Source: Xanthomonas cissicola (GTDB taxonomy: Bacteria; Pseudomonadota; Gammaproteobacteria; Xanthomonadales; Xanthomonadaceae). From it: a DNA stretch of 64,000 nucleotides. The DNA lies in assembly GCF_008801575.1 (NCBI RefSeq), contig NZ_VZPL01000003.1:62001-126000 (forward strand), in the 5' to 3' direction. The notes beneath the pieces are model-generated. The model searched no databases. It saw only the letters and a program-made list of their open reading frames with translations, and was not told the DNA's origin. Below are positions 1-64,000 of the stretch, piece by piece (position 1 is the first letter of the stretch; every line of letters begins with the position of its first letter). The translations under genes were made by a program, and so were the position numbers.

Positions 1-203
1 AGCAAGGCGACGCGCGGCTGGGTTGGCGACGCTTCCGCCGCTTCGCGGCGATGTGGCTGACGCTCACCCTGATCAGCACCTGGCTGCTCTCGACCACGGT
101 GGACCTACTCGGGCTGCGTCAGGCATGGCTGGCGAAACCGCTGGTCGAAGGCGGCCTGGCGATCGTGTCGTTCTTCCTGGGCCGGCATGTGGTGTATCGC
201 TGA
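1..203 (+). CDS. GtrA-like family membrane protein, C-terminal part
   Basis: Only the last 66 codons are inside the window; the frame enters open at base 3 and stops with TGA at 201-203. The translation has two hydrophobic stretches, one around LTLTLISTWLL and one around GLAIVSFFLG, and ends in FLGRHVVYR. A hydrophobic helix followed by a short basic tail is typical of GtrA-like proteins, small four-helix membrane proteins thought to help move lipid-linked sugars across the inner membrane. The N-terminal helices are missing, so the family call is moderate; it could be another small polytopic membrane protein. Confidence 0.6.
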   Translation, partial: QGDARLGWRRFRRFAAMWLTLTLISTWLLSTTVDLLGLRQAWLAKPLVEGGLAIVSFFLGRHVVYR

Positions 204-351
204 TCGATGCATGCGCAGGCGCTGCGTAATTGCCCGGCCGTGTGGCGATATGACGCAGAAGGGACACTGCTTGCGCACAGGCGTCCAGCAGCAGAATAGC
301 TGCATCGTCTCACGTGATGCTCGACCGCACGTAGGTCTTTGTAAGCTCTTC

Positions 352-614
352 CACGGCATCCATGCCGCGTCGGATCCTCACGGTGAGCGAGCATGGACCA
401 GTCGCGTTGGCCGGTGTGCGTGGCGTTCGACCAGGCTGCCAGCAACCTTTCTAGTGCAGCGTCCTCGCCGATTGCGTGACAGTGGACGGCAGGGATGCCG
501 CCATCGCCCCCTCAGACGGGTTGACGCCGCGTTCCGCGAGCGACCAGGGCACCACGCCTTGGACACGCCCAGCGTTCGATCTGGACCGCTGACTGCATCC
601 ACCCAGATGCGGCC
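352..614. repeat. Degenerate intergenic repeat, copy A
   Basis: The gap 204-722 has no convincing gene. Most of it aligns by eye with 48102-48370: both start with GGCATCCATGCCGC, share GGACCAGTC, GTCCTC, GGATGCCGCCATCG, CCGCGAGCG, GAGGGCACC or GGGCACC, TGGACAC and ATGCGGCC in the same order and at nearly the same spacing. The two copies are diverged at many positions, so this is an old dispersed element rather than a recent duplication. Frames running through it are shadows without codon bias or a ribosome site. Confidence 0.6.
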
Positions 615-722
615 GACAAGCCCGCTGCACTCACCGTCAGGCGAACGCGCGCAGGGTTTGTCGGCCGCTCTGAAGCGCATGACAGCGAGTGGTTCATCGC
701 AGACCGATTCCACCGCATCAGA

Positions 723-1292
723 TCAGTGGCAAAAATCGCCCAGGCCACGCACCAGTGCCGCGCGATGCAGCGCATCCAGCTGCCACTGCTCTGCGTAATG
801 CGCAGCGGCGCGCGCGGTGCTGGCCGGGCAGTCGGGCGCGCTGCGCGCTGAGGCCACATCGGCCAGCGCATCGAGCAATTCGCCCTGCAGTTGATCCAGG
901 CGAGCGCGCAGCGCGGTGAGGTCCGGACGCGCAGTATTAGGCGCGCGTCCGCGCTCGCGCCAACGGTTCAGCAGCGCATACTGCACCGACTTGTTGGCCT
1001 CGATTTGCGCGCCAAAGAAACGCGCCGCGTCGTCGGCATCCAGCCCATGCGCCGGCGCCTGATCGCGCACGCTTTGCAACACAGCCGCCTCGCGCGCCTG
1101 ATCCAACACCGGCTTGCCGCTGTCCCACTTGCTTAGCGCTACCGCGTCGCCAATGGCATTGCGCTGCACGATGCGGTCCATCAACAGATCCAGCGGCGGC
1201 TGGCTGCGCGCCGGCAATGCGCACCCCAGCAGTCCGGCGGCCAACAGGCCGCTCACCATGTACGCGCGAATGCCATCGATCGAACGGGTCAT
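723..1292 (-). CDS. Secreted (periplasmic) chorismate mutase, AroQ-gamma class
   Basis: This 189-residue protein would convert chorismate to prephenate outside the cytoplasm. The N-terminus is a signal peptide: a short basic start, a hydrophobic stretch MVSGLLAAGLLGCALPA and a cleavage region around ARSQPP. Mature residues show the all-helical AroQ signature: DLLMDRIVQRN with the catalytic arginine, VALSKWDSGKPV with the catalytic lysine, and a RFFGAQIEANK segment. The start was set at an ATG preceded by GGAAGGTGG. A longer open frame continues upstream but has no such site. In plant pathogens and other bacteria, exported chorismate mutases are suspected virulence factors that drain host chorismate; that role is inference here. 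The gene lies 231 nt downstream of atpC, beyond a terminator. Confidence 0.85.
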   Translation of the reverse strand: MTRSIDGIRAYMVSGLLAAGLLGCALPARSQPPLDLLMDRIVQRNAIGDAVALSKWDSGKPVLDQAREAAVLQSVRDQAPAHGLDADDAARFFGAQIEANKSVQYALLNRWRERGRAPNTARPDLTALRARLDQLQGELLDALADVASARSAPDCPASTARAAAHYAEQWQLDALHRAALVRGLGDFCH

Positions 1293-1415
1293 GCCACCTT
1301 CCTCAACGTGCCGGGATAACGTTGCCATGCACCGCTGCCGTGCCGCGATGCGCCAAGGCACGCAGTGTGCCTGCCGCACGCTGTGGCGGATTCGCGCACC
1401 CGCACGCAGCGCTCC

Positions 1416-1450
1416 AAAAACGAAAACGCCGACACGATGGCCGGCGTTTC
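1416..1450 (-). terminator. Terminator of the atp operon
   Basis: Read on the minus strand, AACGCCG pairs with CGGCGTT around a ten-base loop and is followed by TTCGTTTTT. It lies about 75 nt past the atpC stop and before the chorismate mutase gene, so it most likely ends the ATP synthase transcript. Confidence 0.7.
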
Positions 1451-1523
1451 GAACTTCTGATCTGCAGATGAACTTGCAACTGTCGGACGTGCACACCCAC
1501 CCTGGAGGCGGGCAGGCCACCGC

Positions 1524-1946
1524 TTAGTGCTTGAGGTTGCGACGCAAGCGCTCCAGCGCCTGCAACTGCACTGTCGCTTCGGCCAGCTGACGCTGTGCCT
1601 CGGCCACGTCCACCGTGTTGCCACGATTGGCCAGCAGCCGCTCGGCCTCTTCCTTGACCTTGCGCACGGCCGCCTCGTCGATGTCCTGCGCACGCACCGC
1701 GGTGTCGACCAGAATGGTCACCACTTGCGGCTGCACTTCCAGGATGCCGCCGGAAATGGCGAAGTCCAGCTGTTCGCCATTGGCGGTGGTCACCACCACC
1801 TTGCCCGGCTTCAGGCGCGTGATCAGCGGCGCGTGCTTGGGCGCAATGCCCAGCTCGCCCAACTCGCCGGTGGCCACGACCAGCGTCGCCTCACCGTGGA
1901 AGATTTCCTTCTCGGCGCTGACGATGTCGCAACGGATAGTGCTCAT
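1524..1946 (-). CDS. atpC: F1Fo ATP synthase epsilon subunit
   Basis: Epsilon is the small rotor-stalk subunit that couples F1 to the c-ring and inhibits ATP hydrolysis. The 140-residue product has the expected two parts: an N-terminal beta-sandwich beginning [16 protein letters not shown] with [19 protein letters not shown], and a C-terminal helical hairpin rich in Glu, Arg and Ala ending LEALRRNLKH-like. Length matches the bacterial family. It is the last gene of the operon, separated from atpD by a 173-nt gap that is filled by a heptamer inverted-repeat element rather than the few bases usual in this operon. Confidence 0.97.
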
Positions 1947-1967
1947 GATGCCTCACTCTGTGAGGCG

Positions 1968-2097
1968 GGGAATCGGGAATCGGGATTCGGGAATGGGAAG
2001 AGCGCCTGGCTACGCACGCTTCCTGGTTCCCGCACTCCGACTCGCCTACAACCCGCCTTTACGATTCCCAATTCCCGATTCCCGATTCCCGATTCCA
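1968..2097. repeat. Heptamer inverted-repeat element between atpD and atpC
   Basis: The left arm (1969-1999) is built of GGGAATC/GGGATTC units and the right arm (2062-2096) of GATTCCC units in opposite orientation, enclosing about 60 nt of unrelated sequence. A transcript could fold into a long stem here. Similar elements occupy the next two junctions of the operon. Confidence 0.8.
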
Positions 2098-2119
2098 GCC
2101 GCGTAGCGGCCGGGATCCA

Positions 2120-3648
<1,529 letters not shown>

Positions 3649-4512
3649 CTATACGGCCGCTGCGCCGCTGACGATTTCCGAAATTTCCTGGGTGATCGCC
3701 GCCTGACGTGCCTTGTTGTAGACCAGTTGCAAGGTGCCGATCATCTTGTTGGCGTTGTCGCTGGCGGCCTTCATCGCCACCATGCGCGCGGCATGTTCGG
3801 AAGCCACGTTTTCCAGTACGGCCTGGTACACCAGCGACTCGATGTAACGCGTCATCACGTGCTCCAGCACGCTGGCGGCATCGGGTTCATACAGGTAATC
3901 CCAATCGTGATGCGCAACTTTGTGCTCGGCGGCCGGCAGCGGCAGCAGCTGATCGAAGCTGGCCTTCTGCGTCATGGTGTTCACGAAGCGGTTGTAGACC
4001 AGATACACGCGGTCCACCTTGCCTTCGATGAAGGCATCGATCATCACCTTGATCACGCCGATCAGCTGCTCCACCTGCGGGCTGTCGCCCAGGTGGGTCA
4101 CGCTGCCGACCATGTTGACCTTGATGCGGCGGAAGAAGGCCGAGGCCTTCTGGCCGATGGTCACCACGTCGATTTCGGCACCGGTGTCCTGCCAGGGGCG
4201 CACTTCGCCCAGCATCTTGCGGAACAGGTTGTTGTTCAGACCGCCGGCCAGACCGCGGTCGGACGAGATCACGATGTAACCGACCCGCTTGACCTGCTCG
4301 CGCTCGATCAGGAACGGATGCTGGAAATCAGTGCTGGCCTGCGCCAGATGCCCGATCACCTGCTTCATCGCCTGCGCATACGGACGCGAGGTCTTCATGC
4401 GCTCTTGCGCCTTGCGGATCTTGGAGGCCGAGACCATTTCGAGCGCGCGCGTCACCTTGCGGGTGTTCTGCACGCTCTTGATCTTGGTTTTGATTTCGCG
4501 TCCGCCTGCCAT
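3649..4512 (-). CDS. atpG: F1Fo ATP synthase gamma subunit
   Basis: Gamma is the central rotor shaft of F1. The 287-residue product starts [24 protein letters not shown], the diagnostic N-terminal helix, and ends with the matching C-terminal helix [20 protein letters not shown]. The open frame continues 21 codons further upstream, but those codons are translated repeat sequence (IPDSRFPIP), so the ATG at 4510-4512 is the real start. [11 protein letters not shown] is the conserved segment of the gamma Rossmann-like domain. Confidence 0.98.
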
Positions 4513-4534
4513 ACTCGCTCGCTTCGCTCGCTTA

Positions 4535-4617
4535 GTGGGAATGGGGAATCGTGAATCGGGAATTGGCACAGCCAACTCCGCCTTGACGATTCCCTATTCT
4601 CTATTCCCGATTCCCGC
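4535..4617. repeat. Heptamer inverted-repeat element between atpA and atpG
   Basis: The left arm (4535-4566, GGGAATGGGGAATCG and relatives) and the right arm (4587-4617, GATTCCCTATTCTC and relatives) face each other across about 20 nt. It is the third such element in three consecutive junctions, and it extends the atpG frame upstream in frame. Confidence 0.8.
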
Positions 4618-4625
4618 AGCTGGAT

Positions 4626-6173
4626 TTACCAGCTGCCCGTGGTCTTGAACTCTTCGATGCCCTTCTTGAAGCTGGCTTCGATGTCGTTGTCCCAACCGCC
4701 GGTGCTGTTGATCTTGGAGACCAGCTCGCCCTGGGTGTTGGCGAAGTGCGCGTGCAGGCCTTCTTCGAACGCCAGCAGCTTGTTGACCGGCACGTCATCG
4801 AGGTAACCCTCGTTGACGGCATAGATCGACAGCGCCTGGTTGGCGATGGACATCGGCGCGTACTGCTTCTGCTTCATCAGCTCGGTGACGCGCTGACCGC
4901 GCTCGAGCTGCTTGCGGGTGGCTTCGTCCAGGTCCGAGGCGAACTGCGCGAACGCCGCCAGCTCGCGGTACTGCGCCAGCGAGATACGGATGCCGCCGGA
5001 CAGCTTCTTGATGATCTTGGTCTGCGCTGCACCACCGACGCGCGACACCGAGATACCGGCGTTCACGGCCGGACGGATACCGGCATTGAACAGGTCGGTT
5101 TCCAGGAAGATCTGGCCGTCGGTGATCGAGATCACGTTGGTCGGCACGAACGCGGACACGTCGCCGGCCTGCGTTTCGATGATCGGCAGCGCGGTCAGCG
5201 AACCGGTCTTGCCGGTCACCGCACCGTTGGTGAACTTCTCCACGTACTCCTCGGACACGCGCGCAGCGCGCTCCAGCAAACGGGAGTGCAGATAGAACAC
5301 GTCGCCCGGGTAGGCTTCGCGGCCCGGCGGGCGCTTGAGCAGCAGCGAGATCTGGCGATAGGCCACGGCCTGCTTGGACAGATCGTCGTACACGATCAGC
5401 GCATCTTCGCCGCGGTCCATGAAGTACTCGCCCATGGTGCAGCCGGCATACGGGCTGATGTACTGCATCGCGGCCGATTCGGACGCGGTCGCAGCCACCA
5501 CTACGGTGTGCGCCAGCGCGCCGTTTTCTTCCAGCTTGCGCACGATGTTGGCAACGGTCGAGGCCTTCTGGCCGATCGCCACGTACACGCACTTGATGCC
5601 GGTGCCCTTCTGGTTGATCACCGCGTCGATCGCCAGCGCCGTCTTGCCGGTCTGACGGTCGCCAATGACCAGCTCGCGCTGGCCACGGCCGATCGGAATC
5701 ATCGCGTCGACAGACTTGTAACCGGTCTGCACCGGCTGGTCGACCGACTTGCGCCAGATCACGCCGGGCGCAACGCGCTCCACCGGTGCGGTCTGGGTGG
5801 CGCCCAGCGGGCCCTTGCCGTCGATCGGCTCGCCCAGTGCGTTGACCACGCGACCCAGCAGCTCCGGGCCCACAGGCACTTCCAGGATGCGGCCGGTGGT
5901 CTTGGCCACGTCGCCTTCGCGCAGGCTTTCGTAGTCGCCCAGCACCACGGCGCCGACCGAATCGCGCTCCAGGTTCAGTGCCAGCGCGAAGGTGTTGTTC
6001 GGCAGTTCGATCATTTCGCCCTGCATCACGTCGGCCAGGCCGAAGATGCGCACGATGCCGTCGGACACGCTGGTCACGGAGCCTTCGTTGCGCGACTCTG
6101 CGGACAGCTTGACCGCTTCGATGCGGGTCTTGATCAGGTCGCTGATTTCGGAGGGGTTGAGCGTGGTTGCCAT
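4626..6173 (-). CDS. atpA: F1Fo ATP synthase alpha subunit
   Basis: The non-catalytic nucleotide-binding F1 subunit, 515 residues, close to the 513 of E. coli. The P-loop GDRQTGKTA is at 171-179. The arginine-finger region [21 protein letters not shown] near 365-385 is intact, as is the N-terminal [15 protein letters not shown] helix that binds delta. The gene is 47 nt downstream of atpH, with no repeat in that gap. Confidence 0.99.
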
Positions 6174-6220
6174 CGTTCAGTCCTAGGTGCCGGCCGCGAG
6201 GGCCGTGCGTTTATGTGAAT

Positions 6221-6748
6221 TCAGTGGGCGAGCGAGCTTTGCAGACGCGCAAGCTTGCCCTTCAGCGAGCCGTCGATGACCACGTCGCCGGTGTCGATCA
6301 CCGCGCCGCCGATCAGCGACGCATCGACTGCGGTGGTGATGTCCACGTCGCGGCCAAAGCGCTTCTTCAGCGCAGCAGCGATCGTGTCGAGTTCGGTCTG
6401 GCTCATTGCAGCGGCCGAGGTCACCGTCGCCTTGACGACATGTTCGGCCTCGGCACGCAGGTGTTCGTACAAGCCTGCAACTTCCGGCAGCAGCGACAGC
6501 CGCTGCGCATCGGCCAGCACGCCGAGGAAACGCAGATAGTCCTCGCCCGCCTGCGGCGGGGCCAGCAGCGTCACTGCCTGTTCCTGGCCCAGGGCCGGGT
6601 CGAGCAGCAATGCGGCCACGCGCGGGTCGCCGGCCACCTGCGCCGAAAACGCCAGCGCATCGGACCAGGGCGCGAAGTTGCCGCCCTCACGCGCGATCGC
6701 AAACGCGGCACGGCCGTAGGGACGGGCAAGGGTGAGGGCCTGACTCAT
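6221..6748 (-). CDS. atpH: F1Fo ATP synthase delta subunit
   Basis: Delta links the top of F1 to the b-subunit stator. The 175-residue product begins [20 protein letters not shown], the typical N-terminal helical domain that holds alpha, and ends with the [21 protein letters not shown] signature found in nearly all delta subunits. Three bases separate its start from the atpF stop, implying coupled translation. Confidence 0.97.
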
Positions 6749-6751
6749 CGC

Positions 6752-7222
6752 TTAAATCTCCGCCGCCAGCTCGTCGAGCAGCGCCTTGTGGGCGTTGGCA
6801 TCGATTTCGCGCTTGAGCAGCTTTTCTGCACCGCTGACGGCCAGCACCGAGACCTGCTTGCGCAGCTCCTCGCGGGCACGCGTGGCGGATGCGTCGATTT
6901 CGGTCTGCGCCAGATCCTTCTGACGGTTGGCTTCGGCAATTGCCTCCAGCTTGGCCGCTTCGATGATCTGGTTGGCGCGCGCATGGGCCTGATCGATGAT
7001 CTCGTTGGCCTTGGTGCGTGCGTCCTTCAGTGCTTCATTGACCTTTTCCTGCGCCTGCGCCAGATCCTTCTGACTACGGTCGGCCGCAGCCAGACCTTCA
7101 GCAATCTTTTGCTGACGCTCTTCGATCGCCTGCAGCAGCGGCGGCCAGATTTTGGTCGCGACGATCCAGATCAGACCGGCGAAGGCCAGCGCCTGGGCAA
7201 AGATGGTAAGGGTGATATCCAT
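6752..7222 (-). CDS. atpF: F1Fo ATP synthase b subunit
   Basis: The b subunit forms the peripheral stalk as a dimer. The 156-residue product has one N-terminal membrane helix ([28 protein letters not shown]) and then a long, highly charged, Ala-rich coiled coil with [19 protein letters not shown], exactly the architecture of E. coli b (156 residues). The gene lies between atpE and atpH in canonical order. Confidence 0.97.
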
Positions 7223-7335
7223 GGGTCGCTCAATCGCTGTTTAGGGGTGAAAGCGCCACCGCGCGGCGGCGCTTTCCGACCTTCATCCGCGGATGCAACC
7301 GCCAAGGGCGGCATCCACATCCTGCTACCGCTGGA

Positions 7336-7710
<375 letters not shown>

Positions 7711-8511
7711 TCAGTGACTGTCTTCGGCCAGGCTCAGATACACGATCGACAGCATCATGAAAATGAAGGCCTGCAGCGGAATCACCAGCAGGTGGAACAG
7801 CATCCAGCCCAGGCCGAATGCGCCGCCAGCGACCATGCCGGCGATGCCCGCACCGCCCAGCACCCAGATCAGCAGGAAGACGATCTCGCCGCCGAACATG
7901 TTGCCGAACAGTCGCATCGCCAACGAAATCGGCTTGCTCAGCCACTCGACGATGTTCAAGAGCAGGTTGAACGGCATCATCCACTTGCCGAACGGCGCCG
8001 TCAGGAATTCCTTGGCCATGCCGCCTACGCCCTTGGAGCGCAGCGAGAACACGATCATCAGGAAGAACACGCTGATCGACATGCCCAAGGTGGCGTTGAC
8101 GTCGGCGGTCGGCACCGGCTTCCAGGCGTGCACGCCGGCCCAGCCCAGCGGGATGGCGATGAAATCGGCCGGAATCATCTTGATGAGGTTCATCAACAGG
8201 ATCCAGAAGAAGATGGTGATCGCGATCGGCGTCACCAGCTTGCTGCTGCCGTGGTAGGTGTCCTTGGCCTGGCGATCGACGAATTCCAGGCAAATTTCAA
8301 CAAATGCCTGCCACTTGCCCGGCACGCCGGCCGTGGCATTGCGGGTCGCCGTCCAGAACGCCAGGACCATGACCAGACCCATCAACACCGCCATGATCAG
8401 GGTGTCGAGGTGGATGGTCCAAAACGTGCCGCCACCATCGCGAACCGGAACGATCAGGTTCTGCAAGTGATGCTGGATATAGGAGGTAGGTGTTGCTGCC
8501 TCGCCCGCCAT
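7711..8511 (-). CDS. atpB: F1Fo ATP synthase a subunit
   Basis: The a subunit forms the proton half-channels. The 266-residue product has five to six membrane helices. The essential arginine lies in KPISLAMRLFGNMFGGEI, matching the conserved region around Arg210 of E. coli. The C-terminal helix LLVIPLQAFIFMMLSIVYLSLA is also typical. It is preceded by atpI and followed by atpE. Confidence 0.98.
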   Translation of the reverse strand: MAGEAATPTSYIQHHLQNLIVPVRDGGGTFWTIHLDTLIMAVLMGLVMVLAFWTATRNATAGVPGKWQAFVEICLEFVDRQAKDTYHGSSKLVTPIAITIFFWILLMNLIKMIPADFIAIPLGWAGVHAWKPVPTADVNATLGMSISVFFLMIVFSLRSKGVGGMAKEFLTAPFGKWMMPFNLLLNIVEWLSKPISLAMRLFGNMFGGEIVFLLIWVLGGAGIAGMVAGGAFGLGWMLFHLLVIPLQAFIFMMLSIVYLSLAEDSH

Positions 8512-8536
8512 GTGTCCGGAGCCCTTTAAGTTCGAA

Positions 8537-8902
8537 TCAACGCCTGGCCAGAGCCAGAACCTGAAAAATCAGCCCGATGGCGATACCCGCCAACAAAGCC
8601 AGAGGAGGCAGCCGCCACAGGCCGAAGCCGAGCGCCAGCGCCACGAAAACCAACACCCACTTCAGCACCATCGCCAGAATCAGCCGCACCATGGCGATGC
8701 CCGCTGCCTGGATACCGCCACCTAGCGCGGTACGTGCCGCAACCCAACCGCCCAGCACTGTCGCAAATCCGGTCAATGCCAGACCTGCAGCGTAACGGGG
8801 ACCGACCAACAGCAACCCCAGACTAGTTATAGCTACGGCAGCAAGCGGATATACCGCAGCGCGCAGCATCAACCGCCGACCCGCGTCAACGGAGTTCAGC
8901 AC
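8537..8902 (-). CDS. atpI: ATP synthase accessory protein I
   Basis: A 121-residue membrane protein with four predicted helices (around YPLAAVAITSLGLLLVG, GLALTGFATVLGGWVA, MVRLILAMVLKWVLVF, LALLAGIAIGLIF). AtpI assists c-ring assembly and is usually the first gene of atp operons, as here. The start was set at GTG (8900-8902), preceded by AAGG eight bases upstream. A longer frame to 8971 lacks a ribosome site and would add a basic non-membrane extension. The family is poorly conserved in sequence, so the call rests on position, length and hydropathy. Confidence 0.88.
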   Translation of the reverse strand: MLNSVDAGRRLMLRAAVYPLAAVAITSLGLLLVGPRYAAGLALTGFATVLGGWVAARTALGGGIQAAGIAMVRLILAMVLKWVLVFVALALGFGLWRLPPLALLAGIAIGLIFQVLALARR

Positions 8903-9424
8903 TACGGTTACCTTACGTGTGAATGAGTGGGAAGCGCAGTTGCGCCTCGTCGAGCCGCGAAAGTATAGCAATGGGACAAATTGCGAGACAACCGGCAGAG
9001 GTCATCGCTTGCTGCGATGCACCACATGGCGGCCGCCGCGGCGGGTGGGAACTTTGCCACAAACCGGCGGTCAGAACTTGCGAGGCCTGCACATCCTCGT
9101 CGAAAGGTACCGCCGCAGGCCGCGTCTAGGAGCCCTGGGAGACCGGGGCTCCTGCTTTGGTACGCATTTTGTCGCACCCTGCGACCTTCCCATCGACGGT
9201 CCAATCGAGTCCTTGGCTCGAACGGCCTGCAGACGACCGTGGCAGCGACGCTGTACGCATCCGTGACTCGACCAACGCATTAGCGCAAGCGGACCGTTTT
9301 GTCCGATTGCTATGACTGCCTTCACGCTGATTGGACAGCTTCTTCACTTTTGAAAGACGCGCACTTATCGACCATGCGCTGCACAGGCCGAACCGCCTGA
9401 CCATTCTAAGAATTCGGAGCTCCC
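8903..9424. other. Intergenic region with atp operon promoter region and a hairpin
   Basis: This 522-nt gap separates the divergent atpI and beta-barrel genes and must hold both promoters, though I cannot assign -35/-10 boxes with confidence. A palindrome at 9128-9153 (AGGAGCCC paired with GGGCTCCT around a ten-base loop) has no U-tract on either strand. No coding frame in the gap shows a ribosome site or family resemblance. Confidence 0.5.
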
Positions 9425-10237
9425 ATGAAACACCTCCTCGCACTGGCGATCCCGTGCGTGCTGGCCGTCGCCTACGCCGCGCCCGCACACGCCGAAGACA
9501 CCGATGACCGCTTCCAGCTCCGCCTCGGCGCGATGAATGTCGACAACGACAACACCCTGCGCGGCAACACGCTGCTGGCTGGCAACAACGTCTCGGTCAA
9601 CGAAGACTTCAAGCTGGGCGGCAAGGAATGGGAGCCGCGCGTGGATGGCGTGTTCCGCATCAGCACCCGTCAGCGCCTGATCTTCGACTACTTCAAGTAC
9701 GACAAAGATCGCCGCGAGACGCTGAGCCAGGATCTGAGCGCCGGTGGCGTCACCGTGCCGTCCGGTAGCTTCATCAAGGGCGAGCTGAAGTACCAGGTCG
9801 CGACCCTGGTGTACGACTACTCGGTGATCGATTCTCCGGAATTCAGCCTGGGCCTGCAGATTGGCGCCGAGTACGCCAAGGTCGAAGCCAATGCCTACGC
9901 CGATCTGGGCACGTTGTTCAGTGGCGACGTCTTGGACGAAAGCGAAGACGGCGTTGCGCCGGTCGTCGGCATCCGCTTCACCGCACGTCCCAGCGAGCAT
10001 TGGCTGTTCAATGTGCAGGGCCAGTACCTCAACACCAGCTGGGGCGACTTCGGCGACTACGACGGCGACCTGAGCCGCGCCAACGCGATTGCCGAATACC
10101 GCTTCACCAAGAACTTCGGCATCTTCGCCGGCTACGACTGGTTCAAGCTGGACGTGGACCGCGAGGGCAGCGACGGCCTGGTCGGCCTGAAGCAGGAGTT
10201 CAAGGGCCCGGTGGCGGGCGTGACGTTCGCGTTCTGA
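9425..10237 (+). CDS. Outer-membrane beta-barrel protein
   Basis: A 270-residue exported protein with a clear signal peptide: MKHLLALAIPCVLAVAYAAPAHAED, with cleavage after AHA. The mature part alternates hydrophobic and polar residues in strands such as FQLRLGAMNVDNDN, LIFDYFKYDKDRRE, WLFNVQGQYLNTSWG and NFGIFAGYDWFKLDVD. It ends in VAGVTFAF, the C-terminal phenylalanine needed for barrel insertion by BamA. The ligand or role is unknown. It is monocistronic, with a good Shine-Dalgarno (GGAGCTCCC) and a terminator about 40 nt downstream. Confidence 0.8.
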   Translation: MKHLLALAIPCVLAVAYAAPAHAEDTDDRFQLRLGAMNVDNDNTLRGNTLLAGNNVSVNEDFKLGGKEWEPRVDGVFRISTRQRLIFDYFKYDKDRRETLSQDLSAGGVTVPSGSFIKGELKYQVATLVYDYSVIDSPEFSLGLQIGAEYAKVEANAYADLGTLFSGDVLDESEDGVAPVVGIRFTARPSEHWLFNVQGQYLNTSWGDFGDYDGDLSRANAIAEYRFTKNFGIFAGYDWFKLDVDREGSDGLVGLKQEFKGPVAGVTFAF

Positions 10238-10278
10238 TTCTTCGGGACCCGGAACCGGGACCCGAAGACAGCTTCATG

Positions 10279-10306
10279 CAGAACCCCGCAGCGATGCGGG
10301 GTTCTG
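10279..10306 (+). terminator. Terminator after the beta-barrel gene
   Basis: AGAACCCCGCA pairs perfectly with TGCGGGGTTCT around GCGA and is followed by gtcgttt. The stem is very stable and sits 42 nt past the stop; the U-tract is weak. Confidence 0.75.
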
Positions 10307-10371
10307 TCGTTTAACGGGTGCGCAACAAGTAACCGACGCGGTGGCAGCCACACGGCACAGCGGATACACGC

Positions 10372-10674
10372 TCAGGGCGGCTTGGTCGCACCCGCTACCA
10401 ACAGATGCCGGTGCGTGGTGCAGTAGCACTCGTCGTGCCAACCGTAGTGCGGGTCGGTGCAGATCGCGTGCTGCACCGTCGCCGGCAGCGACGCCGCGTC
10501 GCTGCGCAGGTCGCGCTTCAGCGACACCAACACCGAGCCCGGATGCGGCCAGTCGGTCCGCCGCGGCGGCTCGGCTATGCGGTTGCCGCTGGCCAGTTCG
10601 CGCTGCAGCAGCGCCTGCAGTTCGGGACACAGATTGCCCTGCCCCACGGCGACCTCCACGCAACGAGTCACCAC
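10372..10674 (-). CDS. Conserved hypothetical protein of Xanthomonadaceae
   Basis: A 100-residue soluble protein of unknown function. It contains CPELQALLQRELASGNRI and a Cys/His-rich C-terminal half ending TDPHYGWHDECYCTTHRHLL, which could bind a metal. I recognise the type as a lineage-specific hypothetical. The start is uncertain: GTG codons occur at 10672-10674 and three codons later, and no strong ribosome site is visible. It follows lpd by 46 nt on the same strand, so it may be co-transcribed with the pyruvate dehydrogenase genes. Confidence 0.6.
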   Translation of the reverse strand: MVTRCVEVAVGQGNLCPELQALLQRELASGNRIAEPPRRTDWPHPGSVLVSLKRDLRSDAASLPATVQHAICTDPHYGWHDECYCTTHRHLLVAGATKPP

Positions 10675-10720
10675 CGCGGCGACCGCGCCACGCGTGGCGG
10701 CACGGTCGTGCGGAGCGACG

Positions 10721-12544
<1,824 letters not shown>

Positions 12545-12560
12545 TTGCTTCTCCTGTAGC

Positions 12561-13208
12561 TCAACCGGCCGTGCCGGCAAGCGTCTGCTGGAGTTCATCC
12601 AGCGACGATTCGATTTGGGTCCAGCGCTTGTCGCGCTTCTTTTCCTTGCCTTCGCTGGCTTCGATCAGCAGCGCGGCCTGTTTCAGCAGCAACTCGCCGG
12701 CGCCGCAGCTGGGGCGAGCGCCGCTGTAGCGCACGCCATCGACCTGGAACGAGAGCACTTCGCCCTCGCTCACCGGGGCGGTGCGTCCGTTCGGTGCGAG
12801 CTGGGTCAGCGTGTTGGTCCAGTTGCTGACCAAGCGCTTGGCCAGGGCCGCCGGAATCGGGATCTCGACCGTTTCCGGGGTCTGCTCGGTGCGGAACTGC
12901 ACGCTGCCGCGGTCAGTCTGGCTGACCCAGCTGTAGACGCGCTCGTCGGCGCGGCTATGCCGCAGGGTCCAGTCGGCGCCCTCCTTGCCCGGTACCAACG
13001 ACACCGCGCTCTCCACGCCACGTGTGGGCAGGGTCAGCAACGACAAGGCGGGCTTGGTGCCGCCATCCAGCAGCGTGGTGACGGCCGTGCCGTAGTTGCC
13101 CACGGCCGGCGGCCAGCCGCGGCCGAGCGTGCTCTCGCATTCGCGTGCGGCCGCGGTTGTCCACGGCAGCACGCCGAGCGCGGCGATGGTCAGCAGCGCG
13201 GCCCTCAC
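12561..13208 (-). CDS. Exported hypothetical protein between PDH E2 and E3 genes
   Basis: A 215-residue protein that I do not recognise functionally. It starts at a GTG that overlaps the aceF stop (GTGA), so translation is probably coupled. The N-terminus VRAALLTIAALGVLPWTTAAA is a signal peptide with likely cleavage after TAA or AAA. The mature part has two cysteines that could form a disulfide (ECESTLG and ARPSCGAGE), and a Lys/Glu-rich C-terminal helix with EGKEKKRDKRW. It is unusual for an exported protein to be encoded inside the operon of a cytoplasmic dehydrogenase complex. Confidence 0.75.
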   Translation of the reverse strand: MRAALLTIAALGVLPWTTAAARECESTLGRGWPPAVGNYGTAVTTLLDGGTKPALSLLTLPTRGVESAVSLVPGKEGADWTLRHSRADERVYSWVSQTDRGSVQFRTEQTPETVEIPIPAALAKRLVSNWTNTLTQLAPNGRTAPVSEGEVLSFQVDGVRYSGARPSCGAGELLLKQAALLIEASEGKEKKRDKRWTQIESSLDELQQTLAGTAG

Positions 13209-14983
13209 AGCAGGACGCGACGCATGTCGGCCAGCACCTGGCTGAGATAGGTGGTGAAACGGGCTGCCAGGGCGCCGTCGATGACCCGGTGGTCGTAGCT
13301 CAGCGACAACGGCAGCATCAGCTTCGGCGCGAAATCCTTGCCGTTCCAGACCGGCTGCATCGCCGACTTGGACACGCCCAGGATCGCCACTTCCGGCGCA
13401 TTGATGATCGGCGTGAACGCCGTGCCGCCGATGCCGCCGAGCGAGCTGATCGAGAAGCAGCCGCCGCTCATGTCGGCCGGGCCTAGCTTGCCGTCGCGCG
13501 CCTTCTTGGCCAGCTCGCCGCTTTCCTGCGCGATCTGCAACACGCCCTTCTTGTCGACATCGCGGATCACCGGCACGACCAGGCCGTTCGGCGTATCGGC
13601 CGCAAACCCGATATGGAAGTACTTCTTCAGGGTAAGGTTTTCGCCGGCCGCATCCAGCGAGGCGTTGAACTCGGGGAACTTCTTCAGCGCCGCGGCGCTG
13701 GCCTTGACCAGGAAGGCGAGCATGGTGAGCTTGATGCCGGCCTTCTCGTTCTCTTTGTTGAGCGCCACGCGCAGGGCTTCCAGGTCGGTGATGTCGGCCG
13801 ACTCGAACTGGGTGACGTGCGGAATCATTGCCCAGTTGCGCGCCAGGTTGGCACCGGAAATCTTCTTGATGCGCGACAGCGACTGGGTCTCGGTCTCGCC
13901 GAACTTGCTGAAGTCCACCTTCGGCCACGCCAGCAGGTTCAGGCCATTGCCGCCACCGGCCGGCGCGGCACCGGCTGCGGCAGGTGCGCCGCCGCTGAGT
14001 GCGGCCTTGACGAAGCGCTGCACGTCTTCACGGGTGATGCGGCCGCCCTTTTCGCTGCCCTTGAGCTGATTCAGGTCCACGCCCAGTTCGCGTGCGAACA
14101 CGCGCACCACCGGGCTGGCGTACGGCACCTTGGACGGCAGCACGCTGTCGGCATCGAAGGTCACCGGCGGGCTGCTCGGGTTGCCTGCGGACGGCTGGCC
14201 GCCCTGCGCTGCCGGCGTGCCGGTGCCGGAACGCGCGCCCTGCACTTGCGCGATTTCGCGCTGGGCCAGCTTGTCCGGCTCGGCCGGGACGGCAACCGGC
14301 TCGACCTTGCCCGCGGTTTCGGCGGTGTCGGTGGTGGGCTTGGCCGGCGACTGCGCCGCACCGGCGCCGCCGTCGGCGGCTGCAATGATCGCCACCACAT
14401 TGCCCTGCGAGAGCGTGTCGCCGACCTTGACCTTGAGTTCCTTGACCACGCCGGCGGCCGAGGACGGGACTTCCATCGTGGCCTTGTCCGATTCCAGCGT
14501 GACCAGGCTCTGGTCCTTGGCGACGGTATCGCCCACGGCCACCAGCACTTCGATCACCGGGATGTCGGTGTAATCGCCGATATCGGGCACACGCGCTTCG
14601 ATCAGGCCGCCGCCGTCCGAAGAGGCCGCAGGCGCAGCAGATTCGGCCCTGGCAGCCGGTGCCGGGGCGGCGGCGGGCGCAGCCTTGGCCGGTGCGGCGG
14701 GCGCAGCGGCAGCGGCGGGCTTGGCGGCAGCGGCGCCGGCGTCGGCCACTTCGATCAATGCCACCAGCGCGCCCTGCGAGAGCGAATCGCCGACCTTGAC
14801 CTTGATCTCCTTGACCACGCCAGCCACCGACGAAGGCACTTCCATGGTGGCCTTGTCCGATTCCAGCGTGACCAGGCTCTGGTCCTTTCTGACCGTATCG
14901 CCGACGGACACCAGCACCTCGATTACCGGGACGTCGCTGTAGTCACCGATATCGGGGACAAGTGCTTCCTTGATTTCGGCCAT
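13205..14983 (-). CDS. aceF: Pyruvate dehydrogenase E2, dihydrolipoyl acetyltransferase
   Basis: E2 is the core of the pyruvate dehydrogenase complex and transfers acetyl from lipoyl to CoA. The 592 residues hold two N-terminal lipoyl domains, with lysines K44 and K167 in identical DKATMEVPSS loops, joined by Ala/Pro-rich linkers. A peripheral-subunit-binding domain follows (PYASPVVRVFARELGVDLNQ through GRITREDVQRFV, about 285-330). The catalytic domain ends with DHRVIDG (H565, D569). E. coli has three lipoyl domains; here the third is effectively carried on E3. E1 (aceE) is not in the window. Confidence 0.97.
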   Translation of the reverse strand: MAEIKEALVPDIGDYSDVPVIEVLVSVGDTVRKDQSLVTLESDKATMEVPSSVAGVVKEIKVKVGDSLSQGALVALIEVADAGAAAAKPAAAAAPAAPAKAAPAAAPAPAARAESAAPAASSDGGGLIEARVPDIGDYTDIPVIEVLVAVGDTVAKDQSLVTLESDKATMEVPSSAAGVVKELKVKVGDTLSQGNVVAIIAAADGGAGAAQSPAKPTTDTAETAGKVEPVAVPAEPDKLAQREIAQVQGARSGTGTPAAQGGQPSAGNPSSPPVTFDADSVLPSKVPYASPVVRVFARELGVDLNQLKGSEKGGRITREDVQRFVKAALSGGAPAAAGAAPAGGGNGLNLLAWPKVDFSKFGETETQSLSRIKKISGANLARNWAMIPHVTQFESADITDLEALRVALNKENEKAGIKLTMLAFLVKASAAALKKFPEFNASLDAAGENLTLKKYFHIGFAADTPNGLVVPVIRDVDKKGVLQIAQESGELAKKARDGKLGPADMSGGCFSISSLGGIGGTAFTPIINAPEVAILGVSKSAMQPVWNGKDFAPKLMLPLSLSYDHRVIDGALAARFTTYLSQVLADMRRVLL

Positions 14984-15112
14984 ACGGGGAACTCCGGCAA
15001 CAGAATGGGGAAACCCCTATTGTGGCCGGCTGCGGGCCGCAGCGCCAACCATTGCCGTGCAAAAAGTCGCGCGCCAGGCAGGATGCAGCGTCCGCATGCA
15101 TGCGCACGCCGC

Positions 15113-15877
15113 TCATTTCGTCGCGCGCCGATCGACCCGCAACAGTTGCAGTGGCTCGCCCGACGGCAAACGATACGCCAGCGCATTGTCCAACCCATCG
15201 AGCGCTTCCAGGCGCTGGCACAACTGCTGCGCGCGCGGCCGCAATGCACGCGCCTGCGGCTCGACCAGGCGCTCGACGCGCGCCTCCATGCCATCGAGCG
15301 AACGCAGCTGCACATCATTTCCGGTGATTGCGGACTGCACCGCACCGGCCCCCACATCGCCGATCAGCTGCGGCAGCAGCTCGGCGACCAGCGCGCCGAT
15401 GTCGTCGTCGATATCGATCGGGGTCAGCTGGCTTTTGCTGAAACTCTGATTCAAGCGCACATCGATCTTCTCGCGCACGTTTGCCAGCTGCAGGCGCGTG
15501 GCGTCCGGGCTGCGACTGAAGCCGGCGGCCACCTCGCCCAATGCGGTGATTGCGATATCGGCCGCTTCGCGCCCGACTGCCTGCGCCAGTGGCACCGCAT
15601 CGCGGGTCTGGCGCTCGAACTGGATCAGGCGGGCGCGATCGTCTGCGCTCAATGCCACCCAGCGGTCGTCGACGAATAGAGCGCCCTGGCGCATCACCAG
15701 CCGCTGCGGCGTGCCTGATCCGCGGATCAGGATCAGGCTGCGTGCGTTGAGCGTGAGGTCGTAATCGCTGTCGACCTCGCAGTGCAGGTCCTGGTCCTTG
15801 GCAGCGGCCACCCCTGCGCCGCTCAACAGCCCGAACAGCACAGCTGCTGCCATCGTGATTGCGTGTTTGATTGCCAT
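15113..15877 (-). CDS. DUF2884 (YggN-like) exported protein
   Basis: A 254-residue protein with a signal peptide (AIKHAITMAAAVLFGLLSGAGVAAA) followed by a mature part of the YggN/DUF2884 type. That family is known only as a periplasmic protein of unknown function. Visible features are a cysteine soon after cleavage (HCEVDSDYDLTLN), LILIRGSGTPQRL, and long helical Arg/Glu-rich stretches toward the C-terminus. The start ATG has GGAG twelve bases upstream. The open frame extends 47 codons further upstream without a ribosome site. Confidence 0.75.
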   Translation of the reverse strand: MAIKHAITMAAAVLFGLLSGAGVAAAKDQDLHCEVDSDYDLTLNARSLILIRGSGTPQRLVMRQGALFVDDRWVALSADDRARLIQFERQTRDAVPLAQAVGREAADIAITALGEVAAGFSRSPDATRLQLANVREKIDVRLNQSFSKSQLTPIDIDDDIGALVAELLPQLIGDVGAGAVQSAITGNDVQLRSLDGMEARVERLVEPQARALRPRAQQLCQRLEALDGLDNALAYRLPSGEPLQLLRVDRRATK

Positions 15878-16101
15878 CTGGCCACTCCGTTGTGGGCTGG
15901 CGGCAGCATGCCCGCACCTCTGGCACGCAGGCCTGTGCCGGAGGCTGGCATGACTTCTGGCCACTGGCCGCCACGCGCGCAGCGCAGGTGTCGACAGCAG
16001 GCGGGCGGCGTGCATCAACCATCAGTGCGCGGCACTGCGACGGCGGCGTGGTTCGCTGCGACGCTCGCATTCCACACCGACCTCGCGTCGTGTCACCTCG
16101 G

Positions 16102-16662
16102 CTAGCGCACCGCGTCGCAAAGGGGTTGCCAGGCTGCCGCCAGCCGCGGCAGCGACCAGGCGGCATTGGCCGGGCTGGTGGATGGCAACGCGACGACTGG
16201 CAGCGCGCAACGCTGCGCCGATAGCAGCGGCTGGACGTGCCGGCGCCAGGCCTGTGCTGCCGCAGTGCCATTGCAGGCCACCATGCGCAGCTGCGGCAGC
16301 GTAGCCAGCAACGCGGGCAGCGGATTGACCACGATGCTCGCCGCCACAATGGACGTATCCAGACTGCCACGCCGCTCGCATTGGCCGATGACATCCCACA
16401 GGCCCACGCGATGGTCGAGCAATGCATGCAAGCGCAGTGCATAGCTTTCGGCTGTATCAATGCCCAACAGGGCATGCATCAGCGGCCAGAAACGATTGCG
16501 TGGATGCGCGTAGTAACGCGCGGCTTCCAGTGATGCGACACCGGGCATCGAACCAAGCAGCAACACCCTGCAATCGCTGCGAATGTGCGCTGGCAAGCCT
16601 CGGCTGAGGTGTTTTTCCGTCACGGCAATCGCATCTGCGTGAATGTCTTTTTCAGACTGCAT
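16102..16662 (-). CDS. DNA-deoxyinosine glycosylase, Mug/UDG family
   Basis: A 186-residue base-excision enzyme that would remove hypoxanthine (and perhaps uracil) from DNA. It carries the uracil-DNA-glycosylase fold signature LLLGSMPGVASLEAARYYAH with the conserved GSMPG water-activating loop. NRFWPLM follows, then the second motif VVALPSTSPANA (the S-T-S-P-A-N insertion loop). Asn in CNGTAAAQAWRR belongs to the same fold. Length agrees with the family. It is a single gene divergent from ompW. Confidence 0.85.
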   Translation of the reverse strand: MQSEKDIHADAIAVTEKHLSRGLPAHIRSDCRVLLLGSMPGVASLEAARYYAHPRNRFWPLMHALLGIDTAESYALRLHALLDHRVGLWDVIGQCERRGSLDTSIVAASIVVNPLPALLATLPQLRMVACNGTAAAQAWRRHVQPLLSAQRCALPVVALPSTSPANAAWSLPRLAAAWQPLCDAVR

Positions 16663-16802
16663 GACGTAACGGCGGCCTTCTTGGGGTAATTCCTGAACAA
16701 ACGAAATTTTAGCGGGCCACAGGTGGGCGTGGATTCAGATTTTTAGGAATAGTTTTGGCGCGGCCCACTCCACGGGCCTAACAACAAGACGAGGAGACCC
16801 TT

Positions 16803-17489
16803 ATGCGTTCCATTTCCATCCTGAGCCTGGCTGCTGTATCTGCACTTGCGATTGCACCGTCCGCGTTCGCGCAGGACACCACCTATACCGGCGACACCTC
16901 CTCGACTTCTTCCAGCACGCTGTCCACCAGCGGCGATACCGCCTCCGGCAAGCACTGGGCCGTGGTCGGTGGCGTGGCACTGCTGAACCCCAAGAACAAC
17001 CCGGCTCCGGGCCTTGACGTCGATGGTGGCCCGGCACCGACGCTGAGCGCCAGCTACTACATCAACGACAACTGGGCCGTCGAACTGTGGGGCGCAGCGG
17101 ACAAGTTCAACCACCGTGTCAACGCCGATGGCGTGGGCAAGGTCGGTACCGTCGAGCAGCAGCCGATCGCCATCAGCGGTCAGTACCACTTCGGCGAAGC
17201 CGACAATGTGTTCCGCCCGTTCGTGGGCGTGGGCTACTACGAGTCGAACTTCAGCAACGAGAAGATCGACGCAGCCTCGACCACCGGCGATCACGTGGGT
17301 CTGAGCACCGCCAAGGGCGTCATCGGCACCGTTGGTGTGGACATGAACATCAACTCCACCTGGTTCGCGCGTGCCGACGCCCGCTACATGCGTTCGCGTC
17401 CGGAACTGCGCGTGGGTGGCCAGGGCACCGGCAGCGAGCTGGAACTGGATCCGTGGACCGTTGGCTTCGGCATCGGTGCGCACTTCTAA
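16803..17489 (+). CDS. ompW: OmpW family outer-membrane protein
   Basis: A 228-residue small beta-barrel. The signal peptide is MRSISILSLAAVSALAIAPSAFAQ. After a Ser/Thr-rich linker the mature chain shows the OmpW pattern: WAVVGGVALLNPKNNPAPG, APTLSASYYINDNWAVELWG, ISGQYHFGEADNVFRPFVGVGYYE, and the terminal strand WTVGFGIGAHF with the C-terminal Phe. OmpW proteins form narrow hydrophobic channels. A U-rich terminator follows. A degenerate copy of its 3' end occurs at 18578-18634. Confidence 0.92.
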   Translation: MRSISILSLAAVSALAIAPSAFAQDTTYTGDTSSTSSSTLSTSGDTASGKHWAVVGGVALLNPKNNPAPGLDVDGGPAPTLSASYYINDNWAVELWGAADKFNHRVNADGVGKVGTVEQQPIAISGQYHFGEADNVFRPFVGVGYYESNFSNEKIDAASTTGDHVGLSTAKGVIGTVGVDMNINSTWFARADARYMRSRPELRVGGQGTGSELELDPWTVGFGIGAHF

Positions 17490-17524
17490 GCACGCCGCTG
17501 CCCGCCAGGGCTTTGGTTGAACAA

Positions 17525-17549
17525 AAACGGGCCGAAAGGCCCGTTTTTT
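17525..17549 (+). terminator. Rho-independent terminator of ompW
   Basis: AAACGGGCC, a GAAA tetraloop and GGCCCGTTTTTT form a perfect stem with a U-tract 36 nt after the ompW stop. Confidence 0.92.
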
Positions 17550-17764
17550 GTGCGTGGTGCAAGCTGCGTAAATTGCGGGCCATTACGACCGAGCTCTGAG
17601 GTGCTGTGCCAGCCCTCCACGTGCGCATGCGCATAGTGACGTGCCTAGGTGTACCGGCTCTGCTTCAGCGCGTCTCATGCATCTGTGACTCCATGCACCT
17701 GCATGCGTCGACGCGGCTGTTTGCATGCGTCGAACACCATCACCTTATGCACCCTCAAACGCAC

Positions 17765-18322
17765 TCACCGCCAATACACGCTGCCGCGCAGACGTGCGCT
17801 GCGCCAGCGCCACCACAGCAAGGTGGCATAGGCGAGCGCGTAACCGAGCAAGACGCCGGCAGCGCCGAGCAGGCTGGCATGACTAAGCCACCCCTCGGTT
17901 GGCCAGGCGACGCCCTGCCAGGCGCTACGCCAGCCCTGCACCATCCCGGCGATCACCCGCACCACGACCAACGCGGTCAAGGCCAACACCAGCCACAGGT
18001 TGGGCCGGTAAAACAGCCCTTGCGTGGTGCGTTCGAAGCGGGTCAGGCGCAGCGCCAACGCCCCGAGCGCCAACCCGCAGACCCAGCCGAACGCGGCGTG
18101 GCTGATCGCGCCGGGCCAGAACGCCGCCGCGATCACGCTGAAGATCGCAAACAGCACGCTGGAGATACCCGCCGACACCAGGTTGATCATCAGCAGCCAG
18201 CCACGCGCCTGACGACGTGCAGTCCCCATGCGAAACCGCTGAAGCAGCGACAACGGGAACACCACCACGAACACCGCCAGGGCAATGATGACGGCCAGCG
18301 GGATGGCGAGCAGCAAAGGCAT
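17765..18322 (-). CDS. DUF1453-like inner-membrane protein
   Basis: A 185-residue membrane protein with about five hydrophobic helices: LLLAIPLAVIIALAVFVVVF, a pair around LLMINLVSAGISSVLFAIF, LALGALALRL, LVLALTALVVVRVIAGM and a last one before the basic C-terminus WWRWRSARLRG. Its function is unknown; the pattern fits DUF1453. It is convergent with ompW and separated from it by a terminator. Confidence 0.7.
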   Translation of the reverse strand: MPLLLAIPLAVIIALAVFVVVFPLSLLQRFRMGTARRQARGWLLMINLVSAGISSVLFAIFSVIAAAFWPGAISHAAFGWVCGLALGALALRLTRFERTTQGLFYRPNLWLVLALTALVVVRVIAGMVQGWRSAWQGVAWPTEGWLSHASLLGAAGVLLGYALAYATLLWWRWRSARLRGSVYWR

Positions 18323-18577
18323 TGAGTGAGTGCCGGAGAAAGATGGCCGATGACGCTACTACGCGGACGTGCAGCGGCGCGTGTTCGGCCAATCGATTCC
18401 CATCTGCGGCGCAGCGAACGCGCTCGGCTGGGGCGGGGGAAGCGGTAGCTTGAAAACCGCTGGCAAGGATCGGGCGCATCCTGCCGAAAATCTTCGACGA
18501 CCACACAGACCTCATTGGCAGGTTGACGCAGAGCTGCGATCTGCGCGCCGTTTAGCAAGGACGGCACCCCGCCTGGC

Positions 18578-18634
18578 GAGCTGAAACTGGATCGGTGGGA
18601 CTGTTGACCTCGGTACCGGCGCGCGCCTCCAAAC
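18578..18634 (+). pseudogene. Remnant of an ompW 3' end
   Basis: About 57 nt align with the end of the ompW gene at 17435-17490 with roughly four in five bases identical: gagctg-aactggatc-gtgg followed by the same skeleton to the stop region. A one-base insertion after the GTGG breaks the frame and the stop codon is mutated (TAA to CAA). The rest of the barrel is absent. It lies 50 nt upstream of the effector gene, within a 362-nt gap that otherwise holds no recognisable gene. Confidence 0.55.
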
Positions 18635-18684
18635 GATCAAAATCCGATGTTCGAAAATAAGGTCCTGCGGATCCGTTTTCTTCG

Positions 18685-19587
18685 ATGCAGAACACTTCGT
18701 TTTCCAGACCCATCGGTTCGGCAGCGGGCGCGTCTTCATGCAGGGACGATGCGAGGATCGATACGTGTATCGCCGACGGTCCTGATTCCATGAAGCCGGC
18801 TTCCATCAGACCCGACACATCCACCAGCACCACCTACACTGCGGAGCCGCCGCCGTCGGCCGATCCAGCCGACGGGAGTGCGGCATGGCCAGCGCCCCAT
18901 CCCGATTGCCAGGGGTTGTCACGCCAAAGACCCAGAAAGCGTGTTGCCGACACCGCGGGCGATCGCGATGGCGCACGGGCCGGCAGCCATGCGCGCCCAT
19001 GTCACAGCGACGCGTTCGCGATCCCGGACGGCTTTACCAGGGAGCAGATCCAGCCATTTCGCGATCTGGAACGACAATACGCCACGCTGTTCCAAACATC
19101 CCATGTCTGCGCAGTCCAATCTGCACGCGACATCCAAGCCAGCCGGACAATGGATGTGGAGATGGACGAATGTGCCGTCATCAATCTCGCGCACGATGGA
19201 TTTGATTCGATCGGCACGCACGGCTTGTCTTCATGCGTCTGCATTTGTGCGAAAGGAAAGAATCCTCGCGGCCACGACATCCTGGGCCTGCTGCATTATT
19301 CCGGAATACAGGATGCACAGGATGCACAGGATGCGCTTTCCGAAATCCGGGACGATATGCGGGAAGAAGGCGCGCAAGAACCCGACATATTCCTGGTAGG
19401 CGGCATGATCTCCAACCAAGACGAGCTGGGCAGCTTCGAAATCGAGAGAGATCTGCTGGCGCTGCAGCGCCCCTTCAATATCGTAGGCGCCAAACTTCAT
19501 CCCAGCATGAGCGATCGCAATGGTGAGGAAAATGCCATCAACCTGGTCATGACGGCCAATGGCATCTACTACTACAAGTCGTGGTAA
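18685..19587 (+). CDS. xopAK: Type III effector resembling XopAK / HopAK1, putative deamidase
   Basis: A 300-residue protein with a Ser/Thr/Pro/Asp-rich N-terminal 110 residues, as in type III secretion signals, and a folded C-terminal domain. That domain has THGLSSCVCICAKG with Cys184, LGLLHYSG with His204 and IFLVGGM at 236-242. The order S-C-V, then H, then GG resembles the CheD/CNF-like Cys-His deamidase fold. XopAK is described as a HopAK1-type putative deamidase, and the match to it is from memory of the family. A small in-frame tandem repeat gives QDAQDAQDA at 209-217. Base composition of the second half is noticeably less GC-rich than neighbours. I found no properly spaced plant-inducible promoter box. 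Host target and the true start codon are not visible from sequence. Confidence 0.75.
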   Translation: MQNTSFSRPIGSAAGASSCRDDARIDTCIADGPDSMKPASIRPDTSTSTTYTAEPPPSADPADGSAAWPAPHPDCQGLSRQRPRKRVADTAGDRDGARAGSHARPCHSDAFAIPDGFTREQIQPFRDLERQYATLFQTSHVCAVQSARDIQASRTMDVEMDECAVINLAHDGFDSIGTHGLSSCVCICAKGKNPRGHDILGLLHYSGIQDAQDAQDALSEIRDDMREEGAQEPDIFLVGGMISNQDELGSFEIERDLLALQRPFNIVGAKLHPSMSDRNGEENAINLVMTANGIYYYKSW

Positions 19588-19618
19588 AAACGCCTCGATG
19601 CGAAGGCGCCGCCTGTGC

Positions 19619-20428
19619 TCAAAACGCCGGCAGCACCGCGCCCTTGTACTTCTGCTCGATAAAGGCTTTCACTTCTGGGCTGGTCAGCGCTTTGGCCAGT
19701 TTCTGCACGCGCGCATCGTCCTTGTTGTCGGCGCGCGCCACCAGGAAGTTGACGTACGGCGAATCCTTGCTTTCGATCGCCAGAGCATCGCGGGTGGGGT
19801 TGAGCCCGGCGTCGAGCGCGTAGTTGGTGTTTATCAGCGCCAGATCGACCTGGTCCAGTACGCGCGGCAGCATCGCCGAATCGAGTTCGCGGAATTTGAG
19901 GTGCTTGGGGTTCTCGACGATGTCGCGCTGGCTGGACAGCGCGTTGCTCGGGTCCTTGAGTTTGATCACCCCGGCCTTGTCGAGCAGGATCAACGCGCGG
20001 CTGTTGTTGCTCGGGTCGTTGGGGATCACCACGTCGGCACCGGTGGGCAGTTCGGCCAGCGCCTTGAAGCGGCGCGAATAGGCACCGAACGGCTCGATAT
20101 GCACGCCGACGACGGTGACCAGCTGGCTCTTGCGGTCACGGTTGTACGCATCCAGATAGGGCTCGGTCTGGAAGTAGTTGACGTCGATCTGCTTCTGCAC
20201 GACCTGGTCGTTGGGCTGCACGTAGTCGTTGAACACCCGCACATCGAGCTTGACGCCCTGCTTGGCCAGCAGCGGTTCGACCACTTCCAGGATTTCGGCA
20301 TGCGGCACCGCCGTGGCGGCCACGGTCAGGGTGTCGCCGCCGCTGCCACTGCCGCCACTGCCGCCGCCACAGGAGGCCAACGCCAGTGTGGCGGCTGCCA
20401 GGAAGGAACGAAACGCGAATGTGCTCAT
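19619..20428 (-). CDS. metQ: Methionine ABC transporter substrate-binding lipoprotein
   Basis: A 269-residue NlpA-family lipoprotein that binds methionine for MetNI. The lipobox LALASC places the acylated cysteine at residue 20, followed by a Gly/Ser-rich tether. The mature chain has the family landmarks TAVPHAEILEVVEPLL, YVQPNDQVVQKQIDVNYFQ and LINTNYALDAGL. It is the last gene of metNIQ, 145 nt after metI. Its stop lies only 31 nt from the convergent effector gene. Confidence 0.95.
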   Translation of the reverse strand: MSTFAFRSFLAAATLALASCGGGSGGSGSGGDTLTVAATAVPHAEILEVVEPLLAKQGVKLDVRVFNDYVQPNDQVVQKQIDVNYFQTEPYLDAYNRDRKSQLVTVVGVHIEPFGAYSRRFKALAELPTGADVVIPNDPSNNSRALILLDKAGVIKLKDPSNALSSQRDIVENPKHLKFRELDSAMLPRVLDQVDLALINTNYALDAGLNPTRDALAIESKDSPYVNFLVARADNKDDARVQKLAKALTSPEVKAFIEQKYKGAVLPAF

Positions 20429-20573
20429 GGAGGAATCCGTGGGAGGAGGAATGCGGACCTGCCGCAGGCGATCAACCTACCAGACGCGGCGTGTGGCAGC
20501 GATGCACCGCGCGGTGCGGACGGGGCGATGCAGCGGTTGGGTCACACGTGCGCCCCAACAGCCGCGCACCGGC

Positions 20574-21269
20574 TCAGCGCCGGCTGTAATGCGCCACCAG
20601 GCGGTCGCCCAGCATCTGCAGCACCTGCACCAGCACCAGCAAGGCGATGACCGTGATCAGTGCCACGTCCGAGTGCGAGCGCAGGTAGCCCTCGCGGTAG
20701 GCCACATCGCCCAGGCCGCCGGAACCGATCGCACCGCCCATCGCGGTGAAGCCGATCAGCGCGATCGTGGTCACGGTGGCGCCGGCGATCAGGCCGGGGC
20801 GCGCTTCGGGCAACAGCACCCGCAGCACCAGCTGTCGGGTGGTGGCGCCCATTGCCTGGCTGGCCTCGATGATGCCGCGGTCGACCTCCCGCAGCGCGGT
20901 TTCCACCAGGCGTGCGTAGAACGGCGCGGCGCCAACCACCAGCGGCAGGATGGCGCCGCGCACGCCGAGCGAGGTGCCCATCAGCATCAGCGTGAGCGGG
21001 ATCATTGCGATCATCAAAATGATGAAGGGCACCGAGCGCAACAGGTTGATCAGCGCCGCGAGCGCGCCGTACAGCACCGGGCGGCGGCGCAACTGCGGCG
21101 CCCCGCACAGGAACAGCGCAACGCCCAGCGGCAGGCCGATCAGCAATGTCAATGGCAACGCGCCGGCCAGCATCAGCAAGGTGTCGAGGGTGGCCTGGCC
21201 GATATCGCCCCACTTGGCGGCATCGAGATTGCGGAAGAAACCGCCGGCGGCGGCAACGATCGGGGTCAT
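20574..21269 (-). CDS. metI: Methionine ABC transporter permease
   Basis: A 231-residue permease with five to six helices and a typical ABC inner-membrane EAA loop, [26 protein letters not shown], which docks on the ATPase. The N-terminal half with [29 protein letters not shown] matches MetI. Its ATG overlaps the metN stop by 4 nt, so the two are translationally coupled. Confidence 0.95.
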
Positions 21270-22273
21270 ACGCGCAGATCCTCCACCTGCACGCCGGCGG
21301 CGACGAAACCGGCGCGTGCTGCGTTGTGGTCGCCGCCGGTCAGGGCGACGATGAGCTGGCCGTAGGGCGTGTCCTTGATGCGATCCACCCGCCCGGACAG
21401 GATGTTGTAGTCGACCCCGGTTTCGCGGGCGATGCGGCCCAACACGGGTTCGTAGGTGCCGTTACCCAGAAAGGTCAGCCGCACGATGCGCCCGCCGACT
21501 GCGGCGAAATCGCGATGCAGCTCGGCTTCGTCCACATGCTCGGCTTCGGACACGAAGCGCCGGGTGGTGGCGTGTTTGGGATGCAGGAACACCTCGGTGA
21601 CCGGACCGGTTTCCACCAGTTTGCCGGCGTCCAGCACCGCGACGCGGTCGCAGACACGGCGGATCACATCCATTTCATGGGTGATCAGCACGATGGTCAG
21701 GCCCAGCTCGCGGTTGATCTGCGCCAGCAGCTGCAGCACCGAGGCGGTGGTCTGCGGGTCCAGCGCGCTGGTGGCCTCGTCGCACAGCAGGATCTGCGGC
21801 CGGGTGGCCAGCGCGCGCGCGATGCCGACGCGCTGCTTCTGCCCGCCCGAGAGCTGCGCCGGATACTTGTTGGCGTGCTCCTGCAGCCCGACCCGGGCCA
21901 GCAGTTCGGCCACGCGCGCATCGATCTCGGCGCGCGGTGTGCCGGCCAGTTCCAGCGGGAAGGCGACATTGCCGGCCACGGTGCGCGAGGACAGCAGGTT
22001 GAAGTGCTGGAAAATCATGCCGATGCGGCGACGCAAGGCGCGCAGGCCCTGGCGGTCCAGCGCGGTAACGTCCTCCTCGCCGATCAGCAGACGGCCGCCG
22101 CTAGGCTCTTCCAGCCGGTTGATCAGCCGGATCAGCGTGGATTTGCCGGCGCCGGAATGGCCGATGATGCCGAATACTTCGCCGGGGCCGATCCGCAGAT
22201 CGAGCGGATGCAGCGCCACGATCTGGCGACCGTCGACGGAATAGGACTTGTGCAGGCGCTGAAACTGGATCAC
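21266..22273 (-). CDS. metN: Methionine ABC transporter ATP-binding protein
   Basis: A 335-residue ATPase. Walker A is GHSGAGKST at 38-46, the ABC signature is [15 protein letters not shown], and Walker B is [12 protein letters not shown]. The C-terminal 80 residues form the NIL regulatory domain that senses intracellular methionine ([20 protein letters not shown] through [15 protein letters not shown]). It is the first gene of metNIQ. I see no SAM riboswitch in the short upstream region, which is largely occupied by heptamer repeats. Confidence 0.96.
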
Positions 22274-22350
22274 CGCGCGTGGCCGAATGGGGGGTCGTGA
22301 AGCCTACCAGTCAATGTTTGGGGCCGTCATTCCATTCGGTTCTAACGACT

Positions 22351-22500
22351 GGGAGTCGGGGTCGGGATTGGGGATTCGCAAGAGCGGATGCCCTGGCCTT
22401 TGCGAATCCCGAGCCTCCAATCCCTAACGCTGGCAAGGCGTAGATCTGGGACTCGTCAGAGCAGGCGCGCCCTGCTTTGACGAATCCCGAATCCCCAATC
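22351..22500. repeat. Double heptamer inverted-repeat element
   Basis: Two consecutive palindromic units fill the gap between metN and the EamA gene: GGGATTGGGGATTCGC with its mirror GCGAATCCCGAGCCTCC (22351-22425), and a second unit in which ACTCGTCAGAGCAGGCGCG faces CGCCCTGCTTTGACGAATCCC (22450-22500). It overlaps or touches the stop of the downstream gene. Confidence 0.7.
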
Positions 22501-23395
22501 ACGGCCTATCCAGCGGCGGCGGACGGTCAGCCTGCCGTATCCGCTCCCGGCGCAACAAATACAGGCCGCTGGCGACGATGATGCCCGCGCCGGTCCAGGT
22601 CCAGCTGTCGGGCAGGGTCTGCCACAGCAGCCAGTCCCAGCCGATCACCCAGACCAGACCGGTGTATTCCAGCGGGGCGATCATCGAGGCCTCGCCACGC
22701 ATGAAGGCCTGGGTCAGCGCAACCTGGCCCAGCGCACCGGCCAGGCCCATGCCGGCGATCAGCCCGGCGTGCCCGGCCTGTAGCGGCACCCAGCCGGGGA
22801 TGGCCAGCAACCCGGCGCCGATGGCCATGAACAGCAAGAACCACACCACCATTGCCTGCGGGGTGTCGGTGCGGGTCAGCAGGCTCACGGTGACCGCCGC
22901 GACGGCATAGGCAGTGGCGGCCAGCAACACCATCAGCCCGGGCAGCGAGATCAGCCCGTCCACGCCCGGGCGCAGCACCACGATCACCCCGACCAGGCCA
23001 ATGCCAATGGCGGTCCAGCGGCGCGGGCCGACATGCTCGCCCAGCAGCGGCACCGACAGCGCGGCCACCAGCAGCGGCGCCACGAAATACAGCGTGTAGG
23101 CGGTGGACAAGGGCATACGTTTGATGCCAAAGACGAAGCAGCCGATCATCACCATGCCCAGCACCCCACGCAGCAGATGCAGTCCCCAGCGCACCGGCAC
23201 GATCGCCCGCGGCCCGGCGGTGGCGAACACCCACACCAGCACGAACGGCAACGAGGCGCCGCCGCGCAACAAGGTGACCTGCAGCGGCGGGTAATGCGCC
23301 GAGAGCAGCTTCATTCCCGCATCCATCAGCGAGAAACAGGCAACGGCGGCCACCATCCAGGCGATGGCGGGAAGCGGGGAGCGGGTGGTGGGCAT
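22499..23395 (-). CDS. EamA/DMT superfamily transporter
   Basis: A 298-residue membrane protein with ten hydrophobic helices arranged as two EamA repeats. Typical motifs are SLMDAGMKLLSAHYPPLQVTLLRGG in the first helices and STAYTLYFVAPLLVAALSVPLLGEHVG at the end of repeat one. Such carriers export amino acids, nucleosides or other metabolites; the substrate cannot be read from sequence. The start ATG was chosen because the extra 21 codons upstream are basic and non-hydrophobic. The gene is divergent from yajQ. Confidence 0.88.
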   Translation of the reverse strand: MPTTRSPLPAIAWMVAAVACFSLMDAGMKLLSAHYPPLQVTLLRGGASLPFVLVWVFATAGPRAIVPVRWGLHLLRGVLGMVMIGCFVFGIKRMPLSTAYTLYFVAPLLVAALSVPLLGEHVGPRRWTAIGIGLVGVIVVLRPGVDGLISLPGLMVLLAATAYAVAAVTVSLLTRTDTPQAMVVWFLLFMAIGAGLLAIPGWVPLQAGHAGLIAGMGLAGALGQVALTQAFMRGEASMIAPLEYTGLVWVIGWDWLLWQTLPDSWTWTGAGIIVASGLYLLRRERIRQADRPPPLDRP

Positions 23396-23502
23396 GCGCG
23401 CATTATCGCCGCGGCACTGGCACGCCCGCCAATGCCGGCATGACGGCCGGCGCGGCACGATGGCCTAGAATGGCGGCTGTTTTTCAATTGCAGGAGCTTT
23501 GT

Positions 23503-23988
23503 ATGCCTTCCTTCGACGTTGTGTCCGAAGTAGACAAGCACGAACTGACCAATGCGGTGGATCAGGCCAACCGCGAGCTGGACACACGTTTCGACTTCAA
23601 AGGCGTCGAGGCCAGGTTCGAGCTCGAAGACGGCAAGGTGATCAACCAGTCCGCGCCCAGCGATTTCCAGATCAAGCAGTTGACCGACATCCTGCGCGCG
23701 CGGCTGCTGGCGCGCGGCATCGACATCCGATGCCTGGAATTTGGCGATGTGGAAACCAATCTGGCCGGCGCGCGGCAGAAAGTGACCGTCAAGCAAGGCA
23801 TCGAGCAGAAGCAGGCCAAGCAGCTGGTGGCCAAGTTGAAGGAAGCCAAGCTCAAGGTCGAGGCACAGATCAATGGCGACAAGCTGCGCGTTACCGGAAA
23901 GAAGCGCGACGATCTGCAGGACGCGATCGCGCTGCTGAAAAAGGCCGACTTCGAACTGCCGTTGCAGTTCGACAACTTCCGCGATTGA
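23503..23988 (+). CDS. yajQ: YajQ family cyclic-di-GMP-binding protein
   Basis: A 161-residue protein starting MPSFDVVSEVDKHELTNAVDQ, the hallmark N-terminus of YajQ, with DTRFDFKG and a central VKQGIEQKQAKQLVAKLKEAK. It ends LPLQFDNFRD. The family has two RNA-binding-like ferredoxin folds. In Xanthomonas campestris a YajQ protein was shown to bind c-di-GMP and act with a LysR regulator on virulence; this gene is probably its orthologue (inference). A strong AGGAG lies nine bases before the ATG. It is a single gene. Confidence 0.96.
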   Translation: MPSFDVVSEVDKHELTNAVDQANRELDTRFDFKGVEARFELEDGKVINQSAPSDFQIKQLTDILRARLLARGIDIRCLEFGDVETNLAGARQKVTVKQGIEQKQAKQLVAKLKEAKLKVEAQINGDKLRVTGKKRDDLQDAIALLKKADFELPLQFDNFRD

Positions 23989-24133
23989 GTGCGTCTGGGT
24001 GATCGTAACGATCGGGACGGCACTGCCGGTGCGTGCAGTGCAGCCGGGTGAGCCGGATTGGCGTCTGCGGCCTGCGCGCCGCACACCGGGCGGTTGCGCC
24101 CGTCACCTGGCCGCACTGGCCTAGCCTGCGAGC

Positions 24134-24595
24134 ATGCGCGACCTGTTCGCCAGCCTGTTGCAACGCCTGCGCATGCACGGGCCGGCGAACGCAGCGGGCG
24201 AACACGCCAGGCACGCCGCCGCCCATGCGCAACCATGCATCGAGGCCGGCTCGACGCTGCACACCATGGCCGGCCTGGATCCGGTAGCGGCAGCGGCGTT
24301 TGCTGATGCCTTCCTGGTGGAGATCGAACATGCCATCGCCACCTGTACGCTCGACGATGCCGGCATGCCACAGGCGCAGGCGCTGCAGCAGATCCACTCG
24401 TTGAAAAACACCATTTCGCTGACCGGCTCGCAGCAGTTGCTCAAGGCCTGCGACCAGTTGCGCGACGCCGCAAGCCACGGCGCACTGGGCGAAACGCTGG
24501 CGCAGCGCTTCACTGCGGTGGCAAACGCGGCTGGCCTGCTGGTCAAGCAGTACCGGCGTACCCTCCCCTCAGACGACGCGGACCCTCATGCGTAG
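24134..24595 (+). CDS. Histidine phosphotransfer (Hpt) domain protein
   Basis: A 153-residue protein with a single Hpt domain. The phospho-accepting histidine is H88 in QQIHSLKNTISLTGSQQLL, followed by the usual small residues that let the response-regulator domain dock. The N-terminal 45 residues are basic and of low complexity. Its stop overlaps the start of the downstream hybrid kinase by 8 nt. Since that kinase has a receiver but no Hpt of its own, this protein very likely completes its phosphorelay. Confidence 0.85.
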   Translation: MRDLFASLLQRLRMHGPANAAGEHARHAAAHAQPCIEAGSTLHTMAGLDPVAAAAFADAFLVEIEHAIATCTLDDAGMPQAQALQQIHSLKNTISLTGSQQLLKACDQLRDAASHGALGETLAQRFTAVANAAGLLVKQYRRTLPSDDADPHA

Positions 24596-26324
24596 CACTC
24601 CCAATCGCGCAGCGCCCGGCCTGATCCTGGCCGCCAGGCAATTGCATAACGACAGACTGGTGCGGCTGTTCGAGTCGTTCCTGGAATATCGCGCCTGCGT
24701 CGGCCGTGTGATCGTGCAGACCATCGTCACTGCGTGGTGCCTGGGCTGGCTGTACGGGCCGCAACCGGTGCTGGTGGCCGACGCGCACCATGTCTTTCCC
24801 ACTGCGCTGAGCCTGTGGGCGCTGTCGGTGGTGTGGATGCTGCTGGTGCGCCGCCGTGTCATTGCGCCCAGCGAATGGCTCGATGCGATGGGGTTTGCGA
24901 TGAACCTGCTGTTCATCGGCATCCAGACCTACCTGGCCTTCATCCTGCTGATGTCGTTGAACGCATTTTTGCCGTTCATCACCATCGCTGCGGTGGCGCG
25001 TTACGGGCAACGCGCGATATTTCCGGTGTTGCTCAGCACCTTCGTGCTGATGCTGTTGACCGCACCGTCAGGCTACTGGCTGTCGCGTCCGGCATATTTC
25101 GTCTATGCCGTGGCGCTGATCATCGTGCTGCCGTTGCTGGTGGCGCGGATCGTGCTTGCGATGCAGGAAGTGGCACTGCAGGCGCTGGCCTCGCGCGATG
25201 CGCAAAGCCGTTTCATCAGCACCATGAGCCACGAATTGCGCACCCCGCTGAATGCGGTGATCAACTGCGCCCAGTTGATCGAGACCGAACAAATGCCGGC
25301 GCAGCAACGCGAGTTGCTGCAATCGGTGACCGCCAATGCGACCGCACTGCGCCATCGTGTCAACGAGGTGCTGGACGTGGCCAGCATCGATGGCGGGCGC
25401 CTGCAGCTGCATCGCAAGCCCTTGAACCTGCTGGACGTGGTCACCACGGTGAAAGCGGTCTGCGCCACCGCGGCGTCCAGCAAGGGCGTCACGCTCGATG
25501 TGCGTGTCGATAGCCCGCAAGCACCGCATGTGATGGGCGACGAAGGCCGCATCGAACAGGTGATCAGCAACCTGGTGATCAACGCGATCAAGTTTACCCC
25601 GGCCGGCGGCACGGTGGATCTGCTGATCGACGCGACCCAGGTGCAGGAGCGCTGGAGCATCGCAGTGACCGTCACCGACACCGGTATCGGCGTACCGGAC
25701 GATCAGAAGGCCTACATCTTCACCCCGTTCACTCAGCTCAGTACCGGCTTCAGTCGCGTCGAAGGCGGCGTGGGCCTGGGCCTGTACATCGCGCTATCCG
25801 TCTCCGATGCGATGGGCGGCAGCCTCACCGTGAGCGACAACCCCGCCGGTGGCAGCATCTTTCGCTGGATCTTCGAACTGCCCGGCGCCGCGGCCGGCAG
25901 CAATACGCTCGCACTGCGCGATGCGCTGGCCCAGCACGCACAAAACGTACCCTCCCTGCATTGCCTGGTCTTTGAAGACATGGATACCAATCGTCTGGTG
26001 ATCGGCAATCTGCTGACCCGCGCCGGGCATCGGGTGAGCTTCCAGGTCGATGGCACCGATGCGGTGCAGCGCATCCGCGAGGCAGCGCCGGACCTGGTGT
26101 TCCTGGACCTGCACATGCCCGGTACGTCCGGCTGGGATGCGCTGCGCGAAGCGCGCGATGCGATGTCGGCGCTGCCGCCGATCATCGTGCTGACCGCCGA
26201 CACGCGGACCGATTCGATGCGCGACGCCAGCGCGGCGGGCGTGGCCGGCTACCTGCCCAAGCCGATCAATGCGCACGAGTTGCTGGCATTGCTCGCCCAG
26301 CACGCCAGCCATGCACGCCCCTGA
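24588..26324 (+). CDS. Hybrid sensor histidine kinase with receiver domain
   Basis: A 578-residue inner-membrane kinase. Residues about 40-195 hold five to six membrane helices with almost no periplasmic loop. The dimerisation/phosphoacceptor box is FISTMSHELRTPLNAV with H215. The ATP-binding domain has NLVINAIKFTPAGG (N box), VTDTGIGVPDD (G1) and GVGLGLYIALS (G2). The C-terminal receiver carries the phospho-accepting D507 in DLVFLDLHMPG and the conserved lysine in GYLPKPINAHEL. It is similar to RpfC/RavS-like membrane hybrids in layout but is not RpfC. It is flanked and overlapped by the Hpt gene and a hydrolase gene. Confidence 0.93.
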   Translation: MRSTPNRAAPGLILAARQLHNDRLVRLFESFLEYRACVGRVIVQTIVTAWCLGWLYGPQPVLVADAHHVFPTALSLWALSVVWMLLVRRRVIAPSEWLDAMGFAMNLLFIGIQTYLAFILLMSLNAFLPFITIAAVARYGQRAIFPVLLSTFVLMLLTAPSGYWLSRPAYFVYAVALIIVLPLLVARIVLAMQEVALQALASRDAQSRFISTMSHELRTPLNAVINCAQLIETEQMPAQQRELLQSVTANATALRHRVNEVLDVASIDGGRLQLHRKPLNLLDVVTTVKAVCATAASSKGVTLDVRVDSPQAPHVMGDEGRIEQVISNLVINAIKFTPAGGTVDLLIDATQVQERWSIAVTVTDTGIGVPDDQKAYIFTPFTQLSTGFSRVEGGVGLGLYIALSVSDAMGGSLTVSDNPAGGSIFRWIFELPGAAAGSNTLALRDALAQHAQNVPSLHCLVFEDMDTNRLVIGNLLTRAGHRVSFQVDGTDAVQRIREAAPDLVFLDLHMPGTSGWDALREARDAMSALPPIIVLTADTRTDSMRDASAAGVAGYLPKPINAHELLALLAQHASHARP

Positions 26325-27138
26325 GCTCAAGCCGGGCAACGCCGTACGCGTCTACTGGCACCATGCCGCACACGCCAGCACGCCGCTGGTGGTGCTGTAC
26401 CTGCACGGCTTCAGCGCCAGCCCGGGCGAAGCAGGCACGCTACCCGAACAGATGGCCGATGCGCTGACCGCCAACGGCTACGTGCATCGCTGGCCCGGGC
26501 ACGGGCTCGCCGCCGCCGATGCGATGCAGGGGCTCACCCCGGCGGTGTTGCAGGCCTCGGCGCTGGAAGCACTGGCCCAGGCGCAACGCATGGGCGAGCG
26601 GGTTGCGATCGTCGGCTCGTCGATGGGCGCCACGCTGGGTTTGTGGCTGGCCACGCAGTGCCCGGACGCGGTGGCCGGTGTGGTCGCTTGGTCGCCCGGC
26701 ATCCGGCCCGCCGACCCGGCATTGCTCGAACAGCTCTGCGCCGCACAGGCCCCGCTGATCGACCCGCGCACGCGCACGCCTGCCGCGCGTGCATTCTGGT
26801 CGGAGACGATCCATCCGGACGGATTTCGCGCCTTGCGTGACCTGTTTGAGCGCGTGGCCGCCGATCCGCCGTGGCCACGCGTGCGCTGCCCGGTATTTCT
26901 AGGCTACTACCGCGCTGCCGATGGCCGCGAAGACGGCGTTGCCTCGGTGCCGGCGATGCTGCAGATGTTCGCAGCGCTGGGCACTGCGCCGGCGCACAGG
27001 CAGGCGCTGGCCTTCGACACCGGCGCGCATGCGATCGGGTCGCCGCACAAGACGCCGCTGGCCGGCGCCGTAGCGCAGGCGTCCATCGCGTTCTTGCAGG
27101 CGCAGCTGTGTGCTGCGCCGCACGGCCGGGGTGCGTGA
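26311..27138 (+). CDS. Alpha/beta hydrolase
   Basis: A 275-residue cytoplasmic hydrolase. LYLHGFSASPGE provides the oxyanion-hole region, GSSMG at 102-106 is the nucleophile elbow with Ser104, and GAHAIG near the C-terminus supplies the catalytic histidine. The substrate is unknown; it looks like an esterase or lipase. The start ATG lies inside the end of the kinase gene (14-nt overlap), so the two are probably co-translated. Confidence 0.85.
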   Translation: MHAPELKPGNAVRVYWHHAAHASTPLVVLYLHGFSASPGEAGTLPEQMADALTANGYVHRWPGHGLAAADAMQGLTPAVLQASALEALAQAQRMGERVAIVGSSMGATLGLWLATQCPDAVAGVVAWSPGIRPADPALLEQLCAAQAPLIDPRTRTPAARAFWSETIHPDGFRALRDLFERVAADPPWPRVRCPVFLGYYRAADGREDGVASVPAMLQMFAALGTAPAHRQALAFDTGAHAIGSPHKTPLAGAVAQASIAFLQAQLCAAPHGRGA

Positions 27139-27294
27139 GCGCAAGCTGGTCTGCGTGCGTGGCGGAAAGAAACCTGCCGCCTTGCTGGCAGCGTCGCGAC
27201 GGTGCCCACTAGCGCCCGGTGCTGCCAGCAACCACGCGCGCGGCCCGCCGCATGGCGATCGCATACACTGGCGCGCCATCCCGCTGCCGCCACG

Positions 27295-27855
27295 ATGACC
27301 ACCACGCCCGCGACCTCCGATCCGATCGCCGACACCCGCAGATGGATCGAACGCGCGGTGATCGGATTGAACCTGTGTCCGTTCGCCAAAGCGGTGTACG
27401 TCAAGGAGCAGGTGCGGCTGGTGCTCAGCGATGCCAGCACGCCCGAAGCCCTGCTGGAACAACTGGCCGAGGAACTGGTGCTGCTGCGCGATACACCGGC
27501 CGAAGAGATCGACACCACGCTGATCGTGCACCCGGACGTGCTCACCGACTTCCTGGACTACAACGACTTTCTCGACAATGCCGATGCGGCGGTGGAAGCG
27601 CTGGACCTGCAAGGCGTGTTGCAGGTGGCCAGCTTCCATCCGGACTACCAGTTCGCAGGCGCGGCGCTGGACGATGTGGCCAACTTCACCAACCGCTCGC
27701 CTTTCCCCACCTTGCATCTGTTGCGCGAAGACAGCGTCGAGCGTGCAGTGGCGGCGTTCCCGGATCCGGATGTGATTGTCGAACGCAATATCCAGACGCT
27801 CGAACGCCTGGGCAGCGACGGCTGGGAGCGCGTGTTGAACGGCGCCGAGCACTGA
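27295..27855 (+). CDS. DUF1415 family protein
   Basis: A 186-residue soluble protein of unknown function, recognised by WIERAVIGLNLCPFAKAVY, TTLIVHPDVLTDFLDYNDFL and ASFHPDYQFAG, all conserved in DUF1415. The conserved Cys and His may be a metal or catalytic site, which is inference. The start is an ATG 156 nt after the hydrolase; open frames extend upstream but without a ribosome site. Confidence 0.88.
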   Translation: MTTTPATSDPIADTRRWIERAVIGLNLCPFAKAVYVKEQVRLVLSDASTPEALLEQLAEELVLLRDTPAEEIDTTLIVHPDVLTDFLDYNDFLDNADAAVEALDLQGVLQVASFHPDYQFAGAALDDVANFTNRSPFPTLHLLREDSVERAVAAFPDPDVIVERNIQTLERLGSDGWERVLNGAEH

Positions 27856-28262
27856 GTGCTGCAGCTGCCGCGCGGGACTGCAGGCGAGCGCGACTCTCGC
27901 CCATCTGCGCCCGCAGGGAGTCGACACAAAACATGGCGGAAGTTCTTCAGCCGCATGCGGATCACGTGCTCGCCGTCGACATAGTCGAGCGACCCGTGCC
28001 GCCAGGCGCGCTGCGCACGCGTGGCACCGGGCAATCGGGTGATCGCGTGGAAGCGCAGCAGCACAGTGTGGCGCAGGGAGAGGGTGAAACGCACACCGCC
28101 CGGCACCTGCTCAGATCAGCCCGCATCTGTCAGATCCAATGTGGATGACATCGAGCGCACGCGTCGGCACGTGCGCCGAATCCTCATACGCGCCCCACGT
28201 TGCTGCGACGACGACAGCCCCCGCGCTACAGTGCCGCCACCCTCACCCACGTGCCGCATGCC
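27856..28262. other. Intergenic region without a supported gene
   Basis: About 400 nt between the DUF1415 gene and the SDR gene. A minus-strand frame (about 27900-28106) reads plausibly in part (LDYVDGEHVIRMRLKNFRHV), but it has no ribosome site, runs into the antisense of the DUF1415 gene, and matches no family I know. It may be a decayed gene. I see no clear repeat or terminator. Confidence 0.4.
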
Positions 28263-29069
28263 ATGGCCTTGATCCCCGCAATTTCCGCATGGAACCCGTC
28301 GCCGCTGCAGGACCGCGTGGTGGTGATCACCGGTGGGGCGCAAGGCATCGGCCGCGGCATTGCACAGGCGGTGCTGGGCGCGGGCGGCAGCGTGGTGATT
28401 GGCGATCTGGATGCCGATGCGGGCAAGGCCTGCCTGCAGGAATGGGCACTGCCGCGCCGCAGCGCTTTCGTACGCTGCGATGCCGCGCGCCAGGCGCAGG
28501 CCACGCGCTTGGTCGCCACGGCGCTCAAGCGCTTCGGGCGCATCGACGGCCTGGTCAACAATGCCGGTGTGCCCGATCCGCATATCGCAGCGCTGCCGCA
28601 ACTGGACTGGGACACATGGAACAGCCGGCTTTCCAGCCTGCACGGCGCCTTCCTGTGCAGCAAGCAGGCGCTGCCCGCGCTCAGGCAGGCGCCAGCCGGT
28701 GGCGCGATCGTCAACATCGCCTCCACCCGCGCCTGGCAATCGGAGCCGCACAGCGAAGCGTACGCCGCAGCCAAGGGCGGCCTGGTGGCCTTTACCCACG
28801 CGCTGGCGCTGAGCGAGGGGCCGCGTGTGCGCGTCAACAGCATCAGCCCGGGGTGGATCAGCACCGATGCGTGGCGCGCGCCGCAACGCCGGCGGGCGCC
28901 GAAATTGTCGCGTCGCGACCATGCGCAGCATCCGGCCGGGCGCGTGGGCACGCCCGAAGACATTGCGCAGCTGGCGGTGTATCTGCTCGCGCCGCAGCTG
29001 TCCGGCTTCGTCACCGGGCAGGATTTCATCGTCGACGGCGGCATGTCGCGCAAGATGCACTACGCGTAG
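28263..29069 (+). CDS. Short-chain dehydrogenase/reductase
   Basis: A 268-residue SDR oxidoreductase. The nucleotide-binding motif is TGGAQGIGRG (about 24-33), and IGDLDADAG after the second strand suggests an NAD preference through its Asp. NNAG is at 99-102. The catalytic triad is Ser154, Tyr167 and Lys171 (YAAAK). The C-terminus has the usual VTGQDFIVDGGMSRKM. The substrate is unknown; an upstream frame extension exists, but this ATG fits the family length. Confidence 0.92.
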   Translation: MALIPAISAWNPSPLQDRVVVITGGAQGIGRGIAQAVLGAGGSVVIGDLDADAGKACLQEWALPRRSAFVRCDAARQAQATRLVATALKRFGRIDGLVNNAGVPDPHIAALPQLDWDTWNSRLSSLHGAFLCSKQALPALRQAPAGGAIVNIASTRAWQSEPHSEAYAAAKGGLVAFTHALALSEGPRVRVNSISPGWISTDAWRAPQRRRAPKLSRRDHAQHPAGRVGTPEDIAQLAVYLLAPQLSGFVTGQDFIVDGGMSRKMHYA

Positions 29070-29201
29070 AGCGTGTTATGTGCTTTGAGGTGAGTGCGAA
29101 GCGTCCTGTGGCGCGCCCCGGAGGGTTGGCCGTCAGCGGCACGGAGCGCGCGCCGCTGGCGGCCAACGCATCTCATCTGAACGTGCATCACACGTTCTAA
29201 G
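29068..29201. repeat. Imperfect long inverted repeat
   Basis: AGCGTGTTATGTGCTTTGAG at the left end is mirrored by CTGAACGTGCATCACACGTTCT at the right end with about three quarters identity, enclosing a GC-rich core that contains gcgcgcc and ggcgcgc-type palindromes. It follows the SDR stop immediately. The layout is that of a small non-autonomous element or a large terminator-like hairpin. Confidence 0.45.
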
Positions 29202-29302
29202 GGCAGCGCAGCGAGCCGGTCTGCAGCACCTGCGTGCTCACAGCTCGGCTGGCGCGTGAGCTGGCACCGGAGCTGGCACCGGGACGTATCCCCCCGAACC
29301 CA

Positions 29303-29983
29303 TCACCCCGACAAGCGTGCTTCCAGCAAGCGTTGCGCATCGACTAGCGAGGGCAGGATGCGGTGGCCGAGCGCACGCACGGTGGCATCGGGTTCGAGCA
29401 GGTCCGGAATCTGGATCGGTGTCATGCCGGCCGCCAATGCTGCATGTACGCCGGTGGGCGAGTCTTCCAGCACCAGGCAGTGCGCGGGGTCTACCGCCAA
29501 GGTGCGCGCAGCCAACAGGTAGATATCCGGTGCAGGTTTGGGATGGACCACATCGCTGGCCGTGCACACGGCATCGAAGCGCCACAACAGATCGGCCGCT
29601 TCCAGCTTGCGCAGCGCCAGCGGGCGCTGGGTGGAGGTGGCCACCGCACGTGGCATGTGCTGCGCTGCCAGATAGTCCAATAGCGCAATGATGCCGGGCC
29701 GATGCGGGATGCCGCGCTCGACCGCGGCGGCATACAGCCGTTGCGCATACGCCAGCATGGTGTCGGCCGGTTGCTCGCCGATCCGTTCGCCGAGCAACCG
29801 GCGGCAGGCCGCATCGCCGGTGCCCACCATGCGCAACCAGAAGGCCGGTTCGATCTGCAGACCCTGGTCGGCGGCGGCCTGCGCCAGGCAGGCCGTGATG
29901 GCGCGCTCGCTATCGAGCATCAAGCCATCCATGTCGAAGATCACCGCCTGCGGGCGAAACGGCAGCGCTGCACTGTGGCTCAT
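29303..29983 (-). CDS. HAD family phosphatase
   Basis: A 226-residue haloacid-dehalogenase hydrolase. The nucleophile and acid are D17 and D19 in VIFDMDGLMLDSE. Motif II is AVATSTQR, motif III is the lysine of VHPKPAPDIYL, and motif IV is LVLEDSPTGVHAAL. A helical cap lies between motifs I and II, as in beta-phosphoglucomutase-like phosphatases. Substrates are probably sugar phosphates. Its ATG overlaps the stop of the pseudouridine synthase gene by 4 nt. Confidence 0.92.
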   Translation of the reverse strand: MSHSAALPFRPQAVIFDMDGLMLDSERAITACLAQAAADQGLQIEPAFWLRMVGTGDAACRRLLGERIGEQPADTMLAYAQRLYAAAVERGIPHRPGIIALLDYLAAQHMPRAVATSTQRPLALRKLEAADLLWRFDAVCTASDVVHPKPAPDIYLLAARTLAVDPAHCLVLEDSPTGVHAALAAGMTPIQIPDLLEPDATVRALGHRILPSLVDAQRLLEARLSG

Positions 29984-30693
29984 GCCGCGGCGCCGCGGCC
30001 GAACAACACCTCAAGATCGCTCGCTTCCAGCGCACGCCATTGCCCCGAGGGCAATCCATCCAGCGACAGGCCGCCGATGCGGCTGCGGTGCAGCGCGACC
30101 ACGTGGTTACCGGCGGCAGCGAACATGCGCCGCACCTGGTGATAGCGGCCTTCGTGCAGGGTCAGCCGCGCCTGGCGTGGGCCAAGCACCTCCAATTCGG
30201 CCGGCAGCAGCGGCTTGGTTTCGCCCTCCAGCAGCAAGCTGCCGCTGGCGAACAGCGCGGCCTCGTCGCCACGCAGGTCCTCGGCCAGGGTGATGTCGTA
30301 CACCTTGTCCAGGGCGGATTTGGGCGAAATGATCCGATGCAGCAGCGCGCCGTCGTCGGTCATCAACAGCAGGCCGCTGGTCTCGCGGTCCAGCCGACCC
30401 ACTGGCGCCAACACCGGCGCACGCAGGCGGAAGCGTGGCGGCAGCAATTCGTAGATCAGCCGGCCGGTGTCCTTGGTCGAGCAGGTGTAGCCGCTGGGTT
30501 TGTGCAGCAACAGGCTCAAGCCCGCCGGCGGATCGAGCGGTTCGCCATCGATGCGGATGGCGTCGTGCTCCACCTGGTCGTCGGCATACAGCACCTCGCC
30601 TTGCGCATCGGTGATCGCGCCCTGCCGGAACAGCTGGGTGACCTGCTTGCGGCTGCCATAGCCGAGATTGGCGATGTGTTTGACCAGCTTCAT
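29980..30693 (-). CDS. rsuA: 16S rRNA pseudouridine(516) synthase
   Basis: A 237-residue RNA modification enzyme. The N-terminal S4-like RNA-binding domain begins KLVKHIANLGYGSRKQVTQL. The catalytic Asp lies in GRLDRETSGLLLMT, and the downstream LHEGRYHQVRRMFAAAGNHV motif is diagnostic of the RsuA/RluB/E/F family. RsuA is preferred over RluE because of the S4 domain and the LLLHKPSGYTCS segment. Its start and stop overlap neighbouring genes by 4 nt each, giving a tightly coupled operon rsmC-rsuA-HAD. Confidence 0.9.
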   Translation of the reverse strand: MKLVKHIANLGYGSRKQVTQLFRQGAITDAQGEVLYADDQVEHDAIRIDGEPLDPPAGLSLLLHKPSGYTCSTKDTGRLIYELLPPRFRLRAPVLAPVGRLDRETSGLLLMTDDGALLHRIISPKSALDKVYDITLAEDLRGDEAALFASGSLLLEGETKPLLPAELEVLGPRQARLTLHEGRYHQVRRMFAAAGNHVVALHRSRIGGLSLDGLPSGQWRALEASDLEVLFGRGAAA

Positions 30694-31757
30694 GGGCGCG
30701 CTCCGCGGCCGCGGATCGCCGCGATCAGCTTGAACCCATCGCGTTCGGCAGCCACGCGTACTTGCCCGAAACTGTCGTTGAGCACCTGTTCGTAAGGCAG
30801 ATGCCGGTTGGCGACCAGCATCAATTGCCCGCCCGGGCGCAGCGCCTGTGCGGCCACCGCAATGAAGCGCTGCCCGATATCCGGGCGGTCGGCACGCGAC
30901 GGCGTATGGAACGGCGGGTTGCTGACGATGAAATCGTATTGCGCCACCAGCCCGGCCGTGACATCGCGCCAGTGGTAGTGCAGCTGCGCCGGATGCGCGT
31001 TGTCCTGCAGGTTGCGCCGCGCCAGCGTCAATGCGCGCGCCTCGGCTTCGTACAGATCCAGCGCGGTGACCTTGGGACAACGCGCCAGCACTTCGGCCGA
31101 CAGATAACCGAAGCCCGCCCCCAGATCGGCGCCATGGCCGGCCAGCGTGGTGGGCAGATGCTCGACCAGCAGTGCAGACGCCGGGTCGATGCGATCCCAG
31201 GCGAAGACGCCGGGACGGCTGACAAAGCGGCCGTCCAGAATCTTGCGTGGCGCATCCAGCGCTGCCCAGCGCGCCTGCAGCGCGGCATCGGTGTCGGCCG
31301 GCAGCGGCGCGCTCCAGTAGGTGCGGCAGTGGTACTTGGTCAGGCTACCGGCCAGTCCGGTGAGCTGGCGCAGATCGGCCTCGCCCGAGCGTGCGCCTTC
31401 GTTGTTGGACTGGCAGGCAACCACACGGCCACCGGGAGCAGTCAGCGCCACCGCACGTGCAAACAGCGCACGCGCCTCTTCGCGCTGCCGCGGAGGCAGC
31501 ACCAGCACCAGGGCATAACGCGTGCTGTCGGCCTCGATCTCGCTTTCTTCCCGCACGGTCCACCCATTGCGCTCCAGCGCTTCGGCGAACGGGCGAAAGC
31601 TCTGCTCGCAGGTCAGCGTCTGGGTGGTTGCCTGCTCGCGCAGCGGAAAACCATCGCGCGCGCGCAGAAACAAGACCGGTCCTTCCGGCCACGGCAGCGC
31701 GCCTTGGGCAAAGGGCAGGAACAGGGCTTGAAGCGGGGCGTCGTGCGGGCCAGCCAT
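30690..31757 (-). CDS. rsmC: 16S rRNA (guanine-N2) methyltransferase RsmC-like
   Basis: A 355-residue methyltransferase with a duplicated domain organisation. The N-terminal half lacks a SAM motif. The C-terminal half has the SAM-binding motif ADLGAGFGYLSAEVL (210-224) and the catalytic NPPFH at 280-284, which is typical of exocyclic guanine-N2 methylation. RsmC methylates G1207 of 16S rRNA. The operon with rsuA, which acts on the same rRNA, supports the call. RsmJ/RlmG-like relatives are the alternative. Confidence 0.88.
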   Translation of the reverse strand: MAGPHDAPLQALFLPFAQGALPWPEGPVLFLRARDGFPLREQATTQTLTCEQSFRPFAEALERNGWTVREESEIEADSTRYALVLVLPPRQREEARALFARAVALTAPGGRVVACQSNNEGARSGEADLRQLTGLAGSLTKYHCRTYWSAPLPADTDAALQARWAALDAPRKILDGRFVSRPGVFAWDRIDPASALLVEHLPTTLAGHGADLGAGFGYLSAEVLARCPKVTALDLYEAEARALTLARRNLQDNAHPAQLHYHWRDVTAGLVAQYDFIVSNPPFHTPSRADRPDIGQRFIAVAAQALRPGGQLMLVANRHLPYEQVLNDSFGQVRVAAERDGFKLIAAIRGRGARP

Positions 31758-31904
31758 CGGATCATCGGGTCAGGAACAGGCCGTCATTGTAAGGGACGGG
31801 TGCCAGATGCCCGCCACGCGCCTTCCAATGTGTATACGGACTATTGATGCGCGCGCAACATTCGCCCGCCTAGGCTGGGATCACGCCCACACCGGAGAGA
31901 CGCG

Positions 31905-32165
31905 ATGCGAGCCTTGTTCGTAGGAGGAGTTGTCGACAACAGCGAAATGGATCTGGACGACACCCCGCCACCGATGCACTACCCCGAAAACACCGGCGCC
32001 GGCAGACCCCGCTACCGCCTGCACCAGATCGGCGAACGCGGCGATGGCACGGTGGCCTACGCGGTGTATGGCGCCCCGGAAATGGCAGACGACGACATCA
32101 CCCGCATTACCGAAGAGCGTGGCTATGCGCGGCGCTTCAGCGCCTCGCCGGAAGCGCCACGCTGA
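31905..32165 (+). CDS. Conserved small hypothetical protein
   Basis: An 86-residue acidic protein with MRALFVGGVVDNSEMDLDD at the N-terminus, PRYRLHQIGERGDGTVAYAVY in the middle and DDDITRITEERGYARRF near the end. I do not recognise a function. A good GGAGAG ribosome site lies eight bases before the ATG, and codon use is like its neighbours, so it is a real gene. Confidence 0.7.
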   Translation: MRALFVGGVVDNSEMDLDDTPPPMHYPENTGAGRPRYRLHQIGERGDGTVAYAVYGAPEMADDDITRITEERGYARRFSASPEAPR

Positions 32166-32282
32166 GGGGGATGAGGCAACTGACGCAGGCTTTGGAACGT
32201 CTGCCGCACGCGCGATGGAGCGTGCGTCAAGCGTCCTTGACTGCACAATCTGCATAGGCTGCTGCCGGCACGCCGCGCCATG

Positions 32283-32316
32283 GTAGACCGGGCTCTTGCC
32301 CGGTTCTTGCGTCTAC
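32283..32316. repeat. GTAG-type REP-like hairpin
   Basis: GTAGACCGGGC at the left and GCCCGG...GTCTAC at the right form a foldback of 34 nt with GTAG at its foot, in the gap between convergent genes. It resembles the short GTAG palindromes of Xanthomonas and Stenotrophomonas, and could also serve as a transcription terminator. Confidence 0.5.
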
Positions 32317-32360
32317 CGGACGCGATTTGCTCGACCCACGCAAACGATCGGCGCGCGGAC

Positions 32361-33698
32361 TCAACGCGCCTTCGGCGTCACCCGCCAGATCACGTTGCCC
32401 ACGTCGTCGGCCACCAGCAGTGCGCCGCGACTGTCCGACGCCACACCCACCGGGCGGCCCTGCGCATTGCCTTCGGCATCCAGGAATCCATCCAGCACCG
32501 TGATCGGCGGACCATTGGGCTTGCCGGCGGCGAACGGGACAAACAGCACCTTGTAGCCGCTGGGCGGGTCGCGATTCCATGAGCCGTGCTGGCCGATGAA
32601 GGCGCCCTGGCGGAAACGCTCGGGCAGCAAGGTGCCGCTGGCGAAACTCAGGCCAAGCGATGCGGTATGCGGGCCGAGCGCGTAGTCGGGCTTGATCGCT
32701 TTGGCCACCAGTTCGGCATTCTGCGGTTTGACCCGCTCGTCCACGTGCTGGCCGTAGTAGCTGTACGGCCAGCCGTAAAAACCGCCGTCGCGTACCGAGG
32801 TCAGGTAGTCCGGCACCAGGTCGCTGCCGATTTCGTCGCGCTCGTTAACCACCACCCACAGCGATTTGCTCTGCGGCTCCCACGCGGTGCCCACCGGGTT
32901 GCGCAAGCCGCCAGCGAAGACGCGGCTGCTGCCGGTGGCCGGGTCGATCTCCAGGATCGCCGCACGATTGAGCTCGGCTTCCATGCCATTTTCGGCCACG
33001 TTGCTGTTGGAGCCGACGCCGACATAGAGCTTGCTGCCGTCCGGGCTGGCCAGCAGCGACTTGGTCCAATGGTGGTTGATTCCGCCGGGCAGATTGGCAA
33101 CGAAGGTCGGCTTGGCGGTGAGATGCGTGTCGCCGGCCTTGTACGGAAAACTCACCAGCGCATCGGCATTGGCGACATAAAAGCGGTCGCCGATCAGCGC
33201 CATGCCGAACGGCGAAAACAGGCCGCTGACGAACTGCGTACGCACCTCTGCCACGCCGTCGCCATCGGCATCGCGCAGCAAGGTGATGCGATTGGCGCTC
33301 GCCACCGCCGCGCCGGCCTTTTTCATCATCGCGCCCTGCACTTTCTTGCGCAGCCCGCCGCCGGCTTCGGCATCTTCGGGCTTGGGCGGCTCGGCCGTTT
33401 CGGCCACCAACACATCGCCGTTGGGCAGCACGTAGATCCAGCGCGGGTGATCCAGATCGCGCGCAAACGCTGCAACCTGCAGATCGTCGGCCGCGATGGG
33501 CTTGGCATTGGCTGCCCAGCGTTTGACCGGCGCCACCTTGACGGTGGGAATCAGACGCTTCACCGGCTCGGGCAATTGCGGGTCCGGCCCGGTCCCCTGT
33601 TCGATCGCCAACGTCGCCGTATCGCCACACGCGGCGAGGACGGCAAGCGCCATCAACGACAGCGGCCAGCGAGCGAACTTCAATCGGGATGCATTCAT
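32361..33698 (-). CDS. Sorbosone dehydrogenase-like (PQQ-type beta-propeller) lipoprotein
   Basis: A 445-residue exported protein. The signal peptide ends in the lipobox LAVLAACGD, so it is likely a lipoprotein. The mature part is a beta-propeller of the soluble glucose/L-sorbosone dehydrogenase class: DLDHPRWIYVLPNGDVLVAE, ADGDGVAEVRTQFVSGLFSPFGMALIGD, HHWTKSLLASPDGSKLYVGVGS and GGLRNPVGTAWEPQSK. Such proteins bind PQQ and oxidise sugars in the periplasm, but many relatives have no proven activity. The start is an ATG with AGGA upstream; an in-frame TTG three codons earlier is less likely. Confidence 0.85.
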   Translation of the reverse strand: MNASRLKFARWPLSLMALAVLAACGDTATLAIEQGTGPDPQLPEPVKRLIPTVKVAPVKRWAANAKPIAADDLQVAAFARDLDHPRWIYVLPNGDVLVAETAEPPKPEDAEAGGGLRKKVQGAMMKKAGAAVASANRITLLRDADGDGVAEVRTQFVSGLFSPFGMALIGDRFYVANADALVSFPYKAGDTHLTAKPTFVANLPGGINHHWTKSLLASPDGSKLYVGVGSNSNVAENGMEAELNRAAILEIDPATGSSRVFAGGLRNPVGTAWEPQSKSLWVVVNERDEIGSDLVPDYLTSVRDGGFYGWPYSYYGQHVDERVKPQNAELVAKAIKPDYALGPHTASLGLSFASGTLLPERFRQGAFIGQHGSWNRDPPSGYKVLFVPFAAGKPNGPPITVLDGFLDAEGNAQGRPVGVASDSRGALLVADDVGNVIWRVTPKAR

Positions 33699-33786
33699 TG
33701 CGGGCAAATCCTGGACGGTTGCGTCGGCCAGTGATCATGCCGCCAACGCGACGGTGAGAAGTAAACACACCGTCAACACACCACCG

Positions 33787-34095
33787 TCACGGCATGACTT
33801 GCGGATCGGCGCCCAGCAACAACGGGTGCACCGCCACGATCCGGTCCATCCAGATCCATTGCGGCTCCTGCGACGCATCCAACAGGTCCAACCGCAGCTG
33901 ACCGTTCAATCCTTCGTTGTCGTGTTCGTCGAGATAGGTCTGCAGGCTGGGGCGCACGGCGACTGTGCCGCTGATCATGCTGCCGTCGTCGAGCTCGATC
34001 CGCACGCGCTCCTGACCATCGAGCAGGGACACCCAATGTTCGAGCGTGGCGATCTGGACCTGTTCGGAATAGACGTGCGGGGCGTACTTGGGCAT
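33787..34095 (-). CDS. DUF3247 family protein
   Basis: A 102-residue protein of the DUF3247 type, unknown in function. It contains VRIELDDGSMISGTVAVRPSLQTYLD and PQWIWMDRIVAVHPL, which look like a small all-beta SH3- or Sm-like fold. The chosen ATG begins MPKYAPHVYSEQV; 48 extra upstream codons are open but have a different composition and no ribosome site. Confidence 0.85.
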   Translation of the reverse strand: MPKYAPHVYSEQVQIATLEHWVSLLDGQERVRIELDDGSMISGTVAVRPSLQTYLDEHDNEGLNGQLRLDLLDASQEPQWIWMDRIVAVHPLLLGADPQVMP

Positions 34096-34430
34096 TGCGC
34101 GATCTCCATGAGCTGAGCGCATCACGCTAGGCCAGCATGCGTGAAAGAGGCAGAAAACGCACCGGGTGCTAGTGGTCGGCGTTGGCACGGCATTCGCACC
34201 CAGCAGCATGCGCACGCATCCGTCTTCTATCGCGACCATGCCACGACTGTGGGGAAAGGCTCATCCACGACAGCACCTGTTCGTCGCAATGATCGATTGT
34301 TCTGGGGCAGATCAGCACCTCACGGAAAGGCGCCCAGTAGTACCCAACCCATATGCGCTACTGCGTATCCAACGCGTCGCCTCACCCACGTTGCCATCAC
34401 CCGATGCGCGGCCGTACCGCCGCGCGCCGG
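34096..34430. other. Intergenic region, nothing recognised
   Basis: About 335 nt between the DUF3247 gene and the end of the hybrid kinase gene. I see no gene with a ribosome site, no strong hairpin and no member of the repeat families seen elsewhere in the window. Confidence 0.4.
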
Positions 34431-36467
34431 TTACTCCACCGCCTGGCGCGCGGCACGCACGGCCGTGACCAGCTGCGCCACGCTGTAGGGCTTGGCCAGA
34501 TGTTCCTGAAACCCGGACTCCAGCGCGCGCTTGCGATCGTCTTCGCGGGCCAGGGCGGTGACTGCCACGGCCGGCAACGCGGTGGCAGTCAACCCGAGGT
34601 TTTCGCGCACCGTGCGGATCAAGCCGTAACCGTCCATGCCCGGCATGCCGATATCGGTCAGCATCAGATCGAAGCGCGCGTGGCCACGATGATCGATCAA
34701 TGCCAGCGCATCGGTGGCGCTGCCGGCGGTGACCACTTCGGCGCCCTGCTCTTCGAGCAGACGCCGCAGATAATCGAGCATGTCCGGTTGGTCTTCGACC
34801 GCCAGCAGGCGCAGACCGTTGAGCGCGCGCGCTTCGACGATCTGTTCGGACATCAGACGCCGCCGCAATTCGCGGCGTGGGCGCTTGGCCTGATCGGGAA
34901 CGTGTTCCGGCAGCCGCACGGTGAAGGTCGCGCCCTTGCCACGGCCGCCACTGGTGGCACCGACCTGGCCGCCGTGCATTTCCACCAGCTGTTGCACGAT
35001 GGCCAGGCCCAGACCAAGGCCGCCATGCTGGCGCGTGGTGGTGCCGTCGGCCTGGCGGAAACGGCCGAACAGATGCGGCAGGAATTCCGCTGCAATGCCG
35101 TCGCCGGAGTCGCAGACCGATACCACCAGATGCCCGTCGTCGCGCTCGATCTTGACGTCGATACGACCATGTGCCGGGGTGAACTTGATCGCGTTGGACA
35201 GCAGGTTCCACAACACCTGCTGCAGACGCGTGGCATCGCCAAGCACCAGGCAGGGCGTGGGCGGCACATGCAGCTCCAGGACCTGGTCCTTGCCTTCGGC
35301 AGCCAGTTCCTGGGTATTCAAGGCTTCGCGCACCTGCTCGACCAGATCCAGCGATTCGACTTCCAGCTGCACCTTGCCCAGCAACATGCTGCTGAGATCG
35401 AGCATGTCGGAAATCAGCCGCTTCTGCGCACGTGCGCTGCTGGCGATCACCGACAGCCCCTTGTAGTACGGCTGGCCTTCTTCGACCCGCTGCAGCAGCA
35501 ACTCGCTCCAGCCCAGGATGGTGGTCAGCGGGGTGCGCAGTTCGTGCGACAGCGTGGCCAGGAACTCGTCCTTCAGCCGCGCCATGCTTTCGGCCTCGTT
35601 GCGCGCGCTGCGCTCGGACTCCAGCAATTGCTCGCGCGCCAGTTCGATCTCGCGCTGCTCGGTCACGTCCGGGCTGCTGCCGGCCAGGCCGATGAAACGG
35701 CCGTCGGCCGAATAGCGCGGCGTGGCGGTCATTTCGATCCAGCGCCACTGCCCATCATGGCGGCGCGCGCGCACCAGCGCGCGCAGGCCGCGCTGTTCCT
35801 GCAGCGATGCCGCCAGCTCGAACTGGAAGGTCGGCAAGTCGTCCGGATGCAGCAGTTCGCTCCACGCCGACACCGTACCGCTGGAGATATCCAGGCCAAA
35901 GAATTCGCCATACGCGCTGTTGACGAAGCGCACCACGCCCTGCGCGTCCAGCACCCACACCGGCATCGGCAAGCCGTCGGCCAGCGCACTGAAACGCGCC
36001 TCGCTTTCGGCCAGCTCGCGCTCGACGCGTTTGCGCTCGGTGATGTCCATGAACAGGATCGCCACCCGCGCCTGCTCGGGCTGCCCGACCCGGAACGCAT
36101 CCACCGAGTACCAGCGCTTGAGCGCCTTGGCCTGCATTTCGAAGTGGATGCGGTTGCCGGTACGCGCAACGTGACCATAGCGGTCGAACCATTCCTGCTC
36201 GTGTTCGGGGAGCAGGTTGCGGATGGAGACGTTCAGTGCGTTGGGCGACAGACCGGTATAGCGCTCGAAGGCGCCATTGGTGGTGCGGATCACATAGTCC
36301 ACCGCCTGCTCGCCGTCGAACACCATGTCGATGACGCAAAACCCGGCGTCGATGTTGTGGAAAATCTCGTGATACATCGCCGGGTCCAGAAACGGCTCGG
36401 CGATGGCGGCCGGCAGTGCGGCAGCCAGCGTAGGGCTGGAAGGAGGAGTGCTCAAATCGGAAACCAC
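34431..36467 (-). CDS. PAS-domain hybrid sensor histidine kinase
   Basis: A soluble hybrid kinase of about 678 residues. Two PAS domains come first: one around FHNIDAGFCVIDMVFDGEQ and one around ALADGLPMPVWVLDAQGVVRFV with a PAC motif RWRWIEMTATPRYS-like. A coiled linker leads to LATLSHELRTPLTTILGW with the phospho-histidine (about H308). The ATPase has NLLSNAIKFTPAHG, VCDSGDGIAAEF and GGLGLGLAIVQQLV. The C-terminal receiver has its acceptor Asp (about 605) in MLTDIGMPGMDGYG. No membrane segment is seen, so it probably senses a cytoplasmic signal. The start is uncertain: GTG at 36467 is used here, and a TTG at 36542 is also in frame; neither has a good ribosome site. Confidence 0.9.
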   Translation of the reverse strand: MVSDLSTPPSSPTLAAALPAAIAEPFLDPAMYHEIFHNIDAGFCVIDMVFDGEQAVDYVIRTTNGAFERYTGLSPNALNVSIRNLLPEHEQEWFDRYGHVARTGNRIHFEMQAKALKRWYSVDAFRVGQPEQARVAILFMDITERKRVERELAESEARFSALADGLPMPVWVLDAQGVVRFVNSAYGEFFGLDISSGTVSAWSELLHPDDLPTFQFELAASLQEQRGLRALVRARRHDGQWRWIEMTATPRYSADGRFIGLAGSSPDVTEQREIELAREQLLESERSARNEAESMARLKDEFLATLSHELRTPLTTILGWSELLLQRVEEGQPYYKGLSVIASSARAQKRLISDMLDLSSMLLGKVQLEVESLDLVEQVREALNTQELAAEGKDQVLELHVPPTPCLVLGDATRLQQVLWNLLSNAIKFTPAHGRIDVKIERDDGHLVVSVCDSGDGIAAEFLPHLFGRFRQADGTTTRQHGGLGLGLAIVQQLVEMHGGQVGATSGGRGKGATFTVRLPEHVPDQAKRPRRELRRRLMSEQIVEARALNGLRLLAVEDQPDMLDYLRRLLEEQGAEVVTAGSATDALALIDHRGHARFDLMLTDIGMPGMDGYGLIRTVRENLGLTATALPAVAVTALAREDDRKRALESGFQEHLAKPYSVAQLVTAVRAARQAVE

Positions 36468-36572
36468 GGATGCTGCCGGAGCGGATGACGGGCAGATGAA
36501 ACCATGCCCGATGTCGTCAGCGGGTGCACGCCAGGCTGCCAAAGTTCACGTTTTCGTTGCCAAGTCCCGGGC

Positions 36573-36863
36573 TCACCACAAGGTGGTGGCAGCGAAGCCG
36601 ATGCAGGTTGCCAGCACCACGATGCCGGCGATCACGCCGCGGAAGACCCAATCCCCCTCGCGGCGCAGCTGCTCGTCCATCCAGCGCTGCGCTTCCTCGC
36701 GCCAGGCGGTGGACCGTGTGTGATCGGAATCCAGCAGCAACAGGCGCACCCGCGCCACCCCCAACTGTGCGCATTCGACGCGGCAGCGCTGGCTGAAGCC
36801 GTCTTCCCCACTGGCAATCTGCGCGCCCACCGGCAGTTGCAATTCGAGTTCATGCCTGGACAT
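36573..36863 (-). CDS. Small membrane protein, hypothetical
   Basis: A 96-residue protein with a soluble N-terminal domain (MSRHELELQLPVGAQIASGEDG, two cysteines in RCRVECAQLG) and a single C-terminal membrane helix, WVFRGVIAGIVVLATCIGFAATTLW. This tail-anchored layout suggests a cytoplasmic domain at the membrane. Its ATG lies inside the end of the upstream gene (14-nt overlap), so the two are probably made together. The function is unknown. Confidence 0.75.
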   Translation of the reverse strand: MSRHELELQLPVGAQIASGEDGFSQRCRVECAQLGVARVRLLLLDSDHTRSTAWREEAQRWMDEQLRREGDWVFRGVIAGIVVLATCIGFAATTLW

Positions 36864-37347
36864 AACGGGGACGCTCCTGATCAAGCTCGTGTTCCAGCGC
36901 CATGCGCGCCAGCTGGGTGTAGTTAGCGCGCGGACCCTGTCCACGGCCGGTGAGCATCCCCTGGTAGTCCAGGTCGTGCCAGACCCGGCCGGTCCACTCC
37001 ACGCAATCTTCGGCAATGACCAACATCAGCGAATAGCGGTAGTCCAGGCCATTGGCCGCGGTATAGGTGTAGACCGGCGGGAACTGCACGGCCACATCCA
37101 CCTGGCGCGCCAACGCCGCCAGATGCTCGCGGAGCGCATCACGCGGATCGGCACCCGGCTCCAGTTGCAACGCGCGCGTGGCCAGGTCCAGGTCGACCTC
37201 GCTCTGCAGTGCCACGAAGGCGGCCGCACCGGACGCGGGGTTGTGACCGTGCTGTTTGGCCCAGTCGATGAATTGCAAACGCACGTCCGACGGCATGTGT
37301 GCCGGCGCCGAAGACGCTGATTTTGTGCGGAAAGAGTGGGTGTCCAT
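36850..37347 (-). CDS. Conserved hypothetical protein
   Basis: A 165-residue soluble protein. The N-terminal part has DVRLQFIDWAKQHGHNPASG, a helical stretch, and the middle has VAVQFPPVYTYTAANGLDYRYSLML, a beta region. It is acidic overall. I do not recognise a family. GGAAG lies nine bases before the ATG. It is the first gene of a probable cluster with the tail-anchored protein and possibly the PAS kinase, all on the minus strand. Confidence 0.72.
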   Translation of the reverse strand: MDTHSFRTKSASSAPAHMPSDVRLQFIDWAKQHGHNPASGAAAFVALQSEVDLDLATRALQLEPGADPRDALREHLAALARQVDVAVQFPPVYTYTAANGLDYRYSLMLVIAEDCVEWTGRVWHDLDYQGMLTGRGQGPRANYTQLARMALEHELDQERPRYVQA

Positions 37348-37544
37348 GCTGGTGATCTTCCGGGCTGTGCCGTGAAGCGCGGGCGCAGGCGCAGTGAACC
37401 TGCCGTCATGGCTTTGCGGTGCGGATTAACCGCGCGGCAACGTGGTCGCGAACCCAGGCGTGCAGCGCGTTGCGGGCTCTCGGAAGCACCCCCACACTGC
37501 GAGAACAGCCGATACACAACGTACCTTCCGCTTGGAGGCTTTCG

Positions 37545-38120
37545 ATGAAACGTTCCACTCTTTCCGGCGCCAGCCTGCTGCTGGCTGGCTTGCTTGCGGC
37601 GACCGGCGTGCAGGCCGGGGTGCGCACCGTCACCGACCCCGATGCGCCGCGCGCGCTCAGCGGCGATGGCAAGGTGGATGTGCGCTGGACCGACCCTGCG
37701 CAGTTCTCCGAGGTGCGCTTCAGCGGCAACCGTTGGGAGGCGCAACGTGGCGATTGGGTGACCCAGCTGGCCACCCACTTTCAGCAGAGCGCAGCGCGCC
37801 AGTTGCCCGATGGCCAGCACCTGAGCGTGACCATCACCGACATCCGCCGCGCCGGCCAGTACGAGCCCTGGCACGGGCCGCGCATGCAGGACGTGCGCGT
37901 GGTCAAGGACATCTACCCGCCGCGCCTGAGCTTCACCTACACGCTCACCGGTGCCGATGGCCGCGTGATCGACCAGGGCGAACGCAAGCTGGTGGATTCG
38001 GCCTTTCTGATGAGCGGACCGCGCCTGACCGACAGCGACCCGCTGCGCTTCGAGAAGGCGATGATCGACGACTGGGTGCGCAAGCAGTTCCGCGCTGATC
38101 GCAGTACGGCTGGGTTGTGA
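37545..38120 (+). CDS. DUF3016 family exported protein
   Basis: A 191-residue protein with a signal peptide (LSGASLLLAGLLAATGVQA). The mature part contains VDVRWTDPAQFSEVRFSGNRW, LSVTITDIRRAGQYEPWHGP and VRVVKDIYPPRLSFTYTLT, which fit DUF3016, a periplasmic family of unknown function. A GGAGG ribosome site lies seven bases before the ATG. It is a single gene, divergent from the hypothetical cluster. Confidence 0.88.
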   Translation: MKRSTLSGASLLLAGLLAATGVQAGVRTVTDPDAPRALSGDGKVDVRWTDPAQFSEVRFSGNRWEAQRGDWVTQLATHFQQSAARQLPDGQHLSVTITDIRRAGQYEPWHGPRMQDVRVVKDIYPPRLSFTYTLTGADGRVIDQGERKLVDSAFLMSGPRLTDSDPLRFEKAMIDDWVRKQFRADRSTAGL

Positions 38121-38194
38121 TCGATTGGTGCTGACGGCGCCGTAACAGCAACTCGGCCTCGAATGACAACGCGCCGTTTTTGTCTGTCGGCGCC

Positions 38195-38420
38195 CTAAAG
38201 CCCCTCTCCCGTCGGGGCGGAAAGGCACTGCTTGCGCGCCACTGGCGCGTGCCTTGGAGCGCTCGCGCTGCTAGCGCGGGCCGGGGAGCGGAGGTTGGGG
38301 TGAGGATACGAGCAAGCCCACGTGTTGTTCGAAGTGCATGTGGCTTCGCACGTCCCCTCATCCGCCTCTTCGGGCACCTTCTCCCCATGAAGGAGCACGA
38401 TGTCCCGGTGGGAGAAGGGA
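38195..38420. repeat. Composite intergenic repeat with CCCTCTCCC / GGGAGAAGG arms
   Basis: The gap 38121-38424 is mostly a foldback. It starts with GCCCCTCTCCCGTCGGGG, continues through GAGGTTGGGGTGAGG, and ends with CCCCTCATCCGCC, CACCTTCTCCCC and GGGAGAAGGG. These phrases are familiar from dispersed intergenic hairpins in Xanthomonas and pseudomonads. No gene lies in it; a single copy is present in this window. Confidence 0.6.
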
Positions 38421-38424
38421 TACC

Positions 38425-39525
38425 TCAGCGCGTGACTCCCTCCTTCGCTGCTGCCTCGCCCATATACACCCGCGGCACCCGCTTGAGCCCGCACAGCAGT
38501 TGGTACGCGCTGACGTTGCATTGCGCGGCCAGTGCGCCGACCTGCGGTGCATCACCCCACAGCTGCACCGGCGTGCCGATGTCGGCTTGCGGGTGGTCGG
38601 TGAGGTCCACGGTGAGCATGTCCATCGAGACGCGACCGGCCAACGGACAGACCTGGCCGTCCACCAGCACCGGGGTGCCGTTGGGTGCGAACTGCGGGTA
38701 GCCGTCGGCATAGCCCATCGCCACTACGCCGACACGCGTGGGCCGCTCGGCAACAAAGCGTGCGCCGTAGCCCACCGGTTCGCCGGCCGGCAGCTCGCGA
38801 ACCGAAATAATGCGCGAGCGCAGCGTCATCACCGGGCGCAGCTGCGCGGTGTTTTCGGTGTCCTGCGGAAACGGGTTGGCGCCGTACAACATCAGCCCCG
38901 GGCGCGACCAGTCGTTGCGCAGCGCCGGCCAGCCGAGCAGGCCGGGCGAATTGCGCAGGCTGGTTTCCGCGCGCATGCCGCCGGCGGTCAGCGCAAAGGC
39001 CACCGCCTGCTCGTCGGTGCGGCTGCAGTCCAATTCGTCGGCACGCGCCAGATGGGTCATCAGCACCAGCGAGGCGATCTGCGGCAGCCCGCGCAGGCGC
39101 AACCAGGCGGCGCGGAAATCTTCCGGCGACAGACCCAGCCGATGCATGCCGCTGTCCATCTTCAACCACACCCGCAACGGCCGCGGGCTCTGGAACTCGG
39201 CCAGCGCGCGCACCTGCTGCGGCGTGGCCGCCACCGTCCACAGGTCGTGCTCGGCGATCAGGCGCAGCTCGTCGTGTTCGAAGAATCCTTCCAGCAACAG
39301 GATCGGCGCACGGATGCCGGCCTGGCGCAGTTCCAGCGCCTCTTCGATGCAGGCCACTGCAAAGCCATCGGCTTCCGGCTCCAGCGCCTGCGCGCAGCGC
39401 ACTGCACCGTGTCCGTACGCGTCGGCCTTGACCACCGCCAGCGCCTTGCTGCCGCCCAGGCGCTTGGCCAGGCGGTAGTTGTGGCGCAATGCCTCCAGAT
39501 CGATCGACGCTTGCGCAGGACGCAC
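38425..39525 (-). CDS. dadX: Alanine racemase, catabolic type
   Basis: A 366-residue PLP enzyme that interconverts L- and D-alanine. The PLP lysine is K33 in [10 protein letters not shown], and the second catalytic residue region is GYGARFVAE with its Tyr. The downstream DMLTVDLTD and GDAPQ motifs are typical. The gene starts with GTG, which shares one base with the dadA stop (TAGTG), so it is coupled to the D-amino acid dehydrogenase and is the catabolic DadX rather than the cell-wall Alr, although one enzyme may do both jobs. Confidence 0.95.
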
Positions 39526-40814
39526 TACGCGGCCTCCCGCTGCGGGCGCACGCTGCGCGGCGACAGGTAGCGGAACACGTCCAGGCCTTCGGTATCGATC
39601 TCGGGCGTGCGGCCCTGCATGAGGTCGGCCAGATAGCGCCCGGAACCGCAGGCCATGGTCCAGCCCAGCGTGCCGTGACCGGTGTTGAGGAACAGGTTGG
39701 CATACGGCGTGGCGCCGAGCACCGGGGTGCCATCCGGGGTGGCCGGCCGCAAGCCGGTCCAGAACTCGGCCTGTGCCAGATCGCCGCCGCCGGGGAACAG
39801 GTCGTTGACCACCATTTCCAGGGTGGCGCGACGACGCGGATTCAAGGACATGTCGAAGCCGGCCACCTCGGCCATGCCGCCGACGCGGATACGGTCGTCG
39901 AAACGGGTGAGCGCGATCTTGTAGCTCTCGTCCAGCACCGTAGAGGTCGGCGCGCGCTGCGCATCGACGATCGGGATGGTCAGCGAATAGCCCTTGAGCG
40001 GGTACACCGGCAAATGCAGGCCGAGCGAGAGCAGCACGTCGGCCGAATAGCTGCCCAGCGCCAGCACGTAGCGGTCGGCGGTCTCGATGCGGCCATCGAT
40101 CTGCACGCCAGTGATTTGGCCGCCGGCATGCTCCAGCCGCTCGATCTGCTGCCCATAGCGGAACGTGACACCTGCCTGCGTGGCCAGTTCGGCCAGGCGT
40201 TGGGTAAACAGGCGGCAGTCACCGGTCTGGTCTTCGGGCAGGCGCAACGCGCCGGCCATCTGCGCGCCGCCGCCGGCCAGGCCAGGTTCGAACTGCGCAA
40301 TCTGCGCCGGGCTCAGCAGCTCGTACGGCACCCCGTACTGGGCCAGCACTTCGATGTCCTGCGCGGCCGCATCCAGCTGCTGCTGGGTGCGGAACAACTG
40401 CGTGGTGCCCAGCTGGCGGCCTTCGAATTCGATGCCGGTCTCGGCGCGCAAGGCGTTGAGGCAATCGCGGCTGTAGTCGGACATGCGCACCATGCGCGCC
40501 TTGTTCACCGCATAGCGCTCGGCAGTGCAGTTGCGCAGCATCTGGCTCAGCCAGGCCAGCTGGCGCAGGTCGCGGGTGGGGCGGATCGACAGCGGCGCGT
40601 GCTGCTCGAACAGCCACTTCACCGCCTTGCCAGGCACGCCGGGTGCGGCCCAGGGGGAGGTGTAGCCGAACGACAGCTGGCCGGCGTTGGCGTAGCTGGT
40701 CTCCAGCGCCGCCGCCGGCTGGCGGTCGACCACGGTCACTTCGCAACCGGCCTGCGCCAGGTACCACGCACTGGTCACGCCGATGACGCCGCTACCGAGA
40801 ATGAGCACACGCAT
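39525..40814 (-). CDS. dadA: D-amino acid dehydrogenase
   Basis: A 429-residue FAD flavoprotein that oxidises D-alanine to pyruvate and passes electrons to the respiratory chain. The FAD-binding motif [20 protein letters not shown] opens the protein. [18 protein letters not shown] and [12 protein letters not shown] are family landmarks. The start ATG has GGAGAA upstream. Together with dadX it forms a catabolic operon, divergent from an Lrp-type regulator. Confidence 0.96.
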
Positions 40815-40962
40815 GTCGTTCTCCTGAAAAGGGCATTCCCCCAGAACTACGCACAGAGGGGGACAGTTAGACGCAGTATATTGCGAGCCAGGCAGCGCCA
40901 TTTCTGGAATCGGCACGGCTTTGCAGTGAAACTTCCTGCCAAACCTTGCCGAGACAAACCCC
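40815..40962. promoter_or_regulatory. Divergent control region of dadAX and the Lrp regulator
   Basis: A 148-nt AT-richer gap between the divergent dadA and Lrp genes. In related bacteria Lrp-type proteins bind such regions and control dadAX in response to alanine. I cannot point to a specific operator or -10/-35 pair. Confidence 0.5.
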
Positions 40963-41442
40963 ATGAGCACCCGCGCCCGCGAGCTGGACAAGATCGACCG
41001 CAAGATCCTGCGCATCCTGCAGCAGGAGGGGCGGATTTCCTTTACCGAACTAGGCGAGCGGGTCGGCCTGTCGACCACACCGTGCACCGAGCGCGTGCGA
41101 CGGCTGGAGCGCGACGGCGCCATCACCGGCTACTACGCGCGGCTGGACCCGCACTACCTCAAGGCCAGCCTGCTGGTATTCGTGGAGATCAGCCTGGCCT
41201 ACAAATCCGGCGACATCTTCGAAGAATTCCGCCGCGCCGCGCTAAAGCTGCCCAACGTGCTGGAGTGCCACCTGGTCTCCGGCGACTTCGACTATCTGCT
41301 CAAGGCGCGCATCAGCGAGATGGCGTCCTACCGCAAGTTGCTCGGCAGCACCTTGCTGACCATGCCGCATGTGCGTGAATCCAAGAGCTACATCGTGATG
41401 GAAGAGGTCAAGGAGACGCTGGCGTTGCCGATCGCCGATTGA
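40963..41442 (+). CDS. lrp: Lrp/AsnC family transcriptional regulator
   Basis: A 159-residue feast/famine regulator. The N-terminal winged helix is [20 protein letters not shown] through [18 protein letters not shown]. The C-terminal RAM ligand domain has LLVFVEISL and [19 protein letters not shown]. Position next to dadA makes it the probable alanine-responsive regulator of that operon (a DadR-like role); Lrp proper is the alternative. Confidence 0.93.
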
Positions 41443-41444
41443 GC

Positions 41445-41510
41445 CGGGATTCGGGATTCGGGATTCGGGATTCGGGATTCGGAATTCGGGATTGGCGGTT
41501 GGCGGTTGGC
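41445..41510. repeat. Tandem heptamer array GGGATTC
   Basis: Five consecutive exact GGGATTC units, one GGAATTC and one GGGATTG, followed by three GGTTGGC-type units. It begins three bases after the Lrp stop codon. Unlike the elements in the atp operon this is a direct array without an opposing arm. Confidence 0.85.
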
Positions 41511-41533
41511 ACCAGCAGATCGCGCCGCTGCTG

Positions 41534-41962
41534 TCAGCGCACCACGCGCATGCCATCGCCCGCCGGTACCGCGTCGTAGTAGCGGCCGGTCTTGGTATCC
41601 AGCACCCGGTTGGCGCCGGCCGGCTGCATGCCCTGCAGCAAGCGGCCATTGCGGTCGTAGACCATCGGCTTGGTCGGCGCCACCTGGCTGCCCGCAGGCG
41701 CGATCGGCGTTTGTGCCGGCCCGTGCGTGGGGATGCTCGGCGCGACCGGGCGTTGCCCCAGCTGCGAAGGCACCGGTGCGGCGGAAGGCGCCGGCTGCAG
41801 CGCGCGCGGCGGCGTCACCGTGGGCTGGACGGGCGTCGGCGTGGTGATGGGCTGCAAGGTCGTGGACGAGCGCGTGGTGGTGGCCGACTGCGCCGCCACC
41901 GCGCCAGTCATCGTCAGTAGAACGCACAGCAGAACGCGGCGGCTTGATGCGTGGATCGCCAT
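41534..41962 (-). CDS. Exported proline/threonine-rich hypothetical protein
   Basis: A 142-residue protein with a signal peptide ([24 protein letters not shown]). The middle is a Pro/Thr/Ala-rich low-complexity stretch with repeated [16 protein letters not shown] runs. The C-terminus is folded, [23 protein letters not shown] and [16 protein letters not shown]. It may be an extended surface or periplasmic spacer. The ATG at 41962 has AAGG at a good distance; another ATG lies ten codons upstream. Confidence 0.65.
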
Positions 41963-42202
41963 GACAGGCACCTTGCGTGTTTCGAGGGTCATGCAGTGAT
42001 TGGGGCGCAAGGACGCTGCGACAATGCATGCGACCGGCCGGGGGATGAACGCTTTCGCAAGGTGGTTGCGGTGCGAAGAAGGGCTGACCTCCGCCGCAGT
42101 GGCGGGCTGTTGGCTGCGTCTCAACGGTTGAACCACCCCGACAATGCCCACATCACGGAAGCAGGCGCCGGCACCCCGCTGGCGAGCGCATGCGAGAACC
42201 CC

Positions 42203-42667
42203 ATGAGCCAGTTCGATCTGACCCCTCCCTCCCCCGCACAACGCGATGCCCTGATCGCCGGGCTCAGCGACGAGGAACAGCGCGTGCTGCTGCACCATGG
42301 CACCGAGGCGCCGTTCTGCGGGGTTTTCCTGGACAACAAGCTGGACGGTGTCTACAGCTGCCGGCTGTGCGGCCTGCCGTTGTTCCGTTCCAGCGCCAAA
42401 TTCGAGTCCGGCACCGGTTGGCCTAGCTTCTTTGCGCCCTACGACCCTGCCCATGTGCGCGAGATCCGCGACACCAGCTACGGCATGATCCGCACCGAAA
42501 TCGTGTGCGCGCGCTGCGACAGCCATCTGGGCCATGTGTTCCCGGACGGCCCGCCCCCCACCGGCGAGCGCCACTGCCTGAACTCGGTCTCGCTGGGCTT
42601 CACCGAAAACGGCCAGGCCCTGCCGAACCCCCTGCATCGCCAAGGTGCCGAGGCGCAAGCGGCCTGA
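42203..42667 (+). CDS. msrB: Peptide-methionine (R)-S-oxide reductase
   Basis: A 154-residue repair enzyme that reduces methionine-R-sulfoxide in oxidised proteins. Structural zinc is held by C53/C56 (CRLC) and C102/C105 (CARC). The catalytic cysteine is C125 in [19 protein letters not shown] at 69-76 is the substrate pocket motif. The start ATG was chosen to match the family length, as no strong ribosome site is present. Confidence 0.95.
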
Positions 42668-43013
42668 TGGCCGCGTATCTGCGAGGACACGGCCATGCAG
42701 TGCCTGGAGGTGCTCGACAACGCCTCCCTGCGCTTTTGTGCGCTGAGGCCAGCACCGCTCACGGGTGCTTCGAGCCGGCGATAGCGCTGTGAAAATCGGT
42801 TGCGGCGCGAGAACTCCAGACACGGCTTGATTTCCGTACGGGCGGCCACACGCAGGCTACGTCCCAGCCGTGAAGCGGCCGCGTGTTCAGTCGTGGGCAG
42901 GCCTTCCCGGCCCCGGCGCGCAAGATGCACGCGCTTGGGCGGCGCCGGAACCCAGCACTCCACGTCCCAGCCGCCGCAACCCGGCGGCGATCCCGACCGG
43001 CAGGAGTCCGCAG
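42668..43013. other. Intergenic region, nothing recognised
   Basis: About 346 nt between msrB and the lysozyme-inhibitor-like gene. No coding frame with a ribosome site and no member of the heptamer or GTAG repeats is visible. It must hold the promoter of the downstream lipoprotein gene. Confidence 0.4.
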
Positions 43014-43502
43014 ATGCATACGTCCTCATCCCTGATGTTCACCGGCCTGCTGGCCGCCGCCCTCGCCGGCTGCAGCGCCGGTAGCCCGCCTCCTGCAGCG
43101 CAGGATGCCAAGCCCGCACAACCGCAGCCAGCCGGCATCCAAGCCGATGCCCGCCCGCTTGCCACAGGCACCGACGCCAGCGTGACCGGCCCGCTGCCGC
43201 GTCCGGCCAAGACGCCCGCCCCAGCCGCGGCGGCTGCCGACCCCACGCTTCCTGCGCAGACGGTGGCCTGGCGCTGCGGTCCGCGCACGATCGCGACACG
43301 CTTCGACGCGGCCTCCGATACCCTGCAGCTGACCCTCGAAGGCCGCACGCTGATCCTGCTCAGTGCCCAGGCGGCATCCGGGGCGCGCTTTGCCGATGCG
43401 CAGGGCAACCAATTCTGGGAACACGCCGGCGAATCGACGCTGTCGCTGGCAGGCGGCGAGGCGCTTAAATGCGTGCATGAGACCGCCACCACAATCGGCT
43501 AG
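43014..43502 (+). CDS. Lipoprotein with MliC-like C-type lysozyme inhibitor domain
   Basis: A 162-residue lipoprotein. The lipobox LAAALAGC puts the lipid-bearing cysteine at residue 20. A Pro/Ala-rich linker of about 55 residues follows, then a domain with VAWRCGPRTIATRFD, LTLEGRTLILLSAQAASGARFAD and LKCVHE. The Trp-Arg-Cys start, the ASGARF turn and the closing Cys match the MliC family, which blocks vertebrate C-type lysozyme. For a plant-associated bacterium the likely target would be a host or competitor lysozyme (inference). AGGAG precedes the ATG. Confidence 0.75.
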   Translation: MHTSSSLMFTGLLAAALAGCSAGSPPPAAQDAKPAQPQPAGIQADARPLATGTDASVTGPLPRPAKTPAPAAAAADPTLPAQTVAWRCGPRTIATRFDAASDTLQLTLEGRTLILLSAQAASGARFADAQGNQFWEHAGESTLSLAGGEALKCVHETATTIG

Positions 43503-43539
43503 ACATTCAGCGACAACGCACGTCTTCACGCCGTGCGCT

Positions 43540-43566
43540 TCAAGAATCGGCTGCGCAAGCCGAAAC
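43540..43566 (+). promoter_or_regulatory. Sigma-28 (FliA)-like promoter of motAB
   Basis: TCAAGAAT and GCCGAAAC are separated by exactly 11 nt, close to the flagellar sigma factor consensus TAAAGTTT-N11-GCCGATAA. The site ends 33 nt before the motA ATG, the expected distance for a short leader. Confidence 0.6.
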
Positions 43567-43599
43567 CACTAGCAACCCCAGTTTGCTTCCGGCTGCGCC

Positions 43600-44454
43600 A
43601 TGCTCATCATCGTTGGCTTCATCGTCGTCATCGTCAGCGTCCTCGGCGGCTACGTGCTGTCGCACGGAAAGCTGGGCGCGCTGTGGCAGCCGTACGAGCT
43701 GATGATCATCGGTGGCGCGGCATTGGGCGCCTTCCTGGTCAGCACGCCGGGCAAGATCGTCAAGGAAACCCTCAGCGGCATCATGGGCGTGTTCAAGGGC
43801 CCGCAGTACAAGTCCGACGACTACAAGGACACCCTGAGCCTGATCTACGAGCTGCTGAACAAGGCGCGCCGCGATGGCTTCATGGCGCTGGAAGACCATG
43901 TCGAAAAGCCGCAGGACAGCACCATCTTCGGCAACTACCCCAAGGTGGTGGCCGACCATCACCTGCTGGACTTCATCACCGACTGCCTGCGCCTGATGAT
44001 CGGCAGCAACATCGAGCCGCACGAGCTGGAACCGCTGCTCGAACTGGAACTGGAAAAACACCATCACGAAGCCCTGGCGCCGTCGCATGCGCTGAGCAAG
44101 GTGTCCGACGGCCTGCCCGGCTTCGGCATCGTGGCGGCGGTGCTCGGCATCGTGATCACCATGGGCTCGATCGGCGGGCCGATCGAAGAGATCGGCCACC
44201 ACGTCGGCGCCGCGCTGGTGGGTACCTTCCTCGGCATCCTGCTGGCCTACGGCTTCGTCTCGCCGTTGTCGGCGGCGATGGAAGCGCGTGCCGAGCAGGA
44301 CGGGCGCATCTACGAAGCGGTCAAGACCGCGCTGCTGGCGTGCCTGCGTGGCTACAACCCGAAGATTGCGCTGGAATTCGCGCGCAAGACCCTGCCCTCC
44401 AATGTGCGTCCGAGCTTCGGCGATTTCGAAACGCACCTGAAGACGATCAAGTAG
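43600..44454 (+). CDS. motA: Flagellar motor stator protein MotA
   Basis: A 284-residue stator subunit with four membrane helices: residues 1-20, about 30-50 (LMIIGGAALGAFLVS), and two between 165 and 225 (GFGIVAAVLGIVITMG, LVGTFLGILLAYGFVSPLS). The large cytoplasmic loop contacts FliG. It forms a proton channel with MotB and drives flagellar rotation. The spacing to motB is 10 nt. Confidence 0.95.
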   Translation: MLIIVGFIVVIVSVLGGYVLSHGKLGALWQPYELMIIGGAALGAFLVSTPGKIVKETLSGIMGVFKGPQYKSDDYKDTLSLIYELLNKARRDGFMALEDHVEKPQDSTIFGNYPKVVADHHLLDFITDCLRLMIGSNIEPHELEPLLELELEKHHHEALAPSHALSKVSDGLPGFGIVAAVLGIVITMGSIGGPIEEIGHHVGAALVGTFLGILLAYGFVSPLSAAMEARAEQDGRIYEAVKTALLACLRGYNPKIALEFARKTLPSNVRPSFGDFETHLKTIK

Positions 44455-44464
44455 GGCCACGGTC

Positions 44465-45616
44465 ATGGCCGAGGCCAAATCCACCGTCATCATCCGACGG
44501 GTCAAGAAGGTACAGGGCGGCGGCCATCATGGCGGCGCCTGGAAGGTGGCGTTTGCCGACTTCGTGACCGCGATGATGGCCTTCTTCCTGGTGCTGTGGC
44601 TGATGGCGGCCACCACCAAGGAACAGCGCGCGGCGATCTCCGAATACTTCCGCAACCCCAGCCCGCTGTCCGGCAAATCGCCAGCGCCTTCGCCTGGCAT
44701 GAACGGACCCGGCGGCGCCAGCACCTCGATGATCAAGCTCGGCGGTACCGCCGACATGGCCAAGGGGCAGAAGGACGAAATGGGCCGCAAGCGCGACAAC
44801 GCGGCTGATACCGACGTGGACAGCCGCGCCAAGGACAAGAAGCGCCTTGAAGCGCTGATGCAGGACCTGAAAGAGGCCATCGACAAGAGCCAGGCGCTGG
44901 AGCCGTTCAAGGACCAGTTGCTGCTGGACCTCACGCCCGATGGCCTGCGCATCCAGATCGTGGACAAGCAGAACCGCCCCATGTTCGACATCGGCCGCGA
45001 CCAGCTCAAGCCGTATACGGTGGCGATCCTGCGCGAGCTGTCCAGCTTCATCAATCAGGTGCCCAACCACATCAGCATCACCGGCCATACCGACACCACC
45101 GCCTACAGCAGCGATGCCGGCTACACCAATTGGGAACTCAGCGCCGACCGCGCCAATGCCGCGCGCCGCGCCCTGGTGGCCGGGGGCATGTCCGATGCCA
45201 AGGTGACGCGCGTAGTGGGGCTGTCCTCGTCGGTGCTGTTCGACAAGACCGATCCGCAGAACCCGATCAACCGCCGCATCAGTATCGTGGTGATGACCCA
45301 GGACGCCGAAAACGCGGCCCTGGCCGGCGCCGGACAAGGCGTGGCCCTGGGCAAATCGCTGCACGATGCCGACACCCAGGTGCCGGATCTGAGCGGCGCC
45401 GCGGCCACCGGCACCGCCACCGTGGGGACGCCTGCCGAAGGCGCAAAACCAGCCACGGCCCCGCCAGTCGCCGCGGCTGCGGCTCCGGCCCCGGCCCTGG
45501 CATCGGCAGGGACTGCTGCTGCGCGTCCGGCAGGACCACGCATGTCTTCCAGCGCTCAGGTGGCCTCTGCCACGGCGCTCGCCAAAGCGGCTGAAGCGGC
45601 GGTGGAGAAGCAGTAA
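44465..45616 (+). CDS. motB: Flagellar motor stator protein MotB
   Basis: A 383-residue stator subunit. The single N-terminal helix VAFADFVTAMMAFFLVLWLM carries the proton-accepting Asp at residue 32, as in E. coli. The periplasmic OmpA-like domain has NQVPNHISITGHTDTTAY and NRRISIVVMTQD and anchors the stator to peptidoglycan. The C-terminal 90 residues are an Ala/Pro-rich low-complexity tail longer than in E. coli MotB (308 residues). Confidence 0.95.
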   Translation: MAEAKSTVIIRRVKKVQGGGHHGGAWKVAFADFVTAMMAFFLVLWLMAATTKEQRAAISEYFRNPSPLSGKSPAPSPGMNGPGGASTSMIKLGGTADMAKGQKDEMGRKRDNAADTDVDSRAKDKKRLEALMQDLKEAIDKSQALEPFKDQLLLDLTPDGLRIQIVDKQNRPMFDIGRDQLKPYTVAILRELSSFINQVPNHISITGHTDTTAYSSDAGYTNWELSADRANAARRALVAGGMSDAKVTRVVGLSSSVLFDKTDPQNPINRRISIVVMTQDAENAALAGAGQGVALGKSLHDADTQVPDLSGAAATGTATVGTPAEGAKPATAPPVAAAAAPAPALASAGTAAARPAGPRMSSSAQVASATALAKAAEAAVEKQ

Positions 45617-45853
45617 CGCGGGGCGGGAGGCCTGGAGGCGCAGGCGGCGATTGGGATTTGCCAGGAAATCGCCCCCACGGAACATGGCCTGCGGTTGTTC
45701 GGGCTTGGCGTACTGGTGGCGGCTCCTCGGTCGGTGCCTGCAAAGACGGTGCGTCCCGCCGGCCCGGCCGCCGCCACGGGCCAACTCCGCTACGCATCGC
45801 ATCGTGCGGCGCACGCTCTAGAATGGCCGGCCATTCCCAGCGTCGAGAACACC

Positions 45854-46438
45854 GTGTCCCGCAATTCCAAGGCCAAGCGCGACAAGCGCAAGAAGCAGCA
45901 GCCCAAGCGCCCCTTCGTCCGTCTGGGCCAGGCGCCCCAGGTCACCAACCATGCCGTGCTGCTGGACGCCGATGGCCGCGTGGTCGCCGCGATCGGCCTG
46001 CAGGGTGGCAGCGAGTGGATGTTGTCGATCGGCGGCCAGACCATGGGCAGTGCCGACAACCCGGTCCCGATGCTGGCCATGCTCAAGCACCTGGCCAACC
46101 TGCAGGAAGCCGAAGGCAAGACCATTTCGCTGGAATATTCGACCCAGCTGCAGCAGATGATCGACGACCTGGCCGCCGACGAAGGCCAGACCGCCGAGGA
46201 ATACCTGACCAAGCTGGTGTCCGAGTTCCAGAACGCCGATGCGGATGAAGACGGCGACGCGGAAGACGCAGCAGAGGACGCCGGCACCGAGGCTGGTGCT
46301 GACGACGTGGCTGAAGACGACACTGCCAGCGCCACCGACAGTGCTGCAGACGCCAGCGACGAGGCGTCCGACACTGCGGCGGACGAGCCCGACGGCGACA
46401 GCGCGGGCAAGAAGCCGAAGACGTCCAAGAAGGCCTGA
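45854..46438 (+). CDS. Conserved hypothetical protein with basic N-terminus and acidic tail
   Basis: A 194-residue cytoplasmic protein starting at GTG. Residues 1-20 are strongly basic (RNSKAKRDKRKKQQPKRPF). A folded middle section contains VLLDADGRVVAAIGLQGG and MLAMLKHLANLQEAEGKTI. The C-terminal 70 residues are almost only Asp, Glu, Ala, Ser and Thr, ending in KKPKTSKKA. It is clearly a real gene by its amino-acid bias but of unknown role. A DUF4031 gene follows 8 nt later and is probably co-transcribed. Confidence 0.75.
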   Translation: MSRNSKAKRDKRKKQQPKRPFVRLGQAPQVTNHAVLLDADGRVVAAIGLQGGSEWMLSIGGQTMGSADNPVPMLAMLKHLANLQEAEGKTISLEYSTQLQQMIDDLAADEGQTAEEYLTKLVSEFQNADADEDGDAEDAAEDAGTEAGADDVAEDDTASATDSAADASDEASDTAADEPDGDSAGKKPKTSKKA

Positions 46439-46446
46439 CCCGGCCG

Positions 46447-46731
46447 ATGGCCGTCTATGTCGACGATGCGGTGCACCTGTGGCGCGACCAGCGCTGGGCG
46501 CACCTGCTCGGCGATACGCTGGACGAGCTGCATGCCATGGCGGCGCGGCTGGGCATTCCCCGCCGCGCCTTCCAGAACAAACTCAGCGGTGCGCACTACG
46601 ACGTGCCCGCACCGCTCCGCCTTGAGGCCATTGCCTTCGGCGCCATTCCCATCTCCCGCCACACCGACCGCGCACTGCTCAAGGCCTTGATCGCCAATGC
46701 GCGGGCGCAGGCGCGGGCCGAAGCGCCCTGA
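46447..46731 (+). CDS. DUF4031 family protein
   Basis: A 94-residue protein beginning MAVYVDDAVHLWRDQRWAHL, with LHAMAARLGIPRRAFQN and HYDVPAPLRLEAIAFGA, all conserved in DUF4031. The function is unknown. The starting YVDD and the short length resemble small metal-binding or nucleotide-binding modules, but nothing can be concluded. It lies 8 nt downstream of the acidic-tail gene. Confidence 0.88.
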   Translation: MAVYVDDAVHLWRDQRWAHLLGDTLDELHAMAARLGIPRRAFQNKLSGAHYDVPAPLRLEAIAFGAIPISRHTDRALLKALIANARAQARAEAP

Positions 46732-46736
46732 GGCAG

Positions 46737-47023
46737 GGGATTGGAGAATCGGGATTAGGGAGTCGCAACGGTGGTGGCCGCAACCTGATTGGCGGCTCAC
46801 CGTTGTAGGAGCGCGCCCGAGCGCGAGGGGCCATCCCGGTAACGCCCGATCGCGCGCAGGCACGCTCCTACGTGGCAATCGCCGGGCCGTGGACCATGCC
46901 TGCGCGGCTGACCCTACCGGCACCACGCGCTAGGCGTGCTGCCGCGGAGTGCGCACTACCACGGCTCGACACGCCCTACACACCCACAGACCGCTCCCGC
47001 GATTCCCGATTCCCGATTAACAT
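46737..47023. repeat. Intergenic repeat cluster: heptamer arms around a GTAG hairpin
   Basis: GGGATTGGAGAATCGGGATTAGGG (46738-46761) at the left and CGATTCCCGATTCCCGATT (47000-47018) at the right form opposing arms. Between them, 46805-46871 is a palindrome with GTAGGAGCGCGCC at one foot and GCACGCTCCTAC at the other. The whole 290-nt gap between convergent genes is repeat sequence. Confidence 0.75.
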
Positions 47024-47575
47024 TCAAAACGCCTCATTCCCCAGCCGCACTTCCACCCCCAGCAACGAGGTCAGCGCCAGCATGGCGTCGTCGTCGCGGC
47101 TAAGCGCAATCCAGCCGGCGTAGGCATCGCCACCGGTGTTCCAGTTCCACAGCGAGTAGCCGTGCTCGCGCAGGCGGTCGAATGCCACCGCCATCAAATC
47201 GGGGACCTCCAGGTTGCCGGCAAAGTCTTCGTCGTCCAGGTCGCCGCCCCAGTCGATGCGCAGGTTCCAGCGCGCACTGAGTTCGTCGATGGCGGCGATG
47301 AACGCATCGGCGTCCTTCCAGTCCACATAGAAGCCCGAGCGCCAGTCGATCACGTCCTTCAGCGCCGACAACCAGGCGTCGTCGCCTGCGTCGTGATCGG
47401 CCTCGGCCTGCGTTTCGCGCCAGGCGTCGAACTGGGCCAACGCGGTGTCCTCGTCGCCGGGGTTGATCAGCACTAGCAGGTTCCACACCCGCGCCGGATG
47501 GTCATCCACATCGTCTTCGTCGCCCTCGGGCTGCAGGCCTTCGTCGTCTTCGTAGTCGGCACTGTTGTCAGGCAT
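47024..47575 (-). CDS. Acidic hypothetical protein, DUF6630-like
   Basis: A 183-residue, very acidic soluble protein. The N-terminus has many Asp and Glu (DNSADYEDDEGLQPEGDED). It then reads RVWNLLVLINPGDEDTALAQF, DWRSGFYVDWKDADAFIAAI, LRIDWGGDLDDEDF and GYSLWNWNTGGDAYAGWIAL. I associate this with DUF6630, a family of unknown function sometimes found near immunity-like genes, but confidence in the family name is limited. The ATG was chosen over a 20-codon upstream extension of different composition. Confidence 0.7.
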   Translation of the reverse strand: MPDNSADYEDDEGLQPEGDEDDVDDHPARVWNLLVLINPGDEDTALAQFDAWRETQAEADHDAGDDAWLSALKDVIDWRSGFYVDWKDADAFIAAIDELSARWNLRIDWGGDLDDEDFAGNLEVPDLMAVAFDRLREHGYSLWNWNTGGDAYAGWIALSRDDDAMLALTSLLGVEVRLGNEAF

Positions 47576-47740
47576 TGCGGTCTCGTTTGCTGGAGTGCAG
47601 GGCCAGAAGTGTGAGGCCTGACGGCGCGCAAGCAAACCGATTGGCGCACGTCACCGCGTCGCCAGGACTGGTCTTCCCGGCGCAGGCCCGTATCCTGTGC
47701 GGCCGAAGACGGCTATCCCGGCCGCCATGACGCCTTTCCC

Positions 47741-48004
47741 ATGAGCGATACCCCTCCCGATCACCTGGCCATCGACGCACGCAGCCCGTTCCATAATGCC
47801 GATGCCCTCAACCGCGGCGTCGGCGTGCGCTTCAACGGTGTCGAACGCGACAACGTGGAGGAATACTCGGTCAGCGAAGGCTGGATCAAGGTGCAGGTCG
47901 GCAAGGCGCGCGACCGTCGCGGCAACCCGATGACGATGAAGATCAAGGGCGAAGTGGTGGCCTATTACCTGGACAGCAAGGACGGCGCCAAGGCTGCCGA
48001 GTAA
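47741..48004 (+). CDS. DUF3297 family protein
   Basis: An 87-residue protein with DHLAIDARSPFHNADALNRGVGVRFNG, YSVSEGWIKVQVGKARDRRGNP and MTMKIKGEVVAYYL. This is the DUF3297 pattern, sometimes mislabelled glutathione peroxidase in databases. It has no catalytic motif of that enzyme. The function is unknown. Confidence 0.88.
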   Translation: MSDTPPDHLAIDARSPFHNADALNRGVGVRFNGVERDNVEEYSVSEGWIKVQVGKARDRRGNPMTMKIKGEVVAYYLDSKDGAKAAE

Positions 48005-48101
48005 AAGCAACGGACAACACGACTTCACACAACGCTGCTGCAGGTCGGCTGATCTGTGCCCCGGCCGCAGGGCCCTCGCCGCCCACCGAAGCCGGACACG
48101 T

Positions 48102-48370
48102 AGCGGCATCCATGCCGCCAAGGGTCCCGCGACGGTGGGCCGGCAAGGACCAGTCAAGTTGGTCGGTGCGCAGAGCTTTCAACAAAGCCGCCGGGAAACT
48201 GTCTGGTGCGGTGTCCTCACCGCTTGCGGGCTCGATGGCGGCATGGATGCCGCCATCGAGCCCCCCCACGGATGGGTTTACGGCGTGTCCCGCGAGCGGT
48301 GAGGGCACCGCGCATTCGACCCACTCAGCGCCTTACCTGGACACCTGCCGGCATCCACCAGGATGCGGCC
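48102..48370. repeat. Degenerate intergenic repeat, copy B, with perfect palindrome
   Basis: This is the better-preserved relative of the element at 352-614. Inside it, 48231-48260 is a perfect 14-bp inverted repeat with a 2-nt loop (CTCGATGGCGGCAT and its complement). The gap 48005-48393 between convergent genes contains no supported gene. Confidence 0.65.
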
Positions 48371-48393
48371 AACCAAACCATTGCATCCACCAC

Positions 48394-49151
48394 TCACGCC
48401 TTGAGCCGATATCCGCTGCGGAAGATCGCCGCCACGATGCCCAGGCACACCAGCAGGAACAGGAACGTCATGCCGGTGCTCACTGCGATATGCACATCGG
48501 CCCTGCCGTAAAAACTCCAGCGGAAGCCGCTGATCAGATACACCACCGGATTGAACAGCGTGACCTTCTGCCACAACGGCGGCAGCATGTTGATCGAATA
48601 GAAACTGCCGCCCAGGAAGGTCAGCGGCGTCACCACCATCAGCGGAATCACCTGCAATTTTTCGAAGCCATCGGCCCAGATGCCGATGATGAAACCGAAC
48701 AGGCTGAAGGTCAGCGCGGTGAGCACCAGAAAGCCCAGCATCCACACCGGGTGCGCGATCTCATACGGCACGAACAGCCGTGCGGTCAGCAGGATCAACA
48801 ACCCCAGCATCACCGACTTGGTCGCCGCCGCGCCCACGTAGCCGATCACGATCTCCCACCACGCCACCGGCGCGGACAGCACCTCGTAGATGGTGCCGGC
48901 CCAGCGCGGCATGTAGATGCCGAACGAGGCGTTGGAAATGCTCTCGTTGAGCAGCGACAGCATCACCAGGCCGGGAATGATGAAGGCGCCGTAGCTGATG
49001 CCGTCGATATCGCCCATGCGCGAACCGATCGCGGCCCCGAACACCACGAAGTACAGCGAGGTCGACAATACCGGCGAGGCGATCGACTGGGTGAGCGTGC
49101 GGAAGGCGCGCGCCATTTCGAAACGGTAGATCGCTGCAATCGCATGCACAT

Positions 49152-49155
<4 letters not shown>
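48394..49155 (-). CDS. yadH: ABC-2 type permease, YadH-like
   Basis: A 253-residue permease with six membrane helices. [43 protein letters not shown], and [33 protein letters not shown] follow E. coli YadH closely in order. With the adjacent ATPase it forms an exporter of unknown substrate. Its ATG overlaps the stop of the ATPase gene by 4 nt. Confidence 0.9.
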
Positions 49156-50096
<941 letters not shown>

Positions 50097-50252
50097 GGGT
50101 TTGGCACGGGAACGATAAACGCCACAGGGTAGGCCGTGCGCCATGAAAATGGCAGCAGTCCGGGTGGGATAGTGTCTCCCGACACGGGCGCAGGAGCGTG
50201 AGCGAACTGGGCTGCGCACGCACGCTGCATCTGGCTGTTGGCGTATCTCCAT

Positions 50253-50319
50253 GTAGGAGCGCGCCTGAGCGCGATGGGCTTTTCCACCAACGCCCCATCG
50301 CGCTCAGGTGCGCTCCTAC
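50253..50319. repeat. GTAG REP-like palindrome
   Basis: GTAGGAGCGCGCCTGAGCGCGATGGG faces CCCATCGCGCTCAGGTGCGCTCCTAC, giving about 26 nearly perfect base pairs around a loop of about 15 nt. A close relative lies at 46805-46871. It sits in the 296-nt gap upstream of yadG. Confidence 0.8.
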
Positions 50320-50346
50320 CCAAACACGGCAACCGCCGTGGCTCTT

Positions 50347-50378
50347 GCGATTCCCCAATCCCGATTCCCGATTACCGC
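50347..50378. repeat. Heptamer repeat arm
   Basis: GATTCCCCAATCCCGATTCCCGATTA, a three- to four-unit GATTCCC array just before the end of the antiporter gene. There is no opposing arm nearby apart from the GTAG hairpin. Confidence 0.7.
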
Positions 50379-50392
50379 GCGCATCAGCGCGC

Positions 50393-52030
50393 TCAAGCGC
50401 GCTTGCGCGACTCGATCAGATCCAGGTTGCGCACCAGCCGTCGCGACAGGTCGTCGGAAATCTCGCGTCGTCGCGCAAGCTTGAACAACTCATTGCGCTC
50501 GGCCACCAATGCCGCATGGCGGAACTGACGCAGCGCCTTTTCGTAGGCAACCGCCTCTTCCGGATCGGTCTCGGCCATGTCCACCGCGCCGAGCTTGCGC
50601 TGATAGCGCTGGCTCACCTGGTTGGCCGCTGCGTTGTAGCGCTCGGCATGCTTGCTGCCGTCCACCAGCCGCTGGCGCAGTTTTTCCACTGCCTCCAGCG
50701 CCGCCTGCGAAGCGGCCTTCACGGCTAGGTCTTCCTTGAGCTGCTCGTCTTCTTCCTCGGGCAGTTCCAGACCGCGCAACAGGCGCGGCAACGCGACGCT
50801 GGCCACCAGCAGCGACACCAGGATCACCGAGGCGGCCAGAAAGATCGCCAACTGGCGGGCCGGAAATGGCGAGCCGTCCTCCAGCATCAATGGCAGCGTG
50901 AGCACGCCGGCCAGGGTGATCGCACCGCGCACGCCGGCCAACGATACCGCCACCACGATTCGCCACGGCGGGCTGACATGCGCCTCGCCGCGCCGTTGCG
51001 CCTTGAAGATGTTCCAGCGCAGCGACAGGAACACCCACACGAAGCGCAACGCCATCAAGCTAGCGCTGATGGTGGCCACGTACACCGCCAGCCACCACGG
51101 ATTGAGGTGCCCGGCCTCCTGCACGCTGCGCACCGCACCGTCCAGGATGCCCGGCAACTGCTCGCCCAGCAGCACGAAGATGATGCCGTTGAAGGTGAAC
51201 TGCACCGTGTCCCACACCGCCGACCGCTGCAGGCGCATGTTGCCCGGCGCGTTGCCGGCCATTTCCACATAGCTCATGGTGACGCCGGCGGCCACTGCGG
51301 CCAGGATGCCGGACGCGTGGAAGGCTTCGGCCAGCAGATACGCTGCAAATGGGGTGAGCAGGTTGACCAGGATCGCCGAACCGGGCTCCTCGCCGAAATG
51401 CCGCCAGATCCAGGCCTGGATGCGGCTCAACCCAAAGGTCGTCGCCACGCCCAGGGCCAGGCCGGCCAGCGCCACCCACAGAAAGGTCAGCGAAGCGGCC
51501 GCCACCGAGAAGGTCCCGGTCAGCACCGCCGCCACCGCGAACTGGAAACACACCAGGCCCGAGGCGTCGTTGAGCAACGACTCGCCTTCCAGGATGTGCA
51601 TCAGGCGCTTGGGAATCGGCACCTTGGAGGCGATCGAGGACACCGCCACCGGATCGGTCGGCGAAATGATCGCCGCCAGCGCGAATGCCACGGCCAGCGG
51701 CATCGCCGGTATCAGCCAATGAATGAAGAAGCCGGCGCCAATCACGGTGAAGATGACCAGCCCCAACGCCAATTCCAGAATGGCCGCCTTGTCGCGGAAC
51801 AAGCCTTGCTTGGGAATGCGCCAGCCATCCAGGAACAGCAGTGGCGGCAGGAACAACAGGAAGAACAGCTCCGGTTCCAGCTCGTGCCCTGCATCGAAAA
51901 CGCCGGAGACCACCGCGCCCAGCGCGATCTGGACCAACGGCAACGGCAGCGAAAACGGCAGGATGCGGATGAGGTAACCGCTGGCCGCGACCGCCAGCAA
52001 CATGGCGAGGACGACATCGATCGAATGCAT
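50393..52030 (-). CDS. Na+/H+ antiporter, CPA1 family (YjcE-like)
   Basis: A 545-residue antiporter with 12 or so helices and a charged cytoplasmic C-terminal domain of about 120 residues. Family landmarks include PFSLPLPLVQIALGAVVSG, LPPLLFLDGW, FALAAIISPTDPVAVSSI with the ion-binding Asp, EGESLLNDASGLV and SLAGVRGAITLAGVLTLPL. It closely follows E. coli YjcE throughout. Its role is probably pH and sodium homeostasis. The start ATG was chosen at MHSIDVVLAML; the upstream 24 codons are Arg/Cys/His-rich. Confidence 0.93.
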   Translation of the reverse strand: MHSIDVVLAMLLAVAASGYLIRILPFSLPLPLVQIALGAVVSGVFDAGHELEPELFFLLFLPPLLFLDGWRIPKQGLFRDKAAILELALGLVIFTVIGAGFFIHWLIPAMPLAVAFALAAIISPTDPVAVSSIASKVPIPKRLMHILEGESLLNDASGLVCFQFAVAAVLTGTFSVAAASLTFLWVALAGLALGVATTFGLSRIQAWIWRHFGEEPGSAILVNLLTPFAAYLLAEAFHASGILAAVAAGVTMSYVEMAGNAPGNMRLQRSAVWDTVQFTFNGIIFVLLGEQLPGILDGAVRSVQEAGHLNPWWLAVYVATISASLMALRFVWVFLSLRWNIFKAQRRGEAHVSPPWRIVVAVSLAGVRGAITLAGVLTLPLMLEDGSPFPARQLAIFLAASVILVSLLVASVALPRLLRGLELPEEEDEQLKEDLAVKAASQAALEAVEKLRQRLVDGSKHAERYNAAANQVSQRYQRKLGAVDMAETDPEEAVAYEKALRQFRHAALVAERNELFKLARRREISDDLSRRLVRNLDLIESRKRA

Positions 52031-52728
52031 GAAAAACCCGGAATGAAAAAAAAGCGGTCGCGCATGCGGCATCGCATATTGCGACGCACAACAACAACGC
52101 ACCTACCGGACCATACCGTGTTGCACCCGGGGATGAAAACCACCGCATTGCCTCGCACCTTGGCATGTGGGGCGATGCGGCAGGGTTGTTGCGGTTCGGT
52201 TCAATTGGCCGGTGCCCGATACGCTGGCGGATGGAGACAGGCGCAATGACGATGTCCAAGCGCGCGTGCTGCGGCAGACCGGTCGCGCATCGACGCAATG
52301 GAGAGCGGCTGCGGCTCGAGCAGCGAAGGACGGTGCGACAACGCATGCACGGGTGTTTCGCAATCGCCGCCGGCACCCTCGGCACGGGCCCGTCTACGCC
52401 GGCCGGAGAGTGCGCGAACAGTCGATCCGATCGAGCCGGGGGCATGGATGGGACGTTGCGGTGTGCTGCTGTTTCCTTGGAACGGTCCTCGCCATCGCGC
52501 TATGGCCACAGGTGACGCGCGAGCGGGATGCAGCGATCGGTGTCGTATCGCTGCCGGTCCTGGCCCCACTCCTGCACCGGCGCTTGCACGCCCCTGTGAC
52601 GCCGCCGTCATCACGCCGAACGCGGTGATGAATGTCAAAACAGCGTGATGCATCCGGCCGTTTCGCAGGCGCGTATTGACGCTACGGTTGCCATCCAGGC
52701 GATCGCCAACCCAAAGGATCGATGCCTC
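52031..52728. other. Long intergenic region, nothing recognised
   Basis: About 700 nt between the antiporter gene and the divergent fasciclin gene. Frames are open on both strands because of high GC, but none has a ribosome site, a signal peptide or family resemblance. The part next to each gene is expected to hold their promoters; a -10-like TATGG or TACG near each is not convincing. Confidence 0.4.
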
Positions 52729-53286
52729 ATGAAGACTTCATTCCAGTCGCTTGCCGTTGCCACCGCCATTGCCCTGACCAGCGCCCTGGCCCCCGCCTAT
52801 GCTGCGTCCAATCCGACCGTTGGCGGCGCGCCGATGCTGGTGACCAAGGACATCGTCGACAACGCGGTCAACTCCAAGGACCACACTACGTTGGTGGCTG
52901 CCGTCAAAGCGGCCGGCCTGGTCGAGACGCTGAAGGGTCCGGGCCCGTTCACCGTATTCGCGCCGACCAATGCGGCGTTTTCGGCACTGCCGGCCGGCAC
53001 CGTCGACACCTTGCTGAAGCCCGAATCCAAGCCGACCCTGACCAAGGTGCTCACCTATCACGTGGTACCGGGCAAGGTGGATGCGGCCTCGCTGATCGCC
53101 AAGATCAAGGCCGGTGGCGGTAGCGCCACGCTGACCACCGTGCAGGGCGAGCCGCTGACCGCCAGGCTCAATGGCAAGAAGGTCACCATCACCGACGTCA
53201 AGGGCAACACCGCCAACGTCACCATCGCCGACGTGATCCAGAGCAATGGCGTGATCCACGTGGTGGACAAGGTGCTGATGCCGTAA
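52729..53286 (+). CDS. Secreted fasciclin (FAS1) domain protein
   Basis: A 186-residue exported protein with a signal peptide (KTSFQSLAVATAIALTSALAPAYA) and one FAS1 domain. The domain shows the H1 box GPGPFTVFAPTNAAFSALP, the YH motif TYHVVPGKVDAASL, and the H2 end NGVIHVVDKVLMP. FAS1 domains mediate adhesion to surfaces or host cells, so a role in attachment is possible. AAAGGA precedes the ATG. Confidence 0.93.
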   Translation: MKTSFQSLAVATAIALTSALAPAYAASNPTVGGAPMLVTKDIVDNAVNSKDHTTLVAAVKAAGLVETLKGPGPFTVFAPTNAAFSALPAGTVDTLLKPESKPTLTKVLTYHVVPGKVDAASLIAKIKAGGGSATLTTVQGEPLTARLNGKKVTITDVKGNTANVTIADVIQSNGVIHVVDKVLMP

Positions 53287-53333
53287 TGGCCTGCAGCCGT
53301 ACCGCGACGCGTCGTTGCTGACGCACGCACACT

Positions 53334-53367
53334 GCCATCGGCGGAATGCGATTTTTCCGCCGATGGC
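53334..53367 (+). terminator. Perfect stem-loop downstream of the fasciclin gene
   Basis: GCCATCGGCGGAA pairs base for base with TTCCGCCGATGGC around the loop TGCGATTT, 48 nt past the stop. There is no U-tract, so it may be an intrinsic terminator of weak type, an mRNA-stabilising hairpin, or a protein binding site. Confidence 0.6.
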
Positions 53368-53665
53368 GCAGCGCTTTCATGCAGCGCGTCATGGCAAGGG
53401 AGGCGCTGTTTTAAAGAGATTGGCCGTCGATGCGGCGAGCGCTTGGCAAGCGCAGACATTGGTCGACATCGACACACACGATGCCTACCAGGAGGCAACG
53501 CCTGACGACTACCCGGTCGGTTCTGTTTGTCGCTAGTTGATCGGCAACGCCATGCCACGGATCTGCAGTGGATGGCAGTTGATCCGCGAGCGCACCAGCA
53601 CAGGCGAGGCGTGGTTCAACCATGCTGTGCGTCGCGCGGGCCAGCCTCCAGCGACCGCAATCAAA

Positions 53666-53765
53666 CCGCCAAACGGCGGTGAGGGAGCGACCGGCCTGCC
53701 GGTGGCTCCGCTTGGTGTCCCGATTCTCCGACACCGTGCGCGTGCCCTTGCACGCGTCTTTTTTT
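53666..53765 (+). ncRNA. Candidate small RNA with four hairpins and an intrinsic terminator
   Basis: Four stem-loops follow one another without interruption: CCGCC/GGCGG (53666-53679); GGAGC with ACCGGC over CT and its complements (53684-53709); GGTGTC/GACACC with a ten-base pyrimidine-rich loop (53714-53735); and CGCGTGC/GCACGCG over CCTT followed by GTCTTTTTTT (53738-53765). The U-tract fixes the strand as plus. No coding gene precedes it within 370 nt on that strand, so the terminator belongs to an RNA of its own. The 5' end and promoter are not certain. I do not match it to a named Xanthomonas small RNA. Confidence 0.55.
53738..53765 (+). terminator. Intrinsic terminator of the candidate small RNA
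   Basis: A seven-base-pair GC stem with a CCTT loop and seven consecutive T residues. It is the strongest intrinsic terminator in this part of the window and is oriented opposite to the following minus-strand gene. Confidence 0.85.
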
Positions 53766-53787
53766 GCCCGTGTGGCGCGCTATTTCC

Positions 53788-55224
53788 CTATCTCGACTGA
53801 TCGCTGGACGGCGGCGGTGGATCCAGCAACTGACGGAGATCCTCGACAAATCCGCGATACCCTTCTTCGCGCGCATCCGTCGATGGCTGGCGCAATACCC
53901 AGGACGGGTGCACCGTGGTCAATACCGGCGTGCCGTCGTCCAGGCGCTGCCATTGCCCGCGTTGCTGCATCAATCGGAAGCGGCTTCCCAACACGGCTTG
54001 CGCCGCAGTCGCGCCCAGGCAGACGATCTGCGCCGGACGCAAGTGCGCCCGTTCGGCCTGCAACCACCCGCTGCAGGCCTGCACATGGGTGCGCTCCGGA
54101 TTGCGATGCAGCCGCCGTTTGCCGCGTTGCTCGAAACGAAAATGCTTGACCGCATTGGTGACGTAGAACGTCTCGCGGTCCACACCCAGCTCGCCCAACG
54201 CCATGTTGAACAGGCGCCCGGCGGGACCGACAAACGGACGACCGCTCAAGTCCTCTTCATCGCCCGGCTGCTCGCCGATCACCATGACCGACGCATCGTC
54301 GGGTCCTTCGCCGAACACCGTTTGCGTTGCCGGCTGCCACAGTTCGCAACGCCGGCAATCGCGTGCGGCAGTGCGCAACTGCGCCAGGCTTTGGGTTGCC
54401 GCTTCCGGCAATGGCGCAGGCGCTGCCGGCACCCGTCGCCGTACCGGCTCGGGCGCGCGCTCGGCCATCTCGCGAACACGCATGCCGGCATCGCGGATCA
54501 GCTCCGGCAACAGCGTGGCTTCGGGCAGGTTCTTCCAGTATTTCTGCGGCATTTCCTGCCGCATCATGGTCGGGTTGAGCCGCGCCGGGTTGAAGATATG
54601 CGCGTAGTACGTGCGCCAGAGCGTCTCTTGCGCATCGTCGGCGGGTACCTGGGTGCGCACCGCACCTTCGCCGAAGGTCAACGCCTGCCCATCCCAACGC
54701 ACACTGCGGTACGGGGTCAGGATCGCCCAACGCATGCCGGCAAACCGGCGCGCAAAAAACGGCGCCACGCGATCCACGATCCAGTGCTCGGGCTCGAACC
54801 AGGACACGAAGTCTTCTTCTTCCCCGGGCAGGCGACGAAAACGCACGAAGGCCTTCATTTTGTGGGTATCGCGCTGCACCGCTTTTTGCCATTGCCGTAG
54901 CCGGTGCACATCCACATCGGTGGCGCGTTCCAGCAGGGCTTTTTCCCCAGAGGCAACGCGCCACAGCAAGCGATACAACACAGCGTGCCGTTGCGGGTCG
55001 CGGTGACACAGCACCGAGGCCGCCAGCTGCATGAAATCTGCAGAGACCCGCGGTGGTGGCACCACGGCCGGCATCGCCAACAGTCCCTGCCCCATCAACA
55101 AGCCGCCCTGCGCCCCGCCATTCCAGGCCATATCGTCCGGCTCCACCTGCGCGCACCAGCCTGCCCGCGCCAACGCACGCCATGCTTCAAAACTCCACGC
55201 GGGTTCCACCTCGGCGCTGAACAT
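53788..55224 (-). CDS. DUF4130-UdgX fusion, uracil-DNA-binding protein
   Basis: A 478-residue two-domain protein. The N-terminal half (about 1-250) is a DUF4130 domain with KMKAFVRFRRLPGEEEDFVSW, DRVAPFFARRFAGMRWAIL and TYYAHIFNPARLNPTMMRQEMP. The C-terminal half is a family-4-like uracil-DNA glycosylase with the UdgX signature: GEQPGDEEDLSGRPFVGPAG (317-336), the RGKRRLHRNP loop with His373, and VHPSWVLR. The His in the KRRxH loop is the residue by which UdgX becomes covalently linked to DNA at uracil. Iron-sulfur cysteines are C290, C293, C384 and C402. DUF4130 is of unknown activity. It runs in tandem with a radical SAM gene upstream, a frequent association in genomes. Confidence 0.93.
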   Translation of the reverse strand: MFSAEVEPAWSFEAWRALARAGWCAQVEPDDMAWNGGAQGGLLMGQGLLAMPAVVPPPRVSADFMQLAASVLCHRDPQRHAVLYRLLWRVASGEKALLERATDVDVHRLRQWQKAVQRDTHKMKAFVRFRRLPGEEEDFVSWFEPEHWIVDRVAPFFARRFAGMRWAILTPYRSVRWDGQALTFGEGAVRTQVPADDAQETLWRTYYAHIFNPARLNPTMMRQEMPQKYWKNLPEATLLPELIRDAGMRVREMAERAPEPVRRRVPAAPAPLPEAATQSLAQLRTAARDCRRCELWQPATQTVFGEGPDDASVMVIGEQPGDEEDLSGRPFVGPAGRLFNMALGELGVDRETFYVTNAVKHFRFEQRGKRRLHRNPERTHVQACSGWLQAERAHLRPAQIVCLGATAAQAVLGSRFRLMQQRGQWQRLDDGTPVLTTVHPSWVLRQPSTDAREEGYRGFVEDLRQLLDPPPPSSDQSR

Positions 55225-55343
55225 CGTTTGCCTTGCTCTTGTAGGGGTACCGACATGCGCTTTGGAACCGTATGCCCGCGCAATGCCGTTTACCAGGATG
55301 CACGCTACCTGCGTTGGCGGGGTCAGATGCGGTTGAGCGGAGA

Positions 55344-55369
55344 TTAGGGATTGGGGATTGGGACTTGCG
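55344..55369. repeat. Heptamer repeat, single arm
   Basis: GGGATTGGGGATTGGG, a short direct array in the 193-nt gap between the radical SAM and UdgX genes. Confidence 0.6.
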
Positions 55370-55417
55370 AACGCTGGCATTGGCCAAGGAAGCAGCATCG
55401 TTGCGGGCGGAAAATGC

Positions 55418-56662
55418 TCAGTCGAACAGACTCGCCTGCCGTGGCGCAGGCGCCAACTGCGCACGCAGCCTGACCGGGTCGTCCAGGCGCTGACGCGGAT
55501 GGTGATCGAGCACGCTCACGAACGGCAGCAGCTTTTTCATCGGTACGCGCAGCCGCGCCAGGTCGCCAACGCGCAAGCGCGCATGCCGCCGCGACAACAA
55601 CAAGCGCTCCACGTTGCGCGTGCCCAGGCCCGGTACGCGCAGCAGCATTTCGCGCGGTGCCGCATTCAAGTCCACCGGAAACCGCTCGGGGTTGCGCAAT
55701 GCCCAGGCCAGCTTGGGGTCCACGTCCAGGTCGAGCATGCCGCTGGACTGCGCCGGCGCAATTTCTTCCACGCTGAACTCGTAGAAACGCAGCAACCAGT
55801 CGGCCTGATACAGCCGGTGCTCGCGCTGCAGGGGCGGTGCCTGCAACGGCAGCTTGGACGAGGCATCCGGGATGGGGCTGAAGGCCGAGTAGTACACCCG
55901 GCGCATGCGGTAATTGCCGTAGAGGTTGTGGCTGGTGTCCAGGATGCTGCGGTCGTTGGCATTGTCGGCGCCGACGATCATCTGCGTGCTCTGCCCGGCC
56001 GGCGCGAAGCGTGGCGGCTTGGCGCGGCGCACCGTTTCAGCCTTGCGTTCGAGCTGGTTTTCTTCGATGCGCCAGCGCAGCTCGCCCATCGCCGAGCGAA
56101 TGCCGCCCAGGCTTTTCTCCGGCGCCAGCAACGTCAGGCCCTGTTCGGTGGGCAACTCCACATTGATGCTCAAGCGATCGGCATAGCGTCCTGCCGCCGC
56201 TAGCAACTCCGGAGCCGCATCCGGGATGGTCTTGAGATGGATGTAGCCGGCGAAATGGTGCACCTCGCGCAACTGCCGCGCCACTTCCACCAGTTGCTCC
56301 ATGGTGTAGTCGGAGTTGCGGATGATGCCGCTGGACAGGAACAGGCCTTCGATGTAGTTGCGCTTGTAGAAGTCCAGCGTGAGCGTGACCACTTCTTCCG
56401 GCGTGAAGCGCGCACGGCGTACATTGCTGGACACGCGATTGACGCAGTACGCGCAGTCGAAGATGCAAAAATTGGTCAGCAGGATCTTCAACAGCGACAC
56501 GCATCTGCCGTCGGGCGTGTACGAGTGGCAGATGCCCATGCCCTCGGTGCTGCCGATGCCGCCGGTGCCCAGCGAATTGCGCTTGTTGGCGCCACTGGAA
56601 GCACAGGAGGCATCGTATTTGGCGGCGTCGGCGAGGACGGCGAGCTTGTCGAGGATTTTCAC
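55418..56662 (-). CDS. Radical SAM protein, putative DNA modification/repair
   Basis: A 414-residue radical SAM enzyme. The [4Fe-4S] cluster motif is CIFDCAYC with C66, C70 and C73, preceded by GICHSYTPDGRCVSLLKILL. The core continues with LFLSSGIIRNSDYTMEQLVEVAR and YIHLKTIPDA. The C-terminus has a helix-hairpin-helix DNA-binding element (DLNAAPREMLLRVPGLGTRN). This pattern is the family annotated as putative DNA modification/repair radical SAM protein, almost always adjacent to a DUF4130 protein. The reaction is unknown; analogy to spore photoproduct lyase is inference. It is transcribed ahead of the UdgX fusion. Confidence 0.92.
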   Translation of the reverse strand: MKILDKLAVLADAAKYDASCASSGANKRNSLGTGGIGSTEGMGICHSYTPDGRCVSLLKILLTNFCIFDCAYCVNRVSSNVRRARFTPEEVVTLTLDFYKRNYIEGLFLSSGIIRNSDYTMEQLVEVARQLREVHHFAGYIHLKTIPDAAPELLAAAGRYADRLSINVELPTEQGLTLLAPEKSLGGIRSAMGELRWRIEENQLERKAETVRRAKPPRFAPAGQSTQMIVGADNANDRSILDTSHNLYGNYRMRRVYYSAFSPIPDASSKLPLQAPPLQREHRLYQADWLLRFYEFSVEEIAPAQSSGMLDLDVDPKLAWALRNPERFPVDLNAAPREMLLRVPGLGTRNVERLLLSRRHARLRVGDLARLRVPMKKLLPFVSVLDHHPRQRLDDPVRLRAQLAPAPRQASLFD

Positions 56663-56869
56663 GCGGGCAGCATGCAGCGGTGGCGTCTCAGCCTATGAGA
56701 CTCGCCTGCACCTGATCGTGAATGCTTCAGAGCGCTGCGGGTTGGCGTGATCCGGCAGCGCGCGACTGCAATGCGAACCCGCTGCCAGCGAACGTGCGAC
56801 TACGCTCTTCCCATCGGCACTGCAGCTCTTGGCCCAAACATGCCGATGCGCCCACGTCCGCACCCGGCG

Positions 56870-57688
56870 CTATGCCGCGACCGGGTCCGCCACCGCTGCA
56901 GGGCCGTCGAAGCGATACAGATCCATAGCCAGGAAACCCGCATCGATGCCGGCGTCGATGCGCTGCGCACCGAGCCGGTCATCGCCAGCCGCGCCCATCG
57001 CCACGTACAGCGGCAGCCAGTGCTCGTCGCTGGGATGCGCGCGTTCGGCATGCGGTGCCTGGCGGCGGTAGTCCAGCAGCGCGGGGATGTCGTCGTCCAG
57101 CAGCTTGCGTTCGGTCAATTCGATGAAGGGCCGCACGTACGGCGCTTGCCGCTCGGCGCTGTAGCCGTTGCGGACGTCGTGCAGGTTATGGGTGATGCTG
57201 CCCGAGCCGATCACCAGCACGCCGTCATCGCGCAACGGCGCCAGCGCACGGCCCACCGCAAATTGGTGCGCCGGTCCCAGCTCGGGCTGGATCGATAGCG
57301 ACACCACCGGGATGTCGGCGTCCGGATACAGCAGGCGCAGCGGCACCCAGACGCCGTGATCGAAGCCGCGCTGCGGGTCCAGCTGCGGATGCAGGCCGGC
57401 CTGCTCCAGCCGGCGCACGATCTGCTGCGCCAATGCCGGCTCGCCGGGCGCCGGATAGTCCAGCGCATACAACGGCGCCGGGAAGCCGCCGAAGTCGTGA
57501 ATGGTCGGCGGCCGTAGCGCACCGCTGACCAGCGGGCGACGGCCCAGCCAGTGCGCGCTCGCCACCACGATGGCACGCGGCCGCGGCAACGCGTGCCGCA
57601 GGTCGGCCAGGCGCTCGCCGACCTGCCCCGGCTGCAGCGCAGTCATCGGCGAGCCGTGCGAGATATACAGGGGGGGCAAGCGGGTCAT
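56870..57688 (-). CDS. Class III extradiol dioxygenase, DODA/YgiD type
   Basis: A 272-residue ring-cleaving dioxygenase of the 4,5-DOPA dioxygenase type. ISHGSPMTALQPG holds the first iron-ligand His, FGGFPAPLYALDYPAPG and FDHGVWVPLRLLYPDADIPV the second, and GSGSITHNLHDVR the rest. E. coli YgiD (ygiD) is a close length match. The natural substrate in bacteria is unknown. It is followed upstream by the DoxX gene on the same strand, 29 nt away. Confidence 0.9.
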   Translation of the reverse strand: MTRLPPLYISHGSPMTALQPGQVGERLADLRHALPRPRAIVVASAHWLGRRPLVSGALRPPTIHDFGGFPAPLYALDYPAPGEPALAQQIVRRLEQAGLHPQLDPQRGFDHGVWVPLRLLYPDADIPVVSLSIQPELGPAHQFAVGRALAPLRDDGVLVIGSGSITHNLHDVRNGYSAERQAPYVRPFIELTERKLLDDDIPALLDYRRQAPHAERAHPSDEHWLPLYVAMGAAGDDRLGAQRIDAGIDAGFLAMDLYRFDGPAAVADPVAA

Positions 57689-57717
57689 GGACAGCTCCTT
57701 GATGGATGGAAACAGGC

Positions 57718-58128
57718 TCAGCGCGATGGCTGCAACGCGAATGCGCCGTCGCCGAGCAACGCCTGCACGATCAGCAGCACCGCCCATAACGCCGGGTATT
57801 CCCAGCCGCCACCCGGATTGGAAAAACCGAACCCGTTCGCACCATGCACGCTGACAATCGTGCCCAGCAATAGCGGCACGCCCAGCAGGGCGACCCAGCG
57901 CGCATAGAGGCCCAACAGCAGCGAAACGCCAAGGCCGAGCTCCAGCGCCATACTGACGTAGGCCAATGCGCCGGGCAGGCCGAGCGACTGGAAGTACGCC
58001 ACGGTGCCGGCCAGAGTGAACACCAGCAATTTGGTCAGGCCATGCACCAGAAACAGCACGCCCAGGCTGATACGCAGCAAGGCGGTGCCATAGGCGGCGG
58101 TGCGTGGAGATGCGAGGGCAGTTGTCAT
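57718..58128 (-). CDS. DoxX family membrane protein
   Basis: A 136-residue protein with four hydrophobic helices: LLRISLGVLFLVHGLTKLLVF, AYVSMALELGLGVSLLLGLY, ALLGVPLLLGTIVSVHGANG, and WAVLLIVQALLGDG. The DoxX family is involved in redox membrane chemistry; its exact role is unsettled. The ATG was chosen over an upstream ATG that adds nine unrelated residues. It lies 107 nt from the divergent LysR gene, which may control it. Confidence 0.9.
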   Translation of the reverse strand: MTTALASPRTAAYGTALLRISLGVLFLVHGLTKLLVFTLAGTVAYFQSLGLPGALAYVSMALELGLGVSLLLGLYARWVALLGVPLLLGTIVSVHGANGFGFSNPGGGWEYPALWAVLLIVQALLGDGAFALQPSR

Positions 58129-58234
58129 GGGACGGGCTCCGTTGAGGACCGCCACAGCCTATTCCTTACAAAAATCTGATAAATACGCGTGCTTCAGATA
58201 ATTTATTTCGGCAAAAGGAACAATCGGAGCCGCC
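58129..58234. promoter_or_regulatory. Divergent promoter region of doxX-dioxygenase and LysR
   Basis: A 106-nt AT-rich gap with stretches such as ttccttacaaaaatctgataaatacg and aatttatttcggc. LysR proteins usually bind such intervals through T-N11-A sites; TTATTT and AAATAC occur in plausible places, but I cannot define an operator. Confidence 0.45.
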
Positions 58235-59131
58235 ATGGATACCCTCGATGCGATGCGCGTGTTCACCGCCGTGGCCGAGCGCAGCGGCTTCAGTGCCGCC
58301 GCCGATGCGCTGGACCGCTCCACCGCCAGTGTCACCCGCCAGGTCGCCGCGCTCGAACAGCGGCTGGGCATCCGCCTGCTCAACCGCACCACCCGCCGGG
58401 TCAGCCTGACCAGTGCCGGCAGCGCGTACTACCAGCGCTGCCTGCAGCTGCTCGCCGATCTGGACGACCTGCAAGCCACCATTGGCGCGCAAGCGCTCGA
58501 ACCGGCCGGCGTGCTGCGGGTGAACGCACCGGTGAGTTATGGCATCGAACGGCTAGGCGCGTTGCTGCCGGGCTTTCGCGCGCGCTACCCGCAGGTGGAG
58601 CTGGACCTGTCGCTGTCCGACCGCCTGGTCGACATGGTCGAAGAAGGCTTCGATGTCGCCATCCGCATCACCCGCCAGCCGGCACCGATGCTGATCGCGC
58701 GGCAGCTGGGCAAGGTACGCATCCTGCCGTGTGCGTCGCCAGCCTATCTGGCACGTGCGGGCACGCCGCAGCATCCGTCCGATCTGGCCGGCCACGAATG
58801 CCTGCTCTACCACTACTCGCCCAGCGGCGATGAAGTGCGCTTTCAAGGGCCCGAAGGCGATATCGACGTGCGCCTGCACGGCGGCCTGCGCGCCAACAAC
58901 GGGCATGTGCTGAGCGCGGCCGCGCTGGCCGGACAGGGCATCGTGATGCAGCCGGATTTTCTGGCCGAACCGCACATCGCCGCCGGGCGCCTGGTACGCA
59001 TTCTTCCCGACTACGCACTGGCCGAGATCGGCATCTTTGCGGTCTACACCAGCCGCAGCCATCTGGCGCCGAAGGTGCGCAGCTTTATCGATTACCTGGT
59101 CGAATGCATGCCCGTGCCGGGGCCTGGTTGA
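58235..59131 (+). CDS. LysR family transcriptional regulator
   Basis: A 298-residue regulator. The N-terminal winged helix is LDAMRVFTAVAERSGFSAAAD with SVTRQVAALEQRLGIRLLNRTTRRV. The effector-binding domain follows, with LNAP-like strands around NAPVSYGIERLGALLPGF and DLAGHECLLYHY. CGGAGC precedes the ATG. It probably controls the divergent DoxX-dioxygenase pair; the flavodoxin and aldo/keto reductase genes downstream are other candidates. Confidence 0.93.
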   Translation: MDTLDAMRVFTAVAERSGFSAAADALDRSTASVTRQVAALEQRLGIRLLNRTTRRVSLTSAGSAYYQRCLQLLADLDDLQATIGAQALEPAGVLRVNAPVSYGIERLGALLPGFRARYPQVELDLSLSDRLVDMVEEGFDVAIRITRQPAPMLIARQLGKVRILPCASPAYLARAGTPQHPSDLAGHECLLYHYSPSGDEVRFQGPEGDIDVRLHGGLRANNGHVLSAAALAGQGIVMQPDFLAEPHIAAGRLVRILPDYALAEIGIFAVYTSRSHLAPKVRSFIDYLVECMPVPGPG

Positions 59132-59421
59132 AGGTTGAGAGCCAGGCGAGGAAATACCTCGCGCCAGCTGGCGCGTGCACGCATTCGGGATTCGGGATTC
59201 AGTCTGCGCAGGCCGACACCTGTCTCCAGACACCGACATCACAACTGGATCTGGGCTACATGAGGCAGCCACGCACGCTGACCCCACTCAACACCTCGAC
59301 AGGCGCATAAGCTCCAGCAGGCCTCAGCAACGACCGCGGCAACAGTTCGTCCCGTGCGTGGTCATTCTGCTGTCGCGACCGGTGTGCGCAGAATCCAGCT
59401 CCCCGTTCAACAGGAGTGCCC
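59132..59421. other. Intergenic region with a short heptamer repeat
   Basis: 290 nt between the LysR and flavodoxin-like genes. 59182-59202 is GCATTCGGGATTCGGGATTC, two heptamer units. The rest shows no gene. The promoter of the flavodoxin-like gene must lie here. Confidence 0.5.
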
Positions 59422-59991
59422 ATGAGCAAGATCGCCATTGTGTATTTCAGCGGCTACGGCCACACCGTCAAGCAGGCCGAAGCCGTGCACGCAGGCGCAG
59501 CCAGCGTTGGCCAAGCCACGCTGTACCGGATCGACCAGGACGGCAACCTGCCCGACGATGCCTGGGACGCCATCAGTGCCGCCGACGCCATCATCTACGG
59601 CAGCCCCACCTACATGGGCGGCCCGGCGTGGCAGTTCAAGAAATTTGCCGATGCCAGCTCCAAGCCGTGGTTTGCGCAGGCCTGGAAGGACAAGGTCGCT
59701 GCCGGTTTCACCAATTCGGCATCGGCGAACGGCGACAAGGCCGCCACCATCCAGTATCTGTGGACCCTGTCGCAACAGCATGGCCAGATCTGGGTGGGCA
59801 CCGGGCTGCCGCCAGCCAACACCAAGGCGCATGGTCCGCAGGACGTGAACTGGACTGGCGGTTGGGGCGGTGCGCTGGCCATCTCGCCATCGGACGCCTC
59901 GCCGGACGAAGCGCCGCGTAGCGGCGACCTGGAAACGGCCAAGCTGTTCGGCAAGCGCGTGGCCGAGGTGGCCGCCAAGCTCAAGGGCTGA
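59422..59991 (+). CDS. Flavodoxin-like / WrbA-type NAD(P)H quinone oxidoreductase
   Basis: A 189-residue flavoprotein. The FMN phosphate loop is VYFSGYGHTVKQAEAV at the N-terminus; SPTYMGGPAWQFKKFAD is the second FMN-contact loop, typical of WrbA-like proteins. AGFTNSASANGDKAATI and WVGTGLPPANTKAHG complete the fold. It likely reduces quinones by two electrons to protect against redox stress. AGGAG lies eight bases before the ATG. Confidence 0.9.
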   Translation: MSKIAIVYFSGYGHTVKQAEAVHAGAASVGQATLYRIDQDGNLPDDAWDAISAADAIIYGSPTYMGGPAWQFKKFADASSKPWFAQAWKDKVAAGFTNSASANGDKAATIQYLWTLSQQHGQIWVGTGLPPANTKAHGPQDVNWTGGWGGALAISPSDASPDEAPRSGDLETAKLFGKRVAEVAAKLKG

Positions 59992-60130
59992 TTGCACCGC
60001 ACACCAGCCCGCGCAGATCGCAGCATGGCTTGCCGATCTGCGCGGGCTGTGCGTTAGCGCGTGGGCCACATCGCGCTAACGCCTTTCACGCCATTGTTCC
60101 CCGACCTTTTGCTGCACGGAGTCCCCCACC

Positions 60131-61126
<996 letters not shown>

Positions 61127-61508
61127 GCCGTGCTGCCCGGTCTTAAGGCGGCCAACCTGCAGCGGGCGCTGCCAGTGAGCGCGGACGGCGCGCTCGGAAC
61201 CGGAATGTACGAACGTGACACATGCCGATTCCGGGCACGGCCGCGCCCGCATGGCGGCGAGCGCAATCGCCTTGCCGTCTGCCGTTGGCCTTCCCAGTGC
61301 CGCAGCCAGCGTTGCAGCATTGCGTTGGCACCAGTGGAGCTTGCCGCGCGCCACTGCGGCCATCCAGGTGTCATACCTGCGGTCGATCAATGCGTGTCTG
61401 TCCCGCAGTGCGCGTTCGACCGCCCGGACTGGATGCTGAGCGCCCCTGCTCACACTCCCGCTTCGCTGCCCCTTGCACACTGGCTGCCGCTCACACGCAT
61501 CGTGCCCC
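61127..61508. other. Intergenic region, nothing recognised
   Basis: About 380 nt between the aldo/keto reductase and glycosyltransferase genes. It contains no repeat of the kinds seen elsewhere, no hairpin with a U-tract, and no frame with a ribosome site. Confidence 0.4.
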
Positions 61509-62204
61509 ATGCTGTCCTTCGTGATTCCCGCCCATGATGAGGCTGCCCTGATCGGCGACACGCTGCAGTGCCTGCATGCCTGCGCGCAGGCCATGCAGCT
61601 GGACCATGAAGTGATCGTGGTGGCCGATGCCTGCGAAGACGCTACGGCGACCATCGCACGCAGCCATGGCGCGCAGGTGCTGGAGGTGCAGTTGCGCCAC
61701 ATCGCCGCAACGCGTAATGCCGGCGCGCAGGCCGCGCAAGGTGAGCACCTGCTGTTTCTGGATGCCGATACCTCGATCAACCCGCAAGTCGTTGGCGCAG
61801 CATTGGCTGCGCTCGATGCCGGCGCGGTAGGCGGCGGTGCGCGGGTGCATCTGCAAGGCAAGCGGGTGTGGTCCGAGCGCGTGGCGCAGGCGGTTTTTGG
61901 CTGGTTTTTCCGTGTTTCCGGCATTGCTCCCGGGTGTTTCCTGTTCTGCACGCGGGCGGCGTTCGTCAGTGCAGGGGGCTTCGACACGCGTTACTACGCT
62001 GGCGAAGATGTGGCACTGAGTCGCGCACTGGCGCGCTGCGGACGCTTTGTGATCTTGCGCCAGACCGTGCACACCTCCGACCGCAAGCTGCGCAGCTTTT
62101 CCAAGCGCGAGCACCTCGGCCTGCTGTTGCGATTTCTGTGGCGCGGGCGGCGCATGCTGCAGACCCGCGACGCGCTCGGCTTCTGGTATCAGCGCCGGCG
62201 CTGA
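61509..62204 (+). CDS. Family 2 glycosyltransferase
   Basis: A 231-residue GT-A fold transferase. MLSFVIPAHDEAALI is the nucleotide-sugar binding start. The metal-binding motif is FLDADTSI, and YYAGEDVALSRAL gives the catalytic acidic residue region. There is no membrane domain, unlike EPS polymerases. The substrate is unknown. An upstream open frame extension has no ribosome site, so the ATG at 61509 is used. Confidence 0.9.
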   Translation: MLSFVIPAHDEAALIGDTLQCLHACAQAMQLDHEVIVVADACEDATATIARSHGAQVLEVQLRHIAATRNAGAQAAQGEHLLFLDADTSINPQVVGAALAALDAGAVGGGARVHLQGKRVWSERVAQAVFGWFFRVSGIAPGCFLFCTRAAFVSAGGFDTRYYAGEDVALSRALARCGRFVILRQTVHTSDRKLRSFSKREHLGLLLRFLWRGRRMLQTRDALGFWYQRRR

Positions 62205-62316
62205 ACCGAGCGTGTCCGCGCCGCCGCGATCGACGGTGGAGCCCGCCCTCGAGGCGGCACCCGACACCGCAGGCCACTACACTGTGCTGTCTGTTTAGGT
62301 ATACGAGTTGCGCCGC

Positions 62317-64000
62317 ATGGCTTCTTTGCATCGCCCCGTCCTGATCGCCGCCATGTCTGCCGCGCTGCTGACCACCGCCGCATGCCACCGCGATGGCGCG
62401 ACACCGGCCGCGAGCACGCACCCAGCGCTGCCTCCCAGCAAGCCCAAGCTCGGCGATTTCGGCTTCGATGTGACCGGCATGGATCGCAGCGTGGCGCCGG
62501 GCGACGACTTCTTCGATTACGCCAGCGGCAACTGGGTCAAGCGCACGAAGATTCCGGAAGATCGCTCCAGCTTCAACAGTTTCGTTTCCATCGCCATCGA
62601 GACCGAGCGGCATAGCCGCGACATCATCGAAGGCGCTGCCGCCAACGACCGCGTCACCGGCGAAGACAAGCAGATCGGCGACTACTACGCCGCCTACATG
62701 GACGAAGCCAGCATCGAGGCCAAGGGCGTGCGCCCGGTGCAACCGGAACTGGAGGCGATCGCCCAGCTCGACGACAAGCAGGCCCTGGCGCGCACCTTGG
62801 GCGGCCAGCTGCGTGCCGATGTCGATCTGCTCAACGCCACCAATTTCCAGACCGACCGGCTGTTCGGCCTGTGGGTTTCGCAGGACCTGCATCATCCAGG
62901 CCGCTACGTGCCCTATCTGGTGCAAGGCGGCCTGGGCATGCCCGAGCGCAGTTTCTATCTGGACGGCGGGCGCATGGCGCAGCTGCGCGAGGCCTACCGC
63001 GCGCACATCGTCGCGTTGCTGGAGCTGGCCGGCATCGATGATGCGCCCGCCAGGGCCGAGCGCATCCTGGCACTGGAAATCGCCATGGCGCGCGTGCACG
63101 CGACCCCTGAGCAGACCAACGATGTGCAGGCTGGCGCCAATGCCTGGAAGCGGTCCGATTTCGCGCGCGATGCGCCCGGCCTGGACTGGGCGGTGTTCTT
63201 CGAGGCAGCCGGGCTCAACGCACAGCAGGATTTCATCGTATGGCAGCCGCGCGCGGTGAGCGGGTTGTCGGCGTTGGTGCAGTCCGAGCCGCTGCAGACC
63301 TGGAAGGATTATCTGAGCTTCCGCGCGCTGGACCGCGCCTCGCCGTATCTGTCCAAGGCCTTCGCCGACGAGCGCTTCGCGTTTTACGGCACCACGCTGG
63401 AAGGCACCCCGCAGCAGCGCCAGCGCTGGAAACGCGGCATCGACGCGACCAACGCCGCATTGGGCGAAGCGGTCGGCAAGCGCTACGTGCAGAAGTACGT
63501 CAGCGCGCAGACCAGGACGCGCACCGAAGAGATGGTCAAGAACATCATCACCGCGTTCGGCAAACGCATCGACGCACTGGAGTGGATGAGCGCCGAAACC
63601 AAGCAGCATGCCAAGGCGAAGATCGCCGGCTTGACGGTGGCGGTCGGCTACCCGGACACCTGGCGCGACTACAGCGGGCTGGACGTGCGCCGCGATGATG
63701 CGCTTGGCAATGTGCAGCGCGCCGAGGTATTCGAATACCGGCGCAACCTGGCCAAGCTGGGCAAGGCGGTCGATCATCGCGAGTGGTACATGCTGCCGCA
63801 GGAGGTCAACGCACTGAATGTGCCACTGGAAAACCGCCTGATCTTCCCGGCGGCGATCCTGCAACCGCCCTTCTTCGACCCCGCCGCCGACGATGCGGTG
63901 AACTATGGCGCGATCGGCGCGGTGATCGGGCACGAGATCAGCCACAGCTTCGACAACATGGGCGCGCTGTTCGACGAACACGGCGAGCTGCATGACTGGT
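62317..64000 (+). CDS. M13 family (neprilysin-like) metallopeptidase, N-terminal part
   Basis: The gene runs off the window after 561 codons. The N-terminus has a signal peptide with the lipobox-like LLTTAACH, so it may be an outer-membrane or periplasmic lipoprotein. The M13 N-terminal domain includes PGDDFFDYASGNWVK, and the catalytic zinc motif HEISH is at 539-543, followed by SFDNMGALFDEHG. The third zinc ligand and the remaining C-terminal ~120 residues lie beyond the window. The enzyme would cleave peptides in the periplasm. Confidence 0.93.
   Translation, partial: MASLHRPVLIAAMSAALLTTAACHRDGATPAASTHPALPPSKPKLGDFGFDVTGMDRSVAPGDDFFDYASGNWVKRTKIPEDRSSFNSFVSIAIETERHSRDIIEGAAANDRVTGEDKQIGDYYAAYMDEASIEAKGVRPVQPELEAIAQLDDKQALARTLGGQLRADVDLLNATNFQTDRLFGLWVSQDLHHPGRYVPYLVQGGLGMPERSFYLDGGRMAQLREAYRAHIVALLELAGIDDAPARAERILALEIAMARVHATPEQTNDVQAGANAWKRSDFARDAPGLDWAVFFEAAGLNAQQDFIVWQPRAVSGLSALVQSEPLQTWKDYLSFRALDRASPYLSKAFADERFAFYGTTLEGTPQQRQRWKRGIDATNAALGEAVGKRYVQKYVSAQTRTRTEEMVKNIITAFGKRIDALEWMSAETKQHAKAKIAGLTVAVGYPDTWRDYSGLDVRRDDALGNVQRAEVFEYRRNLAKLGKAVDHREWYMLPQEVNALNVPLENRLIFPAAILQPPFFDPAADDAVNYGAIGAVIGHEISHSFDNMGALFDEHGELHDW

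Follow-up and report, generated by a model that had tools for sequence, protein, structure and literature searches.

The window, a stretch of 64,000 nucleotides of Xanthomonas cissicola DNA, contains a radical SAM gene that precedes a gene encoding a DUF4130-UdgX fusion, both on the (-) strand (Table 1). The fusion is contained in the open frame 53788-55464 (-) and likely starts at the ATG at 55224. With this start the loop histidine becomes residue 373, in agreement with the initial annotation, whose coordinates and domain calls also held, with the TIGR03914, TIGR03915 and TIGR03916 profiles all scoring above their cut-offs. The same frame matches Pfam DUF4130 (142 bits, cut-off 27) and Pfam UDG (121 bits).

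Table 1. Features of the radical SAM/DUF4130-UdgX locus, with positions counted from the first nucleotide of the window
Feature	Position	Strand	Details and evidence
DUF4130-UdgX fusion protein	53788..55224	(-)	478 aa, ATG start
Radical SAM protein TIGR03916	55418..56662	(-)	414 aa, GTG start; 559.5 bits vs cut-off 343.5
DUF4130 / TIGR03915 domain	54517..55194	(-)	220 bits vs cut-off 112
UdgX domain (TIGR03914)	53830..54513	(-)	323 bits vs cut-off 190; 6AJO alignment
R-loop KRRLH with His373	54106..54120	(-)	alignment to M. smegmatis UdgX
Radical SAM CxxxCxxC (Cys66, Cys70, Cys73)	56444..56467	(-)	invariant, 53/53 aligned proteins
N-terminal Cys20-Cys54 stretch, where Cys20, Cys45-His46 and Cys54 are further invariant residues; may hold a second metal site	56501..56605	(-)	pattern in 113/113 proteins
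Helix-hairpin-helix-like tail	55568..55681	(-)	weak ComEA and RuvA profile matches; VPGLG motif
Palindrome GTCTCA-N5-TGAGAC, candidate SOS (LexA-type) operator	56685..56701	.	22 nt upstream of radical SAM start codon

Family-4 UDGs follow a characteristic rule of cysteine spacing, and the four cysteines in the UDG half of the fusion are spaced in a family-4-like manner. The UDG half aligns nearly over its full length with the crystal structure of Mycobacterium smegmatis UdgX (6AJO, E 1.8e-59); the alignment covers GEQPG and K-R-R-[LI]-H and makes His373 the counterpart of His109, which the available part of PMC10359453 gives as the covalent residue of the mycobacterial enzyme. The four cysteines and the KRRLH loop that had been read from the sequence are both present. 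Among 84 fused UdgX domains, motif A (GEQPG, as in the window protein) is found in 82, the exceptions being loci L009 and L082, and an R-loop of the form R-[LIMVF]-H in 83, the exception being L029. Motif B of the window protein, HPSWVLR, differs by one substitution from the UdgX motif HPS(S/A)(L/V)(L/V)R as given in published extracts. The UDG half and M. smegmatis UdgX form one clade, separate from nine family-4-like UDGs (100/100). In contrast to the window protein, which is fused to DUF4130 and encoded after a radical SAM gene, the M. smegmatis UdgX in the crystal structures consists of a UDG domain only (PMC10359453, PMC10776899). A search for solved relatives of DUF4130 gave none, the sole match being a ribosomal protein with E 0.15, and a PHROGs search with this domain gave nothing significant. 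DUF4130 remnants were found beside standalone UdgX genes.

The score of the radical SAM protein and its CxxxCxxC motif place it in TIGR03916, and the generic Radical_SAM model is its sole Pfam match; in PHROGs there was one weak generic radical SAM match. A pattern of six cysteines plus a histidine recurs in every radical SAM protein examined (Table 1), and Cys45-His46 and Cys54 are missing from the 11 proteins read from a sister subfamily (28 such genomes). Methylthiotransferases of the MiaB/RimO type have an N-terminal domain with a three-cysteine auxiliary cluster, to which the three extra N-terminal cysteines may be compared; it is possible that Cys20, Cys45-His46 and Cys54 form a second Fe-S cluster or another metal site. 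The helix-hairpin-helix tail proposed in the initial annotation found weak support: the VPGLG motif is directly visible, and the profile matches to ComEA and RuvA are weak (E 0.015 to 0.35). Spore photoproduct lyase (SPL) relies on a conserved hydrogen-donor cysteine downstream of the cluster motif. No invariant cysteine follows Cys73 in the 53 aligned radical SAM proteins, for which reason we rejected membership in the SPL family. The SPL enzyme SplB, a radical SAM enzyme that acts on DNA damage, is SOS-regulated in several species according to the available part of PMC8565304; unlike it, the family described here has three extra N-terminal cysteines and a helix-hairpin-helix-like tail.

The wide co-occurrence of the two families that had been suggested from the sequence is seen in genome counts. 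With matches above curated cut-offs, the radical SAM protein and DUF4130 occur in an identical set of 31/200 Pseudomonadota genomes, adjacent in all 31, and in an identical set of 14/194 Verrucomicrobiota genomes, adjacent in 11; this is far beyond chance, with counts that ignore phylogeny. Caulobacter vibrioides, included as a control genome, matched all three families, TIGR03915 above its cut-off. In these counts the two form a near-obligate pair of radical SAM protein and DUF4130. In assembly G258 a radical SAM gene was found without a DUF4130 match, but the gene stops at a contig end, and locus L103, which also lacks DUF4130, is likewise cut by a contig end. UdgX is an optional module of the pair: a fused UdgX is present in 23 of the 31 Pseudomonadota carriers, and the remaining 8 have the pair without a fused UDG. 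Conversely, 23 of the 29 UdgX genomes among the 200 Pseudomonadota have UdgX along with DUF4130 next to the radical SAM gene, and in 6/29 UdgX occurs without the pair. The pair without fused UDG was also seen on one unannotated fecal contig and in 16 loci (L071 and L103 being cut by a contig end) of the 80 best among 589 confirmed candidates, a choice of named loci that favours close relatives. Because the pair occurs without a fused UDG, the earlier idea of a radical SAM enzyme that creates or reverses the very lesion recognised by UdgX is unsupported as a core rule.

The palindrome GTCTCA-N5-TGAGAC is matched once in the 64-kb window with at most one mismatch, where 0.10 matches are expected, and upstream of the operon we found no box of the E. 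coli type or of the type TTAGN6TACTA. In 18 Xanthomonadaceae carriers the box agrees at 12/12 positions in 11, at 11/12 in 5, at 10/12 in 1 and at 9/12 in 1, being intact or nearly so in 17; the weakest (9/12, G231) is equalled by the best chance matches in some random windows, 47 of 1,754 of which reached 9. The exact palindrome occurs at 75 sites in 41 of 60 Xanthomonadaceae genomes, and a reversed control gave 0 sites in all 60. In our sorting, with one representative of each gene type checked by profile, 42 of the 75 sites immediately precede genes of repair or recombination, namely those for a DEAH helicase (21), the radical SAM-UdgX operon (11), an Lhr-type helicase (4), recA (3) and rmuC (3), and in the genome of the window itself umuDC follows a site with one mismatch. 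A site at L117 before a GIY-YIG/Cho-like gene was left uncounted, the gene being called by eye in a segment without a Pfam match. The other 33 sites precede mraZ-, cas3-, cas9- and DUF763-type genes or lie in assorted other places, so that the status of GTCTCAN5TGAGAC as an SOS box is unproven; the organism's own lexA1 promoter bears a different box. We infer that the palindrome may be read by a LexA.

In the 300 nt that precede the radical SAM gene, an exact LexA-type box of one of four types was found in 101 of 111 loci (L001, L112 and L113 being left out), and in 100/110 after removal of a duplicate, L025 and L067 being the same genome region. Alphaproteobacterial direct repeats account for 83 loci (1.0 expected), CTGTN8ACAG for 11 (0.32 expected), GTCTCAN5TGAGAC for 5 (0.00 expected) and GTTCN4GAAC for 2 (0.23 expected), the expected counts coming from other stretches of these loci, with both strands read. 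No exact box was present upstream in 10/111 loci, and among Verrucomicrobiota a GTTC-type box was found at only 5/14. Upstream of recA and other SOS genes there are LexA-type boxes of the same kind as that of the operon, which would place the operon in an SOS regulon. In most cases the pair carries an SOS signal, an indication that it serves in the handling of DNA damage; such a role, in line with what had been suggested at the outset, is strongly supported.

For comparison with systems described elsewhere, we take COG4277 to be TIGR03916 and consider CAC3344 a candidate DUF4130 protein. The COG1573-COG4277 operon of Bacteroidetes appears by its description to be the same kind of SOS-regulated operon, with Verrucomicrobia and Alphaproteobacteria also cited; its LexA motifs differ, and the available part of that source frames it as base excision repair and mentions neither DUF4130 nor UdgX nor a crosslink (PMC8565304). 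In Clostridium acetobutylicum, CAC3343-CAC3344 combines the same annotated radical SAM gene with a partner annotated without a function under predicted LexA control, and UDG goes unmentioned in the part of the source available (PMC3828012).

We consider it probable, at roughly 60%, that the locus is an SOS-induced two-gene operon for DNA damage handling, in which the radical SAM-DUF4130 pair would carry out lesion chemistry and UdgX would cap abasic sites. A LexA-type repressor would sit on the upstream box and be released upon DNA damage. The radical SAM protein and DUF4130 would then act together, using radical chemistry on damaged DNA that the helix-hairpin-helix tail holds, and most likely would remove or alter a replication-blocking lesion. 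UdgX, where present as the optional part fused to DUF4130, would excise uracil that deamination has produced or that SOS synthesis has misincorporated, remain covalently attached through His373 and shield the abasic site until resolution. The sequence comparisons support the pairing, the boxes together with their common regulon, the linkage to mutasome genes, the invariant cysteine motifs and the catalytic motifs of UdgX; DNA as the substrate and the identity of the lesion belong to the chemistry that we infer.

To our knowledge, known translesion synthesis needs no radical SAM enzyme, which counts against a role as a mutasome accessory, where the pair would help ImuB-DnaE2 or UmuDC to bypass a lesion without repair and UdgX would mark or protect abasic sites in the template. 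Such a role would agree with the Sphingomonadales loci L069, L086, L097 and L104, where imuB and dnaE2 flank the operon on the same strand, with L087 and L099, where part of this order is visible (dnaE2 alone and imuB alone, respectively), with imuB or both genes nearby in five further loci, and with a box type common to umuDC, recA and the operon in the same genome or family; two DnaE2 neighbours were confirmed. DUF4130 has also been termed a predicted mutagenesis-related enzyme in the available part of PMC3765255. However, relatives of imuB and/or dnaE2 lie within 8 kb in only 11 of the best 80 of 589 loci, several of them incomplete, and we regard this role as unlikely. It is also quite improbable that the pair removes or processes the crosslink made by its own fused UdgX: UdgX does accompany DUF4130 in most UdgX genomes (23/29), but the 8/31 carriers without it and the 6/29 UdgX genomes without the pair do not fit.

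Radical SAM enzymes often modify RNA, and TIGR03916 itself is named for DNA modification/repair, both of which would suit a role in modifying DNA or RNA constitutively, independent of damage; with SOS-type boxes at most loci, we find this very doubtful. The same boxes speak against the anti-phage or mobile defence module that the initial annotation had offered as an alternative. Although relatives of the radical SAM protein appear on 158 plasmid records, 142 of these records are typed as non-mobilizable, no defence gene was found among the scanned neighbours in the window, and PADLOC gave no match for either protein at E 0.1. Among 2.9 million IMG/VR viral contigs there was one confirmed relative (L258), in a search by exact short peptide patterns that would miss distant relatives, and the INPHARED records opened included no convincing phage carrier, an Acinetobacter record being chromosome-like. 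On the PADLOC, INPHARED and IMG/VR evidence we rejected a defence island and consider an anti-phage role highly improbable.

We also put forward, tentatively, a broader proposal. TIGR03916-DUF4130 may form a new class of DNA-lesion enzymes, radical SAM proteins with two clusters, and be a second radical SAM route to SOS repair beside SPL, with the Cys20/Cys45-His46/Cys54 metal site used only with DUF4130; the crosslinking UdgX would be native to this system, and several standalone UdgX would be its leftovers. If UdgX is native to an SOS lesion-processing pathway, this suicide enzyme would be explained as the capping arm of that pathway.

Earlier publications already cover the families and their linkage, as well as control by the SOS response in several phyla; the additions made here are the box of the Xanthomonadaceae with its regulon, the invariant pattern of six cysteines and the DUF4130 remnants beside standalone UdgX. 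In the parts of the literature available to us, the function of UdgX in the cell is said to be mostly unknown and the enzyme is employed in genome-wide uracil methods (PMC10359453), and it features in base-editor papers. The pair gives the puzzling UdgX a native setting for functional tests, and its position beside the radical SAM gene in most UdgX genomes of the Pseudomonadota sample, mostly with SOS-type boxes, guides the choice of mutants, inducers and partner proteins. The six-cysteine pattern offers a direct handle on the question of a second Fe-S cluster, and the genes marked by GTCTCAN5TGAGAC, with further unstudied ones among them, make up a compact candidate regulon for DNA damage.

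The window (C3:62001-126000; genome of 5.35 Mb, 314 contigs) contains a genuine member, and a typical one, of an operon family that is known but unexplained. Its radical SAM protein has its closest relative in X. dyei (98% identity, among the best 80 of 589 confirmed candidates), and the operon has ordinary neighbours, namely a Na+/H+ antiporter, a fasciclin, a LigB-type dioxygenase, DoxX and a LysR regulator. The 193-nt gap between the two genes (55225-55417) contains a CCCAATCCC-like repeat; the genes nearly touch in many other loci. The initial annotation held that the UDG half keeps the covalent-loop histidine of UdgX, and this is borne out by alignment to the M. smegmatis UdgX crystal structure 6AJO, in which His373 matches the position of the covalent His109 (role taken from an excerpt of PMC10359453).

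Features of the operon in the window and of palindrome sites before cas genes in other Xanthomonadaceae loci (L, loci; G, genomes)
Feature	Position	Strand	Remarks
Radical SAM gene	56662 to 55418	leftward (-)	TIGR03916, 559.5 bits, above the curated cut-off
DUF4130-UdgX fusion	ATG 55224 to 53788	leftward (-)	TIGR03915/DUF4130, 220 bits; TIGR03914/UdgX, 323 bits; both above the curated cut-offs
Palindrome GTCTCA-N5-TGAGAC	56685-56701		22 nt before the radical SAM start; candidate SOS box
cas3-/cas9-type palindrome sites	L161 (1501, 3059), L176, L166		Xanthomonadaceae genomes G253, G256, G233

The radical SAM and DUF4130 families form a near-obligate pair. At curated cut-offs and in raw counts that ignore kinship, TIGR03916 and TIGR03915 were each found in 31 of 200 Pseudomonadota genomes (own genome included) and in 14 of 194 Verrucomicrobiota genomes, the genome sets being identical in both phyla, which agrees with the co-occurrence that had been claimed for the two families. 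In all 31 Pseudomonadota carriers both genes lie on one contig and one strand with the radical SAM gene first and 26-636 nt between the profile matches; of the 14 Verrucomicrobiota carriers, 11 have adjacent genes and three (G391, G410, G446) have them on separate contigs. Below the cut-offs, six more Pseudomonadota genomes have weak TIGR03916 matches and one, G071, has a weak TIGR03915 match, a fragment with a stop; the corresponding Verrucomicrobiota numbers are 57, 28 of them due to a sister subfamily, and one (G294). Among the best 80 of the 589 candidates, DUF4130 is found downstream, on the same strand and no further than 1.3 kb away, in 79 loci, and UDG is also present in 64. The exception is locus L103 of genome G258, where the radical SAM gene is at the contig end and DUF4130 was not detected.

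Since the pair also occurs without a fused UDG, which is missing from 8 of the 31 Pseudomonadota carriers, it appears to be the core to which UdgX is an optional addition. An unannotated fecal contig, whose host we guess to be a member of Bacillota, likewise carries consecutively radical SAM, DUF4130 without UDG, and a Rad3/DinG-family helicase. UdgX exceeds the cut-off in 29 of the 200 Pseudomonadota genomes: by coordinate comparison it shares a single open frame with DUF4130 in 21, it accompanies DUF4130 but with an interruption in two more (frame-broken in G155, split across contigs in G194), and six (G051, G055, G071, G139, G154, G171) lack the pair. A tree of 99 UDG domains separates fused, standalone and M. 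smegmatis UdgX from nine family-4-like UDGs (100/100), and within it the standalone UdgX of G051, G055, G071 and G171, all of one genus, cluster with fused ones including that of Mesorhizobium (98/95). Measured against a fused relative in which DUF4130 ends at residue 503, homology of these standalone proteins extends in frame into the C-terminal part of DUF4130 by 57 residues in L215, 35 in L216 and only 15 in L214, and not at all in L217. No radical SAM gene was detected beside these four, or anywhere in their genomes by a TIGR03916 profile search. Because of the tree grouping, the DUF4130 leftovers and the missing radical SAM gene, standalone UdgX in this lineage is most likely what remains of the DUF4130 fusion. 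This reading is bound to the lineage, as the places that M. smegmatis UdgX, L218 and L220 take in the tree with respect to fused UdgX do not settle the origin of UdgX in general. In the fused UdgX of L029 the R-loop histidine is displaced (NAVKHFKWIPRGGPNSRAVTRKH), and this protein possibly no longer crosslinks.

Across an alignment of 53 radical SAM proteins, six cysteines never vary: Cys20, Cys45 and Cys54 in addition to the CxxxCxxC triplet; this pattern, together with a histidine after Cys45, is present in 113 of 113 proteins (one pair being duplicate). The Verrucomicrobiota sister subfamily comes from 28 genomes and scores 244-297 bits, short of the TIGR03916 cut-off. In the 11 of its proteins that were read (L247-L257), Cys45-His46 and Cys54 are missing; no SOS box was seen at these 11 loci, and a TIGR03915 profile search found no DUF4130 in the 28 genomes. 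From these patterns we infer that Cys20, Cys45-His46 and Cys54 would form a second metal site that works together with DUF4130. Spore photoproduct lyase carries an H-donor cysteine, whereas the radical SAM protein has no invariant cysteine beyond Cys73 in the 53 aligned proteins. For DUF4130, a search for a solved structural relative found none. Its alignment (18 sequences from Pseudomonadota, Verrucomicrobiota and the fecal contig, without L235, L002 and L026, where the pattern recovered no sequence) retains R128, F129, P145, F157, R160, R215 and P226 in every sequence and H121, W203, M225, W230 and E235 in 17 of the 18, conservation that would fit an enzyme and a nucleic-acid-binding domain alike.

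Exact LexA-type boxes of lineage-specific kinds, sought on both strands in the 300 nt upstream of the radical SAM start, are present in 101 of 111 loci (100 of 110 without one duplicated locus) and absent from 10. The alphaproteobacterial direct repeat accounts for 83, 81 of them within 100 nt of the start, CTGTN8ACAG for 11, the GTCTCAN5TGAGAC palindrome for five and GTTCN4GAAC for two, where other windows of the same loci give expectations of 1.0, 0.32, 0.00 and 0.23, respectively. We take CTGTN8ACAG to be the E. coli motif and GTTCN4GAAC, found in 5 of the 14 Verrucomicrobiota loci, to be that of Verrucomicrobia. The alphaproteobacterial motif is as stated in an excerpt of PMC8565304. SOS regulation of this operon family is already in print: the same excerpt describes the COG1573-COG4277 operon as SOS-regulated in Bacteroidetes and cites Verrucomicrobia and Alphaproteobacteria, and an excerpt of PMC3828012 predicts LexA control of CAC3343-CAC3344 of Clostridium. 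In an Acinetobacter, desiccation raises expression of the radical SAM gene (excerpt of PMC13130816).

The palindrome was present in all five Xanthomonadaceae loci first examined, with spacers that vary among loci. The radical SAM gene occurs in 18 of the 60 Xanthomonadaceae genomes drawn, and the best upstream match, within a narrow distance range, is 12/12 in 11 carriers, 11/12 in five, 10/12 in one (G237) and 9/12 in one (G231). Among 1,754 random windows of the same loci, scores of 9, 10 and 11 were reached 47, 5 and 30 times, the last probably by near-exact boxes themselves left in the control; given the 47 windows scoring 9, the G231 match is unconvincing alone. Genome-wide, 41 of the 60 genomes contain 75 exact palindromes, and the reversed pattern occurs 0 times. 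Directly downstream of 42 is a repair-type gene: a DEAH helicase (21), the radical SAM operon (11), an Lhr-type helicase (4), recA (3) or rmuC (3). The top NCBIfam match of the DEAH helicase, which presumably resembles MrfA/Hrq1, is TIGR03817, below cut-off. The remaining 33 comprise, among others, sites before genes of the mraZ, cas3, cas9 and DUF763 types as well as unassigned ones. For RecA, RmuC, the Lhr-type helicase, DUF763, Cas3 and Cas9, a single representative of each was checked by profile, and the rest were assigned by similarity or by eye. In the genome of the window, umuDC is preceded by a one-mismatch palindrome and recA by a 10/12 version; the lexA1 promoter bears TTAGTAGTAATACTACTAA, presumably the Xanthomonas LexA box, rather than the palindrome. 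According to an excerpt of PMC3108266, the beta/gamma motif is read by neither Xanthomonadaceae LexA.

Several palindrome sites lie outside repair genes. Those before three cas3-type genes (one profile-confirmed, two by eye) and one cas9 gene hint at damage-linked control of CRISPR-Cas. Exact palindromes with mostly AT-rich spacers precede mraZ-like genes, assigned by eye, in L125, L138, L158, L169 and L182, and may mean that division genes are under SOS control or that a different regulator is at work. A DUF763-type gene, 43 nt downstream of the palindrome in L144 and L185 (the latter profile-confirmed), is a candidate unstudied DNA-damage gene. At L151 (own genome, C96:8265), a YgjP-like metallopeptidase gene starts 16 nt after a one-mismatch palindrome, a site of interest because UdgX forms DNA-protein crosslinks.

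Relatives of imuB and/or dnaE2, a link to translesion synthesis, are found within 8 kb in 11 of the best 80 of 589 loci, some of which are incomplete. In Sphingomonadales L069, L086, L097 and L104 the one-strand order is imuB, radical SAM, DUF4130-UdgX, dnaE2; L087 has dnaE2 only and L099 imuB only. DnaE2 of L086 and L104 was profile-confirmed as error-prone DNA polymerase. ImuB was called by similarity, NCBIfam giving no match for the L086 protein and only weak Y-family matches for that of L044.

An anti-phage module, another role proposed in the initial annotation, gained no support: PADLOC gave no match for the two operon proteins, and in IMG/VR a pattern scan confirmed a single relative. 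INPHARED yielded 10 records, two of them Acinetobacter 'phage' and the other eight fecal contigs that lack annotation and bear the label Bacteriophage sp.; one of each kind was opened. The Acinetobacter record opened, L112 (CAKLQH020000003.1, named Acinetobacter phage MD-2021a), has glyS, glyQ and aroE beside the operon, content that resembles mis-binned chromosome. Relatives occur in 158 plasmid records, 142 of them typed non-mobilizable. In the viral records covered, the operon is not evidently phage-borne. Among open-licence PMC articles, no paper joining UdgX to DUF4130 or radical SAM was found; the same literature yields papers under the family names and annotation phrases of the operon genes. 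Most likely, the radical SAM-DUF4130 pair carries out SOS-induced processing of a DNA lesion, the substrate and chemistry of which we infer, with UdgX as an optional cap for abasic sites.
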